A DNA stretch of 64,000 nucleotides. It comes from Acholeplasmataceae bacterium. GTDB taxonomy: Bacteria; Bacillota_I; Bacilli_A; Acholeplasmatales; Acholeplasmataceae. The position numbers and the translations under genes are program-made. The notes below the pieces were generated by a model. The model had not been told where the DNA came from, made no database searches, and saw only the letters and a program-made list of their open reading frames with translations. Positions 1-64,000 of this stretch are shown piece after piece. The DNA lies in the NCBI GenBank assembly GCA_023230825.1, contig JALNWO010000001.1, forward strand, positions 124,001 to 188,000, in the 5' to 3' direction. The first letter of the stretch is position 1; every line of letters starts with the position of its first letter.

Positions 1-2
1 TA

Positions 3-158
3 AAGCGCTTAGAGGGCCTTAATCCTACTATTGAGCTAGTTACCTGGCCTGAGTCAGAAACTAGCTTCAGATACGCTGTAATCATTCGAGTCGACGGTGC
101 TAGAGGTATTTGGGCGGGTTATTATTCTAATTTCTTATTTGTTCCTAAAAAGAAATAA
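3..158 (+). CDS. 3' end of a gene cut by the window edge, unknown function
   Basis: An open frame runs from base 3 to a TAA at 156-158 and gives about 51 residues ending in FLFVPKKK. No start codon is inside the window, so this is the tail of a plus-strand gene that begins upstream. The visible part has alternating hydrophobic strands (RYAVIIRV, GIWAGYYSNFLFV), suggesting a beta-rich domain. No family is recognised. Confidence 0.5.
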   Translation, partial: KRLEGLNPTIELVTWPESETSFRYAVIIRVDGARGIWAGYYSNFLFVPKKK

Positions 159-256
159 ATGCTTCTTTATAGAAAGGGTTGGTTAATGTTATGGTCACAT
201 GTAACAACTAAGTAGACTTTTTATTTTTTATTAACTCTTTCCAGTGTTCTTTCACT

Positions 257-685
257 ATGAAAAAAAGCAATTTCTTAAAAGTCTGCCTGGGTAACGTGAT
301 TAAGTTCTTTGCTGGTATCATGTTACCTAATCGCATGAAGAGAATTGTCTTCGTTTCATCCCTAGCTTGTCAGATGAGTCCTGAGAAGAAGTTAAGTCCT
401 GAAACCATTAATAAACTCAATCTACTTATGGATCTCGTAGAAGATAGTAAGAGTTTAGAGTTGGGTTCGGACTTCTCTAATGCTATTTGGAAAAATCGTC
501 AATGTCTTACTGTCTGTCAAAAAGTTGCTCAAGAAGAAGTCAGTGATGATCAGTCCGTTTCTTCTATAGTAGCTTCAATTAAGGAGTCAACAGCACATTG
601 GTTGAAATACGGAGACGAGAAGTTAATGGAACGGGATATTCAATTCCTAGTAGAAAACAAAGAAGTAATTGCTGGTCGCTTTTAA
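257..685 (+). CDS. Hypothetical protein, 142 aa
   Basis: Starts at an ATG with no clear Shine-Dalgarno sequence and ends before a strong hairpin terminator at 694-728. The first 25 residues are basic then hydrophobic (KVCLGNVIKFFAGIML), which could be a membrane anchor or an amphipathic helix; the rest is mainly helical and charged. A variant of the recurring promoter motif (ACATGTAAC near 198) lies upstream, so it is probably its own transcription unit. No family recognised. Confidence 0.7.
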   Translation: MKKSNFLKVCLGNVIKFFAGIMLPNRMKRIVFVSSLACQMSPEKKLSPETINKLNLLMDLVEDSKSLELGSDFSNAIWKNRQCLTVCQKVAQEEVSDDQSVSSIVASIKESTAHWLKYGDEKLMERDIQFLVENKEVIAGRF

Positions 686-693
686 AAACGCAT

Positions 694-728
694 AAACTAG
701 GGACTCCTTTTACAGAGTCCCTAGTTTT
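694..728 (+). terminator. Rho-independent terminator
   Basis: A 13-bp stem (AAACTAGGGACTC / GAGTCCCTAGTTT) with a short loop, ending in T-rich sequence, just after the 257-685 gene. Confidence 0.8.
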
Positions 729-759
729 GCCTTAAGTGTTAAACAACGTTATTTCGATG

Positions 760-770
760 ACATATCACTA
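760..770 (+). promoter_or_regulatory. Putative early promoter motif ACATATCACTA
   Basis: Exact copy of an 11-base motif also found at 3700 and 41951, here preceded by TTTCGATG (TTTTGATG at 41951). It is followed by an imperfect stem (AACTTCTCT / AGAGAGTT, about 788-818). It lies about 160 bases before the 928 gene, so the leader would be long. Assignment as a promoter is inferred from recurrence upstream of genes. Confidence 0.6.
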
Positions 771-927
771 AATGGATAGAGCTAACTTCTCTTTCATTCA
801 GCTCAACAAGAGAGTTAAGTAGTATAAAAAAATATTCACTTACTTCTTCTTGTGTAAGAGCTAAGCTTGCAAGCTTATTTTTAATTAGTGGTAAAAAATA
901 AAGTATTTCTTAATAAGGAAAATTTAC

Positions 928-1383
928 ATGTCGTCGATCAAACCTGAAACCTTAGAACTCTCGAAAATCATTGATGAAGCTTCTACTATCTCTAAAGATG
1001 GTGCTGTTGAATACAATAGCGATCTGTATGAGAATCTACTCAAAGCCCGAGGTGTTGAACTCAAAGACGCTAAAGTGGTTAACTCTGCAAACGTTGAGAT
1101 TGCAGTTGCTCTGGCTCACAGTGGTGGTAGCAAAGCTATTCCAGTTCTAGCAGGTAACAAAGACTTAGAGCGGGTTACAGGTAAACTAAATCAAGGTAAT
1201 GCTGAGATTTGGTTTGATACCCGTCGTGAAGTTACGACTCGCAATCCTAAGACGGGTGAAACGGGTGTTTCTTATGGTGCGACCTCCATGGGTGTTAACC
1301 TGAAAGGTCTGAAAGGTGGACAAGCTGCTGCTGTTAAAGCAGAACTCAAAGAGCTGGCTGCTAAGAAGCTCGGTAAGAAGTAA
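928..1383 (+). CDS. Small basic protein of unknown function, 151 aa, probably highly expressed
   Basis: The ATG is preceded by AAGGAAAA at good spacing. The protein is helical at its N-terminus, has a Gly/Thr-rich middle (NPKTGETGVSYGATSMG) and ends in a Lys/Ala-rich tail (ELAAKKLGKK), as in nucleic-acid-binding or abundant small phage proteins. Codons are richer in C and G than in the small genes around it, like the chmA and sheath genes, which hints at strong expression. It stands alone between the 760 promoter motif and the 1412-1442 hairpin. No family recognised. Confidence 0.75.
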   Translation: MSSIKPETLELSKIIDEASTISKDGAVEYNSDLYENLLKARGVELKDAKVVNSANVEIAVALAHSGGSKAIPVLAGNKDLERVTGKLNQGNAEIWFDTRREVTTRNPKTGETGVSYGATSMGVNLKGLKGGQAAAVKAELKELAAKKLGKK

Positions 1384-1411
1384 TTCTTATTACTGAAGTA
1401 AAGTAAATGTA

Positions 1412-1442
1412 AAGGAGGGAGAGCATTTGCTCTCCTTCTTAT
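1412..1442 (+). terminator. Hairpin terminator
   Basis: GGAGAGC and GCTCTCC arms around an ATTT-type loop followed by TTCTTATGC, 30 bases after the stop of the 928 gene. Confidence 0.7.
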
Positions 1443-1486
1443 GCTGGTTATTTTTCTTTTGTTATTCTAGATAAAGGATTTAAGAC

Positions 1487-1744
1487 ATGCGTAATATATT
1501 TAATACTCTAGCAGTAATACTCTTTATAATTGCTATTATTTCAGCTGTTATAATTAATCTCACCACTCCCTCTTATAGCGTAAATCAAATTACACGAGCT
1601 GTAGGATATTGTGCTAATCAAGGTCTAAGTTATCAACTAACTTCCACTTTCATTTTTCCAGGGAAGAAAACCATTACTTCAATCAATTGTATTGAACCTA
1701 ATTCAATCACTCCTGTACCAGAGCACGTACTTGGAAAAAAATAA
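1487..1744 (+). CDS. Small membrane-anchored or secreted protein, 85 aa
   Basis: ATG with the ribosome site AAAGGA. Residues about 7-25 form one strongly hydrophobic helix (LAVILFIIAIISAVIINL) after a short basic start, which reads as a signal anchor; there is no clear signal-peptidase site. The remaining 60 residues contain two Cys (GYCANQ, SINCIEP) that could pair if exported to the periplasm. It is a single-gene unit closed by the 1769 terminator. Superinfection exclusion or envelope functions are typical of such phage proteins, but nothing here proves one. Confidence 0.65.
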   Translation: MRNIFNTLAVILFIIAIISAVIINLTTPSYSVNQITRAVGYCANQGLSYQLTSTFIFPGKKTITSINCIEPNSITPVPEHVLGKK

Positions 1745-1768
1745 ATGCAGTCAATAAGTAAAATCTAT

Positions 1769-1790
1769 AGCCCGAGTATTAACTCGGGCT
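1769..1790 (+). terminator. Rho-independent terminator
   Basis: Perfect 9-bp GC-rich stem AGCCCGAGT / ACTCGGGCT with a 4-base loop, followed by an AT-rich stretch with a T run. Confidence 0.8.
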
Positions 1791-1852
1791 AATATGCTAT
1801 ATTTTTTCAATAACACATCATCTTTATATAGTTAACATTTATTGGCATAAAA

Positions 1853-1869
1853 AGTACTTTGAAAGTACT
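1853..1869. promoter_or_regulatory. Palindrome AGTACTTT-G-AAAGTACT, possible operator
   Basis: A perfect 8-bp dyad around one central base, about 70 bases ahead of the small-gene run that starts at 1940. Spacing fits a dimeric repressor site or a small RNA hairpin. Promoter-like variants ACACATCATCT (about 1813) and ACATATCTTCT (about 1895) flank it. Confidence 0.35.
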
Positions 1870-1939
1870 CTATAATAATTATCTCTTAAATATAACATAT
1901 CTTCTTTATTCAATAGGTAGTCTTTTATGGTGAGTGGTT

Positions 1940-2263
1940 ATGGGTATTTCTGATATTTTCCTAAATGACGAATTATGTTTTAAAGATAATGAAGATATGG
2001 AGAATCCATCTAATACTGAAGTTAGAGCTGAACTTTTGAATGACAGTATGATGAAGCGTAGATTATTTCAACTAGGCTTTGGACTTAAGCATCGTATATT
2101 GGTAGAAGAGCATCATTTTCTTTTTCAAACAGAATTTATGATTATACCTAGTCATGCTGGTGAATCAATATTAGGTAAATCACACCTAATACGTACAGAA
2201 ACCGTTGCAGCTAAGCACTTGCTATTGAATGACGGGTGTGAAGTGGGAGGGAATTTCAGATAA
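1940..2263 (+). CDS. Hypothetical protein, 107 aa, first of a run of five small genes
   Basis: I chose the ATG at 1940 because GGTGAG lies five bases ahead; an in-frame GTG at 1934 is the alternative. The sequence is acidic and mixed, with no hydrophobic segment. Its stop overlaps the next start (TAATG at 2261-2265), so the two are translationally coupled. No family recognised. Confidence 0.6.
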   Translation: MGISDIFLNDELCFKDNEDMENPSNTEVRAELLNDSMMKRRLFQLGFGLKHRILVEEHHFLFQTEFMIIPSHAGESILGKSHLIRTETVAAKHLLLNDGCEVGGNFR

Positions 2264-2547
2264 TGCTTTGTATAGAAAGGGAAAACGAAAAGGATGTTTT
2301 TATCAAGTATCTCTGTTCAGATGCTAATATTCGTTTACAAAAAGAAAGAGTTTCTCAGAGAGAATTTAAACACCCTATCTCTGTGCTACACTATGAATTT
2401 TTTTCGCAGATAACGTTACCGAATTTCCTCACCCTAGAACCTGAGTCTCCAATAAGAATATTTAGTCATGATCCTAGTAGCATAATTTATAAGAAAGGTC
2501 CTGTTGGGTTAAAGCATAGTTTATCGAACTTATTTTATACGGATTAA
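2263..2547 (+). CDS. Hypothetical protein, 94 aa
   Basis: Starts inside the stop of the preceding gene (1-base overlap) and ends four bases before the next. The protein is charged at the N-terminus (ERENEKDVF) and beta-rich later. It belongs to the coupled run 1940-3599; function unknown. Confidence 0.6.
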   Translation: MLCIERENEKDVFIKYLCSDANIRLQKERVSQREFKHPISVLHYEFFSQITLPNFLTLEPESPIRIFSHDPSSIIYKKGPVGLKHSLSNLFYTD

Positions 2548-2551
2548 ATAA

Positions 2552-2926
2552 ATGGATTTAACAGACGTTTTTGATATACCTAATATTGATTCAGAAATCC
2601 TTCATTTACCAGAATCTGATAACAGTCATGAATGTAGTAAAGAAGAACTTGAAGATTTAGATCTTGATGATACTGATGTAATTGTATCGAAAAAACATAT
2701 GCGCCGCAATCCTTCTAAACCTCCTATAGCTAATTATCTAGACGGCTCTTCTCTTTATATGCCTTCTATGGAAATAACAGATCTTACTTCTGCTTTTGAA
2801 AAAGATATGTATGTGGTCTATAAAGCTGAAACAATGATTCTAGCTCAGACTAGAGACTTCCATATTCTTCAATATACATTTGAAGCGAGTGTCGAGAATA
2901 ACTATTTAATTAAACTAATGGAGTAA
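2552..2926 (+). CDS. Acidic hypothetical protein, 124 aa
   Basis: The first 45 residues are very acidic (KEELEDLDLDDTDVI), followed by a basic patch (KKHMRRNPSKPP) and a more ordered C-terminal half ending QYTFEASVENNYLIKLME. The layout of acidic tail, basic linker and small domain suggests a partner-binding protein, which is inference only. Co-transcribed with its neighbours (spacing 4 and 7 bases). No family recognised. Confidence 0.6.
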   Translation: MDLTDVFDIPNIDSEILHLPESDNSHECSKEELEDLDLDDTDVIVSKKHMRRNPSKPPIANYLDGSSLYMPSMEITDLTSAFEKDMYVVYKAETMILAQTRDFHILQYTFEASVENNYLIKLME

Positions 2927-2933
2927 ATACCTA

Positions 2934-3260
2934 ATGATCCATTTAGATAAGTGTTGGGAGATTAATCCTTGTAGCACTTTTGACTTTATGTCATCAAAGA
3001 CGGAAGAACTCCATAACGGATTAATTAGACAAGTTAGATTTGACGAAGGTAATTATGACAACGAAGAAATGACAGAAAGTAACTATTTGAGTCATCGTAA
3101 TCCCTTGAGTTTTTACTTAGATCATGCTGTGGTTGAAGATGATTATGTTATTAGTGAACAATTCAATAAAGACTACACCGTCTTCTTTGGTCATGGTGAT
3201 ACAGCTATAACTACTATCTTTATCCCAATAATAACAGTTATGTTCTTAAGACATGAATAA
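2934..3260 (+). CDS. Hypothetical protein, 108 aa
   Basis: Follows the previous stop by seven bases, so it is part of the same run. The sequence is acidic, with a hydrophobic C-terminal stretch (TTIFIPIITVMFLRHE) that could be a buried strand pair or a membrane-contacting tail. Function unknown. Confidence 0.6.
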   Translation: MIHLDKCWEINPCSTFDFMSSKTEELHNGLIRQVRFDEGNYDNEEMTESNYLSHRNPLSFYLDHAVVEDDYVISEQFNKDYTVFFGHGDTAITTIFIPIITVMFLRHE

Positions 3261-3296
3261 CAAAAAATAACGCTTTTTATTAAAGAGGATATAGTA

Positions 3297-3599
3297 TTGC
3301 TAGACTACAAATTAAGAGATGATTTTATATTTCATACAGAGTCTTATTGGGATAAATTTGAAATCCATGATAAAGGTATTAATGAAATAGAATTCTTGTT
3401 AACACCTACTGATATTTTAAGTAAGAGATTAGAAGCTGATTGGGGAAGTATTCTCTACTCTGATGTACATGATTTTATCAGGGAGAAACTATCTGGTGAA
3501 GGGTTTGCTTATACTCTTACAGAAGTTACAGACGGTTATACTTTTCTATCTTTGCTTATGATGGACTATAATACCAGCCTAATGAATAATCTAGACTAA
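3297..3599 (+). CDS. Hypothetical protein, 100 aa, TTG start
   Basis: The start is a TTG at 3297 with the ribosome site AAAGAGGA seven bases ahead; there is no in-frame ATG near. The protein is acidic and ends with the run MMDYNTSLMNNLD. Last gene of the 1940-3599 run; no family recognised. Confidence 0.6.
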   Translation: MLDYKLRDDFIFHTESYWDKFEIHDKGINEIEFLLTPTDILSKRLEADWGSILYSDVHDFIREKLSGEGFAYTLTEVTDGYTFLSLLMMDYNTSLMNNLD

Positions 3600-3699
3600 G
3601 GAGTAAAAAAAGAAGATATGTCTTTTACTTCAGTATTAGGTATACAAAATAATTAAAAACGCATCTCACTAATAGTCTGTATTCTAATGGATATTAAAA

Positions 3700-3710
3700 A
3701 CATATCACTA
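3700..3710 (+). promoter_or_regulatory. Putative early promoter motif ACATATCACTA
   Basis: Exact match to the motif at 760 and 41951, 66 bases ahead of the AAA+ ATPase start. A short stem GTATA / TATAC follows at 3715-3733. A weaker copy (GCATCTCACTAATAG) lies at about 3661. Confidence 0.6.
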
Positions 3711-3775
3711 ACTGGTATAGTTTAGCAATATACATTTAATCTCCCTTCATTTATCTCTATTAGGGCTAAAAATTA

Positions 3776-5056
3776 ATGTCTAACAACTTTAACGCTACTG
3801 CACCTAAAATTTTATATGACAAAATTGATCCTATTGAATCTATCAATGAATCTAACAATCATTTTGATCCAAAAGAAGTAGCTGGTCTTACCGGATCTAG
3901 TTCTAATCAAGAAGTAAGTAGCAATGCTTTTGTTCCTACTAGCATCCGAGGATCTCGTGTGTCAGAAGCAGCCGTTAATAAAGATCTTACCCTACCTCAG
4001 TGGTTAGCTTCTATTTGTCCTTTTATTGATTTCGACTCAGCTCGCTTTTCTGAACTGTGTTGGGCTATCCGAGCTGATCATAATCTCTCTACTGTTACGC
4101 GTATCAAACATTTCAGCAGTAACACCACTGCTAATACAAATGAGATCTTCGATTTCCTTCGAGATAAGTATAAGATTCATTATGAATCTGATCATACCTT
4201 CCGTACTTTCCAGGAAGATCCTAAAGTAAAAGGTGTCTTAGGTCTTTACCTTATCGCTGGTAAAAGCAATGGTACGCCCATTATCATTGCTACAGGTGAT
4301 AAGGAATTGGTTGATGAAGTCATCAACCCTATCAGTGAGCGTTATAATGAGCCTTCCGTTATTACTATTGAAGAACTCAGTAACTTCTCTAAAGATGGTC
4401 CTATTACTTCCACTATTGAGATGGTTGAAGGAAAGGTCTCTAAAGTAGGCCATGATGCTTTCTATCCGTTCTTGAAGCTTAAAGACGATACCCCCTTCTC
4501 TATTAAAGAATTCGCTAAGCGTTATAAAGAGAGTTCTTCTAATATCCTGCTTCTCATTGGTGATGTCGGTCTTGGGAAGTCTGTTCTCTTGAAAGCACTA
4601 ATGATGGAATTGGGCTTTAAGAAAAACGGTGTTGCTAATGGTAATAACACCACAATGAATCCTCAATTTATCGAATGGTTGAAGGATTTCAAGGACAATA
4701 GTATTGTCGTTATTGAAGACGCTCATGACCTTGTACTGAGTCGTGATGAAGGTAACGCGCAAATGTCTAACGTTTTGAACTATGCTGAAGGTATTACCTC
4801 TCGCAATAACAAACTCGTTATCTCCACGAACTTAACTGATACTTCTAAAGTGGATCGTGCTCTGCTTCGTGCAGGTCGTTGCTATGATGTATTGGAATTT
4901 CGTGAACTGCGCGGTGAAGAGATTAATGCGGCTCGTACCGCAATTGGTCTAGACGCTATTGAAGTAACTGAAGCTGCTCAGATGAGTTTGGCTAAAGCGC
5001 TTAACTTTGAAGAGACTACAGAACGTCATAAACCTTCTGGTGGCGTGGGCTTCTAA
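3776..5056 (+). CDS. AAA+ ATPase, 426 aa
   Basis: A P-loop ATPase. Walker A is GDVGLGKS at about residues 262-269, Walker B is VVIEDAHD at 311-318, a sensor-1 Asn lies in VISTNLTD (about 348-355), and RAGR at 365-368 fits the conserved Arg-finger region of classical AAA modules. The first 230 residues carry no motif I know and probably form the substrate or adaptor domain; the C-terminal tail is short. The gene has its own promoter motif at 3700 and is followed by another gene after 30 bases. A remodelling or unfolding role in the infected cell is likely, but the target cannot be read from sequence. Confidence 0.85.
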   Translation: MSNNFNATAPKILYDKIDPIESINESNNHFDPKEVAGLTGSSSNQEVSSNAFVPTSIRGSRVSEAAVNKDLTLPQWLASICPFIDFDSARFSELCWAIRADHNLSTVTRIKHFSSNTTANTNEIFDFLRDKYKIHYESDHTFRTFQEDPKVKGVLGLYLIAGKSNGTPIIIATGDKELVDEVINPISERYNEPSVITIEELSNFSKDGPITSTIEMVEGKVSKVGHDAFYPFLKLKDDTPFSIKEFAKRYKESSSNILLLIGDVGLGKSVLLKALMMELGFKKNGVANGNNTTMNPQFIEWLKDFKDNSIVVIEDAHDLVLSRDEGNAQMSNVLNYAEGITSRNNKLVISTNLTDTSKVDRALLRAGRCYDVLEFRELRGEEINAARTAIGLDAIEVTEAAQMSLAKALNFEETTERHKPSGGVGF

Positions 5057-5086
5057 TCTATAAAACAAAAAAAGGAAAGTAATTTC

Positions 5087-5488
5087 ATGTCTAAAGTAGT
5101 CTTTAGTAAATTGTACCGTAAGTTGTTAGCTGGTGAACTTCTTGATGGCTTGCAACCTATGGGCGAAGGTTTAACTTCTCGCTCTCAATATGAGTTGGAC
5201 GGTTATCGTTTTGTCTTTTATGTACTCATTCGTCCTGAACAGTCTAAGATCGTCTCTGAGAGTAAAAACATCAGTTATACAGGCGCGTACTACTTCGGGC
5301 CTCTTCCGAACAACGTAGAGGGTTTAAAAGCCCTCCCAGAGGGTGTTATCTATAACACTGTAGTTAGCTCTACTGTAACTACTGGTTTGGATGAAGAAGC
5401 GCTCAATAAAGTTATCAATACTGCTATTGACGACTTCTACGATAAAGCCAGTGTTTATGGTTTGACTGAATCTGCTTTGTTGGTTTAA
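5087..5488 (+). CDS. Hypothetical protein, 133 aa
   Basis: ATG preceded by AAGGAAAG. Probably co-transcribed with the AAA+ ATPase (30-base gap), with a terminator right after. Mixed alpha/beta composition (YRFVFYVLIRPEQ, AYYFGPLPNNVEG) without recognised motifs. A partner of the ATPase is possible because of the shared transcript; that is inference. Confidence 0.65.
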   Translation: MSKVVFSKLYRKLLAGELLDGLQPMGEGLTSRSQYELDGYRFVFYVLIRPEQSKIVSESKNISYTGAYYFGPLPNNVEGLKALPEGVIYNTVVSSTVTTGLDEEALNKVINTAIDDFYDKASVYGLTESALLV

Positions 5489-5497
5489 GTAATCATT

Positions 5498-5524
5498 CTT
5501 AGGGAGTCTTTAGGACTCCCTAAG
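5498..5524 (+). terminator. Rho-independent terminator
   Basis: 11-bp stem CTTAGGGAGTC / GACTCCCTAAG followed downstream by a long T run (about 5530-5550). Confidence 0.85.
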
Positions 5525-5586
5525 TTTGCCTTTCTTTCTTTTTTTTTTACTATAACAAAATAATTGGAGATTAGAAATAATCAATT

Positions 5587-5597
5587 ACATATAACTA
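5587..5597 (+). promoter_or_regulatory. Putative promoter motif, variant ACATATAACTA
   Basis: One-base variant of the recurring motif (identical to the copy at 47163), 43 bases ahead of the 5640 gene and overlapped by a small stem CTATT-GTG-AATAG. Confidence 0.5.
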
Positions 5598-5639
5598 TTG
5601 TGAATAGACTTCCCCAATCCACTCATTCAAAGGAAAATC

Positions 5640-5918
5640 ATGGTACTGAACCTTACCTCAGAAGAAGTGAGTCAAATACAAACTGTCGTAGTTGAGGCAA
5701 ATGTCGAAGAAAAAGAGTTATTGAATGAAACCCTCCGCACAGCTAACACGCGGCAAGAAATTCTCAAGCTTTCTTTTAACGTCGCCACTTATTGCTCCCT
5801 TTACAATTGCAAAGCAGTAATTCTTAAAGGTCCCAACCCTAATTCAAGTGAGTTAAGCGCTCAGTTGCGCTCATTAGGCATTCTTGCTTTATTCACTACG
5901 GATAAAGTTAAGGTATGA
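5640..5918 (+). CDS. Hypothetical protein, 92 aa
   Basis: ATG preceded by AAGGAAAATC. Largely helical and acidic in the first half (SEEVSQIQTVVVEANVEEKELL), then a short alpha/beta stretch. It is a single-gene unit between the 5587 motif and the 5926 terminator. Function unknown; size and promoter suggest an early gene. Confidence 0.6.
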   Translation: MVLNLTSEEVSQIQTVVVEANVEEKELLNETLRTANTRQEILKLSFNVATYCSLYNCKAVILKGPNPNSSELSAQLRSLGILALFTTDKVKV

Positions 5919-5925
5919 TTATACA

Positions 5926-5962
5926 GCATAATTGGGAGAGCTAATTGCTCTCCCGGTTTATG
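5926..5962. terminator. Bidirectional terminator between convergent genes
   Basis: GGGAGAGC / GCTCTCCC stem inside an outer GCATAA / TTATGC pair, with T-rich sequence after it. It lies between the 5640 gene and the minus-strand tail tube gene and can serve both. Confidence 0.8.
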
Positions 5963-5992
5963 CCTTTCTTTTTTTCTACTTAAGTAGTTATA

Positions 5993-6859
5993 TTAGAAAT
6001 TTTGTTGTTGTTGACCAACACGCTCCACACCTCGTGCATAGCCTTCACGGAGTGCTTGTACATCAGAGCTAATAGAATCAATAAAGCTTGTACGGAATGC
6101 TGGGTTAGCACCTAAGGTATTAATATTCCGGAGAATTCCTTGTGCTAAGGTATCAACACCTACACCGTATTGCATGATACCACCGAACTCGATATCTAGG
6201 TTACGGGTTTCCATTGCCGAAGTAATTTCACGACGACCTAAGATATCGCCAGTACTACGTGGGAAAAGGTTAGTTACTAAGAAAGCTTGAACTACGTTTG
6301 CCCAGTGTGGATCAGGTTCAATAAAGAGCATGGTGAACGTGTAGTTATCTGGTAACCAGTCTGCGATGTTACGACCACCTGGGAGTGTAGACACACCTGC
6401 CACTTTGGAGTCTTCGTTCATCATCAGCATCTGGATATAATAACGCCAGAAACGACTCGTCGCCATCCCATATCGATCGATCCAGGACATGGTTACGTTA
6501 GTCTGAGCAATCGTCACGTTAGTGAATTCATGCTGGACCTGACCACCGCCACCAATAGCATGTTCAGCTGTCTCAACGGTCAGTGTAGCATTAAGACCGT
6601 CAATTCGCATTGCTTGTTCTTCTACTAGCTGCCGTAGTGTACCACGTAGAAACTCAGGCTCAGGACAATAGTCAAACCCTCGTGGCGCTTCCATCAGAAT
6701 AGGAATGAGCGGACGACCAACGTGCGCAGCATTACTAATCCAGTTAGGAAGGTTATTTGAATAACCCATTTGACCTGGTAAGGTTAAGTTTACCATGGGT
6801 GCATAGGCTAAACGAGCATAACCAACTCTGTTCTTCAGAATTTCTTCATCATTACGCAT
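5993..6859 (-). CDS. Probable tail tube protein, 288 aa
   Basis: It directly follows the tail sheath gene on the minus strand (69-base gap), the usual place for the tube subunit in contractile-tailed phages. Length fits the larger tube proteins of phiKZ-like phages. Visible segments include a beta-rich centre (NATLTVETAEHAIGGGGQVQHEF, read as two adjacent strands) and a Gln-rich end (VGQQQQNF). The tube forms the inner channel of the contractile tail. The call rests on position, size and general resemblance, not on a catalytic motif; another virion protein remains possible. Confidence 0.7.
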   Translation of the reverse strand: MRNDEEILKNRVGYARLAYAPMVNLTLPGQMGYSNNLPNWISNAAHVGRPLIPILMEAPRGFDYCPEPEFLRGTLRQLVEEQAMRIDGLNATLTVETAEHAIGGGGQVQHEFTNVTIAQTNVTMSWIDRYGMATSRFWRYYIQMLMMNEDSKVAGVSTLPGGRNIADWLPDNYTFTMLFIEPDPHWANVVQAFLVTNLFPRSTGDILGRREITSAMETRNLDIEFGGIMQYGVGVDTLAQGILRNINTLGANPAFRTSFIDSISSDVQALREGYARGVERVGQQQQNF

Positions 6860-6928
6860 TTTTCATTCTTACCTTGTTAACACTCCTCCCTTATTAGAGA
6901 GGAGCAGTCTGTTTATCTCGTTATTTAG

Positions 6929-9049
6929 TTAAGCCCGAACACCTTGATCGGCAGGAGCATCTACAATACGGAAGCCCTCAATCGAGTACGTACCGACAGT
7001 CTTCATAACACCTGCGTAAAGCTTGATATTCGTCTTCCAGCTAAATCCACGTTGTGCATCTCGACCAGTAATTGTCGACTCAGGAATAATAATGACACGA
7101 TCATCGAATCGACCTACAACATTCTCACGAATCTCTCTATCAATAGAGTCACAGAGTTGCTGGTCAGTCATCTTCGAAATACCGGTATGATTACGCCAGC
7201 TTTGCTCTGCTACAGTTTCTAGTTCAGCAACAATGAAAGCATTGATCATGCTAGTGAAGATAGAAGTATCGTTAGGATAAACGGACTTATACGCAGGAAT
7301 CATTACACGCTTAGTATCGTAGGATTGAACAGTCATCAGACCTGCATCCCAATCTTTGTTACGTGCAGTAATAGGCGTAAAGGTAACGTTGATCTTAGCA
7401 AACGTATCTACAATATGGTTAGGTGGCTCTGGATTAGCAGTACCTTCCCAGAAACCATTACCTGCACCCATATAGGCAGCAAACTTAGAAGCCAGTTCAA
7501 TAGTCAGTGGTAAATTACCCCGCCATTTATCTTCTAAGTACGTACCACTTCGACCCATGATGTGAGCGCGGAAGGTAGGCGTTCCAAATACGTTAGATTC
7601 AGGGAACATCAGTGCGCGAGTTCGAATAGAGATCGCTAAGGAGTTCTCTTGAGAAGAAGTCAGCACTGGTCCTTGAATATCAAACGGCGTAAGGATAACG
7701 TTCGTATTCTTACGCAGAGCGATAAACTTAAGCATCTCATACTTCGTATCCAGTGAGAAGCCTGTATCATAAAGAACAGATTCTACGCGACGAGCAGTAT
7801 CTTGCAGATGAGAGTTGGGATCACCATATTGACTAAAGAATTCCCGAGCCAGTAAATCAAACGTCTGAGCAGTCATCGTACCATCACCACCACCACGAGC
7901 ATACTGAACACTATTCTCAGAGAGAATAACTGCGTCAGCATTACTGCGATCGATTTGGTAGGAGTAATAAGGTACACCAGTAGAAGTGGTTCCACCGATA
8001 AAGTTAAAGACGTGTTCTTCATCACTACCGTCATTACGGAAGTCAGAGAACAGAGCTGGCATTAAGTTAACTTCAGCTTCATAGAAATCTTTAACTAAAG
8101 TATCGATATAGTTCGTATAGATATACTCGTTACCAAAAGGACCAATGGTATCTGGTAACTGAGGATCACCTTTACGTTCCCAAGCAGGAATGAATAGATC
8201 ACCTACGAAGATATCTTGATCTAAACGACGTGAGTAAGCATCGACTTTAAAGCATCCATCAATATATTGTTCAGCTGATAAAGTTTCAACAATTTTTGGG
8301 AGCGTGTATTCATCACGACGCTCTAAGCATTGGAAGCGATATGGGTAAGCCCGTGCTTCTTCAATGATAGTTTGGTCTACTGGAATAGAACTACGAGTAG
8401 TAGGTGCATAAATACGAGCACCAATGTTATTACCATAAGCACCAAAATCCGACACCCGAAGGTCACGAATTGGAAACTTACGAGATTGAGCGCCTGTAGA
8501 TACATCGACTTGCGCACCGTTACCGATTGTACCTTTACCAAACATGTCTTCATTAGTAACAGGATCTGGTAGAATCTCTTCTGCCACCATCATGACTTTA
8601 AAGCCAGGTACAGTATCACCCGTTTCAACAGGTAGATTGGTCACAGAGTCATAAACAATACTACCGTCTTCAGCATTACGTTCATAAAGCGGAATGTCTG
8701 TTTCTAATACGTCTAAAGAAATACGTAAAGTTGCTGGATCAGGAGCATCGGCAGGACGCAGTCGCTGATACATTTGTGAAGCGTTGCCACGACGCTGCAT
8801 GGCGTTCGAGACGATTAAGTGGTGTTGCGCGTATTTACTACGCACATCAAAAGTTTTGCTACCAAAGATAACTTCCCTACTTGCTCCGCTTGCTAACACA
8901 CCCGTAGTAGGACCACGTTCTGCAAAGATGACAGTCAGTGGGCAGTGAGTAGGGCGCTGTTCCGGCTCCAGTACAGGTACAGTGGTAGAACTGTCCTTAG
9001 TACCTTGTAATAGCGCCAGAGGCGTAGCATTGATAATTTCAGTGCTCAT
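6929..9049 (-). CDS. Tail sheath protein, 706 aa
   Basis: Length and layout match phiKZ-type sheath proteins (phiKZ gp29 is about 700 residues). The C-terminal third has the sheath signature layout: a domain with FNVTFTPITARN-type strands, then helices (MINAFIVAELETVAEQSW), then a closing sheet region ending SIEGFRIVDAPADQGVRA. The sheath contracts around the tube to drive it through the host envelope. The gene sits just upstream of the tube gene on the same strand, and an imperfect CTCCTC / GAGGAG stem (6883-6904) lies between them, perhaps modulating their ratio. C- and G-richer codons suggest high expression. Confidence 0.85.
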   Translation of the reverse strand: MSTEIINATPLALLQGTKDSSTTVPVLEPEQRPTHCPLTVIFAERGPTTGVLASGASREVIFGSKTFDVRSKYAQHHLIVSNAMQRRGNASQMYQRLRPADAPDPATLRISLDVLETDIPLYERNAEDGSIVYDSVTNLPVETGDTVPGFKVMMVAEEILPDPVTNEDMFGKGTIGNGAQVDVSTGAQSRKFPIRDLRVSDFGAYGNNIGARIYAPTTRSSIPVDQTIIEEARAYPYRFQCLERRDEYTLPKIVETLSAEQYIDGCFKVDAYSRRLDQDIFVGDLFIPAWERKGDPQLPDTIGPFGNEYIYTNYIDTLVKDFYEAEVNLMPALFSDFRNDGSDEEHVFNFIGGTTSTGVPYYSYQIDRSNADAVILSENSVQYARGGGDGTMTAQTFDLLAREFFSQYGDPNSHLQDTARRVESVLYDTGFSLDTKYEMLKFIALRKNTNVILTPFDIQGPVLTSSQENSLAISIRTRALMFPESNVFGTPTFRAHIMGRSGTYLEDKWRGNLPLTIELASKFAAYMGAGNGFWEGTANPEPPNHIVDTFAKINVTFTPITARNKDWDAGLMTVQSYDTKRVMIPAYKSVYPNDTSIFTSMINAFIVAELETVAEQSWRNHTGISKMTDQQLCDSIDREIRENVVGRFDDRVIIIPESTITGRDAQRGFSWKTNIKLYAGVMKTVGTYSIEGFRIVDAPADQGVRA

Positions 9050-9354
9050 GAGGTATTCCTACATTCAAATAAAAAAGTTATTATTTCTAATAACTGCTTG
9101 TTTATTGTCGTTATACACTAACTATTAGTTAAGTCAATAGATTTATCTAGAAATTCATCTATTTAAATAACATTAGTGTAGTTAATATTTTTTTAAAGAA
9201 TGACATTTTTTAAAAAAGCAAGAATTATACTCCTTGCATAAGATTGCGTGTACATGCCGGGATTATTAAACTGCTTGTATCTTTTGAATTCGCTTAATAA
9301 CTCCATTAAATTCCTTGTGGAGTAATAACATGTTATTAGTAAGGATCTAGAAAA
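9050..9354. other. Divergent intergenic region without a gene
   Basis: About 305 bases, strongly AT-rich, between the minus-strand sheath gene and the plus-strand 9355 gene. It must hold promoters for both directions. I see no close copy of the ACATATCACTA motif, in keeping with a different (late) promoter class for virion genes. No RNA gene is seen. Confidence 0.5.
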
Positions 9355-10266
9355 ATGACCGTACTTAAAACGGCTTACGATACAACTATTGGTAAGTTGA
9401 AATCTCAAGACAATGCAGATGTAGCTATTAAACAAGCTATTTTAACTGGTGAGTTAGGAGCTAGTGATAAAGTTAATACCATTATGCGTATTAAAAATAA
9501 AGCGATTGAGGAGATCCCAGCTTTATTATTTCCCCGAGTACTCCATGTCAATGAAGAAGAGCGTGTCTTTGTAGATATGCGTTACTTCACAACTCAAGGT
9601 ATTGGATTAGCAGATATCAGGATTAATAACCGTCCTGAATTTGACTTTTCTAGTTATTGGGCAAGTTATCAATATCGTTGGATTTCTGAACGTCCTAGCA
9701 ACCTAAGGATTATCTCTCCTATTGGTATGGCTGCTTACGCTAACTGGGTTAGTGATATGATCTCTAAACGACTGTCGTTAGATATTAGAGAGAGTATTCC
9801 TCTAAAAGTAATTACTGCTTACTACTACGCTTATCAATTCCAAGATGCTGAGTTTAGTGAAGTAGAGAAGAATAACATCTTCCGTTTAATTAGTCGTAAT
9901 CTTCATACACCTATTGATATTGTACTTCAGCTCATTGCTAATGCTGAGCCAATTAATAATCTTCAAGATTATTGTAATGCTTTAAAACAAATCATTGGTA
10001 GTATTCGTTTAGATAAACTCACGCCTGGACTATTACTTTCATTAGTTCAAGGGTCTTGGTTTGGTGTTAATGCTAGAGAGATTATTGCTGTTGCTTTAGA
10101 ACACCCTCCGACTTGGCTAGCTATCGTTACATCAGCGCTAAATAATAGGATTTATAAATCTACACCTATTATGAAAGCAATTGAACGTTCTCTTAATCGA
10201 GTTAGCATCAGTGATGCAGCACTAACATTCAAACGAGCCTCTGGTGTAGAAGCTCATTTTAATTAA
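9355..10266 (+). CDS. Probable virion protein, 303 aa
   Basis: Begins at an ATG with AAGGAT ahead and leads a three-gene plus-strand run (9355-14580) between the tail sheath and terminase genes. The sequence is mostly helical with no recognised motif. In phiKZ the genes between terminase and sheath encode virion proteins, so a structural role (tail completion, baseplate or neck) is inferred from position. Confidence 0.6.
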   Translation: MTVLKTAYDTTIGKLKSQDNADVAIKQAILTGELGASDKVNTIMRIKNKAIEEIPALLFPRVLHVNEEERVFVDMRYFTTQGIGLADIRINNRPEFDFSSYWASYQYRWISERPSNLRIISPIGMAAYANWVSDMISKRLSLDIRESIPLKVITAYYYAYQFQDAEFSEVEKNNIFRLISRNLHTPIDIVLQLIANAEPINNLQDYCNALKQIIGSIRLDKLTPGLLLSLVQGSWFGVNAREIIAVALEHPPTWLAIVTSALNNRIYKSTPIMKAIERSLNRVSISDAALTFKRASGVEAHFN

Positions 10267-10280
10267 GAAGATTTAAAACC

Positions 10281-12872
10281 ATGCAGAAATACGATTACTT
10301 AACTGACTATGTATTAAAAAATGTATGGTGCTCTCCTCGTTTAGATTATACCTTTGTTATTGAACCAAAAAGAATAACACATCGGTATGGCGAATGGAAC
10401 ACAGTTAACACAGGTTGGAGAATTGTTTCTTTACCTAAAAAGTCTACTCGCTTTCACGTATTTCAATACGGTCAAATCTATCCCTTACTACTTAACTTAC
10501 CTAACAGTAGAAATAACTGGACCCTCATTAGTCAAGCTTGTAATGAGCAAAATATGTTGGTTGATATCTATACGAAAGATGGTATCATGCTTCCTAGAAC
10601 CAAGGCATGGTATCAGGTAACGAGAGATAACAACTTAATTATGGCTATTGAAGAGAGTGATGTTATTGACGCTCCCTATGGTGATGAACCTATCTATTTT
10701 AGGTTCTATACCAATGCCTATTTTAGAAGTCCACGCTCATATCCCCAATCACAAGCTGTTACTATCACTGGTAAGCGTATTGATACAGTTACTGAAATTG
10801 TCACGTATCAAAACCAGGTAGAAGCCTTGAGATTACAACATGGTGCAGTGTTCTGCTTTGTTAATGGTATCTATGTGAATAGCATTACTCCACTAACAGC
10901 TAGAATAGGTGATGAGGTAGAATATGTTTACGATAGCTCTATTAAGAAAATTGTTACATTTAAGTTAAGTGAACTAAAAGAATTTGAGAGTACTTTAGAT
11001 AATCGAAGGAAGTTCCTTTTAAACTATCCTCGTGATCCTGGTGATGAACCTATTGTTGATTATAAAGATGATATTGACGTTTACTTAATGAAACGTGATT
11101 CACCTATTAGTAATCGTTATAGAGGTAGGTATTATAGTCATAATAGTTCAGATTGGTTAAGAAACTTAACTCATCGAGATTATAGCATTCCCGTTCAACT
11201 CATCAATAGTTATATTCAAGCTAATCCAGAATGGCCTAATTCAAACGATATTGAAATCCAACTCTTTATTAGGCACGGTGGATTTGATCACAAGTTAATT
11301 TTTGAAGATAGCCGTATCCACGAACTCTATAAACTCAGTGATGAAAAGATTCCCAGAGCTATGGTAGGGATTGATTCTACTTTAGAGTATTGGAGAGCAG
11401 CACATTTGGAAGCTTCTTTCTATACAAAAGCGATGGGTATTAAAATCACTGAAGTGGATAGGGAATTAACTGAAGACCTCTTAGGTTATAACGCAATCAG
11501 TAAAGTGTTAGGTGATACACCTAACTTACTTTATCCTAAGATGGGTCCTATGGTGGCTGATGTTCCTTATGGACTTCAATACCAATGTACAGGTTTTGAG
11601 TATGATGATGACGGTAAGTTACTAGGTTACAATCACCATACTGGAACGAGTCAGTGGCCTATTCGAAATGATGATGCTAAATTCGTAGAACTCATTGCTA
11701 ACTATAGCGACCGTTTACTAGATGAGTATTATGGTTCTCCTGAAGTAGCTATTGATCCTCTTTACGAATATCGTTGCTATACTTGTCCTATTATTAATGG
11801 TATTCCTAGTAATGAGTGGACTGATGTAACAGACTCTGGTAACTATCACATTGATAACGATAATCGTTTAATTTGGTTAGTCAATCCAAATACTACCTAT
11901 ACATTAGTTCGTTCTAATCGACGTAATTTAGTGTATAGTACTTCTATTACACCTACTTCAGCCACTACTCGCTTTGCAATTAAACAACAGTCCTTTAGAG
12001 AAGGAGTGTTATTAGAGCACAATATGCAAATCCCAATGGGGGAATTAGATATTTGGCTAAACGGACATTCTTTAATTGAAGGTGTGGATTATAAGGTTGA
12101 GTTTCCTGAGGTAGTTATCATTGGTAAGAAGTGGTTAAAAGTCCCTCAAGATGGTCCTCAGGATATTACGATTCGCTTCACTAATTTTTGTGATTCTGAC
12201 CTCAACTATAATAGAGCTGGGGATAGAGGTTATGTCAACCACGGTGTTATTAGCCATAATGACGTTTTCAATATCTTAGATGATAAAGTCTTACGCATTA
12301 TTATCGGTGGTAAGACTTACATGCGTCAAGATGTAGAATTTGCTGAAGATCATGGTGGTGGAACTGATCCACATCCTTTAAATGGACAACCTTATTTTGT
12401 TAGGGATATCATTGTTCCTACACGAGGTTTAACGGATCAAAGTGCTTATGAGTTAAGGGATAAGAGTTTAGTGATTGATCAAAAGGTGAGTGACTATATG
12501 TCTATTCATTTACCTAATCCACATTATGGAAATCCTAACGCTGTACTTGAAAGGTATCCTGTTGTCTCACCGTTCATTAATATCATCCTTCATGACTTAC
12601 GAGCTGGTATTTTAAACGATCCTCGTATTCAAGGTTGGTATACAGATATGGAGGTGAGGGAAATTGTTAGTGATTACGAAAGATATCTTATCTTTGATCC
12701 TACTCAGCCTGAGAATCAATTAGATCCTACTTATGTAGTTTGTGTACCTCATGTATTTGACTATGTGGTAGAGGTCAATCTCTTTATCTACCGATTCTTA
12801 GATAGAGTAGTCAAGCTCTATTGTAATAACCTAATTCAACTTTCTCATTTCTTAAAGTTAGAAGAATACTAA
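10281..12872 (+). CDS. Large probable virion structural protein, 863 aa
   Basis: Starts 14 bases after the previous stop. The protein is rich in Tyr and Asp and contains repeated beta-hairpin-like phrases such as CFVNGIYVNSITPL, DIWLNGHSLIEGVDY and IIIGGKTYMRQDVEF, a pattern common in phage tail and baseplate proteins (an 'NG..L..G.DY' strand-turn unit). No enzyme motif is seen. Placement with sheath and terminase supports a tail or baseplate component; the exact role is unknown. Confidence 0.65.
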   Translation: MQKYDYLTDYVLKNVWCSPRLDYTFVIEPKRITHRYGEWNTVNTGWRIVSLPKKSTRFHVFQYGQIYPLLLNLPNSRNNWTLISQACNEQNMLVDIYTKDGIMLPRTKAWYQVTRDNNLIMAIEESDVIDAPYGDEPIYFRFYTNAYFRSPRSYPQSQAVTITGKRIDTVTEIVTYQNQVEALRLQHGAVFCFVNGIYVNSITPLTARIGDEVEYVYDSSIKKIVTFKLSELKEFESTLDNRRKFLLNYPRDPGDEPIVDYKDDIDVYLMKRDSPISNRYRGRYYSHNSSDWLRNLTHRDYSIPVQLINSYIQANPEWPNSNDIEIQLFIRHGGFDHKLIFEDSRIHELYKLSDEKIPRAMVGIDSTLEYWRAAHLEASFYTKAMGIKITEVDRELTEDLLGYNAISKVLGDTPNLLYPKMGPMVADVPYGLQYQCTGFEYDDDGKLLGYNHHTGTSQWPIRNDDAKFVELIANYSDRLLDEYYGSPEVAIDPLYEYRCYTCPIINGIPSNEWTDVTDSGNYHIDNDNRLIWLVNPNTTYTLVRSNRRNLVYSTSITPTSATTRFAIKQQSFREGVLLEHNMQIPMGELDIWLNGHSLIEGVDYKVEFPEVVIIGKKWLKVPQDGPQDITIRFTNFCDSDLNYNRAGDRGYVNHGVISHNDVFNILDDKVLRIIIGGKTYMRQDVEFAEDHGGGTDPHPLNGQPYFVRDIIVPTRGLTDQSAYELRDKSLVIDQKVSDYMSIHLPNPHYGNPNAVLERYPVVSPFINIILHDLRAGILNDPRIQGWYTDMEVREIVSDYERYLIFDPTQPENQLDPTYVVCVPHVFDYVVEVNLFIYRFLDRVVKLYCNNLIQLSHFLKLEEY

Positions 12873-12891
12873 ACCTCTAAAGAGAGTATCA

Positions 12892-14580
12892 ATGAGTAAT
12901 ACGCCTTTTCTTAACCCTCTTGGTATTGACGGGAGGGCTTTAGTTCAAGATCCCTATAGTACATGGAAGATATGGAACTATAGTGAGATTTATTTTGGAG
13001 CAGGGAGTCCATCCACTGCTATTTATATCCCTAAAGTCAATGACCTCATTCTGAATTTAGATGAAGGTATCTTCTATATTGTTCTTCAGATTGATCCCGT
13101 TAGTTATATTCCTGTAATTAAACGTTATGTCATCAGCACGGCTTCCGAAGAAGATGGTAATGGACTTCTACTTGGTGTAGGCGTTGGTTCGGCTTCAGAG
13201 TTGAATCGTGTTTATATCAACAAAACCACTATTCCTTATTCAGCAGTTGTCGATAGGAGGAAATGGGTGGGTGGATCTGATGCTGCCTATGCTATCGCTT
13301 ATCGTGGTTCTCCTGTATCAGGTAGTCCTATGGAGGTCATCTCAATTATGTATGACACCAATAGTTCTACTATCTTAGGTAATGAGATTCCACTGGAGGA
13401 TGTTACTGCACCTGGTTTTGCTAATTGTAAAGTTATTAAACCTTTCTATACGAAGGTTGATTTACAAGATAATGAGATTGTTACTATCATTGTTTATAAT
13501 AATGAGAATACAGCCATTGAGCGAGGACAGCTACTTGTTGAAAATACAGCCTGGATTCGAGATCAAACTGATAGTCTGAAATACATTGTCGATATCTTCT
13601 GCACTTCACCCTTCATTAAAGATACTGATCCTGATCTTATTGTCTATCCTCTTAATCTACCAAAGAACGCTTTAAACTTATTTGGTACAGTTCTTTATAG
13701 TGATGGTGAACAACGTACCTTACCAGTTAATGGTGGTAAGTTCTCTATGATGGGTCTTTCTGGTTTCGTAGCAACTTATCCTAACCAAACAGATGAATGG
13801 GTATCAAACTATCAATCAGATCAAAATGAGGCTGTTCATGGAGCTGTAGTGGGTCAACATTATTCCATGACAAAACCCTATCGCGTCAAAGTAACTCAAG
13901 TCCAAGGAATGTATTCTGTTAAACTCTTTGGATTCCCTGTATGGATTAACGCAGTCAATGGCTACACTATGCGTTGGTTCTTATACAGTTTAGAGAGACA
14001 AGAGTGGTTTGATGTCACTCCTTACGTTCGTGTTGGTGCGAATAGCCCTGCGTTTGATCCTACCCTTTATGGTGTTAACCAACAAATTCAATGGGTAATT
14101 GAATTAAAAGATGTTGACCCTGTCTATGGTGACTGGACTCATACTCAGGTTATTAATATCGCCTTAATGCGTCAAGGAACAGAAGTCATCATGCCTCGCT
14201 GGACAGTAAGAGATCAGGGTCAGGCTGAACCTTACGGACGTGATATTGAATGTCAAATGACTTTCATCAACCAGAACTTACGTCAGCTTAATTTTGGTTC
14301 TGGTTTAGCTACAAAAGCTCAATGGTTAGAAAAAGCGTATTATGAACTTAACCCGCTTTATAATTCCTTAGCTGAAACTAAACCTATTGAACCCGATTAT
14401 ATTAAGATTAGAACAGGGTCTGGTTTAGAGATGGAAATCAGTGTGGATGATTGGAATAGTGATATTCCGACTAACCTTCCAATTGTCGCTAATGAAACCC
14501 TTTTCTTACATTTCGTAAAACGTACTGCTGATAGTGAACTACAGTTAGCTGTTGGTGGGTGGTCTGTAAGACAACTGTAA
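12892..14580 (+). CDS. Probable virion structural protein, 562 aa
   Basis: Follows the 863-residue protein gene by 19 bases and ends before a strong terminator. The sequence is beta-rich with many aromatic residues (WKIWNYSEIYFGAG, RWFLYSLERQEWFDV) and no enzyme signature. As third gene of the virion run it is likely a tail, baseplate or fibre-attachment protein. This is inference from context. Confidence 0.6.
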   Translation: MSNTPFLNPLGIDGRALVQDPYSTWKIWNYSEIYFGAGSPSTAIYIPKVNDLILNLDEGIFYIVLQIDPVSYIPVIKRYVISTASEEDGNGLLLGVGVGSASELNRVYINKTTIPYSAVVDRRKWVGGSDAAYAIAYRGSPVSGSPMEVISIMYDTNSSTILGNEIPLEDVTAPGFANCKVIKPFYTKVDLQDNEIVTIIVYNNENTAIERGQLLVENTAWIRDQTDSLKYIVDIFCTSPFIKDTDPDLIVYPLNLPKNALNLFGTVLYSDGEQRTLPVNGGKFSMMGLSGFVATYPNQTDEWVSNYQSDQNEAVHGAVVGQHYSMTKPYRVKVTQVQGMYSVKLFGFPVWINAVNGYTMRWFLYSLERQEWFDVTPYVRVGANSPAFDPTLYGVNQQIQWVIELKDVDPVYGDWTHTQVINIALMRQGTEVIMPRWTVRDQGQAEPYGRDIECQMTFINQNLRQLNFGSGLATKAQWLEKAYYELNPLYNSLAETKPIEPDYIKIRTGSGLEMEISVDDWNSDIPTNLPIVANETLFLHFVKRTADSELQLAVGGWSVRQL

Positions 14581-14589
14581 CATGTCATA

Positions 14590-14620
14590 AATAAGAGAGC
14601 TAAATGCTCTCTTATTTTTT
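14590..14620 (+). terminator. Rho-independent terminator
   Basis: Perfect 11-bp stem AATAAGAGAGC / GCTCTCTTATT followed by a run of T, ten bases after the stop of the 12892 gene. Confidence 0.85.
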
Positions 14621-14641
14621 TCTTTAGAAAAAAGGTCAGTA

Positions 14642-15311
14642 ATGAGTAAGGAACTGCTATTAATTAGTTCTGCCCCCCCCCTCCCCTCCAGGCATATTTA
14701 CTAAGTTAAAACCTGCTACTGACGTAAGATTCCATCTCCAGTCAGTTGATGGTGTAATCAAAGATGTCAGTTCTTATAACCATGTTATTAATAATAGTGG
14801 ACATATTACTGTCGATAGTGAAGGGTTTATTAATAACGGTAACACATCAGGCTTCTTAGAAATATCAAGTGCTAATTTTCCTTCTCTAATGCAAGACTTT
14901 ACAGTAGAGATGAGAGTTAAAATTGCAGATTTATCTAAACTATATCACCAAATGGTGGGTAACTGGACTAGTAGGAACTTTCAATTTACTTACCGTGGGG
15001 TTAGTGGTAATTATTTTGGATTTGAAGATACGCCTGGTTGGGTTATTTCCCCTTATAGTCCTGAATTAAATACTTATATGCATATAGCATTTGTAAGACA
15101 TAATAATGTTTTCTTTTGTTATAAGAATGGAGTTAAAGCTCAGTTAAGTCGTTTACCTACAGACGAGGTTAGAAGAACTGAGAATATCAAGATATTCCAA
15201 GTTTATGGTAGTACAGGTTATTCCTTGATAGGCGGGTTGTATGATGTAAGATTTTCCCAGAGTGCTGTATATACTGATAACTTTGAAATCAACCCTTTAC
15301 CCTTAGTCTAG
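14642..15311 (+). pseudogene. LamG/concanavalin-like virion protein gene out of frame at a run of nine C
   Basis: The ATG at 14642 opens MSKELLLISSAPP and then meets nine C (14673-14681), after which the frame stops at TAC TAA. Reading on after removal of one C gives an uninterrupted frame to the stop at 15311 and a 222-residue protein. That product is a paralogue of the intact 223-residue protein at 28857 (same MS[KR]ELL start, matching LamG-like core with YMHIAFV...KNGV against WMHVAYV...VNGV). The gene is therefore whole with eight C and broken with nine. A shorter product could start at the ATG at 14889. This could be a true slippage (phase) switch or a sequencing error in the homopolymer. 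Confidence 0.75.
14673..14681 (+). repeat. Poly-C tract (9 C), possible slippage switch
   Basis: Nine C in an otherwise AT-rich genome, eleven codons into a gene. Eight C would put the gene in frame. A second C4 and C2 run follows immediately (CTCCCCTCC). Confidence 0.7.
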
Positions 15312-15332
15312 TGCAGTTCACTATATGTCATA

Positions 15333-15361
15333 AATAGGAGATCCTTTTGAGATCTCCTATT
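15333..15361. terminator. Bidirectional terminator
   Basis: Stem AATAGGAGATC / GATCTCCTATT between the convergent LamG-like gene and terminase gene, with flanking CATAA / TTATG. Confidence 0.8.
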
Positions 15362-15367
15362 ATGCTC

Positions 15368-17629
15368 TTAAAAGAGATTCACTGAACTACTGTACATATT
15401 TCGATAATTGTTTAATGAATTAGCACTATCAAAGTTTTTAAAACTAGATTCAGTAGTGCGGCGAGATCGCAGCCTTTGTTCTCTAGCTTTCTCAATTAAC
15501 TCATGCATGTTATTAATACTTCTATCGTTTTTTACAGTATTTCTATCGAGATGTTTTAATTCTCTCTCTAACTGAGAAACAACAAATTCTTCTTTCTCTT
15601 TACCTAACCTTTCTAATAGTTCAGCAATCCGTTTATGGTTCTTTTCTTGTTGATAACGTTTTGTTCTTTCAGCAAGTGTTAGTGTAACTTCTTCTCTTCT
15701 TGGTTCTTCTGAGAAGATATTGAGAGGATCTAAACCATAGAAAGATAAGTTCTTACCAAAAAGTAGTAACCATACGTTGAGTAACCAAGCAATTACCTGA
15801 TCATCATGACCATTAGTACCGTGATCAATCCTACCATTTTTCACTGATAAACCCATGAGTTGTTGGATTAAGGTTTTATCATTAATAACTTCAGCAAAGC
15901 GTTGAGTAGCTGTAGAGAGTACTGTACCGTATAGTCGTTCTCTTGTATAGTTCCCTGCACCAGAAGTCTTATAGCCAAACAACCCTTTATTCATGTCGTA
16001 GAAGTTAGCGCGGCGAGCATGGATAGGTTTTCTTAATTCTTCAAAGAGTTCTTTCATCTCTTCTTTTTCTTGAACGATTCTATTAAAGATACGTTTAAAG
16101 GGATCTATTCCATGACTCATTAGAATCTCAGATACTTGATCGATAATAGCCATACCACTACTGCGACATTCAGGAACCCATAATACACGAGGATATTTTA
16201 TAAGAATATCTGCGATCCATTCAGAAAAACTAAATAAACTCATGTTGTTAAAAGTAGCTGCTGCTACTGTATTTAGTGATCGAGAATCTGTAAAGACAAT
16301 ACCCATGGTATCACCCCCTACAGCATCAGAGCTATCCATACCCATGAGAATGTCTCTTTCATTCATCACGGTTTGAATATCTCTTTGAGGAATATACCAG
16401 TTTAATAAGAAGTTCTTCTTATTATCATAATCCCTATAAACAACCTTCTTTTCACTTTTAACAATCCTAGCAGTTGTATCAGGGCTGAAAGGACTATCAG
16501 CTTGTCCGTTTGTCCATACGTTAAGATAATCTCGTTCAGCACCATCTCTTGGACCAGAAGCTTTAGCAATTTTCTCTCTTAACCAATCATCTGTATAACC
16601 TAATTGACGGTGAGAAAAAGTGGCATTAATACGCGGAACAATGATCTGAGGAATCTTAGCCCCTTCTTTCGTATAGCTCGGACTCTTTCTACACATGGAT
16701 ATAATACGATTTGTTAAATCCTCATGATTCTTAGCGTCGAGAAAGAAAGGATCGTCCCAGTGAGCTGCTGTTTGAAGAAGTTCATTATAGAAGAAAGATC
16801 CTGAAGGACTATCAATCTTACCTGACGTCGTTGTACAGATAACTCCATGTGGCTCGTTCTTTGTTTTTGCGATATCTTGAGCAGCACCTGCTGATGCCAT
16901 AGCTGCTGGAAACGCAATTGAAAAGTTAGGCTGAAAAGGACCTTCGTCGAATAGCATGGTTTCAGTCGTCATACCTCGACCCACGTTATTTGCACCTGCT
17001 AAGCTAGATTGAGGAAGGAAGGTTTGGAAAGCATTACCTACTTGAGAAAATGTAATGTTCTCTGAGTTCCTACTTCCCTTTTTACCCATCTGGTTTAAAT
17101 AACCTGGTAGAAGATCAACAATATCCTTTAATCGCTTAACGTTTTCACGACGCAGTGTATCGTCTTTAGTTAATAGGTTAATGTTAGCATTACGACAAAG
17201 GATATTTCCTAGTAATGAAACTAACTCATCTAAACTTAAAGACTTACCTGTCTGACGTGGTTGAATTAGTGTAATAAAGATATGATTAAAATAACACCAA
17301 TACAAACACATGTTTCCACGGTTTGCTAAGAACAACCCAGGTTCACTGCCTGAACGGGCTGGAGCGCGAGCTACTTCTCTAAAGAAGTACCAAGGGTTAA
17401 TACGACACTCATAGCTGATAGCACCTATTTCTTCTTTTGTTAGATCGGGTGCAAAAGGATCTATTCCTTTTAGATTAGGATTAATCAATGCTAATGGAAA
17501 AGCATGATTCTTAATACCCATGTCTCGCCATAAAGCAGCAATTTGAATAAAACTCTTATTCTTAGTCGATGTATCAATATCTGCTGTGGGCCAATAATCC
17601 CAATCGTCTCTAAACAATATCATACTCAT
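15368..17629 (-). CDS. terL: Terminase large subunit, 753 aa
   Basis: The DNA-packaging motor. The ATPase part shows the Walker A variant QPRQTGKS at about residues 123-130 and Walker B MLFDEGPF at about 225-232. The nuclease part (RNase H fold) has MGMDSSDAVGGD near residue 430 and the late acidic pair in GHDDQVIAWLL. A long charged C-terminal extension (about the last 130 residues, rich in Glu, Arg and Lys) follows, as in large phiKZ-type terminases. It packages DNA through the portal and cuts it. The minus-strand ATG has AAGGA upstream. Facing the virion genes across a shared terminator is consistent with a morphogenesis block. Confidence 0.93.
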   Translation of the reverse strand: MSMILFRDDWDYWPTADIDTSTKNKSFIQIAALWRDMGIKNHAFPLALINPNLKGIDPFAPDLTKEEIGAISYECRINPWYFFREVARAPARSGSEPGLFLANRGNMCLYWCYFNHIFITLIQPRQTGKSLSLDELVSLLGNILCRNANINLLTKDDTLRRENVKRLKDIVDLLPGYLNQMGKKGSRNSENITFSQVGNAFQTFLPQSSLAGANNVGRGMTTETMLFDEGPFQPNFSIAFPAAMASAGAAQDIAKTKNEPHGVICTTTSGKIDSPSGSFFYNELLQTAAHWDDPFFLDAKNHEDLTNRIISMCRKSPSYTKEGAKIPQIIVPRINATFSHRQLGYTDDWLREKIAKASGPRDGAERDYLNVWTNGQADSPFSPDTTARIVKSEKKVVYRDYDNKKNFLLNWYIPQRDIQTVMNERDILMGMDSSDAVGGDTMGIVFTDSRSLNTVAAATFNNMSLFSFSEWIADILIKYPRVLWVPECRSSGMAIIDQVSEILMSHGIDPFKRIFNRIVQEKEEMKELFEELRKPIHARRANFYDMNKGLFGYKTSGAGNYTRERLYGTVLSTATQRFAEVINDKTLIQQLMGLSVKNGRIDHGTNGHDDQVIAWLLNVWLLLFGKNLSFYGLDPLNIFSEEPRREEVTLTLAERTKRYQQEKNHKRIAELLERLGKEKEEFVVSQLERELKHLDRNTVKNDRSINNMHELIEKAREQRLRSRRTTESSFKNFDSANSLNNYRNMYSSSVNLF

Positions 17630-17742
17630 AGAACTTTAATCCTTCATAGACATCGCCACTCATTACTAAATGACAATGTCTTGTAATGCTTATAATTTGT
17701 TATTACTCATATAGTAGAGTTTCTAGTATAAATAAGGCATAG

Positions 17743-17769
17743 AAAGGGAGTCCTTTTAAGACCCCCTTT
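17743..17769 (-). terminator. Terminator of the 17796 gene (minus strand)
   Basis: AAAGGGAGTC-type stem pairing with GACCCCCTTT (one mismatch), flanked by GGCATA; placed just past the 3' end of the minus-strand 17796-18197 gene. Confidence 0.65.
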
Positions 17770-17795
17770 CAGAAACACTATTTAGATCAGTTCTG

Positions 17796-18197
17796 TTATT
17801 TAATTGCCGTGTTGAGGTAACGAATTTCCTCATCTAGATAATGATCTAGAACGACTTCAAATTCCGATAGCTTTTCAGGAAATGTTAAAAGACTAGAGTT
17901 TACATAAAAAGGAGTTCTAAATAGTTTTATTAGTGCTTTTGGTATATCGTCACTAAAGGTTACTTCTAACTTATAATTAAAAGTACCATTAACTGCTAAC
18001 TTTTTTCTAACAATAAAATGGATAAACCATTTACCATTTCTTGGTAAAACTTTTATTTTACCAACGAGAGAGTTAGGTGATTTAGTTTTTTCACCTAACT
18101 CTCTCTTCCCCTCTCCAAGTAGTTCTTTAGCCCATTTTTTTAAATGTTTAACGACCTCTATCAACTTCAAAGTCTCGGCTTGTTTACAAATTGACAT
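17796..18197 (-). CDS. Hypothetical protein, 133 aa, carrying an internal 15-bp inverted repeat
   Basis: Starts MSICKQAETLKLIEVV on the minus strand and is basic in the first half (KKWAKELLGEGKRELGEKTKSP). The segment GKRELGEKTKSPNSLVG is encoded by a perfect 15-bp inverted repeat (18066-18080 / 18091-18105), which is unusual in coding DNA. The second half looks like an alpha/beta domain (YKLEVTFSDDIPKALIKLF). No family recognised. Confidence 0.6.
   Translation of the reverse strand: MSICKQAETLKLIEVVKHLKKWAKELLGEGKRELGEKTKSPNSLVGKIKVLPRNGKWFIHFIVRKKLAVNGTFNYKLEVTFSDDIPKALIKLFRTPFYVNSSLLTFPEKLSEFEVVLDHYLDEEIRYLNTAIK
18066..18105. repeat. Perfect 15-bp inverted repeat with 10-base loop inside a gene
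   Basis: GAGAGAGTTAGGTGA at 18066-18080 and its exact complement at 18091-18105, loop TTTAGTTTTT. It would form a strong hairpin in RNA from either strand within codons about 31-45 of the minus-strand gene. Confidence 0.8.
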
Positions 18198-18281
18198 TTC
18201 AACAGCCTTAGAATCAGAGGTTTATGAGAAAAAGTATGATGTAGGTCTTTACTAGCTTACCTACCTACATAGAATTTAAGT

Positions 18282-19514
18282 TCAATTCTTAGAGAAGTAT
18301 TGTTTAGTCAAAGCTCGTGTCACAATGTACAAAAGAACACCGGTTCTAACACTAGCAATATTACCTTTATGTCGAGTATTGGTGGCTATTGCTACTAGCT
18401 CTTCTGTTTGTTCACGAATACTAATTAGTAAAGGATCTGTTGTTCTAGATGAACTATAAGCACCCTTTAAACTAGAGATAGCATTACCAATATCATTCGT
18501 ATTAGAGAAGGTATTTCGTTTACTATAAAGGTAGTTAAAAGCATGTATAGTAATATCAGTAATAAGTTTACTGATTCTTTCTTCATACTGAGCTTTCTTA
18601 CTATTATCACTTAACCAATTTAACGTCACATAGAACTGTTTCTCTGGCATCGTACTCATAGCTTTGATAATGACGTTTGTTAACATAGGCTTAACAAAAC
18701 TACGTTTATCAGATATAATGTCAAGTAGATAACGATAGTATTGCGAATACCCACCTACCTGATCTTTTAAAATCATCTCACCCTCATGCTCCATGACTGA
18801 GGCACTAGAGGTCATTTTAACCCCTTGAGCATGGAGTCTAAAGTGTACATTCACAATATTCTTAATCATAGAGCGAATACGAAGCTGAGTATCATTAATC
18901 ATCTTCCGAACTTCAATATCGTCATCCATGGTAAGGATCTTCTTATAATGAATACCTCTTGGATCAATAATATCAGAAGATCTGGCTTCAAGAGTTTTAG
19001 TCCAGTTACCATATTGCTTTAGAGCAAACTTTCTTGATAGTGCTGCATAAGTGGCTGCTGCTACCTCTGGATCAGCAGGATAGCGGAAATGATTCCATAA
19101 GCGAGAAGTTAAGTAACGATAGTTCATGACCATTGCTACTTCGAAAGCTCCAGCTCTTTGTTTTTCTTTGCTTAACTTAGATGATGTGAGGAACTTATGC
19201 ATCATCCAGATAAAGCTATTATTTAATGTATCACTAGAGACTTTAAAACTAGGAATAATAGTAGGAAGCTTTCTCAGTTCATTTGTTAATAATGTCTCAC
19301 TCACACCTAAAATTTGATCTGTCCAGTAATCTGCATCACTAGGAGTAAATCTAACGACCTCTACTCCAGTTAAATTACCTCCGAAGAATTTAATATGTTC
19401 TTCGTTTCTAGTAAGAAAACCAATACGAAAAGCATTTACTTTTTTAAGTAAATTATCGTCAAAGATGAGGTGTGAGCACAATTCATCAAACACCCCTTTA
19501 ATTGTCGTTGCCAT
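18282..19514 (-). CDS. Hypothetical protein, 410 aa, possibly virion-associated
   Basis: I chose the ATG at 19514 (MATTIKG) because AAGG lies six bases ahead; the ATG at 19520 touches the ribosome site. The protein is long, mainly helical and basic, with no enzyme motif seen (segments such as WNHFRYPADPEVAAATYAAL and KQFYVTLNWLSDNSKK). It lies near the terminase gene on the same strand. A structural or head-assembly role is possible from location only. Confidence 0.6.
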   Translation of the reverse strand: MATTIKGVFDELCSHLIFDDNLLKKVNAFRIGFLTRNEEHIKFFGGNLTGVEVVRFTPSDADYWTDQILGVSETLLTNELRKLPTIIPSFKVSSDTLNNSFIWMMHKFLTSSKLSKEKQRAGAFEVAMVMNYRYLTSRLWNHFRYPADPEVAAATYAALSRKFALKQYGNWTKTLEARSSDIIDPRGIHYKKILTMDDDIEVRKMINDTQLRIRSMIKNIVNVHFRLHAQGVKMTSSASVMEHEGEMILKDQVGGYSQYYRYLLDIISDKRSFVKPMLTNVIIKAMSTMPEKQFYVTLNWLSDNSKKAQYEERISKLITDITIHAFNYLYSKRNTFSNTNDIGNAISSLKGAYSSSRTTDPLLISIREQTEELVAIATNTRHKGNIASVRTGVLLYIVTRALTKQYFSKN

Positions 19515-19631
19515 TATCATCCTTAAACTTTAAAAAGCTAATTTATCTATTCATAGAGTTTAAATTAAAATACCGATCTTATATAACATGTTACTTAATG
19601 ATTCTTCATGAGAGAAAAAAAAGGAACACTT

Positions 19632-20213
19632 ATGTTAAATAACTTGATTAAACAGCAAGAAGAAATGATGCTAGAGAACTATGTCTTAGCTAATAGAGAT
19701 TTATTTCTTTTATTTAAAGATATAGAAAAACGATTAGAAGGGGAGGAAGAACACACTGACACTCTTTCTGAATCTCTAGTAATCGTCTACAATATACTTT
19801 CTATTGGTCAATACATTATACCTAATGTGATTAAAAGTGATATTAATTGGTTCATCAATATCTTTAATCAGGAATTTGAACACGAACTAATTAGAATCGA
19901 CACACATCCTAATATGGAAAACTTACTGTTAGTTAAAGTAGGTGATGAAAGGACAGATGTTCTCTCTATTGGGATTACACCTTCTTTAGAGCCTTCTAGA
20001 TTTAAGATGTTTGTCATCGATCCTCAGGGTAAAGAGTTAGGAAAGTATAATACTTCTCAAGTGGTTTATAAAGAAATTATACGAACTGATATTTATAGGT
20101 ATTTAGAGAATCTAACACAAGTCATTATTAAAGAGTTAGGTTCTTCCTTTCCTATTATCAATAAGATGGACCAAATTCTAACTATCTATAAAGAAAAAGA
20201 TCTTGAAGTATAA
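19632..20213 (+). CDS. Hypothetical protein, 193 aa
   Basis: I chose the ATG at 19632 because AAAGGAAC lies seven bases upstream; an in-frame ATG at 19608 would add eight residues (MREKKGTL) but has no ribosome site. The protein is helical and acidic at the start (EERLEGEEEHTDTL-like stretch) with an alpha/beta centre. It is a lone plus-strand gene among minus-strand ones. No family recognised. Confidence 0.6.
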   Translation: MLNNLIKQQEEMMLENYVLANRDLFLLFKDIEKRLEGEEEHTDTLSESLVIVYNILSIGQYIIPNVIKSDINWFINIFNQEFEHELIRIDTHPNMENLLLVKVGDERTDVLSIGITPSLEPSRFKMFVIDPQGKELGKYNTSQVVYKEIIRTDIYRYLENLTQVIIKELGSSFPIINKMDQILTIYKEKDLEV

Positions 20214-20224
20214 AGGCATAAAAC

Positions 20225-20245
20225 GGGAGAGCAATTAGCTCTCCC
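20225..20245. terminator. Bidirectional terminator
   Basis: GGGAGAGC / GCTCTCCC stem enclosed by GGCATAA / TTATGCC, between convergent genes ending at 20213 and 20261. Confidence 0.8.
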
Positions 20246-20260
20246 AATTATGCCGTCTTA

Positions 20261-21526
20261 TTAAGAGAATAAAACAAGTCCTAGGACTTTACCCCAAGCC
20301 GTTAAAGCATTCACAGCTCCTTTAGCAAAGGAAACTGTAGTATTAAATACTGCTTTCGGATGTGTATGGAATTTTATCTCTTTAGATAAAGATCCTTCTT
20401 TAGACTTCTTATTAATTTCCTCTATTGTTTTGTCTAACTCTGGTGTCTTATCACCATTACTTGCAAACTGTTTAACATCTTCAATTAATTCGTTAATTTT
20501 ATTTCTAGAGGTTTGAATTAAGTTTACAGTTTCTTCATCAGGTTCAGTGACTTCGACTTCAGTTTCTTCTTGCTCAATATCGCTATTTGAAAAGACTGTC
20601 TCTTCCTGAGTCTTTTCATTTTTGGTTGTAATGCGAGTAATCTCGCCATTGGGCCAATTGAACTGATATTCAGACACTAATTCAGCAGGAGATTGTGGTC
20701 GAGTTTTTGATAACTGTTGAGAGAGCTTTTCGTAGTCTTCAGGATTAGCTTCAGCTAATTGCTCAGCCGCATTAATAGACCAGGTTTGATATACCACAGT
20801 TTGCTTCTTTACTTTATCTACTAATGCCTCAATCTCTGAGATAGCTGTATTAGCTTCCTTACTGAGTTTTTTTAAATCCTTAACAGTACTCACTGATTTA
20901 ACAGTTTTCTTCTTTACGGGTTTATAATTATCTAAAGCTTCTACAGATAAGTCCATTTCATCAGAATCAACACTATCTTCCTCTTGAGAAGATTCTACTT
21001 CATCTGACTCTTGTGTCAGCATATCAGGTTCTTCTTTTTCTTCATCAAAGATCTTACTAAAGAAAGAATCTAAGTCATTATACACTGCTAAGTTATTTAA
21101 CTTAGCTATCTCTTCAATAATTAGTGTCCATGGATTAGCAGGTGATCCTTCTTTATCGACAATACTGATAAAGACTACATCATCACTAAACTCTTTGTCC
21201 TTAATAAGTTTATTAAAGTTAAGAAGATCATCAGTCGTTGATTTGGACTTCACTACTACGTAGATATAGACTTGTCCTTCTCCAGCCTTATCTACAATAA
21301 TCTGTCTTCCATTAGAACTAAGTGTAAGAATGTCTGTTGACTCTACACTAGGTGCGTTAGTCTTTCTATCATCAAATTTAAATAACTCATGTAGAGTCTT
21401 ACTAATGATCTCAGAAAGCGGACCCTTCATTACGATGTTCTTTTTACCTGTTTTCTTATAATCGACAACACTAGCTCTAGTTCTATCATCTTCAGGCTTA
21501 GTTGTCTTGATCGTAAATTCAGACAT
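20261..21526 (-). CDS. Acidic protein with a KGPLS domain, 421 aa
   Basis: The N-terminal 160 residues resemble the whole upstream neighbour (21526-21945): both have KGPLS[ED] followed by helices and alternating strands and end in a similar F-rich helix (FFSKIFDEE / FDRLVKDLMEAN). A very acidic linker follows (QESDEVESSQEEDSVDSDE), then a coiled-coil-like helical region (about 220-370), and a hydrophobic C-terminus (AVNALTAWGKVLGLVLFS). The two genes overlap by one base (TAATG) and a perfect GGAGG sits ahead of this start, so they are coupled. Function unknown. Confidence 0.65.
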   Translation of the reverse strand: MSEFTIKTTKPEDDRTRASVVDYKKTGKKNIVMKGPLSEIISKTLHELFKFDDRKTNAPSVESTDILTLSSNGRQIIVDKAGEGQVYIYVVVKSKSTTDDLLNFNKLIKDKEFSDDVVFISIVDKEGSPANPWTLIIEEIAKLNNLAVYNDLDSFFSKIFDEEKEEPDMLTQESDEVESSQEEDSVDSDEMDLSVEALDNYKPVKKKTVKSVSTVKDLKKLSKEANTAISEIEALVDKVKKQTVVYQTWSINAAEQLAEANPEDYEKLSQQLSKTRPQSPAELVSEYQFNWPNGEITRITTKNEKTQEETVFSNSDIEQEETEVEVTEPDEETVNLIQTSRNKINELIEDVKQFASNGDKTPELDKTIEEINKKSKEGSLSKEIKFHTHPKAVFNTTVSFAKGAVNALTAWGKVLGLVLFS

Positions 21527-21945
21527 TAGTTAGCCTCCATCAAATCTTTGACTAATCGATCAAAAGAAGTATACGTGGGGGATTCATATTCTTTTGCTAT
21601 AATAATCATGCATTCAGTAAACACATTAACAACTTCTTTATTGTCAAGTAAAAGCAATTGTACTTGAGTTTTATTCTTAGTTTGATTATAAATGTTAGCA
21701 AATTCTGCTACTTTAACTGCATCGACATCTTTTACACTAATGCCATAAACTATAATGGTGTTAAAGGAACGAGAGCTTACAATGAATTTTTTAGAACCTT
21801 CATCATTTTGAACAAGAGAGATTCCTGTATCATCAATAACGCTTTCTTGACTCACTTCTGTTTTACTAATGTATTCTGTTAAGGCTGCGTAAAGACTATC
21901 GCTTAAAGGACCTTTGAAAATTATCTTCTGCCTAACTTTACTCAT
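21526..21945 (-). CDS. Paralogue of the N-terminal domain of the 20261-21526 protein, 139 aa
   Basis: Shares the KGPLSD segment near its start and the same order of secondary structure with the N-terminus of the next gene, so the pair probably arose by tandem duplication. It consists of the domain alone, without the acidic linker and helical tail. Translationally coupled to its neighbour. Function unknown; the pair may form a heteromeric complex. Confidence 0.65.
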   Translation of the reverse strand: MSKVRQKIIFKGPLSDSLYAALTEYISKTEVSQESVIDDTGISLVQNDEGSKKFIVSSRSFNTIIVYGISVKDVDAVKVAEFANIYNQTKNKTQVQLLLLDNKEVVNVFTECMIIIAKEYESPTYTSFDRLVKDLMEAN

Positions 21946-22067
21946 AATTTCTTCATTTTAAAAATGCCTGTATTAAATTAGAGGCGTTTAGAGCGTTTAT
22001 TTATATTTTTGAGGTATCGATATACCTGAGTAAAAAATAATCAATTAGACTGATTATTTGTACCCTA

Positions 22068-22871
22068 TTATCGATAACCACCGAACATAAGTCTATAGTG
22101 TCGTCGACTCGATTCCATGTCCGTCATCATTAGAACACCCATTAGTGTTTCTTTTAAATATTCTTCATAAAGCTCATCAGCGTCTGAGAAACCTTCAATG
22201 ATATTTCTAATAGCGCCGAGTTCAGCTCCGCCGCTAATTGCACCTTGATCTAGTTCTACAATAAGTGTATTGTAGATATATGCTTTTGTTGCTAGGAACA
22301 CTGCCTCAGCAATGTTATTATAAGCTCTAATAGGAATGTTATTTAAATTCTCATCATTAGCGAGTCTGCATCGTAAATAAGTATTAGAAGGTAAGACATG
22401 CGTATAACGAACCGTCACTACGTTCTCTGCTACTAATTCTACATAAGCTGAACTAATGGGAGGGATATTCGCATTAGAATCTAATAACGCTTTAGCAGAT
22501 TGGAGTAATTCTCCTCTACCACAAAAAGCAGTTGATCCAAAACTATTTAATGCATTAGGGTCTAAGAAGTTAACACTTAATACAGAAACAATTGATCTAC
22601 CGTCTGTTAAAGTCTTAGGAACTCTGAACACACTAGTAAATTGCTCAATGACTTCTTTAGGGACGGTGATAAGAGGTACGAATACTTCTTTGCCTCCGAT
22701 GATATCTAAGTCAGGTAATACACGATCATGGATAACTTTAGTGAGGATCTGTTGTTCTATCGATACAGGTTCATTCCAATACCGAGTTAATGGTTTTAAG
22801 AAAGCTTCGCTTAATACGAGCTTATTAATTCTCATTGTTGTTTTCTTGATCGCGTGGTTAATAGCAGACAT
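22068..22871 (-). CDS. Hypothetical protein, 267 aa, possible virion protein
   Basis: The minus-strand ATG has AAGGAAG six bases upstream. The sequence is mixed alpha/beta (VFVPLITVPKEVIEQF, AYVELVAENVVTVRYTHVLPSN) with no enzyme motif and ends SSRRHYRLMFGGYR. It is the first gene of the minus-strand run 22871-20261. Its overall look resembles neck or head-completion proteins, but I cannot assign it. Confidence 0.55.
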   Translation of the reverse strand: MSAINHAIKKTTMRINKLVLSEAFLKPLTRYWNEPVSIEQQILTKVIHDRVLPDLDIIGGKEVFVPLITVPKEVIEQFTSVFRVPKTLTDGRSIVSVLSVNFLDPNALNSFGSTAFCGRGELLQSAKALLDSNANIPPISSAYVELVAENVVTVRYTHVLPSNTYLRCRLANDENLNNIPIRAYNNIAEAVFLATKAYIYNTLIVELDQGAISGGAELGAIRNIIEGFSDADELYEEYLKETLMGVLMMTDMESSRRHYRLMFGGYR

Positions 22872-22915
22872 GTCAAGCTTCCTTGCGATTAGGTATAATT
22901 AAGATTTATTCATTC

Positions 22916-22926
22916 ACATATCATCT
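22916..22926 (+). promoter_or_regulatory. Putative promoter motif, variant ACATATCATCT
   Basis: Two-base variant of the recurring motif, 43 bases ahead of the 22969 gene, in the divergent gap between the 22871 (minus) and 22969 (plus) starts. Confidence 0.5.
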
Positions 22927-22968
22927 ATAAGTATCTGTTATTAATATGTCTTTTTTAGGGAAATGTGA

Positions 22969-23514
22969 ATGAGTTGGGTGAGTCCATATACTCGTCAAAA
23001 AATATTACCCTTAAATACAAAAAGCTCATTATGCTTTAAACCTGAACTTTATGAAAAATACATCTGGTTAGACTTAAGGGATTTATTTGATCTAATTAAT
23101 AACGCAATCATTTCTTTTGAGGATGAAGAAAGGCATAGAAAGCCAAACGGATTAATTAATGTACCTATTGAAGCAGGGTCAGTATTTGGCATTGATGCTA
23201 AGATCTTAAGTAGTGAAATACTTGATCTCATCTTAAGCAATGGAACATGTTATGATTTATCTGTCTTACACGACTGGTTAAGTAATTACTTTTATACTGA
23301 GCCAGATGATCCAGATAAGGAGTACTACGACAACATAATCAGTCAATTCTTTTCTCTTATTATTTATACAGCTAACATTATTGTTGAGAAATACGTATCC
23401 ATATTAGGAGCTATTTCTTTCAACACTATCTATCAATCTGATTATCGATGGAAGCTATTGCAATTCTATCGAGATCAAGCCTTAATTGGTTTTGGGTTAA
23501 AACCTGGTTATTAA
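22969..23514 (+). CDS. Hypothetical protein, 181 aa, just upstream of phuZ
   Basis: ATG with AGGGA eight bases ahead. The segment KYIWLDLRDLFDLINNAI near the N-terminus resembles the starts of the 25505 (KHIYINATELTDFITSIF) and 27261 (EYVYVDLEREFIELLVEL) products, and all three end in a similar hydrophobic and aromatic helix pattern, so a diverged family is likely. It lies 19 bases before phuZ and is probably co-transcribed with it. Function unknown. Confidence 0.65.
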   Translation: MSWVSPYTRQKILPLNTKSSLCFKPELYEKYIWLDLRDLFDLINNAIISFEDEERHRKPNGLINVPIEAGSVFGIDAKILSSEILDLILSNGTCYDLSVLHDWLSNYFYTEPDDPDKEYYDNIISQFFSLIIYTANIIVEKYVSILGAISFNTIYQSDYRWKLLQFYRDQALIGFGLKPGY

Positions 23515-23533
23515 ATAAGGACGTATTGAAAAA

Positions 23534-24604
23534 ATGTCGAATACTATTGAACGTACTCGTGGTAACATCCGTGTCTATGCTTGCGGTGGTGCTGGTATTA
23601 ATCTAGGCCGAATGGTAGAGACCATCTCTGAGAAATCTAAGGATAATCTTAACTTTGCTCAGATTGATATCACTTATGTAGATACTAGCCTGGCTAATGC
23701 AAAAGGACTTCCTAAGGATTGCTTCTACCACATCCAGCCTTCTTATACGCATATCAGTGATCGTGAAGATACTCTAGATGGTAGTGGGCAAAAACGTGAT
23801 GAGAACGCTGAATCTGTTAAGCAAGCTATTCCCGATCTACTTTTAAAACATCCTCCTAAAGATATTAACATTCTTATCCATTCTGGTGGTGGTGGATCAG
23901 GTAGCGTTCTTGCTCCCTTTATCACTGCTCAACTAAAGAAGAAAGGATTAGAAGTTATTATCATCCTAATTGGTAGTCGAGATACTTTAAAGGATATCAC
24001 TAACACTATTGATACTATCAAAAGTTATGCTGGTATCTCTAAGGTGAATAACTCACCTATTGCTATTGCTTATGAAGAAAACGGTTCTGAATACAATAAC
24101 TCTCGGTTAAGCAGTCAGGTTGTTGATAGCAATGTACTTTTGACAGTTAATAGCTTAGCTGTTCTCTTTTCTAAGAATAATGAACGCTTAGATACGAAAG
24201 ATTTGGAACACTGGTTGAACTTCCAGAAGGTTACGGATTACCAACCTGGTATTGTGGGACTTCAGATTTGTGATCGCAATACTGCTAAGGACTTCGATCA
24301 GAATATTGTTTCTGTTGCAACACTGCATTCAGAGACTTCCGGTACGAGTTTAGGTAGTAATAACATTCCATCTTACCAGTGTCGTGGTATCTTACCTGAA
24401 GAACTCTCTTCTGTTGTTGTGGATGAAGATAATAACAGTAAACTACCGCTTCATTTTATTCTCTCTGATGAGATTATTGTAGATAGTCTCTTTAGTTTGA
24501 ATAAACTATCTGCTGGTTTAAAAGAGAAGTCTCAGTCTCGACCTAACATGGTGTCTTTGATCAGTGATGATGACAATGCTTCTGATGATGGTATTGTTCT
24601 TTAA
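23534..24604 (+). CDS. phuZ: Phage tubulin PhuZ, 356 aa
   Basis: A tubulin/FtsZ-family GTPase. The nucleotide-binding signature SGGGGSGS lies at about residues 117-124, and the N-terminal strand-loop RVYACGGAGINLGR fits the first GTP-binding loop. The C-terminus is acidic (SDDDNASDDG), as needed for polymer contacts in PhuZ. In phiKZ-type phages PhuZ filaments grow from the cell poles, centre the phage nucleus and carry capsids to it. Length is slightly above the phiKZ and 201phi2-1 proteins. Terminated by a hairpin at 24631-24661. Confidence 0.92.
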   Translation: MSNTIERTRGNIRVYACGGAGINLGRMVETISEKSKDNLNFAQIDITYVDTSLANAKGLPKDCFYHIQPSYTHISDREDTLDGSGQKRDENAESVKQAIPDLLLKHPPKDINILIHSGGGGSGSVLAPFITAQLKKKGLEVIIILIGSRDTLKDITNTIDTIKSYAGISKVNNSPIAIAYEENGSEYNNSRLSSQVVDSNVLLTVNSLAVLFSKNNERLDTKDLEHWLNFQKVTDYQPGIVGLQICDRNTAKDFDQNIVSVATLHSETSGTSLGSNNIPSYQCRGILPEELSSVVVDEDNNSKLPLHFILSDEIIVDSLFSLNKLSAGLKEKSQSRPNMVSLISDDDNASDDGIVL

Positions 24605-24630
24605 TTCTTCTTTCTCTTGATGTAGCTGTG

Positions 24631-24661
24631 AAAGGGAGTGGGTATCAACCTACTCCCTTTT
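24631..24661 (+). terminator. Terminator after phuZ
   Basis: AAAGGGAGT / ACTCCCTTT stem followed by T residues, 27 bases after the phuZ stop. It makes a GTG start at 24628 for the next gene unlikely. Confidence 0.75.
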
Positions 24662-24690
24662 CATTACTGAGGATTTATTTTTTACTAGAC

Positions 24691-25524
24691 ATGAAAACAA
24701 ATAAACTCACTATAACACAATATGCTAGTCTTTTAACTAATCAAAAAGCTCATGCAGGTATTGTTTTTAGTACTCCAGATCTTCTCTGTGTATTTGAAGA
24801 GTTAGAAGAAGCTGGTTTATTAGATATCACTCCTCAGGAAATTAACTCTTATAGAAAAGAGATTGATCTAACTCGTCATAGTACTATTATAGTGCGTCCT
24901 CCTAAAGGTGGATTTTGGATTTGTCCTTTTGATCCTAAAGAAGATTTAGAAAAAGTAAAGGGTTACTTAAGGAATTTCCCTATGCTTTCTTCTTGCTGGA
25001 TCTTTTATGATCTCCAACCCTTTCAAGCTTTGATTCGCTTTCAAGCTGAGCAGAACTTAAATAAAGTTGGTATCGATATCCCAGAAAATCTTGTTACTGA
25101 GGATACACTCTTAGAAACAGAGATTGCTAATATGAATCCTGATTTCTATAATGATGATGTCATCCAAGATAGAATTCGTCTCATTGATAGGAATTACCGT
25201 TTAATTGCAGAGAACTTTGTCACTGAACTGTTTAACGTTCTTATTATCTCATACACAAACTTTCTAAAAAGTAGTTCTGAAGATACGGTTGAATCTTTAG
25301 TTGAGCGTTATATCAAACATTTTCCTAAGAAAGGAAATGTCGGCTATAACTTAATTGAATCTTTGTGGGGGATCATTGACGAGTATGATGTTAAATTAAC
25401 TGAATTCATTAATGGTGAGTATAATAAAGTCTATATGGCTTATCCAGTCATGAACAACAATATCGTTGTTCTGAAATACGATATTGATTATCGGGTTATC
25501 ATTCATGAATACCATAAAGAATAA
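24691..25524 (+). CDS. Hypothetical protein, 277 aa
   Basis: I chose the ATG at 24691; the frame stays open upstream to a GTG at 24628, but that stretch is the phuZ terminator hairpin. A GAGGA lies 17 bases ahead, longer than usual, so the start is uncertain. The protein is helical and acidic with a beta patch (TIIVRPPKGGFWICPFDP). Its 3' end overlaps the next gene. First of a dense run of small genes to 27716; function unknown. Confidence 0.6.
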   Translation: MKTNKLTITQYASLLTNQKAHAGIVFSTPDLLCVFEELEEAGLLDITPQEINSYRKEIDLTRHSTIIVRPPKGGFWICPFDPKEDLEKVKGYLRNFPMLSSCWIFYDLQPFQALIRFQAEQNLNKVGIDIPENLVTEDTLLETEIANMNPDFYNDDVIQDRIRLIDRNYRLIAENFVTELFNVLIISYTNFLKSSSEDTVESLVERYIKHFPKKGNVGYNLIESLWGIIDEYDVKLTEFINGEYNKVYMAYPVMNNNIVVLKYDIDYRVIIHEYHKE

Positions 25525-25939
25525 TGATTCTCTAAATATTACCAATCCTAAACATATTTATATAAATGCCACAGAGTTAACAGACTTTATTACGAGCATC
25601 TTCTTATCGGATATTAACCTATCTACTTGGTGGGCAATTATAGGCTTTGCTACTAGGCGAGAGGTTTTAACTGATTTCGTAAAGACGGCTTTAGCAACTG
25701 ATGACTCTACTTCTATAGATTCTTTAGCTATACAGGAGTTATATGCTAAAATCAATGAGTCCATGATTAATCCAGAAATTATTGAAGCAATTGTTATTAA
25801 TACGCTAGATTTGATTATAGACTTTATATTAAACAAATATCCTAATAACACAATCGATAATCTATCTAATTATAGAGTATCTGTATTTCGGTTTGATACA
25901 CTTATTCTAGAAAGGATTGAGAGTGCTGTGTTATGGTAA
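25505..25939 (+). CDS. Hypothetical protein, 144 aa, phuZ-downstream cluster
   Basis: Starts at an ATG inside the previous gene (20-base overlap); an in-frame TTG at 25484 is an alternative. Shares the N-terminal pattern KHIYIN....L..FI with the 22969 and 27261 products. Mostly helical. Function unknown. Confidence 0.55.
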   Translation: MNTIKNNDSLNITNPKHIYINATELTDFITSIFLSDINLSTWWAIIGFATRREVLTDFVKTALATDDSTSIDSLAIQELYAKINESMINPEIIEAIVINTLDLIIDFILNKYPNNTIDNLSNYRVSVFRFDTLILERIESAVLW

Positions 25940-25949
25940 GGAACCAGTA

Positions 25950-26420
25950 ATGGATACTCAACTGTATAGTGTATTATTCAGTATAAGAAGGCTCTATGAA
26001 ATTATTCCAGAACTACCTCTTCTATATCGTTTCTTAGGTCAAGAAGATTTAACATTAGTCAAACTCAGCTTAATGGGTCCACAAGACCCTATCTTACTAA
26101 ATCAGTATCGATTACTATCTATTGAAGATCAAGTTGAGTGGTTAGCTTATTATGTACTAGAAGAATGGGAAGCAACTAATACTGTTACTTATAGCACTGA
26201 TACTAACTTGAGTCAAAATACATTATTGAGTTTGTTAGGTTTACCTTCAACTCATGAAAAGAATATCCGAGCTATACGAGATATTTTCTACCCTGTTCTA
26301 AATTTACCTAATAGCAATATTGTTATAGACTCTATTACTCGTATCTTTAAAGATTGTTCTTTATTAGAAACTGATCAATACGCTGGTCCGGATTATTATT
26401 GTGTCAATTACCGTCTCTAG
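25950..26420 (+). CDS. Hypothetical protein, 156 aa, phuZ-downstream cluster
   Basis: I chose the ATG at 25950 because AAGGA lies seven bases upstream; an upstream TTG at 25917 would overlap the previous gene. Helical, acidic, Leu-rich (LFSIRRLYEIIPELPLLYRFL). It overlaps the next gene by 20 bases. Function unknown. Confidence 0.55.
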   Translation: MDTQLYSVLFSIRRLYEIIPELPLLYRFLGQEDLTLVKLSLMGPQDPILLNQYRLLSIEDQVEWLAYYVLEEWEATNTVTYSTDTNLSQNTLLSLLGLPSTHEKNIRAIRDIFYPVLNLPNSNIVIDSITRIFKDCSLLETDQYAGPDYYCVNYRL

Positions 26421-26874
26421 AAAGAATAGGTTATCAGAGCAGTTAACTGACTTTAGTGACTATGAACTTAAAACAGTTCTTATCTTCGATGTCTATGAAT
26501 CTACTAATCTGTTAAAAGAAGCTTTTCTCTTTTATTGTCCTGACTTAGAATATGAGCTTCATTTTTCTTATATGGCTCTTGAACTAGTCTCTTTTGTATT
26601 AAACGAAGGGTCTTGTTTAAACACTTCAGGAATGTCTGATTTCATATATGGTTATTTAGAAGGCTTTTATGAAGCAGAAGTTATTAATAATCTTGACACA
26701 TTACTAACTCCTCATCTTTTAAAAATATGTAATTTAATAAAAGAGAGGATTGATTATCTATTAGGGTATACCTTCTTAGATAAAGTTAATTTTTATAATA
26801 ACTTCTATTGGGATCATGTCTATACTTCTGGAAAGTATGTAGGACAATTTAACTTATTAAAAGAAAAGTTGTGA
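26401..26874 (+). CDS. Hypothetical protein, 157 aa, GTG start, phuZ-downstream cluster
   Basis: A GTG start overlaps the end of the previous gene, and its stop overlaps the next start (GTGA at 26871-26874), so translation is chained. Tyr/Phe-rich and helical (YLEGFYEAEVINNLDTLLTPHLL). Function unknown. Confidence 0.55.
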   Translation: MSITVSRKNRLSEQLTDFSDYELKTVLIFDVYESTNLLKEAFLFYCPDLEYELHFSYMALELVSFVLNEGSCLNTSGMSDFIYGYLEGFYEAEVINNLDTLLTPHLLKICNLIKERIDYLLGYTFLDKVNFYNNFYWDHVYTSGKYVGQFNLLKEKL

Positions 26875-27260
26875 CAAAACTCATTCCTGATTGTGTCCTA
26901 GATGTTTATGAAGTGATGGAAGAATTAAAAGAACTTTATCCAACAGCTAGTGAATTAAAGTTATACTCAACTATCCCTGCGTTAGTTAACCTTTATCTCT
27001 ATACACCAATCAATGAATTAGATAGAGAGCTAAAGTTTCGTAGATTCAACACTACTTCTGACGATACACTAAAAGAAAAGTTAGGCATTATCTTTCAGAA
27101 ACTCATGTTTAAAATAAAGACTATCGCTAACGATATGAGTTCAGATGAGATCCGACAATTCTTAGTAATTGGGTATATTACAACACCTGTTATGAGAGTT
27201 ATCATTAGTGATACCAGAGCCAGTCTTTATACAAAAGCCCAACCTATTTTCTTATTCTAA
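26871..27260 (+). CDS. Hypothetical protein, 129 aa, GTG start, phuZ-downstream cluster
   Basis: Coupled to the gene before (4-base GTGA overlap) and followed directly by the next ATG at 27261. Helical N-terminus (VLDVYEVMEELKELYPTASEL) and a hydrophobic end (TTPVMRVIISDTRASLY). Function unknown. Confidence 0.55.
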   Translation: MTKLIPDCVLDVYEVMEELKELYPTASELKLYSTIPALVNLYLYTPINELDRELKFRRFNTTSDDTLKEKLGIIFQKLMFKIKTIANDMSSDEIRQFLVIGYITTPVMRVIISDTRASLYTKAQPIFLF

Positions 27261-27716
27261 ATGAAACTAAAAATCTTACCCGGACTAAAGGTTCTAGAAA
27301 AGCAAACTGCTTTAAAGAGATTACCTGAATATGTGTATGTTGATCTAGAAAGAGAGTTTATCGAACTACTCGTTGAACTCCAAGTACTTATCAATACTAA
27401 CCCTCTTAGCATTACTCGCTTTCCTCCTATTGAAACTAATTCTATTATTGATACAGAAGAACTCTTTAAAGTTTATACTAAAGAGGAAGAAATATCTATT
27501 AATATAACTGAGTTAGCACTAGAGTTAGTTGAAGTCATTGATCCTTTCTTTGATGACTATCCTGATATGAATAATCAATATGTTAATTTACTTACCTGTC
27601 ATTTGTATTCTATTTACAAACGGTTAAAGAATTTAGATCTCTTTATAAATGGTAAGTTAGTTTATGAATTTTATAAGGAATATGAAAGAGGTTTTCTAAT
27701 TAAGATTAAAGAATGA
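27261..27716 (+). CDS. Hypothetical protein, 151 aa, phuZ-downstream cluster
   Basis: The ATG directly abuts the previous stop. N-terminal EYVYVDLEREFIELLVEL matches the pattern of the 22969 and 25505 products. Last gene of the chained run, closed by a strong terminator at 27733. Function unknown. Confidence 0.6.
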   Translation: MKLKILPGLKVLEKQTALKRLPEYVYVDLEREFIELLVELQVLINTNPLSITRFPPIETNSIIDTEELFKVYTKEEEISINITELALELVEVIDPFFDDYPDMNNQYVNLLTCHLYSIYKRLKNLDLFINGKLVYEFYKEYERGFLIKIKE

Positions 27717-27732
27717 TAAAAAAGATTAGAAT

Positions 27733-27791
27733 AAGTACTATGTCTTAACAACTTCTCAATAGGTTGTTAAATACATAGTACTTTATTTTTT
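27733..27791 (+). terminator. Long two-part hairpin terminator
   Basis: Outer perfect 11-bp stem AAGTACTATGT / ACATAGTACTT and inner 8-bp stem TTAACAAC / GTTGTTAA, followed by a run of T. Ends the phuZ-downstream run. Confidence 0.85.
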
Positions 27792-27827
27792 TCTTGGTGT
27801 ATAACAAACCTCTCTCTTTTAAATGTT

Positions 27828-28241
27828 ATGAATATCCATGAACTAAATGCAGCTAGTAGAAATATTTTACTAGAGATAGGTCCTATGTGCCGTACACTCA
27901 TTCATTTCTTAAAGACAAAGAAAGTAGAGCATCAGGACATTATCACAGTTATAGACTCTGTCGTTTATTCTTTAAACTACCCGTCTCAAGCAGAAAGAGA
28001 ACATTCTTTAGATAATCTAAATTTCAGTAGGATGGTGAAGAGTCCATTTCTAACAGGAGTAGTTTCTGAGAATGATCTTTTTCTATTTAAACAAAGTTTA
28101 CGCGGTGCTGCTACTGAAATATGGGATAAGTATCGATATTTAGATTTAGATCATTTGATCGGAACTCATGCAGGTTATCATTCCTTAGTCTTGAGTTCTC
28201 TAACTAATCGACATCTATTTATCTCAGCTCTCCCTTATTAG
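27828..28241 (+). CDS. Hypothetical protein, 137 aa
   Basis: Starts after the 27733 terminator and is followed by the next gene after 14 bases. Helical N-terminus (AASRNILLEIGPMCRTLIHFL). No motif or family recognised; similar in size to the genes before it. Confidence 0.55.
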   Translation: MNIHELNAASRNILLEIGPMCRTLIHFLKTKKVEHQDIITVIDSVVYSLNYPSQAEREHSLDNLNFSRMVKSPFLTGVVSENDLFLFKQSLRGAATEIWDKYRYLDLDHLIGTHAGYHSLVLSSLTNRHLFISALPY

Positions 28242-28255
28242 GAAAAGAAAAGACA

Positions 28256-28672
28256 ATGATTTATCAATTTGAACCTGGTCAAAAATATTCATTTGACACC
28301 TATGCTCCTCAAATCCTGGGTACTGAATTTAAAACAGTAGTAGTTAAATCTGTTACTGATTACGAGGACGCTATTTCTGAGGAAGATGTTCAGGTATTAC
28401 ATAGTCAGATTCTTGGTTATATTACTGACTCTACTGTATCTGTGCCTGCTGATTTTAGAAAACTCACTTATATTAAAATTGATACAGGAGTTGGTAAGCG
28501 TCGTTTTATTGCTGTAGAGTGGATTAAGCAAAATACCATTACTAAAATCTCTGAACTCAATATTGATGTAACTATCTTTAGAGTAAGTGATCCTGCTAAA
28601 GTACGTTTAGTGAGGGAAGCTCTGTCTCAGAATGGGTTTACTGATTTTCAAATTACTACAAGAGAAGCGTAA
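28256..28672 (+). CDS. Hypothetical protein, 138 aa
   Basis: ATG preceded by a purine-rich GGAAAAGAAAAG stretch. Beta-rich protein (VVVKSVTDYEDAI, LTYIKIDTGVGKRRFIAVEWI) with an alpha/beta end; codon use looks more like virion genes than the cluster before. No family recognised. Confidence 0.6.
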   Translation: MIYQFEPGQKYSFDTYAPQILGTEFKTVVVKSVTDYEDAISEEDVQVLHSQILGYITDSTVSVPADFRKLTYIKIDTGVGKRRFIAVEWIKQNTITKISELNIDVTIFRVSDPAKVRLVREALSQNGFTDFQITTREA

Positions 28673-28856
28673 TGTCTAAAAAATAAATACGCCACGCTAT
28701 AGAAGGGAGAGGGGGTAAGAACACCCTTATTAGTATTTAGATCAGATCACTCACAAGCACTACTAACATTCTTACTAGTAGCAGTGTTTATACATCATAC
28801 CTGTATTGGATCTTATAGATACATAATCAATCACTTTTCTTAAAAGTAATATAATC

Positions 28857-29528
28857 ATGAGTAGAGAACTTCTAATAACTTCCTCCTTAGTTGATGGGTG
28901 GGGTAGTGAGATAGTGGATGAATTCACTAATTTTTATTTAACAGTACGGGATGGTCAGATAATCGATCTTATTAATCCTTCTAATTATGTAAATATCATA
29001 GGTACTGGGATTAGTACATCAGGTATAGAGATTGTTAATACGACACGCTCTGGTTCTGGTATAGAAGTTCCTTCTGCGGCTTTTAATGTAACCTCATTAG
29101 AGAGTTCTACAGTGGAGTTCTGGGTTTATTTTACTAACCCAATAGCTGAGCTTTATGATCAAATGTTAGGTCAGTGGGGGAGCGGAGCAAATAGCACATT
29201 TCAATTTTGTGTACTAGATTCTTATCTTGCTATAGCACAGGCTAGACCAGGTAACTCTATTAGTACTTTTAGAAGAATACCTAATACTTGGATGCATGTA
29301 GCTTATGTGAACCCCGCTGGTGGCGGCAATATGGTTATCTATGTAAATGGAGTTTCAGAGCAACTAGATAGACGTTGGACAGTTTCACCTAATTTGAATA
29401 TTCCTATGTCTTTATTGAAGGTATATGGACAAAATGGATTTAGCTTATTAGGTAGGATAGCTAAAATGAGAATCTCCACCATTGCTAGGTATACAGAGAA
29501 TTTCGTACCTAATTATGGAATGTATTGA
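28857..29528 (+). CDS. LamG/concanavalin-like protein, 223 aa, intact paralogue of the 14642 gene
   Basis: The core has the features of a laminin-G/concanavalin-like jelly roll: VEFWVYF strand, FQFCVLDSYLAIAQ, WMHVAYV....MVIYVNGV and a closing YGQNGFSLLGRIAKMRIS. Such folds bind sugars or act as fibre decorations in phage virions. The N-terminus MSRELLITSS matches MSKELLLISS at 14642, and the two products have the same length once that gene is read in frame. A receptor-binding or capsid decoration role is inferred. Preceded by a 180-base gap with hairpins. Confidence 0.7.
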   Translation: MSRELLITSSLVDGWGSEIVDEFTNFYLTVRDGQIIDLINPSNYVNIIGTGISTSGIEIVNTTRSGSGIEVPSAAFNVTSLESSTVEFWVYFTNPIAELYDQMLGQWGSGANSTFQFCVLDSYLAIAQARPGNSISTFRRIPNTWMHVAYVNPAGGGNMVIYVNGVSEQLDRRWTVSPNLNIPMSLLKVYGQNGFSLLGRIAKMRISTIARYTENFVPNYGMY

Positions 29529-29560
29529 TAACAAGAGTAAAAAAATAGAATAACTCATTT

Positions 29561-29571
29561 ATATATCACCT
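29561..29571 (+). promoter_or_regulatory. Putative promoter motif, variant ATATATCACCT
   Basis: Close to the ACATATCACCT copy at 52163; lies just ahead of the broken gene at 29574. Confidence 0.4.
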
Positions 29572-29573
29572 CT

Positions 29574-29999
29574 ATGACGGTATATAAATGAAACATCATT
29601 AACTGGGATGAAGATAATAATGTTAAATATGCTTCAGATGTTGATTTTTTAAATGATACTGAAATCAAAGCAGATCTCTATTCCTTAAAGTTTAACTCTC
29701 CTTCAGTACCTAAATCAAGTCTTTTAAAAGCTATTGAGTTTAGTGGATCGGGTGTGTTGGTTAATACTGTTGATGATGTTGAATATACTGTTAAAGGTAT
29801 TAGTCGTACTTTGACCATTAGCAGTAAAAGAGATAAGGTTCTTTTTGTTACTAGAGAGAGGAATCTTATCATCCATGAGGAAACCTATTTGAAAGGGTTT
29901 TTTGAACTGATCGTAGGGAATTACCTCTCAGCTATGTTTAATCGCTTTGCAGCCTCTTTAAAGGCCCCTAGCGCTATTGATGTTGGTAGTATTAGTTAA
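29574..29999 (+). pseudogene. Gene with a premature TGA at codon 6, otherwise open for 135 codons
   Basis: An ATG at 29574 opens MTVYK, then TGA (29589-29591), then the same frame is open to the stop at 29999 (NIINWDEDNNVKYASD... ending SAIDVGSIS). No ATG with a ribosome site restarts the frame early; an ATT at 29598 or the TTG at 29754 are weak choices. The downstream product looks like a real small domain (YTVKGISRTLTISSKRDKVLFV). A TGG to TGA change would explain it; a rare start codon is the alternative. Terminated at 30011-30039. Confidence 0.5.
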
Positions 30000-30010
30000 G
30001 TATACGGCAT

Positions 30011-30039
30011 AATAGGAGATCTCAAAAGGATCTCCTATT
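30011..30039 (+). terminator. Hairpin terminator
   Basis: Stem AATAGGAGATC / GATCTCCTATT with loop TCAAAAG, flanked by GGCAT / ATGACC, followed by T-rich sequence. Confidence 0.8.
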
Positions 30040-30412
30040 TATGACCTTCTTTTCTATTTATTTATTTATGTTTTTAGATTATCGGCTATTAATAGTAAGC
30101 TATTATAAAGCATTCTAGCTATTATATTTAAGCTAGGGGTCCTAGCATACCAATATGAGAATAAAAGCGCTTATAGAGCCTCTAGAGGGCTTAGAGAGTG
30201 TATTGTGATCCAAAAGCAATCTAGTTACTCATCCATGGAGAATGATGTAGTAACTCTCAATAAAAGTGCTAATATGATAATAGCTGTTGCATAAAAAAGT
30301 CGCGGCGCCTAATATTACTTATATAACCCCTACTTTCTCAAATTCTTATAGTTTCAATTTCTCTTATCTATTATAATACTTAACTTCTTCTATCTACTAT
30401 TACTTTTAAATT

Positions 30413-30520
30413 AATAGGTAAATATATTTATTTTTATTTATACCTATTATCATTTGTAAAAGTGTTAGTTCTATGAGACTTGACCCACTTATAGTACCTC
30501 TTTGGTAAAAACACTTTTAC
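30413..30520. repeat. Two adjacent inverted repeats (8 bp and perfect 11 bp)
   Basis: AATAGGTA (30413-30420) pairs with TACCTATT (30441-30448) across an A/T-only loop; GTAAAAGTGTT (30456-30466) pairs exactly with AACACTTTTAC (30510-30520) across 43 bases. They form the centre of the gene-free region. Confidence 0.7.
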
Positions 30521-30788
30521 GGGTCCGAGCCTTGGCGAGATACTTGGTAGTAGATAAGTATTGTTCGAAGCTGTAGGTATAGAAAGGATATAATAAGGTT
30601 ATAGTAAGGATAGTAGCTGAGATAAGATACTTAGATACGTACCCCCTTGCGAAGCAACTTGAATCCTAGAGAAGCGAAGCTTCTCTTAACATACATACAT
30701 ACGCAAGATATTAAGCTATAAACATAAATAAATATTACATTATTATACCTATTATACAACAACACTATAAGAACAGACTAAAAAGCCT

Positions 30789-30812
30789 ATAGAGAGACTA
30801 GTATCTCTCTAT
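30789..30812 (+). terminator. Terminator-like hairpin at the end of the gene-free region
   Basis: Perfect 9-bp stem ATAGAGAGA / TCTCTCTAT, loop CTAGTA, followed by TTATGCC as at the phage's protein-gene terminators. No reading frame ends before it, so it may end an untranslated RNA. Confidence 0.6.
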
Positions 30813-30922
30813 TTATGCCTTACTATTGACTATACTAGTCTACTACTAGAATAAAAGAATAACTACTTATACTAGAAAACCATCTACTTAAAGTAACTAC
30901 TTAGAATAGAAAGAACCTACTC

Positions 30923-31333
30923 ATGGAAAGATTTAAAGATACTTGCTACTTACTAGAGAGAACGAGTCAGATTGAAGGACTACTAGTTTATATTCGTAGT
31001 ATACTACAATTAGAGAGTTATGAAGAAGAACGGTTTATTGATGGATTAATTGATTATAGTTTAAATAGTCGATTTATTAGGACTCAAGTAAATGAAGAGA
31101 TAGTGTTGAAGTTTGTAGATGAGAGTCTTTATAGTAAGTTGACTTTAAATAGGTCTTACTTAAATGCTTTAATTAAGTATAGTAGACTATTCTTAGAAGA
31201 AGTAGGAAAGAAGGTGAGTGGGTTAAGGATTAGGGGAGAGTATGTTGGATTACCTGTAGAGAAGAGGAATTTGTATCTCTATAGCCGAATTGAGAGTAAT
31301 GAGTTTATTGCGATATGCGAGATAATAGAGTAA
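30923..31333 (+). CDS. Hypothetical protein, 136 aa
   Basis: Starts MERFKDTCYLLERTSQIEG after the gene-free region and is followed by hairpins (31351-31408) and the DNA polymerase gene. Helical and charged. It is similar in size to the phuZ-downstream genes and ends in a like beta pattern (NLYLYSRIESNEFIAICEII). Function unknown. Confidence 0.55.
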   Translation: MERFKDTCYLLERTSQIEGLLVYIRSILQLESYEEERFIDGLIDYSLNSRFIRTQVNEEIVLKFVDESLYSKLTLNRSYLNALIKYSRLFLEEVGKKVSGLRIRGEYVGLPVEKRNLYLYSRIESNEFIAICEIIE

Positions 31334-31350
31334 GTGGTGGGTAAATGAAG

Positions 31351-31408
31351 AAGAGAGGAGGGGTTGATTATTCTCTCTTTTCCTTTCCTATATAGAAGAG
31401 AGGGAGAA
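31351..31408 (+). terminator. Hairpin region after the 30923 gene
   Basis: AAGAGAG (31351-31357) can pair with CTCTCTT (31373-31379) followed by T/C-rich sequence; alternatively TTATTCTC (about 31368) pairs with GAGAATAA (about 31403). Either fold ends the short unit before the polymerase. Confidence 0.45.
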
Positions 31409-31474
31409 TAACTTTTATTTTTTTATCTATTTGGTTAATGAGATAGATAGATAAAATGCTTTTGAGAGAATATA

Positions 31475-33631
31475 ATGAAATTTCAATCTCCTTTTGTATT
31501 ACCTGTAGAAGAGTATACGAGAGATCTGAATCTAGTTAAGCACTATGTGACTCAGAATGCTTATTACTTACATAAGAGGACTGGTAAGCCTATTGAAGTC
31601 TGTGAGAGTTATGTAGAGAAGCAAATTAGGAAAGGAGGGAAGTTTGAGTTAAAGGACCCTGTATTGACTCATACTTACCGAGGGGATAATGGTGATAGAG
31701 CTAAAGTGCAGAGTGGGTATTTACAGTATCTGACTACCGCTATTAAGGAGAGGGATGTTATTGCTCCTACTTTGACTCGGTATAAGAACCCTTTAATTAA
31801 AGAATCTATTCAGGTAGGCTCTATTGATAATAAGAAGAAATTAAGAGCTATTGATAAAGAAAAGATGTTCCAGGCTGATAGGGATGGGAATGAGGAGAGG
31901 AGGGTTTATTATTATAACAGTCAGACAGGTAGGAAATTATCGAATAATGCGGTAAGTGGTGGGTATTGTTCTACGAGTACTATTATTTATAATCCATCTG
32001 GCCATACTAGCTTGACAAGTACATGTCGAGTGACTGCTGGATATGGGAGTATGAATAATGAGAAAGTATTAGCTGGTAATAGACACTACTATGATGATGA
32101 GATTGTGATTGGGAATATCTTATCTATTTGTAGTACGATTGATAAAGAAAAAATAGCTAATACATGTAGTCTGTATCAATTAAAGTATCCTAGTCATGAA
32201 GAAGTGATGGATGCTATTTTACGATGTACTCGCCTTTATTGGAATCAAGCTGATAAAGAAGAGAGGATTTGGGAGTTAGTTAAGACGCTAGGGCCTGAGG
32301 AAAGGGCTGCGTTTATGTATACGGGAGACTTGTATAATACACGTATACTCAATGATAACTTCATGAAGGAATTCATTACTGATTTAATTAGACCTGCTAC
32401 TGAACCTCATCCTGATCCTGATAGTGTTTTTAAATCAGTAGAGGGTGACTATATTACTGTAGCTTGTCAAATTCATAGTGGGTTTATGAATGGTAAGGAA
32501 TTAAAGAAGTTAAAAGGAACTAGAGAGTATGGTATCGTAGCTGCTACGCTTTATAATTTCTTATCTGTTCTACATCGACATAAAGCTTTCTTTAGTACTT
32601 TCTTTTTAACGAGAAATGTACCAGCTTCTATTGCATTTGCACCTAGTTCAGTTAGGTTCTCTGTATTGATGGGTGATACAGACTCTACAATGTTTACTGT
32701 ACAAGAATGGGTAAAGTGGTTTACAGGTAGTTATGCTTTTACTGAGATCAGTAATGCAGTATGTGAGACGATGATCTTTTTAGCTTCACAGTCCATTACT
32801 CACTGTCTAGCCTTATTAAGTGCTAATCTAGGCGTTAGGAAAGAGCGGTTGTTTGAGAATGCAATGAAAAATGAATATCGGTTTGATTCATTTACTCCTA
32901 CTCCTAAAGCTAAACATTATTATGCCTTAATAGGGAGGCAGGAGGCTAATAGTTATGTTAAGAGGAAGGTAGAGGTCAAGGGAGTTCATTTAAAGAGTTC
33001 TGCGGCTCCTAAAGCGATTATGAAGGCAGCAGAGGAGAAGATGGTCGAGTTAAGTAATAAAGCACTCAAAGGAGAGAAGATCTCTATTGTAGATGAGTAT
33101 CAGTTTATTGCTAATATCGAACACTCTATTGTCAATGCTATTAAGAGCGGACAAAGTTCTTACTTTAGATTACAGCGTATTAAAGATAGTAAGGCTTATA
33201 AGCAAGAACCGACTAAGAGTAACTACCTACATTACACGATGTGGCAAGAAGTCTTCCAAGATAAGTATGGTACAGTAGATCCCCCTCCTTATCCTGCTTT
33301 GAAAATCAATATGGATATAGAAAGTAAGACAGATTGGTTAAACTTTGTTGCGAGTATTAAAGACGAAGCCCTTAAACAACGACTCTTAGATTTTTGTGTT
33401 AAGTATGGAAGAGAAATTATTAAGACCTTTTATATTCCAAAAGGGTTTATTATTGATAATGGAGTACCTGAGGAATTGATGAATGGTATTGATATTCGTA
33501 GAATTGTACTCGATAATACGAAAGTCTTCTACTTAATTCTAGAATCTTTAGGACAGAACTTTATTGATGATAAGATTAATAAGCTCGCTATGGATACGTT
33601 TGAATTAAAAGAAACTTTTATTATTGAATAA
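31475..33631 (+). CDS. Family B DNA polymerase, C-terminal (palm/thumb) part, 718 aa
   Basis: Motif C of family B polymerases is present as MGDTDSTMF at about residues 399-407 (catalytic Asp pair in DTDS). A motif-B-like segment RKLSNNAVSGG...TSLTSTCRVT lies at about 153-186, and KVEVKGVHLKSSAAPK (about 490) fits the KG..(K/R) motif before the thumb. I find no DxxSLYPS motif A and no 3'-5' exonuclease motifs, so the rest of the enzyme is probably encoded elsewhere, as in split polymerases of jumbo phages. About 200 residues lie between motifs B and C, more than usual. The enzyme would replicate DNA inside the phage nucleus. Confidence 0.75.
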   Translation: MKFQSPFVLPVEEYTRDLNLVKHYVTQNAYYLHKRTGKPIEVCESYVEKQIRKGGKFELKDPVLTHTYRGDNGDRAKVQSGYLQYLTTAIKERDVIAPTLTRYKNPLIKESIQVGSIDNKKKLRAIDKEKMFQADRDGNEERRVYYYNSQTGRKLSNNAVSGGYCSTSTIIYNPSGHTSLTSTCRVTAGYGSMNNEKVLAGNRHYYDDEIVIGNILSICSTIDKEKIANTCSLYQLKYPSHEEVMDAILRCTRLYWNQADKEERIWELVKTLGPEERAAFMYTGDLYNTRILNDNFMKEFITDLIRPATEPHPDPDSVFKSVEGDYITVACQIHSGFMNGKELKKLKGTREYGIVAATLYNFLSVLHRHKAFFSTFFLTRNVPASIAFAPSSVRFSVLMGDTDSTMFTVQEWVKWFTGSYAFTEISNAVCETMIFLASQSITHCLALLSANLGVRKERLFENAMKNEYRFDSFTPTPKAKHYYALIGRQEANSYVKRKVEVKGVHLKSSAAPKAIMKAAEEKMVELSNKALKGEKISIVDEYQFIANIEHSIVNAIKSGQSSYFRLQRIKDSKAYKQEPTKSNYLHYTMWQEVFQDKYGTVDPPPYPALKINMDIESKTDWLNFVASIKDEALKQRLLDFCVKYGREIIKTFYIPKGFIIDNGVPEELMNGIDIRRIVLDNTKVFYLILESLGQNFIDDKINKLAMDTFELKETFIIE

Positions 33632-33643
33632 GTAGACGGCAAA

Positions 33644-33670
33644 ATAGGGAGTCCTTTTGGGACTCCCATT
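33644..33670. terminator. Bidirectional terminator
   Basis: GGGAGTC / GACTCCC stem with flanking AAT / ATT and GGCAAAA / TTATGCC, between the convergent polymerase and giant repeat-protein genes. Confidence 0.85.
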
Positions 33671-33708
33671 TATGCCTACTAAATAACTATTGTATAATTA
33701 CTTAAGAA

Positions 33709-36700
33709 TTAACCGTTAGGACATGTACCCCAAACAGGTTTAGGTAACACCCAAGCAGGCGTAGTGGATGCAAAGGTAGTAGGTTCGTTAGGAATGAGAG
33801 TTACGCACCATCCAGAAAGGTCTGTGTTAAATACTTTAGAGTAACCCCCTCCTAAGAATCCATCCATATTAGTAACTTTACTCACATCCAAATGCTCCAT
33901 ACCTGTACCTACCATGGCTCTAGAATTATGAAGCATATTCTGCATGGTTATAACATTACCGGTATTCCAGTGAGAAAAATCAAAATTCATATTCCAAGTA
34001 CTATGAAAGGTATTTTCAAGACTTGTTACATTACTTATATTCCAGTTAGCTAAATTGGCGCGTAATTGACGACATTCTTGAAAAGCAGAAATTAGTGTAT
34101 TGACGTTACTCACATCCCAAAACTGTAACTCTTCGCCTGTAAGAATAACAGATGAAGATAAAACACCAGCTAAAGAAGTCACACTTCTAGGTAAATAATT
34201 AGGAACTTTTGTGAGGATGTTAGAGCCTACTCTCACACGGTTCCATTTTATAAACCCCCAACTAGTAACTTCTTTCAAACCTATATTAATAAGGTTAGCT
34301 CTCCAGCCAGCATTCAAATAGAGGGTAGATGGCGTAGCAGCTCTATTTATAGCTTTTACAATGAAAAGGGTTCTTTCCGAACCTTCTTCACCAGACATAT
34401 AAATAGAATCTGTTTGATGAAGAATCCCTTCGTCTTCCCAAAAATAAATAATATCATTTTGAGAAATTTCTACTACGCTATTATTGCCTGCTAAAGCTTG
34501 TGGAGTAACTGTATATTTAAGTTGAGTAGAGAATATTTTAAGTACTTCTAAATCATTCTCCTCAATAGCTTTATCAATTATTAACTCAATATCTTTTTCA
34601 TCGATAAGTTCTAATACAGGTCTCCAACCTAAAGTATTATTACCTGTTAAACTAACAGAAGCTGAAGAAAGATACGTTACGTCAGTATGACCTCGATGGA
34701 CTAAATGGTAAATAGACGTTGGTGCGTAGTAAAACACATCCCTAGTTATCGTACCAGAACCACTTCCTACCCCTAAACCTAGGTCTACTTGCTCATATTG
34801 CTCCCAATTCCCACTGGTTTGACTTAACTTAGGATAGCTAGGATTAGCTTTAGTGATAGGATAGATAAGTCTGTTCCACTCACTATTATACGTCATCACT
34901 GGATCATAACCGCCAGAAATAGTAGTATAGTCGGGAGAAACTCCACCTAAAAGTCGGATTCTATAGAACCTATCTTTTATTTGGATTATTCTTTTACCAT
35001 TGATTAAATTCAGAGAGTCTAAGTAATTCCTACTAACTGAAATACTAATAGGTTTCTTAGTAGTGTAGATTATGTTGCCATCTGAAATGAATTTAAGCCA
35101 AGACGTATCTAGATTACTAGGTAATCCTTCTACGAACTCTAACTCTTCAATTAAATCTTCAGGTGTGATAAGTAACTCATTCTCTACTTCGCCAAAGAAC
35201 CCACTAATCATGTCAGCACGCGGACCAACCTCATGACCAATTAAAGTAGTAGGACCTACACCTAAATCGCTAGGTAAGTCGAGTTTCTCTAAAGCAGGCC
35301 TCCAACCTCGGTTAGATTCACCAGAACTACTCTTTGTAGCTGTAGGTACAATATAGGTTGTATCGAATCTACCACGTAATACAGCTAATGTGTCATTAGT
35401 AAGATTAGTTTCACGACACCATGAATAACTACCTGTTCTACCATCTTTAGAATAAGAGAATATGTCTAAATCAGCATCTGGAGTAAAGTTCCTCCAATTC
35501 TTACCAATTTGAGATTGCTTAAACCGTTCAGGTAAAATGGGCGAGCTATCGGCGACGTTATACATCAGCCTATTCCATTCACTATTGTGAGTGCATAAAA
35601 CATCATAACCTGATTCTTGGACTACCGTGGGATCAGGATTACGACCACTTAATAAGCGAGACTTATATTGCTGTTCAGCAACTTCAACAACTCTACCACT
35701 ACCTGTTAGCCCAGCATTCTCAAGATCAATCCAAGAAAGATTAGTTCTAAAGTTCTTTTTAGCGACATACATAATCTTGCCATCTAAATAGAACTTTAAC
35801 CAGTTAGAATCGGTGTTAATAGCAACCCCAGCAGTTAACCCCATTTGAGTAGCTAGATCAGCACCATCAATGAGGTCAGTAACTTGTACTTCACCAAAGA
35901 AACCTGCACCTCTTGTACCTTCTTTATTTAAAGTGCGATACTTAAGATGCTTATAACCTGGACCAGTGTCCTCAGGTAAAGGAAATGCTTCCCAGTAACT
36001 GATTTTCTCTAATACAGGTCTCCAGCCTCTATTAGCATTTTTATAGCTAGCAGGTTGAGAAGTTAATCTAGTCGTATTGATATTACCACGACACGCTTTT
36101 CGAATCTCACCGTCTAATTCAGTCTGCTCCATGCACCAGGTAAAGCGACCAGCTCCGGTCTTAGTACCTAACTCATTTTCCGTATAAGTAACCCAGTTAG
36201 GACCATATTGAGAATTCTTAGGATAAGAGGGATTAGTTTCTACGACATTATAAATAAGTCTATTCCATTCTGTACCCCAAGTATCTTCACTATCATGACC
36301 GCCCTTATACGGAATACCTGAATCTTCATTATAACCGTTGATCAACCTAACCCTATAAAAACCTCCATTGATCTCTAAGACCTTATTACCGAATACTGCA
36401 TCACAAGCATTGATTTCATCCCAGCTTATGTCTGACATAATAGGTTTTTTAGGTATGAACAGAATTTTACCATCAAGATAGAATTTTAACCAAGGTTCAG
36501 TTAAGTTAATAAGATCACCTGTAATCAGACCGATTCTGCTAGCTAAAGAAGCGCCGTTAATAAAATCCTCAGGAGCAACTTCACCAAAGAAACCCGCCAT
36601 TTGAGTAGGTCCAGGACCTTCAGATTCACCTACTAGATATCTAGGACCAGGTCCTGTATCCTCAGGTAAGGGGTTAGTATCCCAATAATCATATTCTTCT

Positions 36701-39700
36701 AATATAGGTCTCCAGCCTCTATTAGTAAATGAGAGATCATAGCGTGAGTTATCTATACTAGCCGGCCCTCTATATCCTCTAGCATAAACAAAATACTGAT
36801 ATAAGGTAGGATCAGGTAAAAGGCTATGTGCACCTAAGAACTCTTGTACAAAGTTAGCAGTACCCATTAAATCAGGAATATCGATACTACCAGGAGTACC
36901 CATACCGAGTTCTCGACTCGTGTAAAGATCTAAACGAGGTCCTGTATAGGACTTATCATCGACCTCATCACTAATTAATGAATAGAAGATCCTAGACCAT
37001 TCAGATTCATAAGTACCTGGAATATCTCTACCTGCACTTAAACCTGTTAAGATACCTGTCTCATTATCATCAGCACCTTGAATCAATCTAACTTTATAAG
37101 TCTTACCTTCTAATTCTACTAAGCGTAATTGATTAGTAGGAATAGAAGTAGAAGGAATTTGCTTACCGTTATCAGGAGTACCAAATACTAATCCTGCATT
37201 ATAAAGTTGCTGATAAGTAATATTGTATCTAAGCGGAGTTTTAGCGACAAAATGCTTCTTACCGTTGATGTTAAGTTCTAGCCAACTATTACCACCCATA
37301 GCCGTACCGGCAGTAAAATCTAACATATCGCTAAAGTTAGTATAAGTAATAATAGCTTCATTTTCATCTCTGAAAACTTTCTCACCTACGAACTCTACAT
37401 CATCAGCTACACGCTCTAATACAGCTCTCCAACCAAAGGTGTGATCTTTATTTTGAGCTGACGGAATCCAGTCTATAATAGTGTCTCTATAATACGTTCT
37501 ACCCCTATTATTATCTCTAGAATAAACGTCTAATGCAAGATGATTACGTCCAGTTCCCACAAACCCAAGTTCTTCTGACGTATATTCTGCTATTTGAGGA
37601 CCTAAATAGAGAGGACTGGTAGATTGGCTATTAATGGGAAATAATGTACGTGCTAATTCAGAATAATAAATTTGAAGTTCACTAGAGTCATTAGTCGTTC
37701 CAGAAAGAATTTCAAGATTAGTACAACTCAACAACCTTACTTTATACTTCTTTCCTTGAAGAACAATTGTTCTTAACTGATTTACCTCAGCAACGACTGG
37801 TACAGTAGTGGGGAAACCAATGTCATCCTCACCAAAAACTAATCCGTTGTTATAAAGATCCAGAAGACTAATGTTTTCTTTAATAGCTATTTTAGAGATA
37901 AGAAGTTCTTTACCATCAATAGTAAAGCTTAACCATTTATCAATTTCTGGCTTAGTAGTCAACACACCTTCAACAACACCTAACTCATTAGAGAAATCTT
38001 CATAACTAATTAGATTAGATAATTCACCATTGAATTCAACATTATCTTCACATTCTTCTAAAATAGGTCTCCAACCTCTAACGACACCAGTTTGGTTCCA
38101 TCCTGTCCTGCTAACACTACTTGCATTAGCATACTCACCTCGCCCAATTCGATAATTATCGTCTTCGAAATGTTTTTCCATACACCAGTTAAAGCTAGGA
38201 AAAGTACCGTCAGAAGCACCAAACTCTAAATCTTCGTTAGTATAGTTAGCTTGATAAGGGCCTTGGAAGTAAACCGTTTCAAGACCATCATCAGGATTAG
38301 GATTTGGAATTAAGGGGTAGAATAACCTATTCCACTCACTAGCAATTGAACCAGCAGGTTCAAATCTAGCTCCAACCGCATACTTAAGAGTGATGTTATC
38401 AGCTTCTAATCCTCGAATTAATCTTACCTTATACTTCTTACCATTTATAGTAATTAAACGTAATTGGTAGGAAGGTCCAGTACTAGTAGGGAAAGCTCCT
38501 CCATCTACACGACCATAGACTAATCCGCGATCGTAGAGATGTCCCCAGGAAATATTTTTTCTAATAGGTACTTTAGGAACTAAACATTCCTTACCATTGA
38601 GTTTGAACTTCAGCCATTTATCGTAACCGGCAGAAGTATCATTTAAAGAACCTTGCGTAACGTTAAAATAGTTACAAATCTCGCTATAAGAGATGACTTC
38701 ACTAGAATCGACTTCTCCTAAGAACTCAGCGTAGTCTAGAGGTTCTAAAATAGGTCTCCAAGCAGAATTCAAAGGCTGGTATTGTACATTAGTAAACCAA
38801 TCTTTTAAATACCCATCATCACCTAATCCACCTCTGGTTAATTTTAATGATGTGTTAATTATTCCATTTTCTTGCATCCATATTTTTGCATTATTAGCTA
38901 AGTCCAGATCAGTAAAATCAAAGTTAGCAAATTTAGGCTCTGTGTACGTATTTTCAGTTCTCCTATCATAGTTGATAATAGAAAAGAATCTATCAAATTC
39001 ATTATCACTAGAGTTAGGTAGAGGTTGATTAGGATTAGTATTATCTTTAAATAATTTATGATCTTTATTCAATCCTTTCATCAGACGAATTTTGTAAGCA
39101 ACACCGTCCAATGGAATAGCTTTTAACTGAGGATATGGAATAAAATATGCTGAATCCCCGAAGTTATCTTGACCATAAACCAACCCCTTTTCATAAAGCG
39201 TAGGAAAAGAAGTTATTTTTATAGGAGATGCTTTGGGAATTAAGTAATCTTTACCGTTATCTAAGAAGTGATGGAACTCAATCTCTCCTTCAGGCTGGTA
39301 TATAGCATGACCTAGATCAAAGTAGGTATTGAAATCTAAGTAAGAGAGATTATTAAACTTCTTAATACCTTTATAAATAACATCAAATTCTAGATCCGTT
39401 TCTTCTAAAGCAAGAATGTAACTTCTATTATCGGAAACCCCATAACCTGTATCTAAGTAGCTGATAGAGTGATTATTCCCAACACCAAGTCCTCTAACAA
39501 TAATTTTATCATTACTAGAGTTAAATTCTTGAGTAAGAGAAGAATTGATTCTAATATCAGCTTCTTTCTCTCCAGTATAGGACTGTAAGTCAGGGTCATT
39601 CACTAAAGGAGCAAAAACTTTATTCCACTCACTATTCTGAGTACCAACTACATCATATCCAGAAGCAAGGTTAGGATCATTTACTACTTGCCCAACATCT

Positions 39701-40227
39701 AAACCTTTTAATAAACGTATCTTATAAATTTTATCACCAATAGCGATCAAGCGTAATTGGCGAGTAGGGTAAGTGATGCCTGTGAGTTCGTTAATAAGGT
39801 CGGGACCTGCGTTATCAGCACCAAAAATTAACCCTTTATTATAAACAACAGCCCAGGAATTACTACGCCAGAAGTTTTTAGTAGTATAGATGATCTTATC
39901 ATCTACATTAAACTTTAACCATTTGTCAATATATTCAGGGTCGTTGAGTGTAATAGTAGGACCAGTAGTTAGACGTTCAGTAAGCTCTTGGTAGCTGATA
40001 ATATCATCATACTCCCCTAAGTATTCGGCGTAACCCAAAGCTCCCCACAAAGCTCGTAAAGCCTTAGAAAAGGATTCCCTACCCACTCTACTTATTTGAG
40101 TGTGATCAAAAGTACGATTAAGAATCTCAGCAGGACTAGTGATGGTATCATCTTCTAGTACTTGTTTAAAATAGTTTAGTATTTCTACAACAGAATCGTT
40201 TTCAAGAGGTGGTTTAATAATAGCCAT
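33709..40227 (-). CDS. Giant repeat protein, 2172 aa: about eight ~200-300-residue repeats plus BspA/DUF285-like end; probable fibre or adhesin
   Basis: The protein has about eight tandem copies of one module. Each copy runs: (E/G)F.GE...(I)SY..., W LKF..DGK....KK.I..NISW..L...GLVFG, (Q)LR.I...YKVRLI.G, SEWNRL.Y.., Y.GP....YT...LG, W C-type or similar, and closes with GWRP[IV]LE. The last ~130 residues switch to leucine-rich BspA/DUF285-type repeats (DVSNV, NISNVTSLENTF, NTGNVITMQNML, DVSKVTNMDGFL). Such ends occur in surface adhesins. A long tail fibre or host-binding virion protein is likely. Its size would make it one of the largest genes of the phage. It follows the 40241 gene on minus by 13 bases and starts with AAAGGCAG ahead. 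Confidence 0.75.
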   Translation of the reverse strand: MAIIKPPLENDSVVEILNYFKQVLEDDTITSPAEILNRTFDHTQISRVGRESFSKALRALWGALGYAEYLGEYDDIISYQELTERLTTGPTITLNDPEYIDKWLKFNVDDKIIYTTKNFWRSNSWAVVYNKGLIFGADNAGPDLINELTGITYPTRQLRLIAIGDKIYKIRLLKGLDVGQVVNDPNLASGYDVVGTQNSEWNKVFAPLVNDPDLQSYTGEKEADIRINSSLTQEFNSSNDKIIVRGLGVGNNHSISYLDTGYGVSDNRSYILALEETDLEFDVIYKGIKKFNNLSYLDFNTYFDLGHAIYQPEGEIEFHHFLDNGKDYLIPKASPIKITSFPTLYEKGLVYGQDNFGDSAYFIPYPQLKAIPLDGVAYKIRLMKGLNKDHKLFKDNTNPNQPLPNSSDNEFDRFFSIINYDRRTENTYTEPKFANFDFTDLDLANNAKIWMQENGIINTSLKLTRGGLGDDGYLKDWFTNVQYQPLNSAWRPILEPLDYAEFLGEVDSSEVISYSEICNYFNVTQGSLNDTSAGYDKWLKFKLNGKECLVPKVPIRKNISWGHLYDRGLVYGRVDGGAFPTSTGPSYQLRLITINGKKYKVRLIRGLEADNITLKYAVGARFEPAGSIASEWNRLFYPLIPNPNPDDGLETVYFQGPYQANYTNEDLEFGASDGTFPSFNWCMEKHFEDDNYRIGRGEYANASSVSRTGWNQTGVVRGWRPILEECEDNVEFNGELSNLISYEDFSNELGVVEGVLTTKPEIDKWLSFTIDGKELLISKIAIKENISLLDLYNNGLVFGEDDIGFPTTVPVVAEVNQLRTIVLQGKKYKVRLLSCTNLEILSGTTNDSSELQIYYSELARTLFPINSQSTSPLYLGPQIAEYTSEELGFVGTGRNHLALDVYSRDNNRGRTYYRDTIIDWIPSAQNKDHTFGWRAVLERVADDVEFVGEKVFRDENEAIITYTNFSDMLDFTAGTAMGGNSWLELNINGKKHFVAKTPLRYNITYQQLYNAGLVFGTPDNGKQIPSTSIPTNQLRLVELEGKTYKVRLIQGADDNETGILTGLSAGRDIPGTYESEWSRIFYSLISDEVDDKSYTGPRLDLYTSRELGMGTPGSIDIPDLMGTANFVQEFLGAHSLLPDPTLYQYFVYARGYRGPASIDNSRYDLSFTNRGWRPILEEYDYWDTNPLPEDTGPGPRYLVGESEGPGPTQMAGFFGEVAPEDFINGASLASRIGLITGDLINLTEPWLKFYLDGKILFIPKKPIMSDISWDEINACDAVFGNKVLEINGGFYRVRLINGYNEDSGIPYKGGHDSEDTWGTEWNRLIYNVVETNPSYPKNSQYGPNWVTYTENELGTKTGAGRFTWCMEQTELDGEIRKACRGNINTTRLTSQPASYKNANRGWRPVLEKISYWEAFPLPEDTGPGYKHLKYRTLNKEGTRGAGFFGEVQVTDLIDGADLATQMGLTAGVAINTDSNWLKFYLDGKIMYVAKKNFRTNLSWIDLENAGLTGSGRVVEVAEQQYKSRLLSGRNPDPTVVQESGYDVLCTHNSEWNRLMYNVADSSPILPERFKQSQIGKNWRNFTPDADLDIFSYSKDGRTGSYSWCRETNLTNDTLAVLRGRFDTTYIVPTATKSSSGESNRGWRPALEKLDLPSDLGVGPTTLIGHEVGPRADMISGFFGEVENELLITPEDLIEELEFVEGLPSNLDTSWLKFISDGNIIYTTKKPISISVSRNYLDSLNLINGKRIIQIKDRFYRIRLLGGVSPDYTTISGGYDPVMTYNSEWNRLIYPITKANPSYPKLSQTSGNWEQYEQVDLGLGVGSGSGTITRDVFYYAPTSIYHLVHRGHTDVTYLSSASVSLTGNNTLGWRPVLELIDEKDIELIIDKAIEENDLEVLKIFSTQLKYTVTPQALAGNNSVVEISQNDIIYFWEDEGILHQTDSIYMSGEEGSERTLFIVKAINRAATPSTLYLNAGWRANLINIGLKEVTSWGFIKWNRVRVGSNILTKVPNYLPRSVTSLAGVLSSSVILTGEELQFWDVSNVNTLISAFQECRQLRANLANWNISNVTSLENTFHSTWNMNFDFSHWNTGNVITMQNMLHNSRAMVGTGMEHLDVSKVTNMDGFLGGGYSKVFNTDLSGWCVTLIPNEPTTFASTTPAWVLPKPVWGTCPNG

Positions 40228-40240
40228 TATTTCTCTGCCT

Positions 40241-41332
40241 TTAATATCCTAATAGCCGTTTAAATCTATCATTAACCTTTACTGCCTGATCTCTAGGTAG
40301 CATATGGTTAAATACTTGATCATTGGTATAAAAACCAATATGTCGCTGTACAGAGTTAATAGCACTTCTATTCCAGTCTCCTTTTGTAACAAAGTTATTT
40401 TCTAATAATAACTCTAATACTTCTAACCTAGAAATAGCTAATGCCCAGTTAACCTGTCGAGATCGATAAAAAGAAGGTAAATAACTAAGATCTAAAGCTG
40501 TCTCCATTTTAGCCAAAGGTATTTGTTTTAATACCTGATTAAAATGGAGATGTCTAGTTAATATTACTTCTTTCATTTGTTGATAAATGACATCTACTCT
40601 CTTAGACCAATCAGTCCAATAGAAAGGATGTTTATAAGTTAGTTTTGTTTGATCTAAATTAAAGTATAATCGATAGAACCGATTAAATAAAGCGTAGTCT
40701 AAATGCGAAGCACAAATATTAGGTAAAACAAATTTATGAATAAAAGCATGAGTAGGTAAACTACCTTCTCTATTTCTTTTCTCAAAAGCCCTGAATCCTC
40801 TATACTGCATAAGAAGTTTAGGTATGTTGATAGCAATAACAGCATAACCACTTCCACCATATACTTTTGTATTTAGTATAGGAATACTTAAATCACTAAA
40901 AGGATGACATAACACTTTAACTGCTGTTATATCTCTCCAATTAGCTAAAGCTTTTCTGTAATCAAATGACTCATTCTGAGAAATAAGTATTTCATTGACT
41001 CCAGGACCATAGAACTGATTTCTAAAAATCTTTCCACGAGCTGCACTGGAAGTTAAACCTAAAGACTGGGAAACGCTTAAAGTATTTCTCTCTAACCAAT
41101 TATAGTAATCCGTATCAGAAAGTTCACTACCTTCACCTAATGCATTAATAATAGATACTAGTACAGTTTCAATAGGTGCTGTAAAAGTATTCGTTCTGTA
41201 ATAGTCTACGACATTATTTAAGTTATATAATAAGCCTGATCGAATTAGATTCCATTCAGGGTTAGTAATTATACCTAAATTTACAGAAGAGGGTAAGTTA
41301 AATAATTGATACATAGCTAGTATATATTCCAA
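40241..41332 (-). CDS. Hypothetical protein, 363 aa, upstream partner of the giant repeat protein
   Basis: Co-oriented and only 13 bases before the 2172-residue gene, so the two share a transcript. The protein is rich in Tyr, Phe, Asn and Arg, mostly helical, with no recognised motif. It could be a chaperone or attachment protein for the giant protein (inference from linkage). A composite hairpin (40502-40549) lies inside the coding sequence. Confidence 0.6.
   Translation of the reverse strand: MEYILAMYQLFNLPSSVNLGIITNPEWNLIRSGLLYNLNNVVDYYRTNTFTAPIETVLVSIINALGEGSELSDTDYYNWLERNTLSVSQSLGLTSSAARGKIFRNQFYGPGVNEILISQNESFDYRKALANWRDITAVKVLCHPFSDLSIPILNTKVYGGSGYAVIAINIPKLLMQYRGFRAFEKRNREGSLPTHAFIHKFVLPNICASHLDYALFNRFYRLYFNLDQTKLTYKHPFYWTDWSKRVDVIYQQMKEVILTRHLHFNQVLKQIPLAKMETALDLSYLPSFYRSRQVNWALAISRLEVLELLLENNFVTKGDWNRSAINSVQRHIGFYTNDQVFNHMLPRDQAVKVNDRFKRLLGY
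40502..40549. repeat. Composite hairpin within the 40241 gene
   Basis: Outer 10-bp pair CTCCATTTTA / TAAAATGGAG and inner pair AGGTATT / AATACCT with loop TGTTTT. Perfect stems of this length are rare in coding DNA. Confidence 0.6.
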
Positions 41333-41364
41333 ATTGTCATATCATCAAAACTAAAGGACTAGTT

Positions 41365-41736
41365 ATGATATTAGAGCCAGTAAAAATAAAAACATGGTTC
41401 ACTGTTTTTATTAAAACATCAGGATTACCGATTACTGATGTTGATCTACGCTATCCGCATCTAGCTCCAGTGATCCTACCTATATTAAATGGTGATGAAG
41501 CAATTAAATTCATTGATGGCGTAACTAGATATACATTTGATGAAGACAGCTTCTTTGCTCAACCACAAGAATTAGATTTAATTATTGATAGAAACGTAAC
41601 GAGGTTCTTAAAACAATCTCTAAAGCTATATATCGTCAGTAATCAACAATTCCAATGGGAAGTTATCTCTTATACTAAAGAGATTAAAGAACCAGAAGAG
41701 AACTTTCCTTATAATTCTAGTATTATTTTAGAATAA
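41365..41736 (+). CDS. Hypothetical protein, 123 aa
   Basis: Divergent from the 41332 gene; a variant motif CATATCATC lies at about 41339, 25 bases ahead. Beta-rich small protein (TWFTVFIKTSGLPITDVDL) closed by its own terminator. Function unknown. Confidence 0.6.
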   Translation: MILEPVKIKTWFTVFIKTSGLPITDVDLRYPHLAPVILPILNGDEAIKFIDGVTRYTFDEDSFFAQPQELDLIIDRNVTRFLKQSLKLYIVSNQQFQWEVISYTKEIKEPEENFPYNSSIILE

Positions 41737-41741
41737 TAAAT

Positions 41742-41767
41742 AATAGGAGTCTTAATAGACTCCTATT
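41742..41767 (+). terminator. Rho-independent terminator
   Basis: Perfect 10-bp stem AATAGGAGTC / GACTCCTATT followed by TTATGC. Confidence 0.8.
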
Positions 41768-42039
41768 TATGCTGTAGAATAAAGTAAAATAAAAAAATAT
41801 GACTTAACTACTAATACTATGTAAAAGTGGCGTAATAGTCACTACACTTTCTTAGTGTGAACTAAGAAAGGTATGGCCTTATACGCATATTCAGGAGTTT
41901 ATTGTATTCTTCCCTCTTTACAAGTAGTGTGTTTTAAATTAATTTTGATGACATATCACTATCTTGTACAGGGGAGATTGAACGCTTCAATGTACAATAA
42001 ACTTACGTAAGTTTTAATATTAAACAAAGGAAATAAAAA
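41768..42039 (+). promoter_or_regulatory. chmA upstream region: hairpin, promoter motif and leader stem-loop
   Basis: No gene. It contains a 9-bp stem CTTTCTTAG / CTAAGAAAG (41847-41870), the promoter motif ACATATCACTA (41951-41961), and right after it a leader hairpin: outer TTGTAC / GTACAA (41964-41969 / 41992-41997), inner ATTGAA / TTCAAT around CGC, with AGGGGAG bulged on one side. The ribosome site AAAGGAAAT precedes the ATG at 42040. Confidence 0.6.
41951..41961 (+). promoter_or_regulatory. Putative early promoter motif ACATATCACTA
   Basis: Exact copy of the motif at 760 and 3700 with the same TTTTGATG-type upstream bases, 79 bases ahead of the probable chimallin gene. Confidence 0.65.
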
Positions 42040-43947
42040 ATGAGTCAACAAGATTCTGTTCGCTGGGGTAATACGCCTGAGTCTAACCGGCCTTCTGCAG
42101 CAGGTCAGGAAACAAATGAGAAAGTTCTCGCTAGTGATCAACTCGGACAAGAGCGTTACAATCCAGACGAACTGGGTGTTGGTATCTTTGGCGCAGGAAT
42201 GCAGATGTCGTTCAACTCTGGTTCGGAAATTCTCTTCCGTGCCAAAGAAGCACTCGATGCCCAGGTTAAGAAAGCCTCTGAGCAACTGCGTCGTGAAAAT
42301 CAGATCAAACTAACCATTCTAGACCGTAGTGAGCATAAACGCCTTCCTTACAGCGCTCTGGTTCTTTCCCTGACCAATCCGCTGGTAGCTAAAGGTACAT
42401 CGTTCTTCGTCTTCGTTATTGCTGGTGATCAAGGTGCGATCGTCCGTAATGAAATTCTACCTAATAACCAAGGTCAGTGCGAAACGCTTTCCTTACCTGC
42501 TGATGCACTGAACCAAGTCATCAAAGAAGCAGGAGAAATCCTACGTGGTTTGAATCCTGGTGTAACAGATCTCTTCTCGGCTTCGGGTATTGTTGTAACG
42601 AACGACACTTTCTCTTGGGATAGTGAAAAAGACGTTTATCAACTCCTGGCCCGTGGTTATAACTCTTGCCTAGCTGTACTTTCTAGTAAAGGTCCTCGTT
42701 GGGATGATGTTAACTTGGCAAAGGTAATGGGTTCAGAACTGGAAGTTGTTCTGCAACGCACTCGTGGCCAAGCTCAACCGCGTGACGTACTGGGGCGTCC
42801 GAAGCGTCGTGATCTGGAAGTGTCTCTGCGCACTCGTCAGGTTATGAGTCCTCAAACAGGTGATATCATCCATAAAGCAGAAACGATTGCTAGTCTGTCT
42901 GTTTATGGTGATCTGCTTTGGGGTCCGGAGACGGTTCAAAAAGTAAACCAGTTTGGACAACCTGTTGTCGAGACCAAAACCTATAAGCAGCGCGTTATCA
43001 TCACCCAGATGCGTAACCACCAAGCTTATACGTTGGGTTCGCAGCTAATGTCCTTTATCCCAGCCATTGCTCTGTTCCAGCCAAAAGCAACTCACCAAGC
43101 TTTTATCCCATCACCTGATTCTTCGATGGGTAAGTCTGATGACGTTGGTGTTCTGCAACTGGAGGCTAAGTACCATCAAGGCAATATGAGCGGTCAAGAA
43201 GCTGCTCAGCGTGTGGATGTCTTTAATAGCCCGCCTACCCTGATCAGTGACTACCTGGAGAAAATCCTCTCTGACAATATTGAAGTCGCACTTGATATTG
43301 AAGTCGGTGGTGAGGACTACCTGCATAATTCAGTACTGCTCAAAGCAGCACTGTCTGGTAGCGGTGCTTCGGGTAATAAAGACCACGATCGTGCATATAC
43401 TAAACTCGTTGAAACCATGACGGTTCTAACTAATGGTAAGTTTGCTGATTTCTGGCAAACTGGTGCACCTATTGCATTCGTAGATTCAGTTCGTGAAGTA
43501 GGTCATTTCACCAACGATGATGGTAACCTGGAAGATACTCGTCATGTGGATACTATTTCCACGATGAATAAGTTTATCGAAAACAATCCGGATTACTATC
43601 GTGTTTGGTCTGATGCTCAAGTAGCAACTAACCGCACAATGCAAGCTCGTATGCGCGACATGCGTAACGTAACTGAGTACATGATCTCGCCTCCGACTTA
43701 CACGACTCGTGTATTCCGTGTGATCCTGTCCGCAGCCTTCGTTAAAGCATATTTCGATTCCATCTCAGCTCTGGGTATTCGTCTTAACCTGGTTCTGCCT
43801 AATGAGACTCGTACTGAAGATCGTACGGGTTATGTGAGTACTTCTAGCTCTATTCAAATGGGTGTGGGTGCAGGTATGCTCAATACCTTTGGTGGTAGCG
43901 TTGCTGGTACAATGTCACCTTCCAACTTCCAACGTTGGTCTGCGTAA
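42040..43947 (+). CDS. chmA: Probable chimallin, phage nuclear shell protein, 635 aa
   Basis: The call rests on four points. The length is close to 201phi2-1 gp105 (about 630). The gene directly precedes the RNA polymerase beta' N-part gene, as phiKZ gp54 precedes gp55. It has a strong promoter motif and its own terminator. Its codons are markedly richer in C and G than most neighbours, as expected for a very abundant early protein. No enzyme motif is visible; N- and C-terminal tails are Ser/Gly-rich and flexible, as needed for lattice contacts. Chimallin forms the single-layer lattice that encloses phage DNA and excludes host nucleases. The main alternative, a major capsid protein, is less likely from position and lack of a cleaved pro-region. 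Confidence 0.78.
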   Translation: MSQQDSVRWGNTPESNRPSAAGQETNEKVLASDQLGQERYNPDELGVGIFGAGMQMSFNSGSEILFRAKEALDAQVKKASEQLRRENQIKLTILDRSEHKRLPYSALVLSLTNPLVAKGTSFFVFVIAGDQGAIVRNEILPNNQGQCETLSLPADALNQVIKEAGEILRGLNPGVTDLFSASGIVVTNDTFSWDSEKDVYQLLARGYNSCLAVLSSKGPRWDDVNLAKVMGSELEVVLQRTRGQAQPRDVLGRPKRRDLEVSLRTRQVMSPQTGDIIHKAETIASLSVYGDLLWGPETVQKVNQFGQPVVETKTYKQRVIITQMRNHQAYTLGSQLMSFIPAIALFQPKATHQAFIPSPDSSMGKSDDVGVLQLEAKYHQGNMSGQEAAQRVDVFNSPPTLISDYLEKILSDNIEVALDIEVGGEDYLHNSVLLKAALSGSGASGNKDHDRAYTKLVETMTVLTNGKFADFWQTGAPIAFVDSVREVGHFTNDDGNLEDTRHVDTISTMNKFIENNPDYYRVWSDAQVATNRTMQARMRDMRNVTEYMISPPTYTTRVFRVILSAAFVKAYFDSISALGIRLNLVLPNETRTEDRTGYVSTSSSIQMGVGAGMLNTFGGSVAGTMSPSNFQRWSA

Positions 43948-43980
43948 CAAGTAGTTTGATTGCTTTAACTTAAGCATTAT

Positions 43981-44005
43981 AGAGGGAGGTGAACAACCTC
44001 CCTCT
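43981..44005 (+). terminator. Terminator after chmA
   Basis: Perfect 10-bp stem AGAGGGAGGT / ACCTCCCTCT with loop GAACA, then ATCTGCCTTCTTTT. Confidence 0.8.
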
Positions 44006-44036
44006 ATCTGCCTTCTTTTAAATTTTGAGGAAAAAG

Positions 44037-45410
44037 ATGGGTATTAGCTTAGTTCTTCAAAATCATGATGAGATTTATAGGGAGCAGTTACACGCTACAC
44101 CTATTCTCATAGATTTTCAAAGACTCACCGAGCATGAATATTTTAGTAAAGCATTATCAAATAAGCATCGCAATGCCTTAGCTGAGATTAATAAGCCGCA
44201 GGAAATTAACTATTTCCGAGACTCCACAATTGAAGATAAGGATAAAATTAACCGAACTTTCTATACTCGATACGTATCTGAGAAAACAAATACAGTTATT
44301 GAAGATATTCCGAGTTGTCAGTGCGGTGAATTTAATACTTATAAAAACTTAGGTTGTGTATGTAATGAATGTGGTACGATAGTATCCAGTAACCGCAGTA
44401 TGGATTTACATCCTTTAGTATGGATCGCAGCACCAGAAGGCATCCCTGCTCTAATTAATCCTACAGCTTATCGAATCATTGCCGGTCGTTTCGAGATTAG
44501 TAAATTCGATGTTATTCGTTGGATTATGGATTATAATTATACAGCACCAGGTAAAGAACCTATTGCTGTAGAGCAGTTAGAAAGAATGGAGATCCCAAGA
44601 GGAATCATTAATTTCTACCATCATTTCGACACTATTATCGAAACCTTGTTCGGTATGCGTTCTTTAAGTAAAGGACCTAATACAGCAAAGTTAGACGAAG
44701 AACTTAGAACTTTTATCAAAAATAATAGGGATAAGATTTTCTCTAAGCATATTCCAATGCCTAACAAAACTTTGCTAGTAGTAGAGAGTACTAACTTTGC
44801 TACGTATATGGACCCAAAGTTAAGTGGTATTATTGACGCACTTTGGTTGATGGTAGGAATTGATAGTGAGCACTCTAATCTCACTTTAAAGCAAAAAGAA
44901 ATGCGTGTGATTAAGGCATTAGCTCAAATTGCTGAATATCACACTGAGTCTGATAAGACTTCTTTAGCTCAAAAAGGCGGTATCTTCCGACGACATGTCT
45001 TTGGATTTAGAGCTTGGTTAAGTTTTAGGACAGTAATCTCCTCAATTACTGAACCACACAACTTAAGAGATATCTATATTCCATGGAGTACAGCAGTTAC
45101 TTGTTTTCAGTATCACTTAATAAATAAGTTAAGTAAGAGGTTAAATCCAAATACTGGAAAACGCTTTACTCCCCATGAAATCGATCTGTTTATTGAAGGT
45201 CATGTCAACAAATGGCATCCTTTACTTAGAGAGATCTTTGATGAATTATTAGCTGAGACACCAAATGGACGAGGTATCCCCTGCTTAAAGAATAGGAACC
45301 CTAGTCTTTATCGCAACTCTATCCAAAAGGTGTATATAACTAAGATCAAAGATGATATCACTGATGTTACAACAAGTATTAGTATCTTAACTGTTCGTCC
45401 CCTCAATGCT
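44037..45410 (+). CDS. RNA polymerase beta' N-terminal part, exon 1 (458 codons)
   Basis: First exon of the phiKZ gp55-like non-virion RNA polymerase subunit. ATG 44037 has GAGG six bases ahead; an in-frame TTG at 44025 is unlikely. A zinc ribbon is visible at residues about 94-112 (CQCGEFN...CVCNEC), as in the beta' N-terminus. Later, NRNPSLYRNSIQKV fits the beta' segment RQPSLHR that precedes the active centre, and the exon ends with RPLNA, the start of the invariant NADFDGD. The open frame runs on for 25 codons into intron sequence to 45488, but that tail is not conserved. With the micro-exon and exon 3 the spliced protein would be 534 residues. Confidence 0.88.
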
Positions 45411-45808
45411 AAAAAGATAAGATATTTATTAATAGATATTTTGTTATTGGCCATTACACTAGTAATAGTGTACTTGAATCCTCTCTAACTGACTGGGAAC
45501 TCCTACAACAATAGGACAATCAGCAGCGAAGCTTTGTCTTAATAATACTCAGACAAAGAACGTTCAACGATCAGAGAAACCAATAAATGTAACTCGTATT
45601 AAAAGACGAGAATAAGCTAGATATTATCTAGACGAAGGGAGTATCGTAGCGCCAAGTGGTGGGTATAACCCTTAAAGACGAAACGGGAGGCTTCCTAACT
45701 AATAGGAAGAAGATATGATCTGAGCCTTACAGTAATGTAAGGAGGGTGTCTTAGCACACCTGCTTATGAGAGCGTGTTAAAACACAACGGCATAAGTGGA
45801 CAATTCTG
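45411..45808 (+). ncRNA. Group I intron A in the beta' gene (398 bases)
   Basis: Follows a U at the exon end and ends in G, as group I introns require. Core elements are present: AACTGACTGGGAACTCC (about 45487), CAATCAGCAGCGAAGC (about 45519, Q-like), GACGAAACGGGAGG (about 45679, R-like) and AAGATATGATCT (about 45712, S-like). The end GGACAATTCTG resembles the ends of introns B (GGACATTAGG) and C (GGACAATAAG). No endonuclease gene is inside. Confidence 0.8.
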
Positions 45809-45811
45809 GAT
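45809..45811 (+). CDS. Proposed one-codon micro-exon GAT (Asp) of the beta' gene
   Basis: Between intron A ending in G at 45808 and intron B starting at 45812 lies GAT, followed by AAA. Joining exon 1 (...LNA), GAT (D) and exon 3 (FDGDELN...) restores NADFDGD, the metal-binding motif of every cellular-type RNA polymerase, in frame and with U as last exon base. A longer exon here would hit TAA. If instead 45411-46189 were one intron, the product would read LNADIRFDGDEL, losing the spacing of the first Asp. Confidence 0.6.
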
Positions 45812-46198
45812 AAACGAAGCTTTTATAGCTATACAGTCCCTTTCTTTAGAAATAAAGAAATGGTAACTTTTTGAATTGCTGGGAACCCCTTAGAGCCTGA
45901 CTCACGACAACGCAGTTGGAAACGACAAACGTGATCGTAAAAAAGAAGTCTGGATTGGGCAATCAGCCGGTAAGCTCCTAACCCTCACAATTATTGAGAG
46001 GTATGGGGAATCCTCAACGATCATCCGGTAGCGCGGAGTAGAACCCCAAGTGGGGAAGAAGCGGAAAGTACCTGACCAGGTAATGCTGAAGGTAGTGATA
46101 TGATCTATGCTCCTATGGGAAAGCCATAGGCAGGTGCCTTAGCGTACCGGCTCTTTGAGAGCGTACTTAATGTACAACGGCTTAGAGCGGACATTAGG
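45812..46198 (+). ncRNA. Group I intron B in the beta' gene (387 bases)
   Basis: A second full set of core elements follows intron A: AATTGCTGGGAACCCC (about 45876), GCAATCAGCCGGTAAGC (about 45959), GAAGCGGAAAGTACC (about 46059) and TGATATGATCT (about 46097). The 3' end GGACATTAGG ends in G directly before TTCGATGGTGAC (FDGD). No endonuclease gene. It is more diverged from intron A than A is from C. Confidence 0.75.
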
Positions 46199-46426
46199 TT
46201 CGATGGTGACGAGCTTAACTTCTCTATTATTCCGGATCAGAGGTTAGCTGAAGGACTAGAGAGACTCTCTGTTATCTTTAGTGCTTTTGATCTGACTAAT
46301 CCTCGGAGAGTGTCTGGTAGTGTAGCATTTCCTAAAACAGTACTTGCAACTATTGCTAACTACTTACACAGTAAAAAGGAAGTTATTCCAGCTATGCAGT
46401 CTAGAATGATCGAACTGTATAGTTGA
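46199..46426 (+). CDS. RNA polymerase beta' N-terminal part, exon 3 (75 codons), catalytic FDGD
   Basis: Begins FDGDELNFSIIPDQR, i.e. the second and third catalytic Asp of NADFDGD, and ends SRMIELYS with TGA at 46424-46426. It has no start codon of its own and is only meaningful after splicing to exon 1 and the GAT codon. The chelated Mg2+ carries out nucleotide addition. The next gene starts 32 bases later. Confidence 0.85.
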   Translation, partial: FDGDELNFSIIPDQRLAEGLERLSVIFSAFDLTNPRRVSGSVAFPKTVLATIANYLHSKKEVIPAMQSRMIELYS

Positions 46427-46458
46427 TAGTTAATTTAATAAAGGAAAAAGGTTATAAC

Positions 46459-47070
46459 ATGGTCCAGATTGTCATGGGATCAGATGTTGATTTCAGAGCG
46501 GCTGTATATGGACAACCTCATCCAGGGAGTTTAAACTTAATCAAGCAAACGAACGAAGCATTATCTAGTAGCTTTACTAATGCTCAAAGTAGTTTCTTAA
46601 CTAAGGTAAAACAGTTATCAGAAGACTTCTCTGGTAACCACGTATTAAGTAAAATGAAGTCTGCACTAAATAAACTAGCACAGGCTTTCTTACCTGATAT
46701 CATTCAGTATTATGATGATATCGATAAGATTCAACAAGCAGCATCTAAGATGCGGTATCTAATCATGAGTGAACCTACACTCCTGAAGAAATACCGTAAT
46801 CAAGAGATTGCTGGCTATGATGAGCATTTTACAGATATCTTCCCTGATCAAGTAGGTATTGATCACCCTGTTTATCAAGCTGTTAATAACGGTATCTTGG
46901 TGGAAGGTGATGAAGAGACTCCTGATACAGTGCAAATGTTCTTTACTGATGATGATAACACGATCACTGTAGAAGAACAGGTAGATATTAAATACACTCA
47001 AGCACTAGCCTTAGAAGAAGTCCTCTATGGTAAACGAGACCCTACCAGTCCTTGTGATCAACAGTTCTAA
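46459..47070 (+). CDS. Hypothetical protein, 203 aa
   Basis: ATG 46459 with AAGG seven bases ahead; an in-frame TTG at 46423 overlaps the beta' stop and is less likely. Helical (SSFTNAQSSFLTKVKQLSEDF) with an acidic C-terminal half (VEGDEETPDTVQMFFTDDDN). Co-transcribed with the RNA polymerase subunit and ended by a strong terminator. Function unknown. Confidence 0.65.
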   Translation: MVQIVMGSDVDFRAAVYGQPHPGSLNLIKQTNEALSSSFTNAQSSFLTKVKQLSEDFSGNHVLSKMKSALNKLAQAFLPDIIQYYDDIDKIQQAASKMRYLIMSEPTLLKKYRNQEIAGYDEHFTDIFPDQVGIDHPVYQAVNNGILVEGDEETPDTVQMFFTDDDNTITVEEQVDIKYTQALALEEVLYGKRDPTSPCDQQF

Positions 47071-47080
47071 ATAGTAAGAC

Positions 47081-47120
47081 GGCATAATTGGGAGAGCTAA
47101 CTGCTCTCCCGTTTTATGCC
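47081..47120 (+). terminator. Rho-independent terminator with enclosed GGCATAA / TTATGCC
   Basis: GGGAGAGC / GCTCTCCC inner stem, GGCATAA / TTATGCC outer stem, followed by TTTCTTTTTT. The clearest example of the phage's terminator type. Confidence 0.88.
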
Positions 47121-47162
47121 TTTCTTTTTTCTATTCTAATTGTAAACTAGAATAATACAATT

Positions 47163-47173
47163 ACATATAACTA
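47163..47173 (+). promoter_or_regulatory. Putative promoter motif, variant ACATATAACTA
   Basis: Same variant as at 5587; about 105 bases ahead of a 30-codon gene, with a 13-bp leader hairpin between. Confidence 0.5.
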
Positions 47174-47207
47174 ATTTGTTAACGGTTTTATATGAAATCG
47201 TTAGGGA

Positions 47208-47239
47208 GTCTATAGAGAAGTAGCAGCTTCTCTATAGAC
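47208..47239 (+). promoter_or_regulatory. Perfect 13-bp leader hairpin
   Basis: GTCTATAGAGAAG (47208-47220) and its exact complement (47227-47239), loop TAGCAG, ending 29 bases before the start of the 30-codon gene. Probably protects the mRNA or controls translation. Confidence 0.7.
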
Positions 47240-47268
47240 ATGTGACTAACCATCTTTAGGAGGTCAAC

Positions 47269-47361
47269 ATGACTGATAAGGATTATGAGGACGTTCTGCG
47301 TCTTCTAAAATATTTAAATGCCAAGATCGCTGCTATTGACGCAGCTGGTCCACAGGGCTAA
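47269..47361 (+). CDS. Small protein, 30 aa, own promoter and terminator
   Basis: A perfect AGGAGGT ribosome site lies five bases before the ATG. The product is MTDKDYEDVL then a helix (RLLKYLNAKIAAIDAAGP) ending QG. The dedicated promoter motif, strong leader hairpin, optimal ribosome site and immediate terminator all point to a real, well-expressed small protein, or a small RNA that also encodes it. Function unknown; an early host-takeover peptide would fit. Confidence 0.65.
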   Translation: MTDKDYEDVLRLLKYLNAKIAAIDAAGPQG

Positions 47362-47370
47362 TTAAATAAG

Positions 47371-47394
47371 CCGAAGGGATTAAAGTCCCTTCGG
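47371..47394 (+). terminator. Rho-independent terminator of the 30-codon gene
   Basis: Perfect 9-bp GC-rich stem CCGAAGGGA / TCCCTTCGG, nine bases after the stop; no long T run follows. Confidence 0.7.
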
Positions 47395-47484
47395 TAACAG
47401 TTAGTCGCATACAATAGAGAATTAACAATAAATAAATATTAACATCCCATCTTTTTATCATCTTAAACACAAAGGACTTTTAAC

Positions 47485-47671
47485 ATGAGAAGCATTCTTA
47501 CTGAAGATTACAGCAATACTCACTTTGGCTGGGTTTGAGCGATACCACGCACCACACCCAGTGATTATTTCTCATGTTCAAAAATGGATTATGAAGTTCG
47601 ATGACTGGAATCCAGATGATTGCCTCTATACTTTTATTGAAAATATTATCGACGAAGGTGATCAGAAGTAA
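47485..47671 (+). pseudogene. Small gene broken by a one-base frameshift
   Basis: ATG 47485 with AAAGGAC ahead opens MRSILTEDYSNTHFGWV and stops at TGA 47536-47538. An adjacent frame then runs through AGFERYHAPHPVIISHVQKW and a good acidic end (NIIDEGDQK) to TAA at 47669-47671, followed by a terminator. Removal of one base would give a 61-residue protein. A TTG start in the second frame is possible but lacks a ribosome site. Mutation, sequencing error or programmed shifting cannot be told apart. Confidence 0.5.
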
Positions 47672-47677
47672 TTAAAG

Positions 47678-47706
47678 AGAGGATAGTCTATTACAGATTA
47701 TCCTCT
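47678..47706 (+). terminator. Rho-independent terminator
   Basis: 8-bp stem AGAGGATA / TATCCTCT followed by a long T-rich tract including nine or more T. Confidence 0.75.
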
Positions 47707-47861
47707 TCTACTTCTCTTTCTTTTTTTTTTTCTTTTGTTATAGTAAATTTATTCCTATATTTCAACTCTATCATATACAAATTAAATAAAACATACAAAC
47801 AAATGCTTAAATTCAGATTAAGAAGTAAGGATACTATGATGCTATTAAAGGATTTATAAAC

Positions 47862-48269
47862 ATGGCTAAGAAAATACCTTATGTAGGTGCTAATTCCTAT
47901 ATCAATAATATCGAATTAAAAGCAGATATTGCAATGGCTAATATCTTAGTATCAGAAGCTTCCCAATCTAATATTTTCAGAAGCTCAGTAACGAGTATTC
48001 CAGGCATCTTCTCTGAAGGCAATGGAAACATAGAACTTACTATTTCTTTACTGAGGTCTAAATTAGAGAATTATTTACTTCGAATTTTTGATGGTGCAGT
48101 GGTAGATGTATTTCGCTACGATGGTATAGATGAAGATGCTAGTAAACAAACTATCATTATTAGAGCAATGATAGTTGATGATGATAAGCAATATAACTTA
48201 GAAAAGCTATTAAGAGAAGTTAATGGCAAATATACGTATATAACTAACATCAATAACGGGACCGTTTAA
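47862..48269 (+). CDS. Hypothetical protein, 135 aa
   Basis: First gene of a run 47862-51246 that leads into the nuclease and SSB genes. Starts MAKKIPYVGANSY after AAAGGA. Alpha/beta, with VDVFRYDG and a C-terminal helix. A replication or repair role is suggested only by neighbours. Confidence 0.6.
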   Translation: MAKKIPYVGANSYINNIELKADIAMANILVSEASQSNIFRSSVTSIPGIFSEGNGNIELTISLLRSKLENYLLRIFDGAVVDVFRYDGIDEDASKQTIIIRAMIVDDDKQYNLEKLLREVNGKYTYITNINNGTV

Positions 48270-48275
48270 TTAGCT

Positions 48276-48563
48276 ATGGAAACGAGCTTTAAGTTTGTAT
48301 TACTTGATACTAATCACAATACAGAAGAAAGTGATTGGGGGGCATTATTTACAGTAGAAGTAGAAGGCTTAACTTCCTATACTAACAAGAAAGTTCCAGT
48401 TTTATTTAAAAGTACTAGATATCATATCGATGTATTTAAAGTACATAATAAAGAAATGGAAAAAATCGATCTTAATACCGATTTAGAAGAACGTATTAAA
48501 AAACGCTATGAAGAAAGCTATCTATTTGGTAAAAAAATATTCACCTTAGCTATCTTACGATAA
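48276..48563 (+). CDS. Hypothetical protein, 95 aa
   Basis: Follows the previous stop by six bases. Beta-rich (FKFVLLDTNHNTEESDWGALFTV) with a basic C-terminal helix (ERIKKRYEESYLFGKKIF). Part of the 47862 run; function unknown. Confidence 0.6.
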   Translation: METSFKFVLLDTNHNTEESDWGALFTVEVEGLTSYTNKKVPVLFKSTRYHIDVFKVHNKEMEKIDLNTDLEERIKKRYEESYLFGKKIFTLAILR

Positions 48564-48600
48564 CGTTTAATTAACTATCTTATTATAAAAAGGTGTGGTA

Positions 48601-49278
48601 TTGGAACAAGATTACTTAAATAAAGCATCAGACTTACTTAACGAAGCGCTCTTGAATAAATCTATTGTAGGTTTAGATTCTATTAAAGAAGTCGTAGATA
48701 AAGCTCAAGAATGGCTAGCTGTTCGTATTACAACGGATCAATTTGAAGAAGGTTTCTTACCTCTATTTACTGGCGAGACACCAAAGTATCCAGAAGTCAA
48801 CTTCTATACTTATTCTAATTTTGTAGGAGGTCCTAACAGAGAACTCATCCTTACAGATAGTACTGGTAAAGATGTTCTTATTGTTCCTCCTTTATTTGAT
48901 CGTGATAAAATTAAATTCGATCTACCTAGAGATCCCCAGAATTCTTTATTTGAATTAATGGGTAGGGTAGGTGAAGTAAGTAGTCGCATCCCTATGCAAG
49001 GTAATCGCTTATTCTTAGCGATGACAAGTCGTAAATGGGATGATATTAAAAATAAAGATATTTATCTTAAAGTTATTCAGGATTGGAATAAAGTCTTTAG
49101 CTATTTTGGTAGGGAAGTTATTACTATTGAAGGACTTTCTAATGAAGAATTAGGTATCCCAAATAACTATAAACCTAAGGTCTTAAATCAGGAACAACCT
49201 GTTGAAATAAGAAATAATGTAACTCCTTCATCTAATAGTAGAGATTTCCTCGATCTTGATGAAGAATATGATAGCTAA
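48601..49278 (+). CDS. Hypothetical protein, 225 aa, probable TTG start
   Basis: AAAAAGG at 48587-48593 is seven bases before TTG 48601 and only one base before GTG 48595, so TTG is preferred. The protein is acidic with a helical start (EQDYLNKASDLLNEALLNK) and an acidic end (DFLDLDEEYDS). It overlaps the nuclease gene by about 20 bases, so the two are coupled. Function unknown. Confidence 0.6.
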   Translation: MEQDYLNKASDLLNEALLNKSIVGLDSIKEVVDKAQEWLAVRITTDQFEEGFLPLFTGETPKYPEVNFYTYSNFVGGPNRELILTDSTGKDVLIVPPLFDRDKIKFDLPRDPQNSLFELMGRVGEVSSRIPMQGNRLFLAMTSRKWDDIKNKDIYLKVIQDWNKVFSYFGREVITIEGLSNEELGIPNNYKPKVLNQEQPVEIRNNVTPSSNSRDFLDLDEEYDS

Positions 49279-50395
49279 AGAAAAGTTAAATGCTTTCGTC
49301 ATTTCTGACATTCATTTCGGTAATACTAGAATTGATAATCAAAGAATGGCTAAAGCACTTAGAGATGTATTAAGTGATAAAAATCCTAAATTCCAATATA
49401 TCAACGCTATCTTTTTCGCAGGAGATATTTGGGATAAGTTATTATCACTTAATAACCCTGACTTACCAGAGATATTTAATAAGTTCTTAGCGATCTTTAG
49501 AGATTGTAAAAAGAAAAATATTTCGGTATTTATTTTAGAGGGAACTAAGAGTCATGAATGGGCGCAGTCCAATGTCTTAGATTCCCTCAATACTTCTAGT
49601 GGTATTTGTGCACAAATAAAATATATCAAAGAGCTGATTGTCTGGTATGAAGAGAGATTCCAAAAGAATTTTCTCTTCATACCGGATGATCTACATCATG
49701 ATCATTCAATCGTCCTTGCACAAGCCTTAGAAGCTTTAAAAGAGAAAGGATTGGATTGTGTAGATTTAGCCATTACTCACGGAATGTTTAAGCATCACGT
49801 ACCAGCAGGACTATCGATTCCCCACCACGATAATAGCTCTTATGAAGTTATTGTTAAGGACGGTATTTTTAACGGTCATGTCCATACTCATAGTGAAGTA
49901 GGTAAGGTATATACTCAAGGCTCTTTTGGTCGTATTAGTCATAATGAAGAAGAAGCTAAAGGGTATTATCATTTCTGGTACGATGAAAATGATGTATTTC
50001 ATAAAACATTTATTGAAAATACTTTAGCTGAACTATTCATTACTGTCGATTGTACTGGTTTAAATGCTGAAGATTCTTTTAAGAAAGTCAAAGCTCTAAT
50101 AGCTGAGAAAGGCGAAGACATGACTATTCGTATTATGAGTGAAGGGACTAACCCCATTTTCTCTAATATGAGTGAGTTAATTAAGAGTTTTCCTTTTACC
50201 CGTTTTTCTGAACCTAAGAAGGTAAAAGAAGAAGTGGATAAAGAAACTAAGGCAGTTGATATAAAGAACTTCACACCAATTGTTATCAATAGAGAAAATA
50301 TTGGTCAGCTAGTACTAGAGAGAGCAGATAAAAAAGAAGATCTCGCTCAAGATGTAAGGGCTGCACTCATTGATGCTATTGAAGCGTTGAGGTAA
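49259..50395 (+). CDS. Calcineurin-like metallophosphoesterase, SbcD/Mre11-type nuclease, 378 aa
   Basis: Metal-binding motifs appear in family order: DIHFG (about residue 17), GDIWDKL (GDxxD, about 62), then EGTKSHEW where GNH(D/E) is usual, THG before FKHH (about 168), and GHVHTHS (GHxH, about 207). This layout is that of SbcD/Mre11 nucleases, which trim and open DNA ends with an SbcC/Rad50 partner; none is seen in this window. The motif-III change (Asn replaced by Lys-Ser-His context) may alter activity. The start is uncertain: ATG 49259 or 49268. It lies three genes before SSB in a likely replication-repair run. Confidence 0.78.
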   Translation: MKNMIAKEKLNAFVISDIHFGNTRIDNQRMAKALRDVLSDKNPKFQYINAIFFAGDIWDKLLSLNNPDLPEIFNKFLAIFRDCKKKNISVFILEGTKSHEWAQSNVLDSLNTSSGICAQIKYIKELIVWYEERFQKNFLFIPDDLHHDHSIVLAQALEALKEKGLDCVDLAITHGMFKHHVPAGLSIPHHDNSSYEVIVKDGIFNGHVHTHSEVGKVYTQGSFGRISHNEEEAKGYYHFWYDENDVFHKTFIENTLAELFITVDCTGLNAEDSFKKVKALIAEKGEDMTIRIMSEGTNPIFSNMSELIKSFPFTRFSEPKKVKEEVDKETKAVDIKNFTPIVINRENIGQLVLERADKKEDLAQDVRAALIDAIEALR

Positions 50396-50400
50396 TTACA

Positions 50401-51246
50401 ATGAGAGTATTGACCGATAGAGTTGTTAACTACTTCCCTATGTCAGTAGCTACAAGCTTAGCTATCGAAGGTTTAGTAGGAGTAGGGTTGGATGGGAATG
50501 GTAGTGTTAAAAAAACACCTAACAGAACTAAAGAGTTTGAAAAGGTTTGGATTAATGTCCGTACATTAATCAGAAACGTTATAGGTAGTGTGTCAGATAG
50601 AAGTATTGAAAGTATCAGACCTGACCATATAGCGTTTACGGTTATGGAAGATATTGGTGCAATTGAAGAAGCGTTAAAAGTATACGGACCTCATCTAAAA
50701 TTACAACTCTATTATTGCGAGTATAGATTTATACAAAGAAGCTTTCCTAACGCATTATTAAGAGAACCTAGTACTGTAAAACAAAAGACGTATAATGAAG
50801 TATCAGAGAGAGCTTGGAACTTCACTAGAACGCTTATACAAGACTCTGAGTACGCTTTTAAGAACTATATGAAGACAATAGAAGGTAACTACATGGAGAA
50901 AGTGTTAATGCTATCACACTTTCCTATTGATTTACTTTCTTATAAACAATTCAGGGAACTGAGTTTATTAGAGTCTCATACAGGTGCAATTAAAACAAGA
51001 CCGTATTGGTATACAAAACTCTATAACGGAAAAGATCTTTCTATTATCCCTTTTAATGAACTCACATTACAAGTCTATGGAGACAATGAAACCTTTAGAC
51101 CTACATCCATAAAGCTAAGACGACTACTTACGGATATAGCCATTAGTAATAAATGGTCCTACTTAACGACAGTAGATAAGATCCGATATAATTTAAATAG
51201 TATTAAAGACCCAGTGTCTAAAGAAGAATTGAAAAAGTATCTGTAA
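50401..51246 (+). CDS. Hypothetical protein, 281 aa, between nuclease and SSB genes
   Basis: Follows the nuclease by five bases, so it is co-transcribed. The protein is basic, mostly helical, and ends in a charged region (KIRYNLNSIKDPVSKEELKKYL). No motif recognised. A DNA-binding or recombination role would suit its neighbours but is unproven. Confidence 0.6.
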   Translation: MRVLTDRVVNYFPMSVATSLAIEGLVGVGLDGNGSVKKTPNRTKEFEKVWINVRTLIRNVIGSVSDRSIESIRPDHIAFTVMEDIGAIEEALKVYGPHLKLQLYYCEYRFIQRSFPNALLREPSTVKQKTYNEVSERAWNFTRTLIQDSEYAFKNYMKTIEGNYMEKVLMLSHFPIDLLSYKQFRELSLLESHTGAIKTRPYWYTKLYNGKDLSIIPFNELTLQVYGDNETFRPTSIKLRRLLTDIAISNKWSYLTTVDKIRYNLNSIKDPVSKEELKKYL

Positions 51247-51322
51247 AATATTACTTTTTAAGCAACTCTTCTATAATTTGTGAAATATTGTTATCCTAAA
51301 AGAAAAAGGGAATAAAGTTAAA

Positions 51323-52084
51323 ATGAGTAACTATCAAAACAACCAGCAAGAATACCAGCACACTATTTTAGACGCTCGTTATTCCAGTATGAGTGCACCT
51401 AGTACTGAGCAAGGTAAATGGGCAGCAATTAAATGGTCTGTGAACAAAGGTGAAGTCCGTATGACGGTCTTTACTAATGATGCTGGTGATACTGCCAATA
51501 ACCCAGCAGAAAAAGGACGTATTCAAGCTACTCTAACTCCTCGTCAATTCGGTTGGTTTACTGGAGCAATTGAAGAAGCTATTAACGCTACAAGTGAATA
51601 TACTGCTATGTATACGCATGAGGACTATAAATTCTTTGGTCCTGGTAAACGTTCTGAAACTCCTCTTCCTATCTGGTCTCTTATTGTAAAACGCGCTGAA
51701 GATGGTAAGATCTCATTCATGCTTTTAGATGCAGGTAAGAAAGACCGTCCACGAATTCCTTTTACGTTTGAGCCAGCTCGTGGTGGTAAGATGTTAATTA
51801 AGATTAACGGTGAGATGGTAGATAACCCAGGTGAGGTTTCTAAAACATTTGCTCGCGGTTTCTTAAATACTACTGTTCCGATGATTAATAAACTTTGTGT
51901 TGATAATTACGTTCACAAGCAGCCTAATAACAATAACAATAATAATCGCGGTGGTGGAAATAATAATTATCGTAACAATAATAATAATAATAATAACTAC
52001 TCAGGTGGTAATCAGAATCAAGGAGGCGGTAGCAGCTATCAAGCACCTGCCAGCAGCAATTTTGATGATGATATCCCTTTCTGA
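51323..52084 (+). CDS. ssb: Single-stranded DNA-binding protein, 253 aa
   Basis: The C-terminus is FDDDIPF, the acidic tip by which SSB proteins recruit partners. It is preceded by a long Asn/Gly-rich flexible linker (about residues 200-245) typical of SSB. The first ~195 residues are a beta-rich domain with many basic and aromatic residues (WAAIKWSVNKGEVRMTVF), fitting an OB-like fold, though diverged from E. coli SSB. It would coat single-stranded DNA during replication in the phage nucleus. The linker is encoded by AAT/AAC repeats. Ends at a strong terminator. Confidence 0.82.
   Translation: MSNYQNNQQEYQHTILDARYSSMSAPSTEQGKWAAIKWSVNKGEVRMTVFTNDAGDTANNPAEKGRIQATLTPRQFGWFTGAIEEAINATSEYTAMYTHEDYKFFGPGKRSETPLPIWSLIVKRAEDGKISFMLLDAGKKDRPRIPFTFEPARGGKMLIKINGEMVDNPGEVSKTFARGFLNTTVPMINKLCVDNYVHKQPNNNNNNNRGGGNNNYRNNNNNNNNYSGGNQNQGGGSSYQAPASSNFDDDIPF
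51910..52016 (+). repeat. AAT/AAC codon repeat encoding the Asn/Gly-rich SSB linker
   Basis: Dense trinucleotide AAT/AAC tracts with GGT/GGA codons; likely to vary in length by slippage without frameshift, since the unit is one codon. Confidence 0.7.
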
Positions 52085-52105
52085 TAAACAACAATAATAA
52101 AGAGG

Positions 52106-52132
52106 TGGGAGTCCGATTAAGTAGGACTCCCA
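52106..52132 (+). terminator. Rho-independent terminator after ssb
   Basis: Perfect 9-bp stem TGGGAGTCC / GGACTCCCA followed by TTATGCCT. Confidence 0.8.
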
Positions 52133-52162
52133 TTATGCCTTTAAATCAAGAAAATAACAACT

Positions 52163-52174
52163 ACATATCACCTA
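52163..52174 (+). promoter_or_regulatory. Putative promoter motif, ACATATCACCTA
   Basis: Close copy of the recurring motif, 43 bases ahead of the 52218 gene and right after the ssb terminator; it would start the RNA polymerase block. Confidence 0.55.
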
Positions 52175-52217
52175 AAAGTACAAGGTATTTTTTCCCTTTC
52201 GCTTACTAAGGTTGGAA

Positions 52218-53852
52218 ATGGATATAAAAGAAAAGAGTTTGAGAATTATACAAAAGAGTCCTACTACAGTCAGTACTTATTTCAATGATAAAGAGCTGAT
52301 ATGGGATGTCTCTGTATTTAACAATACTTCTCATCGGAATAACGAGTTTGATATCTTCGAGCAGATTAATCAATATTGGTTAACTAAACCTATCTCTTTT
52401 CAAGAAGAGGTATTTAAGTATTACGAGAAGATTCATTCTGTATTTCAATTTGGAGGTACAATTGAGGACCTAACGCTTGAACTCGGTCCTTATATGAAGG
52501 GTATTATTAAACTTCATAATCCTGATGAGATTGCAGTCTGGTCACAAATTAGTGCAAGACTTTATGTTTCGTCTTCATTGATGTCCGAATACGCAGATAA
52601 CGGAAATGAAGGCGCATCTCGCTTCGTGCAGGTTGGAACGCGTAATAAGACTTATCTGAAAAGAGATTATACCAAACTTCTAGGTTTAGCTATCTCTATC
52701 CGTGCTCTAGTACCTATCTTTGGAGAATTTATTTTCCAAACTGGTGCATCAGCAGGTGTTAACTTCAAAGAGTATCGTGCTGGTAAACTATTAGAAGGTA
52801 CGACTTTAGAGACATGCGAGGCTTATGAAAAACTAAGGTTGTATGTCAATGACATTGCAGGTACAGATAAGCAAAAGAGTTCACCTATTCTAGACGGTAT
52901 CAGTAGTGAAGAATTCCCGGTATGGATTCTTTACATGATCATCATTCGTCGTTTAACAGTAGGTAATTTAAAAGGTGATCCAAACCAACCTAACTCTCAT
53001 CTAGTTACTTATATCCATTTTTACTTGAATCAAAGATTACTAGGATATGAGAATAACTTCTCCTCAGGTAAGGTTAGGGATAAAGATGTAGGATCAGCTA
53101 ACGCAGACGATGAGTCTAAGCTCTCTGTTTTAGAGACTTATAAAACACCGACAGAGCATAGTCCGGGTGATTATGAGCAAATGGCGTTTTATGCAAACAA
53201 CATTGAATGGTGTATTAATACCTTGTGTCCTGGTCTAGACATGAAGATTTATGAGCAAGCAAAAGAAGCTAGTGCATTTATGCTAGGACCTGTTCCTTTC
53301 TATAAGGCACAAAGCGTCATTGTTCAGAATCTAATTGGACCTTATCTAGCACCAGATGTATTAGAACATATTCAAAGGATTCCTAGTTTGGGTCTTTATA
53401 ATGTTGTTCAAGCAATGTTGTGGCAGTACGGATATAAAGACCTTGCGTCTTTTATTACAACCACTACAAAGCAAGAGCATGAAGGGTTAAGTGGTTCTAC
53501 ACATACAGCTAGGATGAACATCCCACGAGTAATGAGCGATATGATTCGAGATCTATATCCTCATTTAAAGAGAACCAGTTCTCGAAGTGTTAATAGTAAG
53601 ATTGAACCTACACCTCTTACAACAATTAAGAATATTGTTGAACACATGAGTGTGGGTAATTGGAGGAGTAATATCCATGAAGCTTGGTTAAATGAACTAG
53701 ATTTAAGCGCCATCTCACCTTCAAGACGCCGAGATTGGAGAATACCTCCTGACATTAGAATTCAGTTAGCTAAACTGTTTATTCAAATTGGGATGTTTGA
53801 AGTGCCTTTCCATCCCGACAACGTCAAGAAATTCCAACAGCTCTCGTTTTAA
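52218..53852 (+). CDS. Probable accessory subunit of the non-virion RNA polymerase (phiKZ gp68-like), 544 aa
   Basis: ATG 52218 has AAGG six bases ahead; TTG at 52212 abuts the ribosome site. The protein is mainly helical with no catalytic motif (HSVFQFGGTIEDLTLELGPYMKG, FPVWILYMIIIRRLTVG). Size and position, two genes before the intron-split beta C gene, match phiKZ gp68, the fifth subunit that is needed for promoter recognition. I do not see the identity in the sequence itself; it is drawn from gene order. Confidence 0.6.
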   Translation: MDIKEKSLRIIQKSPTTVSTYFNDKELIWDVSVFNNTSHRNNEFDIFEQINQYWLTKPISFQEEVFKYYEKIHSVFQFGGTIEDLTLELGPYMKGIIKLHNPDEIAVWSQISARLYVSSSLMSEYADNGNEGASRFVQVGTRNKTYLKRDYTKLLGLAISIRALVPIFGEFIFQTGASAGVNFKEYRAGKLLEGTTLETCEAYEKLRLYVNDIAGTDKQKSSPILDGISSEEFPVWILYMIIIRRLTVGNLKGDPNQPNSHLVTYIHFYLNQRLLGYENNFSSGKVRDKDVGSANADDESKLSVLETYKTPTEHSPGDYEQMAFYANNIEWCINTLCPGLDMKIYEQAKEASAFMLGPVPFYKAQSVIVQNLIGPYLAPDVLEHIQRIPSLGLYNVVQAMLWQYGYKDLASFITTTTKQEHEGLSGSTHTARMNIPRVMSDMIRDLYPHLKRTSSRSVNSKIEPTPLTTIKNIVEHMSVGNWRSNIHEAWLNELDLSAISPSRRRDWRIPPDIRIQLAKLFIQIGMFEVPFHPDNVKKFQQLSF

Positions 53853-53897
53853 CATCCCAACGTAAAAAACCAACCCTATTCTCTCTGGAGTTTATCA

Positions 53898-55421
53898 ATG
53901 TATCAAAATAACCCACGCTGTCGTATTCTTCGTTTAGTGATGGCTCGTACTAATGGTTATCAGCCACAGTATATTCGTCCCTATGCGATGACTACGGAGA
54001 CTTATAAGCGTAATGAGATTTTGAATCGTCTAGACCCAAACCGACCCATCAGCCCAACGACATTAGGTGGTGAAGTATCTGGTCTCATCAAACCCAGTAT
54101 TAACATTGACGACACTTTAATGCTAGACCTCCCAGCAGGTTGGGGATCAGAGCGTCTTCGTTGGATTATGACAATTGAAATCCAGCACATGGGCGCAACT
54201 ATCATTCAGTACTTAACAGGATATACTGATCACGTAGGTGTATCACTACAAACTCAATCCATCGATCCTAACTTACGTTTCTTTATTAATAATAGCTTCC
54301 AGTTTCGTGTAGATTCTGAACTGCAAAACGGTGTACCGATTCGTCGCCTCGTGCCAACACGCTTAAACCAAGTTCTAACTAATCTAAACTATAGCAGAAA
54401 TCAATTAATGAATTCCGCTTTAGTTCGTCCTCAAGATGTACTAAACTTTGTTGGAACGGCTTCTATTCGGGATCAGATCTATAGCCAAAACATTGCTTAT
54501 GAAACAGCAACACTAACTAACCGGGCTACATTAGGAAATATTTCTAATATTAATCCCACAGCTTTTACTGCTCGAATCCTCGATGCACAACGTCGTGCTT
54601 TTGTGGATGGGAATCAATACGGTCAGTCCAATGATTCAATTATTGAACGTGCTATTGATTTCGTTCGTGAAGATTCTCAGCGTAATGATCCTTTCCTAAA
54701 CGTTCTTCTTTCTAGCTCATCTGAATCACTAATTGGAAATGATTTCACTTGGTCTACGCTAAACAACATTGATCCAAACGTAAACAATGAACAGATTACG
54801 CAATTGATCATGAAAGATAGTGCTTCCCCAACAATGGCTATGAATGCCAGTAACATGGGACTAGCGTATTTAGATTCTACTAATTCCTCTCGTTGGGATG
54901 AATGTAATTATCTTCAACAAGCAGCTACTATTATTCGAGACTCAACAAACTCTTTGATGGCTGAGACGATGTTTAACTCTATCGCCTTCTCTGTAACTAA
55001 TGAGTCAGGTCAATTCACGTATTCGTATTCAGGCGGAACTTTGTTTGTACCAGATGTTGACCCAAGTCCTTTCTTTTATCGATTCATTGAAAGGCTGATT
55101 AACGAAGCAGTTATGGATATCTCCTTTAACAATAATACGCGACTTGAACTCCATGTCATCAGTGAATTTGTTGGTGATACCAAGATTCAATTAAAGGTTG
55201 GTGATCAATATGGTGAGTTCGTAGCTCCTACTTTTTGCTCCAGTCTGACAGCTCCTGTCATTGCAGGATCTCAAGGAACTGCTCAGCTCTTAGCAGATAA
55301 TATTGGTAACATTGTTAATGAGGTGTATGATAACTTCTCTAACAAGATCTCTCATGCTGTTACGAACATCTCTGATAACCCGAGTTATCCAAGTGCTGTC
55401 ATGGATAATTTCCCTCTGTAA
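53898..55421 (+). CDS. Hypothetical protein, 507 aa, in the RNA polymerase block
   Basis: Follows the gp68-like gene by 45 bases. Asn- and Ser-rich with alternating strands and helices (RWIMTIEIQHMGATIIQYL, LELHVISEFVGDTKIQLKV), reminiscent of a virion or scaffold protein rather than an enzyme. Gene order suggests equivalence to phiKZ gp69, whose function I do not know. Confidence 0.6.
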   Translation: MYQNNPRCRILRLVMARTNGYQPQYIRPYAMTTETYKRNEILNRLDPNRPISPTTLGGEVSGLIKPSINIDDTLMLDLPAGWGSERLRWIMTIEIQHMGATIIQYLTGYTDHVGVSLQTQSIDPNLRFFINNSFQFRVDSELQNGVPIRRLVPTRLNQVLTNLNYSRNQLMNSALVRPQDVLNFVGTASIRDQIYSQNIAYETATLTNRATLGNISNINPTAFTARILDAQRRAFVDGNQYGQSNDSIIERAIDFVREDSQRNDPFLNVLLSSSSESLIGNDFTWSTLNNIDPNVNNEQITQLIMKDSASPTMAMNASNMGLAYLDSTNSSRWDECNYLQQAATIIRDSTNSLMAETMFNSIAFSVTNESGQFTYSYSGGTLFVPDVDPSPFFYRFIERLINEAVMDISFNNNTRLELHVISEFVGDTKIQLKVGDQYGEFVAPTFCSSLTAPVIAGSQGTAQLLADNIGNIVNEVYDNFSNKISHAVTNISDNPSYPSAVMDNFPL

Positions 55422-55436
55422 TAAGCGAATGAAAAA

Positions 55437-56897
55437 ATGGAAAATAAACTAGATCTACTTACTTGGTATAAAGAAGTTTTAAAAACTGCTGATGCTTATA
55501 CTGACGAAAAAGATCATATCTTTCTCATCCCAGGAGAAAATACCGTACCAGCAATGGTCAAAGAAGGTGATGTTGAAAAACAACTAGCACTACCTTCTAA
55601 AGAGGTGTTATCTAATTACTATAGTAGCACCATTCGCTTTCACCCCCTAGCTGAGGATTTCACACGAGGACCTAGTGTTGTTGTAGAGAATTATAAGAAC
55701 TGGGCATTAGGACATATGACTATCACCATGGTAGTCGCTTTCATTGCCCTGCTAGAGTTATCAGCATCACCTCAACTCCACGCTAAACTCGATCCAGTTC
55801 AGAGTGAGTTATTGAAAGTAGCTAAAAATGCTAAACAGGGTACGATTGATGTATTTAAGAAAATTATTGGTAGGATTGAAGATGAAGATAATGAACTTCA
55901 ATTCATCCGTATTTTCTTAAAGAAATCAGCCCGTATTAATGATAAAGCACATCAATGGGGGGGAATGGTAACTTTTCCTTTCTATGAGTACTTAAAGACA
56001 AACCCAAAGAAAATCAAATCCGTTCCTCTAAGTAATGAGAACCGACTGACTTTCATGTCTATCTTCGAGTATTTATTCCCTTTCATTAATGAGGCGCATA
56101 AATACAGCTATGGTTCTAACTCTAACTTAGCACCTAAATTTGAATCTATCTTAGGTGCTATTAAGAATGTGGCAATTGAAATCAATACACTCATTCAAGA
56201 GTTAGGTGATCAAAATCAAGGTATTGAGGAAATTGAATTAGGCTGGGTAGATTACTTAGGTAAGACTGATGTATTCTTGCCTGAAGTTCGTTTTATTCCA
56301 ATGCAACCTGGTAATGAAGGAAAGGAGAATAAGTTAGATAAAGGATTTATTAGCTTAAACCCAAATCAAACTCAAGCTACCTCTACTCCAACTCAACCTA
56401 GTACTAATGAGTCTATGCAACAATCACACACTCAACCTTCTGTTATTGACCCACTTCCTCAAGCGCAGTCTACGCAACCACAACAACCTCAAGTAGCTCA
56501 ACAGGTTAAAAAGGCTGCGACTTTAGCTGATATCTTAGGTGCCAATGCAGCTCCACAAATGGTTGGAGGGATGGTAGCTGGTAATCAGACAATGATGGTT
56601 AATCCAGCTACAGGACAAGTCATGGGAACTCCCTCCATGATGCCAGCTCCTATGCAGCAACAAATGCAGCAACATCAAATGAACTATATTCAAACCCTTA
56701 ATACCCCCCAAGGACCGATGGTGTTGTTTAATAACGCTTATATTCCTTTACAACAATATCAGATGATGTTACAATCTAATACGGGGATGCAACAACCAGG
56801 TATGATGGGTGCTCGCTATGATGTACTGAGTCCTATTGGCCGGCCTAGCGCTGCTAATAGCGGAGGTATGATTAACGGGTATACGGTTCGTATTTAA
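55437..56897 (+). CDS. Hypothetical protein with Gln/Pro/Met-rich disordered tail, 486 aa
   Basis: Starts 15 bases after the previous stop. The first ~300 residues are helical (LGHMTITMVVAFIALLELSASP is a hydrophobic helix). From about residue 315 on, the chain is low-complexity, rich in Gln, Pro, Thr, then Met/Gly (QPQQPQVAQQVKK, AGNQTMMVNPATG). This suits a flexible partner-binding protein. Gene order suggests phiKZ gp70-like; function unknown. Ends at a strong terminator. Confidence 0.6.
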   Translation: MENKLDLLTWYKEVLKTADAYTDEKDHIFLIPGENTVPAMVKEGDVEKQLALPSKEVLSNYYSSTIRFHPLAEDFTRGPSVVVENYKNWALGHMTITMVVAFIALLELSASPQLHAKLDPVQSELLKVAKNAKQGTIDVFKKIIGRIEDEDNELQFIRIFLKKSARINDKAHQWGGMVTFPFYEYLKTNPKKIKSVPLSNENRLTFMSIFEYLFPFINEAHKYSYGSNSNLAPKFESILGAIKNVAIEINTLIQELGDQNQGIEEIELGWVDYLGKTDVFLPEVRFIPMQPGNEGKENKLDKGFISLNPNQTQATSTPTQPSTNESMQQSHTQPSVIDPLPQAQSTQPQQPQVAQQVKKAATLADILGANAAPQMVGGMVAGNQTMMVNPATGQVMGTPSMMPAPMQQQMQQHQMNYIQTLNTPQGPMVLFNNAYIPLQQYQMMLQSNTGMQQPGMMGARYDVLSPIGRPSAANSGGMINGYTVRI

Positions 56898-56907
56898 TAA
56901 CAGCATA

Positions 56908-56935
56908 AATAGGGAGTCCGTTTGGACTCCCTATT
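56908..56935. terminator. Bidirectional terminator
   Basis: AATAGGGAGTCC / GGACTCCCTATT stem with a 4-base loop and T run, between the convergent 55437 and 56946 genes. Confidence 0.85.
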
Positions 56936-56945
56936 TTAAAGGCTG

Positions 56946-57329
56946 TTATTTTTTTACTTGCTTTTGTAGTAGAGTTTTAATCTGACTCAATACAGAACCG
57001 TAATATTCTTTACCAATCAAGTAAATAGTAGTCTCAGTACCTAAGAAATCTACTGGATTGTTTAAATGGTTCATCCTTAAATTAACCCAATCGTGGTCAG
57101 GGGATTCATTCATAAACCTCATTAGGCCGTAAAAATCCCCTTCATAACGAATAGATTCACCAGCTTCAATTTCTACAGTCCTAGCTCCATTATCAGGTAA
57201 TAAGAAAAATGGCATGTGGTATTCTAACATTACTCTCACATCCGCTCTATCAGCTAATGAGAGATGTTGTTGAATCATTAAAGGTTCTAGTTCAGTAGGT
57301 GTTGTTAAATCTAATACTGTTTCAGTCAT
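56946..57329 (-). CDS. Hypothetical protein, 127 aa, only minus-strand gene in the polymerase block
   Basis: Divergent from the beta C gene (about 108-base gap). Starts MTETVLDLTTPTELEP; acidic, beta-rich (TVEIEAGESIRYEGDFYG) with a basic helical end (LSQIKTLLQKQVKK). Function unknown. Confidence 0.6.
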   Translation of the reverse strand: MTETVLDLTTPTELEPLMIQQHLSLADRADVRVMLEYHMPFFLLPDNGARTVEIEAGESIRYEGDFYGLMRFMNESPDHDWVNLRMNHLNNPVDFLGTETTIYLIGKEYYGSVLSQIKTLLQKQVKK

Positions 57330-57437
57330 AGCGTATTTTTCAAGATAGATTTTTACAATAACATATTATCAATTAGTAGCTGTTAAATTACAGCTAAAAA
57401 CTTACTCCTTCTTTTACTCAATTAAGAGGATGTGTTA

Positions 57438-58628
57438 ATGAGTCTAACCAGACCTAAACCAGATCCGATGATTAAAACTAATCAACTCCATAGAGAATTG
57501 CTTAGTGTAAGTGGATTTGATTCTTTTGCTGCTCATGGAACCTCTCCAAGAAAGCAGATGTTTGCAACTCATTTAGGACAGTGTCTTGTAGTAAAACATT
57601 CCACAGAACGCAGTTATCAAACTGGTATGGAAAGAGCTTACGCTAAATATACATTTAGTATTAAAGCTCCTACCACAATGCATATCATCGCTATTGTTAA
57701 CCGGTATCCAGAGATTCAAGGCGTAGACAAGATTAAATTTAATCCCCAGTCTATTGTCGTCTACGAAGATCTTATTACTAGAACGATCTCAGCAATGGAT
57801 GTACGTCGATTCAAAGCTAACCATCCTCACTTTGGCTTTGATTATGTTGCTAGACCAGCTTCTCAATTATTACGAGCTGGAGAGACTATTGAGAAAGATA
57901 CTATCTTCTACGATAGTCCTTCTGTAACAGAAAATGGTGGATACAAGTATGGTGTAGAACTAAACATCCTTCATGCTACCTTACCAGCTACTTCTGAAGA
58001 TGGTAGCATGATCTCTGAATCAGCTGCTAAGAAGTTCACCTACATGACGTTCGAAACTCGTGTAGCGGATTGTGGTGCTGATGAGATTCCTATCTTCTTA
58101 TATGGTACGGATGAACAACCTAAGATTTGTCCAGATATCGGAGAGAAAGTCAGGGATGATGGTCTACTTTTTGTAACTAGAAAAGTCGATGATAACTTAG
58201 CCCCCTTTTACCAATCTAAACACGCACTTAGAAAATACTTTCCAAAGTTTGATACACCTATCTATGTACCACCAGGTGGGACAGTAATTGATATCCAAGT
58301 CCATCACGATCCTTTATGTAAGCAAGCTCGTGTACCAACTGGAATGGACGATCAGTTATTAAAGTATCAACGGTCTTTAATGAACTTCCATAAAGCAATT
58401 AAAGACATCTGGTCTAAGTACTTAAGAGAACGAGGTGAGGGATTAAAACTCTCTCCAGAGTTTGAACGCTTGGTTGTCGATGCAATTGCTTATACGGATG
58501 ATAAAGCTAATGCACGTCCTCAACGACAATACCGACTAGCTCGACTGGGTGATTGGCGTATTGAATTTACTGTTAGATACGAAAATGTACCTAGTGTAGG
58601 TAATAAGGCAACTGGTTGCTTCGGAGAT
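57438..58628 (+). CDS. RNA polymerase beta C-terminal part, exon 1 (397 codons)
   Basis: Equivalent of phiKZ gp71. ATG 57438 has AAGAGGA seven bases ahead; the upstream GTG 57432 is too close. Beta signatures are visible: SPRKQMFATHLGQ and GMERAYA fit the rifampicin-region/hybrid-binding segment, VELNILHATLP....DGSMISESAAKKFTYMT matches the ...EDAIIISERLV segment, and GNKATGCFGD at the end is the start of GDKMAGRHGNKG. The frame runs on ten codons into the intron (to 58658). Spliced to exon 2 it gives 727 residues. It forms the beta half of the active site. Confidence 0.9.
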
Positions 58629-60558
58629 TCTCACATAGAGCCTGTTAACTATATTTAGGTATATAGTATAGGCCAATGAAATACTAGAAATTATTAACGA
58701 TCTTTTTAATTTGCAGCGTTTGGCCTGTATTTTTCTAATTTAGGAGGTCAAATGACAAAGCAGTATAAATTAGTACCGGGATCAGAGTCAGTACGTTATG
58801 ATGTAATAAATGACACTTATACTAGATTTAATCCGAAAGAAGATGGGTTTGTAGAAAAAGGTTCCCGAATAACCTTTAACTACCATAACCGAACCATCAC
58901 GGTAGATAGAGAATGGCTTCGTTTATTTACAATCTTTGAAACAAAGCTTCCCGAGCAAGTTTGGATTCATGTAGAAAAAATTAGGTTCGTAGACTGCTAT
59001 AATAAAGTACTTCGTTTACCCACCAATAAAATAATGGTGTTGGACGAATGCTTTCACTATCATCCGTATTATCGTATTGTTCCAGGCTTTACTCATCTAT
59101 TCATCAGTAAGAATGGTGTGGTAATTGATTGGACTGATAACTTTAAACCCGTTTCTATTTTAGATGATCAGTATAAAAACTTAAACATCTATGATCCTGA
59201 ACGAGGTTTTGTTAGATCAGTTCCACTACATCGCTTACTTGGTTTGGCTTGGATTAATAATGACAATTACCAAGAAAAGCCCATAATGAATCACATAGAT
59301 GGAAATAAGTATAATAATCAGCTGAGTAATCTAGAATGGGTCTCTCATCAAGAAAATAACGTTCACGCTAGTGAGGTCGGGTTAAATACCGATTCTCTAG
59401 CATGTAAAGCTCGGGATGTAGTAAGTGGTGAGGTACAAACATTCAACAGTCTTGGTCAGTTATCTCGCGCTTTAGGTGTTGGAGCAGTTAATCTGGAGCG
59501 GTTAAATACCACCCGCCCAACTTCTTTAATTGGTGACCGATATGAAGTTCGTTTATTAGGTGATGACACGCCTTGGTTATTTGATACCGTAGACGATCTA
59601 CCAAAGGTTAAAGGACGTTATCAAATCAATGTTACACATGCGAAGCAGGGTAAGTTAACTTTCCATGATGTTAGAACAGCGGTGTTTAATTTGAAATACC
59701 GTAAGACGTGGGGATGTGGTAATGTCAGGACTTTACAACAGTTCTTAGAAAAAGATCCGTATGTTCAGGATTTTGAGATTATTGATCATTATAAATACAC
59801 AGCAACAGTTCAGGCGAAAAACGTAGATACAGGAGAAGTAGTGGAAGAACCTACCTTTACTTATCTTTCTAGACGTTTAAAGCTTCAACGTAGTGCTATT
59901 AAGAAAATCCTGAATTCGGGTCAGGTACAGTGTTATCATGGCTGGTTGATTCGTTTAACGAGTGAAGATCCTTGGCCGGAAGATTATCAGATACATGGTC
60001 AGAGACGTATTAGTGTGGTAGCTAAACACAATAAGACAGGCCAATGTTTGAAATTTCCCACCCTAAGAGCTACTGCAAGGCACTTCGGGATAGATCGTAA
60101 AACCATTTCAGTTCGTATTAATAATAAAACGGACTACGATGGCTGGTATTTTGAATTGGTTTAATTTACAGGTAAGAATTTATTTGGTCTCCCTAAATAG
60201 TGATATTTAGTAAAAAACCTCTCTAACTGCGGGAACATCCTAAAGTCTTAAATTACTTCTTACTCATGGAAACGTAGAGTAATGCCTCGACCAGTAATGG
60301 AAGTTCGAGGGACAGTAAAAACATTTAAGAATATATGGGTAACCGACGCAACAAAGCTCCTAAGTCTAGAGATATGGAGTGTGTTCAACGACTATCGACG
60401 TAGCGCCTAAGTAGGTAATCGAGGATTTTAAAGCGAAACGGGAGGCCCTCAACTAGCTTAAGTTGAGGTGAAGATATAGTCTGTTCCCCAAGGAAAGCTT
60501 GGGGCGGGTGTCGTAGCACACCGGATATGTATGGAAACGATACATATTGGACAATAAG
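58629..60558 (+). ncRNA. Group I intron C in the beta gene, with HNH endonuclease gene (1930 bases)
   Basis: Starts after GGAGAT (U at the exon end) and ends GGACAATAAG. The core lies mostly after the endonuclease gene: TAACTGCGGGAACATCC (about 60224), GACGCAACAAAGCTCC (about 60344), AAGCGAAACGGGAGG (about 60432) and the textbook S element AAGATATAGTCT (about 60472). Joining GGAGAT to AAAGGTATT gives CFGD-KGII, matching beta. The same gene in phiKZ (gp71/gp73) is split by an intron with an HNH gene (gp72). Confidence 0.88.
58752..60164 (+). CDS. HNH homing endonuclease, intron-encoded, 470 aa
   Basis: Near-perfect ribosome site TAGGAGGTCAA before the ATG. The HNH signature is PIMNHIDGNKYNNQLSNLEWVSHQENN (read as two parts: MNHIDGNKYNNQ and LSNLEWV) at about residues 177-200, with the preceding LLGLAWI helix usual for this family. 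The C-terminal ~50 residues (FPTLRATARHFGIDRKTISVR) form a NUMOD1-like helix-turn-helix that binds the intron-less target. The enzyme cuts alleles lacking the intron so that repair copies it in. About 470 residues is long for phage HNH enzymes; several internal NUMOD-like repeats account for this. Confidence 0.88.
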   Translation: MTKQYKLVPGSESVRYDVINDTYTRFNPKEDGFVEKGSRITFNYHNRTITVDREWLRLFTIFETKLPEQVWIHVEKIRFVDCYNKVLRLPTNKIMVLDECFHYHPYYRIVPGFTHLFISKNGVVIDWTDNFKPVSILDDQYKNLNIYDPERGFVRSVPLHRLLGLAWINNDNYQEKPIMNHIDGNKYNNQLSNLEWVSHQENNVHASEVGLNTDSLACKARDVVSGEVQTFNSLGQLSRALGVGAVNLERLNTTRPTSLIGDRYEVRLLGDDTPWLFDTVDDLPKVKGRYQINVTHAKQGKLTFHDVRTAVFNLKYRKTWGCGNVRTLQQFLEKDPYVQDFEIIDHYKYTATVQAKNVDTGEVVEEPTFTYLSRRLKLQRSAIKKILNSGQVQCYHGWLIRLTSEDPWPEDYQIHGQRRISVVAKHNKTGQCLKFPTLRATARHFGIDRKTISVRINNKTDYDGWYFELV

Positions 60559-61551
60559 AAAGGTATTATCGTAACAGTAGTTCCAGATGAGAAAATGCCT
60601 GTTGATGATCGGGGTGTTCGAGTGGAATTTATCACAGATCCTCTAGCTACAATTGCTCGGAGTACTTTAGGTCGAGTGATGGAACCCTTTCTAAATGCTG
60701 CTGGACAGAATATTGTTAGAGAGATAGCATTAGCTCTTAATCTGAAATGGGGAACTGTAGTAACGCCACAGTTACTAGAAACTAAGAACGTTAATGGGTT
60801 AGTCAGGAAGCAGTTTGAAAAACTCAAAGACTTCTATTATACGGTATCATCTGAAAAGATGGGTCCTTGGCATGAGAATCTAACAGATAAAGAACTCTAT
60901 GAGCATCTGAGTTCTGTTATTACTCGAACCTTACCTATTATGTATAAACCACCTTCTGATGAGAAAGAGATGGTGGATATTATCATGGAAATTAATGAGA
61001 AGTATCCTCCTTATGAATCTCATATCACTTATGTAGGTAACTCTGGTAAGACCGTACGGTCTAAAGAAAAGTTTATTATCGGAAGAGCTTATGTTATTCT
61101 CTTAGATAAAACAGGAGATTCTGCTGCTGCTATTGCCTCAGGTAAATTAGGTCACTTTGGTGTTCCTAGTCAAATTACTCGTCAAGATAAATACACGAGT
61201 CCTAATCGACGACAGCATACTCGTATCTTTGGTGAAGCAGAGATGCGAATCATTGCTTCGTATTGTCCGTCTTGGGTGGCTGCTGAAATCATTGATAGGA
61301 ACTCCAATAAAGATAGCATGGGAGTTATTATTAACGGATTACTCACCACAGATAAACCAACTAATACTTTTGAGCTAATCAATAGAAAGGAGCATAAGTA
61401 CAATGGTGGTAGACCTATTCAGATCGTACGACACTTAGCACTTACAGCAGGTTGGGGTTTCCAATATAAACCTTATCAGCCTCTTTGGATGAAAGGTAAT
61501 AAAGTAAAAGATTTTGTACTAGAGAGCTTAGACAAAACAGAAGCTGTTTAA
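60559..61551 (+). CDS. RNA polymerase beta C-terminal part, exon 2 (330 codons)
   Basis: Equivalent of phiKZ gp73. Starts KGIIVTVVPDEKMPVDDRGVRV, which matches beta GNKGVI...P.EDMPYLEDG.PVDI, and continues TDPLATIARSTLGRVMEP (NPLGVPSRMNIGQILE in bacteria). A TTG at 60547 could start translation in the intron tail but gives no conserved residues before 60559. Ends near a terminator-like hairpin at 61556-61585. Residues here contact the nucleotide and the RNA end. Confidence 0.9.
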   Translation, partial: KGIIVTVVPDEKMPVDDRGVRVEFITDPLATIARSTLGRVMEPFLNAAGQNIVREIALALNLKWGTVVTPQLLETKNVNGLVRKQFEKLKDFYYTVSSEKMGPWHENLTDKELYEHLSSVITRTLPIMYKPPSDEKEMVDIIMEINEKYPPYESHITYVGNSGKTVRSKEKFIIGRAYVILLDKTGDSAAAIASGKLGHFGVPSQITRQDKYTSPNRRQHTRIFGEAEMRIIASYCPSWVAAEIIDRNSNKDSMGVIINGLLTTDKPTNTFELINRKEHKYNGGRPIQIVRHLALTAGWGFQYKPYQPLWMKGNKVKDFVLESLDKTEAV

Positions 61552-61555
61552 TCTC

Positions 61556-61585
61556 CGCGTGGGTTGTGTAAAAGCAACTCACGCG
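61556..61585 (+). terminator. Hairpin between beta and beta' parts
   Basis: CGCGTG / CACGCG stem with inner GTTG / CAAC. No strong T run follows, so it may attenuate or process the message rather than end it. Confidence 0.6.
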
Positions 61586-61615
61586 TTATAAAAGTTAATG
61601 AGGGATTTAAACATA

Positions 61616-63682
61616 ATGAGTGCTATAACACTAAAGGCTAGAAAGCTATTAGGTGTTCCTACAGAAGTATTATGGGAAACTCTGAACGGGGAATTCTATT
61701 TAGAGTTTGATGATGGTGTTATCTTAGCTGACGAAGCTAGTACTATCTATAGTTCTTATATCTGGAAATTCATCAGTAAGTTCCCAGATATCCCATTTCT
61801 TAAAAAACATCATATCAACTCTCATCTTGGTAAGAGCCTATTGTCAGTTGAAGCCAACGGTAGACTTTTTGATAGTGTACTTTGGGATGTTTTTGATTGG
61901 GCTGTCTATGGAGTTGATCCAAGGAACGAAGATCTTAAAAGTAGAGTTCCTGACCCCAGTACTGCTAAGCTTAACGTATTGGAGTTTAAAGAAGAGTTAG
62001 CTGAAACTGCTTGGGGGACATTAAATGAGATGTATAACGATCTAAGCGTTCGTTGTGAGCCTTGGGTCGTAGGCATTAGCATTAATGATCTTGTTGAAGT
62101 AACTCAACATAATCCAATTAAAGAAGTGTTAGAAGGTTTCTTACCTCCTGTACAGGAATCTTTGGATAAGATCTATGATACCCTAGATGAAGCACTCTTT
62201 AATGATCCGAAGCTAGAGAACAATATCCTTTCTCGTTTAGTTCGATCTGGTTTGATTAATAAGAACCAGTTACAGCAATGCGTAGGAGCACGAGGTTTTA
62301 TTACTGATATTGACTCTAGTCTATTTAGACTTCCTATTCTTCGTAACTTAACTCAAGGTATTCGATCAGCTTATGATTCACAAATTGAATCTAGGAGTGC
62401 TGCTAAGTCACAAGCTTATTCAGAAGAACCTCTAGAGCAATCAGAATACTTCTCTCGTAGGCAGCAATTGATCTCACAGACACTGAAAAATCTAGTAGAA
62501 GGTGATTGTGGTGCGAAAGAAGGATTAGGTTGGAACGTTGGGGAGGATGACTTAAAGCATCTAGTAGGAAAGAACTATTACGATGATGAAGGAGTGCTTC
62601 GATATATTAAAAGCAGTGATAAACATCTTATTGGTAAGACAATTACTTTAAGATCTCCTTTTAAATGCCAAACCACGCATCCTACAGGCATTTGTAGTAC
62701 GTGTATGGGTCAACTAGCACTCTCTGTATTTAGACTCTCTAACGTGGGTCAGGACACAGCTGTATCGATGCTCTCTGATGTAGGTCAGCGAGTATTGTCT
62801 GTAAAGCACTTGGATGGTTCAAGTGTTGTAGATTCTCTTACAGTTGATCTAGAGACTCGTAAGTACATCAGAGTAGGTAAGGATGGGTCGAGTTATTATC
62901 TATCTCCTGATCTAAAGAATGCAAGTAGCATTGAGTTAGTCTTTAGTCCTTATACTGTTCCAGGCTTTACGGATATTAAACAATGTAAAGATACTAGTGA
63001 TCTTTTCTTATCACGCGTCTCTAGGATGAATTCTTTAGGGATGATTGTTAAAGAAAGAAATCGAGTTATTGAAGTTGCTTTAGATGTCGGTTTAGCTAAA
63101 CGTAAAGCTTCCCTTGCTTTTGATGTGATTAATCTCATTAAAGAAAGAGGTTGGAAAGTTGTCCAGACTGAAGCTGGTGATACTGTCTATGTAGTTGATA
63201 TTACTGGTCTAGATCAGAATACGAAGTTACTTACAGTGCCATTACGTCACTTTAACATGGGTGATCAAGCAAAAGCTATTGCTGCTTTACTAGAGTCTAA
63301 AACTGGAGCAGTTAAAGAACGAGATGAAGACACACCTATCTCGGAATTTATTGCTGAGCTATATGAGACAGTTAATAGCCGCCTCTCTGTTAACTTTGCG
63401 GTACTTGAAGTAATTACCTACAGTATCATGATTGTCTCAGCTAAGGGTGAGGATTATTCATTACCAAAACCCTGGACACAATCTGGGTTAGGTGTTAAGG
63501 ATAGGACCTTTAGACGCCGTAGTGCTTCTGTTGAGATGGCTTATCAAGGACAGCAGTTTGCTATTAAAGATCCAGTTAGGTATAACTATACTAATGTCAT
63601 GGATCATCAAATGGATGTCTTTATTGATCCTCAGTCTGTTGTTGAGAGGGAAGCTAAGATGGAGAAAAATAACCAGCGATGA
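61616..63682 (+). CDS. RNA polymerase beta' C-terminal part, 688 aa (phiKZ gp74-like)
   Basis: ATG 61616 has GAGGGA ten bases ahead; ATG 61598 is in frame but has no ribosome site. The segment CQTTHPTGICSTCMGQLAL (about residues 351-369) matches the C-terminal zinc site of beta' (C....G.C..C.G), and the following NVGQDTAVSMLSDVGQRVLSVKHLDGSS fits [28 protein letters not shown], the region just before the trigger loop. It completes the large subunits of the non-virion polymerase. Its stop overlaps the next start (ATGA at 63679-63682). Confidence 0.88.
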   Translation: MSAITLKARKLLGVPTEVLWETLNGEFYLEFDDGVILADEASTIYSSYIWKFISKFPDIPFLKKHHINSHLGKSLLSVEANGRLFDSVLWDVFDWAVYGVDPRNEDLKSRVPDPSTAKLNVLEFKEELAETAWGTLNEMYNDLSVRCEPWVVGISINDLVEVTQHNPIKEVLEGFLPPVQESLDKIYDTLDEALFNDPKLENNILSRLVRSGLINKNQLQQCVGARGFITDIDSSLFRLPILRNLTQGIRSAYDSQIESRSAAKSQAYSEEPLEQSEYFSRRQQLISQTLKNLVEGDCGAKEGLGWNVGEDDLKHLVGKNYYDDEGVLRYIKSSDKHLIGKTITLRSPFKCQTTHPTGICSTCMGQLALSVFRLSNVGQDTAVSMLSDVGQRVLSVKHLDGSSVVDSLTVDLETRKYIRVGKDGSSYYLSPDLKNASSIELVFSPYTVPGFTDIKQCKDTSDLFLSRVSRMNSLGMIVKERNRVIEVALDVGLAKRKASLAFDVINLIKERGWKVVQTEAGDTVYVVDITGLDQNTKLLTVPLRHFNMGDQAKAIAALLESKTGAVKERDEDTPISEFIAELYETVNSRLSVNFAVLEVITYSIMIVSAKGEDYSLPKPWTQSGLGVKDRTFRRRSASVEMAYQGQQFAIKDPVRYNYTNVMDHQMDVFIDPQSVVEREAKMEKNNQR

Positions 63683-64000
63683 AATCCTTTAGAATCACTA
63701 CAAGTAGTCATGGTTTTAAAGTAGATGGTATTTGTGACTCTAGAGCTACTGAAGCGATTCATGAATTTTTAAGAAGTTTGCTGCAATATGGTCTTATCAA
63801 AGTGGGAAGGCATTTCGTTAGAAAGCCAGTTAAGACCTTTGCAGCAAGTAATGCTTCTAGAAATTATTATCGATTCCACATCAATGACTTAAAAGCTTTC
63901 TTAAGTCATATGGCTGAATATGGTTTCAAAGAAAATAACTATACCATCATTAATACTCCACTTTATGAACCTAGGTATGTAGAACTCCCACTTAAACCCA
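63679..64000 (+). CDS. 5' part of a gene cut by the window end, unknown function
   Basis: ATG 63679 overlaps the beta' stop by four bases, so translation is coupled. The 107 visible residues (MKSFRITTSSHGFKVDGIC...) are basic with alpha/beta character and no recognised motif. The close coupling suggests a function linked to transcription. Confidence 0.6.
   Translation, partial: MKSFRITTSSHGFKVDGICDSRATEAIHEFLRSLLQYGLIKVGRHFVRKPVKTFAASNASRNYYRFHINDLKAFLSHMAEYGFKENNYTIINTPLYEPRYVELPLKP

Follow-up and report, generated by a model that had tools for sequence, protein, structure and literature searches.

Could a single codon serve as an exon between two group I introns? The question is raised by a gene in the window, by which we mean the whole 64,000-nt stretch of DNA analyzed here. 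The gene lies at 44037–46426 on the plus strand, as do all of its elements described below, and encodes the N-terminal half of a non-virion RNA polymerase β′ subunit, a homolog of phiKZ gp55. Its first exon (44037–45410, 458 codons) matches the gp55 chain 7ogp_A with an E value of 5.2e-64 in phmmer; of the phage records searched, Burkholderia phage FLC9 gave the best match (41.6% identity). The open frame of this exon begins with ATG at 44037 and ends with CCC CTC AAT GCT (RPLNA) at 45410, from where it runs on to a stop. FDGDELN begins at 46199 and opens exon 3 (46199–46426), an open frame of 75 aa that reaches the stop after intron 2. The sequence divided in this way, NADFDGD, is the metal-binding motif of β′; its restoration in the predicted spliced product, together with the homology to gp55, identifies the gene as the β′ N-half. 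Directly 5′ of it is a chimallin gene (42040–43944; PF25677, E 5.4e-26), in the same order as in the PhiPA3 and Noxifer records, and because chimallin is encoded in the window, we assign the DNA to a jumbo phage of the nucleus-forming type. The homologs P0002 and P0003 share 70–73% identity with the window protein. A search of both the viral contigs and the genome contigs found no relative of the window protein, and a search of the viral contigs with P0008 found none either.

What separates the two parts of the motif? The preliminary description had read two complete group I cores back to back in the β′ gene and had proposed a search with group I covariance models; this search, when run, gave full-model matches to both introns. 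Rfam RF00028, whose gathering score is 50, matched intron 1 at 45417–45742 with 68.7 bits and intron 2 at 45812–46131 with 44.6 bits, a score below the gathering score that corresponds to an E value of 1.2e-9 in a 1.8-kb search. A second covariance model, R1, was trained on 12 introns from eight loci of other phages, with no window intron among them; it scored 153.2 bits for intron 2 (E 1.8e-43), 93.0 bits for intron 1 (E 1.3e-25) and 95.3 bits for a third intron of the window. By both models, introns 1 and 2 have the conserved catalytic core of group I introns. In a second search with R1, covering 18 sources, the matches fell in L134, L146, L043, L007 and L139, all of them interrupted loci, and there was no match in the 13 β′ loci of the same sources that have an uninterrupted motif. 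Furthermore, the GGACAnT..G tail of the third intron (60164–60504) recurs in introns 1 and 2, as the preliminary description had noted. A three-frame reading of introns 1 and 2 revealed short, stop-riddled frames and no homing endonuclease ORF; elsewhere, several introns at the same site carry endonucleases, for example, those of PS1 and Goslar (annotated as HNH).

Restoration of NADFDGD guided the choice of boundaries, and the intron ends were thus set by motif and frame. Intron 1 (45411–45808, 398 nt) would interrupt the motif at NA/D and intron 2 (45812–46198, 387 nt) at NAD/F, where the slash marks the cut. The exon before each intron ends in T (U in the transcript) and each intron in G, positions 45808 and 46198 being the terminal G of group I introns, which agrees with the pattern first described. 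The four junctions proposed at the outset (45410/45411, 45808/45809, 45811/45812 and 46198/46199) proved exact: spliced at these ends, the reading frame is intact, and the predicted product contains ...RPLNADFDGDELN... We think that splicing would in this way restore LNADFDGDELN. The predicted middle exon is then GAT alone (45809–45811), the first Asp of the motif, again as first suggested. It is the sole assignment that keeps frame and motif, in that no shift of either junction that retains both was found when the sequence was read by eye, and each of its two borders is attested singly in other phages.

To what extent is the motif interrupted elsewhere? Loci of the β′ gene were taken from phage records and IMG/VR, and intron borders were placed in 16 of them, the window included, and in three more. 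The cuts fall at N/A (L030; also L134), NA/D (the window, L131, L139, L188 and L190), NAD/F (the window, PS1, L029, L033, L034, L035, L040, L043, L153 and L173), NADF/D (Goslar), NADFDG/D (D3, PS1, L027, L029, L033, L034, L035, L131, L188 and L190) and NADFDGD/Q (L040), as well as just upstream of the motif (L004, L027, L035, L040 and L188) and one codon downstream of it (Goslar). NA/D is the only occupied site in L139, and NAD/F the only one in L153, L173 and L043. The most conserved motif of multisubunit RNA polymerase has thus been colonized repeatedly in jumbo phages: some eight positions in and around its seven codons are occupied, and one motif can have as many as three introns.

Tandem introns occur in 11 other loci (PS1, L027, L029, L033, L034, L035, L040, L131, L188, L190 and Goslar), whose inner exons measure 9, 11, 12, 13, 15 and 20 nt. 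Two of these loci, L035 and L040, are cut three times at the motif, and L035 has a fourth intron well upstream, at QRN, which makes four introns in ~1.5 kb (6083–7604). R1 gave no core match to the 268-nt intron that comes last in L188. No inner exon is shorter than the 3 nt of the window, and of the resolved loci, the window alone has NA/ and NAD/ both filled. The preliminary description had called such an exon extreme, a word that has to be seen in context: exons of 9–20 nt recur at this motif in other jumbo phages, and the accessible text of PMC10352661 describes mini-exons as common in mitochondria.

A natural plus/minus pair is provided by L134 and L135, which are 95.9% identical across 1262 bases on the upstream side and 94.3% identical across 192 bases on the downstream side; compared with L135, the endonuclease-bearing intron of L134 is a clean insertion at N/A. 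The L134 exon would end in C, contrary to the U rule. At the protein level, the motif is intact in 33 of 61 homologs (window included); in the others, homology ends after NA (6), NAD (8), NADF (1), NADFDG (3), NADFDGD (1) or elsewhere (8), and one protein stops exactly at NAD, all by script assignments of which three were corrected by hand. At the DNA level, an uninterrupted motif is absent from 8/22, 10/33, 10/35 and 0/21 loci in four sets that have contigs in common and also contain contig ends, and from 0/79 in a further set that was drawn by a pattern containing the intact motif.

Gene callers miss these interruptions. The annotated subunit ends inside or beside the motif in Goslar, PS1, D3 and LucasX. 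The record of Goslar, a cultured E. coli phage (L011, reverse strand), shows a single annotated intron and a subunit annotated as truncated, whereas we place two introns there, at NADF/DGDA/, with an inner exon of 13 nt. Since Goslar, PS1 and D3 are cultured, introns at the motif can be tested now.

How could a ribozyme find its splice site on so short an exon? We compared the guide regions (internal guide sequence, IGS) of 27 introns outside the window, a set without L139, L043 and Goslar. The motif [A/G]GTCC was found in 10/10 introns that follow GAU versus 1/17 others (Fisher p 1.3e-6), GGC in 6/7 introns that follow GCU versus 4/20 others (p 0.0042), and GC[CT][GA]T in 9/9 introns that follow GGU versus 0/18 others (p 2.1e-7); these p values overstate the case and are indicative only, because the motifs were drawn up with the sequences already in view and the introns are related to one another. 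LucasX is an exception to the GCU:GGC rule and carries GGGUCC. The two window introns conform: intron 1, which follows GCU, has GGC and lacks GTCC, and intron 2, which follows GAU, has GTCC and lacks GGC. The GGU-class motif occurs in both, by chance as we read it. In the window, PS1, L029, L035, L040 and L153, the NAD/F introns end in GG before TT.

The predicted guide of intron 1 (GGC, 45449–45451) pairs with the exon codon GCU, with U·G at the splice site. This P1 appears in the minimum free energy (MFE) fold, in which GCU/AA pairs with UUGGC and is continued by an extension stem (z −3.97). The predicted guide of intron 2 (GUCC, 45836–45839) is assigned by the guide rule and would pair with GAU, or with GGAU while intron 1 is present; its exon-end U and guide G, which follow from the same rule, are not paired in the MFE fold. 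As long as intron 1 is there, the fold leaves the exon end unpaired (z −0.70); after removal of intron 1, it pairs GCUG with CAGU in place of GAU with GUC (z −1.30). Three isolated GAU:GUC pairs amount to +0.8 kcal/mol, and four GGAU:GUCC pairs, which use the last G of intron 1, to −2.5 kcal/mol. Given the positive energy of the three pairs and the absence of the helix from the MFE fold, intron 2 would therefore require tertiary help from the ribozyme fold. A candidate P10 strand of intron 1, UUAUU (45444–45448), was read from the sequence and forms five contiguous pairs with GAUAA, that is, with the GAU exon and the first AA of intron 2 (composition resampling 0.020, post hoc). Once intron 2 is gone, only three of these pairs are left, and across introns, P10 length ranges from 0 to 8 pairs and is not conserved.

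We favor, with a probability of roughly 85%, the reading that a three-base interval separates two complete group I introns, which are spliced sequentially and leave GAT as a one-codon exon, as judged from the sequence. Each P1 would take about one exon codon (GCU against GGC in intron 1, GAU against GUC in intron 2), with U·G at the cut, and a three-base exon would therefore be long enough for a guide. Because GAU could not be in the P10 of intron 1 and the P1 of intron 2 together, the two reactions would have to follow one another. Intron 1, which would be transcribed first and could form the five-pair P10 with GAUAA, whose last two bases come from intron 2, may leave first. The order is the weakest step of the proposal, and we lean only slightly toward intron 1 first: transcription order and P10 speak for it, and P1 strength (GGAU:GUCC) speaks for intron 2 first. 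The preliminary description had gone further and suggested a forced order; this is not established, because the two signals conflict, the P10 of intron 1 favoring intron 1 first and the predicted P1 of intron 2 being stronger while intron 1 is present.

Could the GAT codon be skipped instead? In that case, GCU would be joined to UUC, GAT would leave within one composite removal, and the result would be an NAFDGD subunit, likely non-catalytic, which could be a side product or a switch. Skipping of 23- and 34-nt exons has been published for Twort orf142 and the Coxiella 23S rRNA (PMC10136302, available portion), and the loss of GAT would leave the reading frame intact, so that the catalytic Asp would be removed in frame. 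However, that Asp is kept in all 33 homologs with an intact motif among the 61. Moreover, the guide of each intron mismatches the exon codon of the other at the middle base (intron 2 GUC versus GCU; intron 1 GGC versus GAU), and because the guides are unlike at this base, skipping should be disfavored; in an engineered tandem described in the same part of PMC10136302, differing recognition elements suppressed it. We consider skipping improbable as the fate of this exon.

Is the gene instead decaying, or misassembled, so that splicing of one intron, or of both, has been lost? The window is a single record, and intron 2 falls below the Rfam gathering score. However, the flanking exons of 458 and 75 codons are open, and R1 scores the cores highly. 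Homology of P0003 (70% identity) to the window protein also stops right after NA, and multi-intron forms of NADFDGD recur in unrelated records; a damaged gene is thus just as improbable an account as skipping. A twintron, in which one intron lies inside the other, GAT is intron sequence and the Asp codon comes from elsewhere, has a model in the back-to-back group I cores of fungal cox3-640 that may leave as one unit (PMC12308204, partial text) and is the least probable reading, since introns 1 and 2 are consecutive and each is equipped with a separate 5′ guide, a full core and a GGACA..G tail, NA/D and NAD/F are each occupied singly in other phages, and no other frame-keeping join that restores NADFDGD was found. 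The candidate arrangement of one intron interrupting the other was rejected on the same grounds. Because both sites are filled singly elsewhere, the window reads as the sum of two attested sites and not as a twintron or a misread single intron.

How did the two introns come to lie side by side? Two separate invasions of an active-site hotspot would fit better than a duplication or the entry of one intron into the other, as far as sequence comparison can tell. In a core tree, introns 1 and 2 are not nearest neighbors: the nearest row to intron 1 is the AR9 terminase intron, and the nearest to intron 2 is intron a of L035, both with weak support. This tree leaves out L139, L043 and Goslar and is weak, with 5 of its 30 inner branches well supported. 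Exon-triplet labels require 11 changes on it, compared with 14.5 after shuffling (as low in 6/200), and introns that follow the same triplet thus appear to cluster slightly. Site-specific intron lineages were also considered and, as a simple picture, rejected: site labels require 18 changes, compared with a mean of 20.1 after shuffling (30/200 shuffles as low), and introns that share a site do not group in a single clade.

Some related arrangements have been described. In PhiPA3, the virion RNA polymerase β gene gp210 contains a group I intron (Birkholz et al. 2024, PMC11620839); judging from the accessible text, it resembles the window in that a group I intron lies at conserved Asp codons of a jumbo-phage RNA polymerase gene and differs in that it concerns the β subunit of the virion enzyme and a single intron with an HNH endonuclease, whereas the window introns carry no such ORF. 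Twort orf142 introns 2 and 3 enclose a 23-nt exon and the Coxiella 23S introns a 34-nt exon, both partly skipped (PMC10136302). As in the window, a very short exon is flanked by two group I introns; as far as the available portion goes, however, these exons are of 23 and 34 nt, compared with 3 nt and predicted guides that differ in the window. In mitochondria, exons under four codons are reported to occur regularly (PMC10352661), exons of 12–15 bp are known from Armillaria (mini-exon papers PMC10352661, PMC6506933 and PMC12308204), and in Ophiostoma rnl, two group II introns are separated by a 1-nt exon (PMC12308204). According to the parts of these papers at hand, such cases concern fungal organelles and partly group II introns, whereas the window concerns a phage mRNA and group I introns. 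The tandem introns of Goslar, PS1 and the metagenomic phages share the gene, the motif and the guide classes; their exons are of 9–20 nt, and none is resolved with NA/ and NAD/ filled together. Our literature search, which covered open-access rather than subscription papers, found no description there of introns at NADFDGD or of a 3-nt exon between group I introns. We would regard the tandem in the window as an extreme and new variant of an arrangement already known for group I introns.

If GAT is indeed retained, three bases suffice as an exon, the lower limit of group I exon recognition is set at that length, and the locus is a natural test of two ribozymes that share one splice-site element. 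More speculatively, the active-site codons of jumbo-phage RNA polymerases might serve as a landing strip on which single-codon guides (for GCU, GAU and GGU) allow introns to stack one codon apart. The window would then represent the limit of such stacking: its 3-nt exon GAT would be the P10 target of one ribozyme and the P1 target of the next, forcing them to take turns, and a failed turn would remove just one catalytic Asp and yield an in-frame dead subunit that could gate late transcription. We regard this proposal as tentative and, taken as a whole, rather doubtful.

Group I introns are also seen at other positions. Bacillus phage AR9 (L008 and L213) has 13 RF00028 matches, clustered in its terminase and virion RNA polymerase β genes. 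In the window itself, the region of the third group I intron spans 58752–61548. Its core (RF00028, 60164–60504, 77.6 bits) is preceded by a 470-aa ORF (58752–60164) with HNH_3 and NUMOD1 domains and precedes a frame with similarity to RNA polymerase Rpb2 domain 6 (E 4.5e-5, just under the cut-off).
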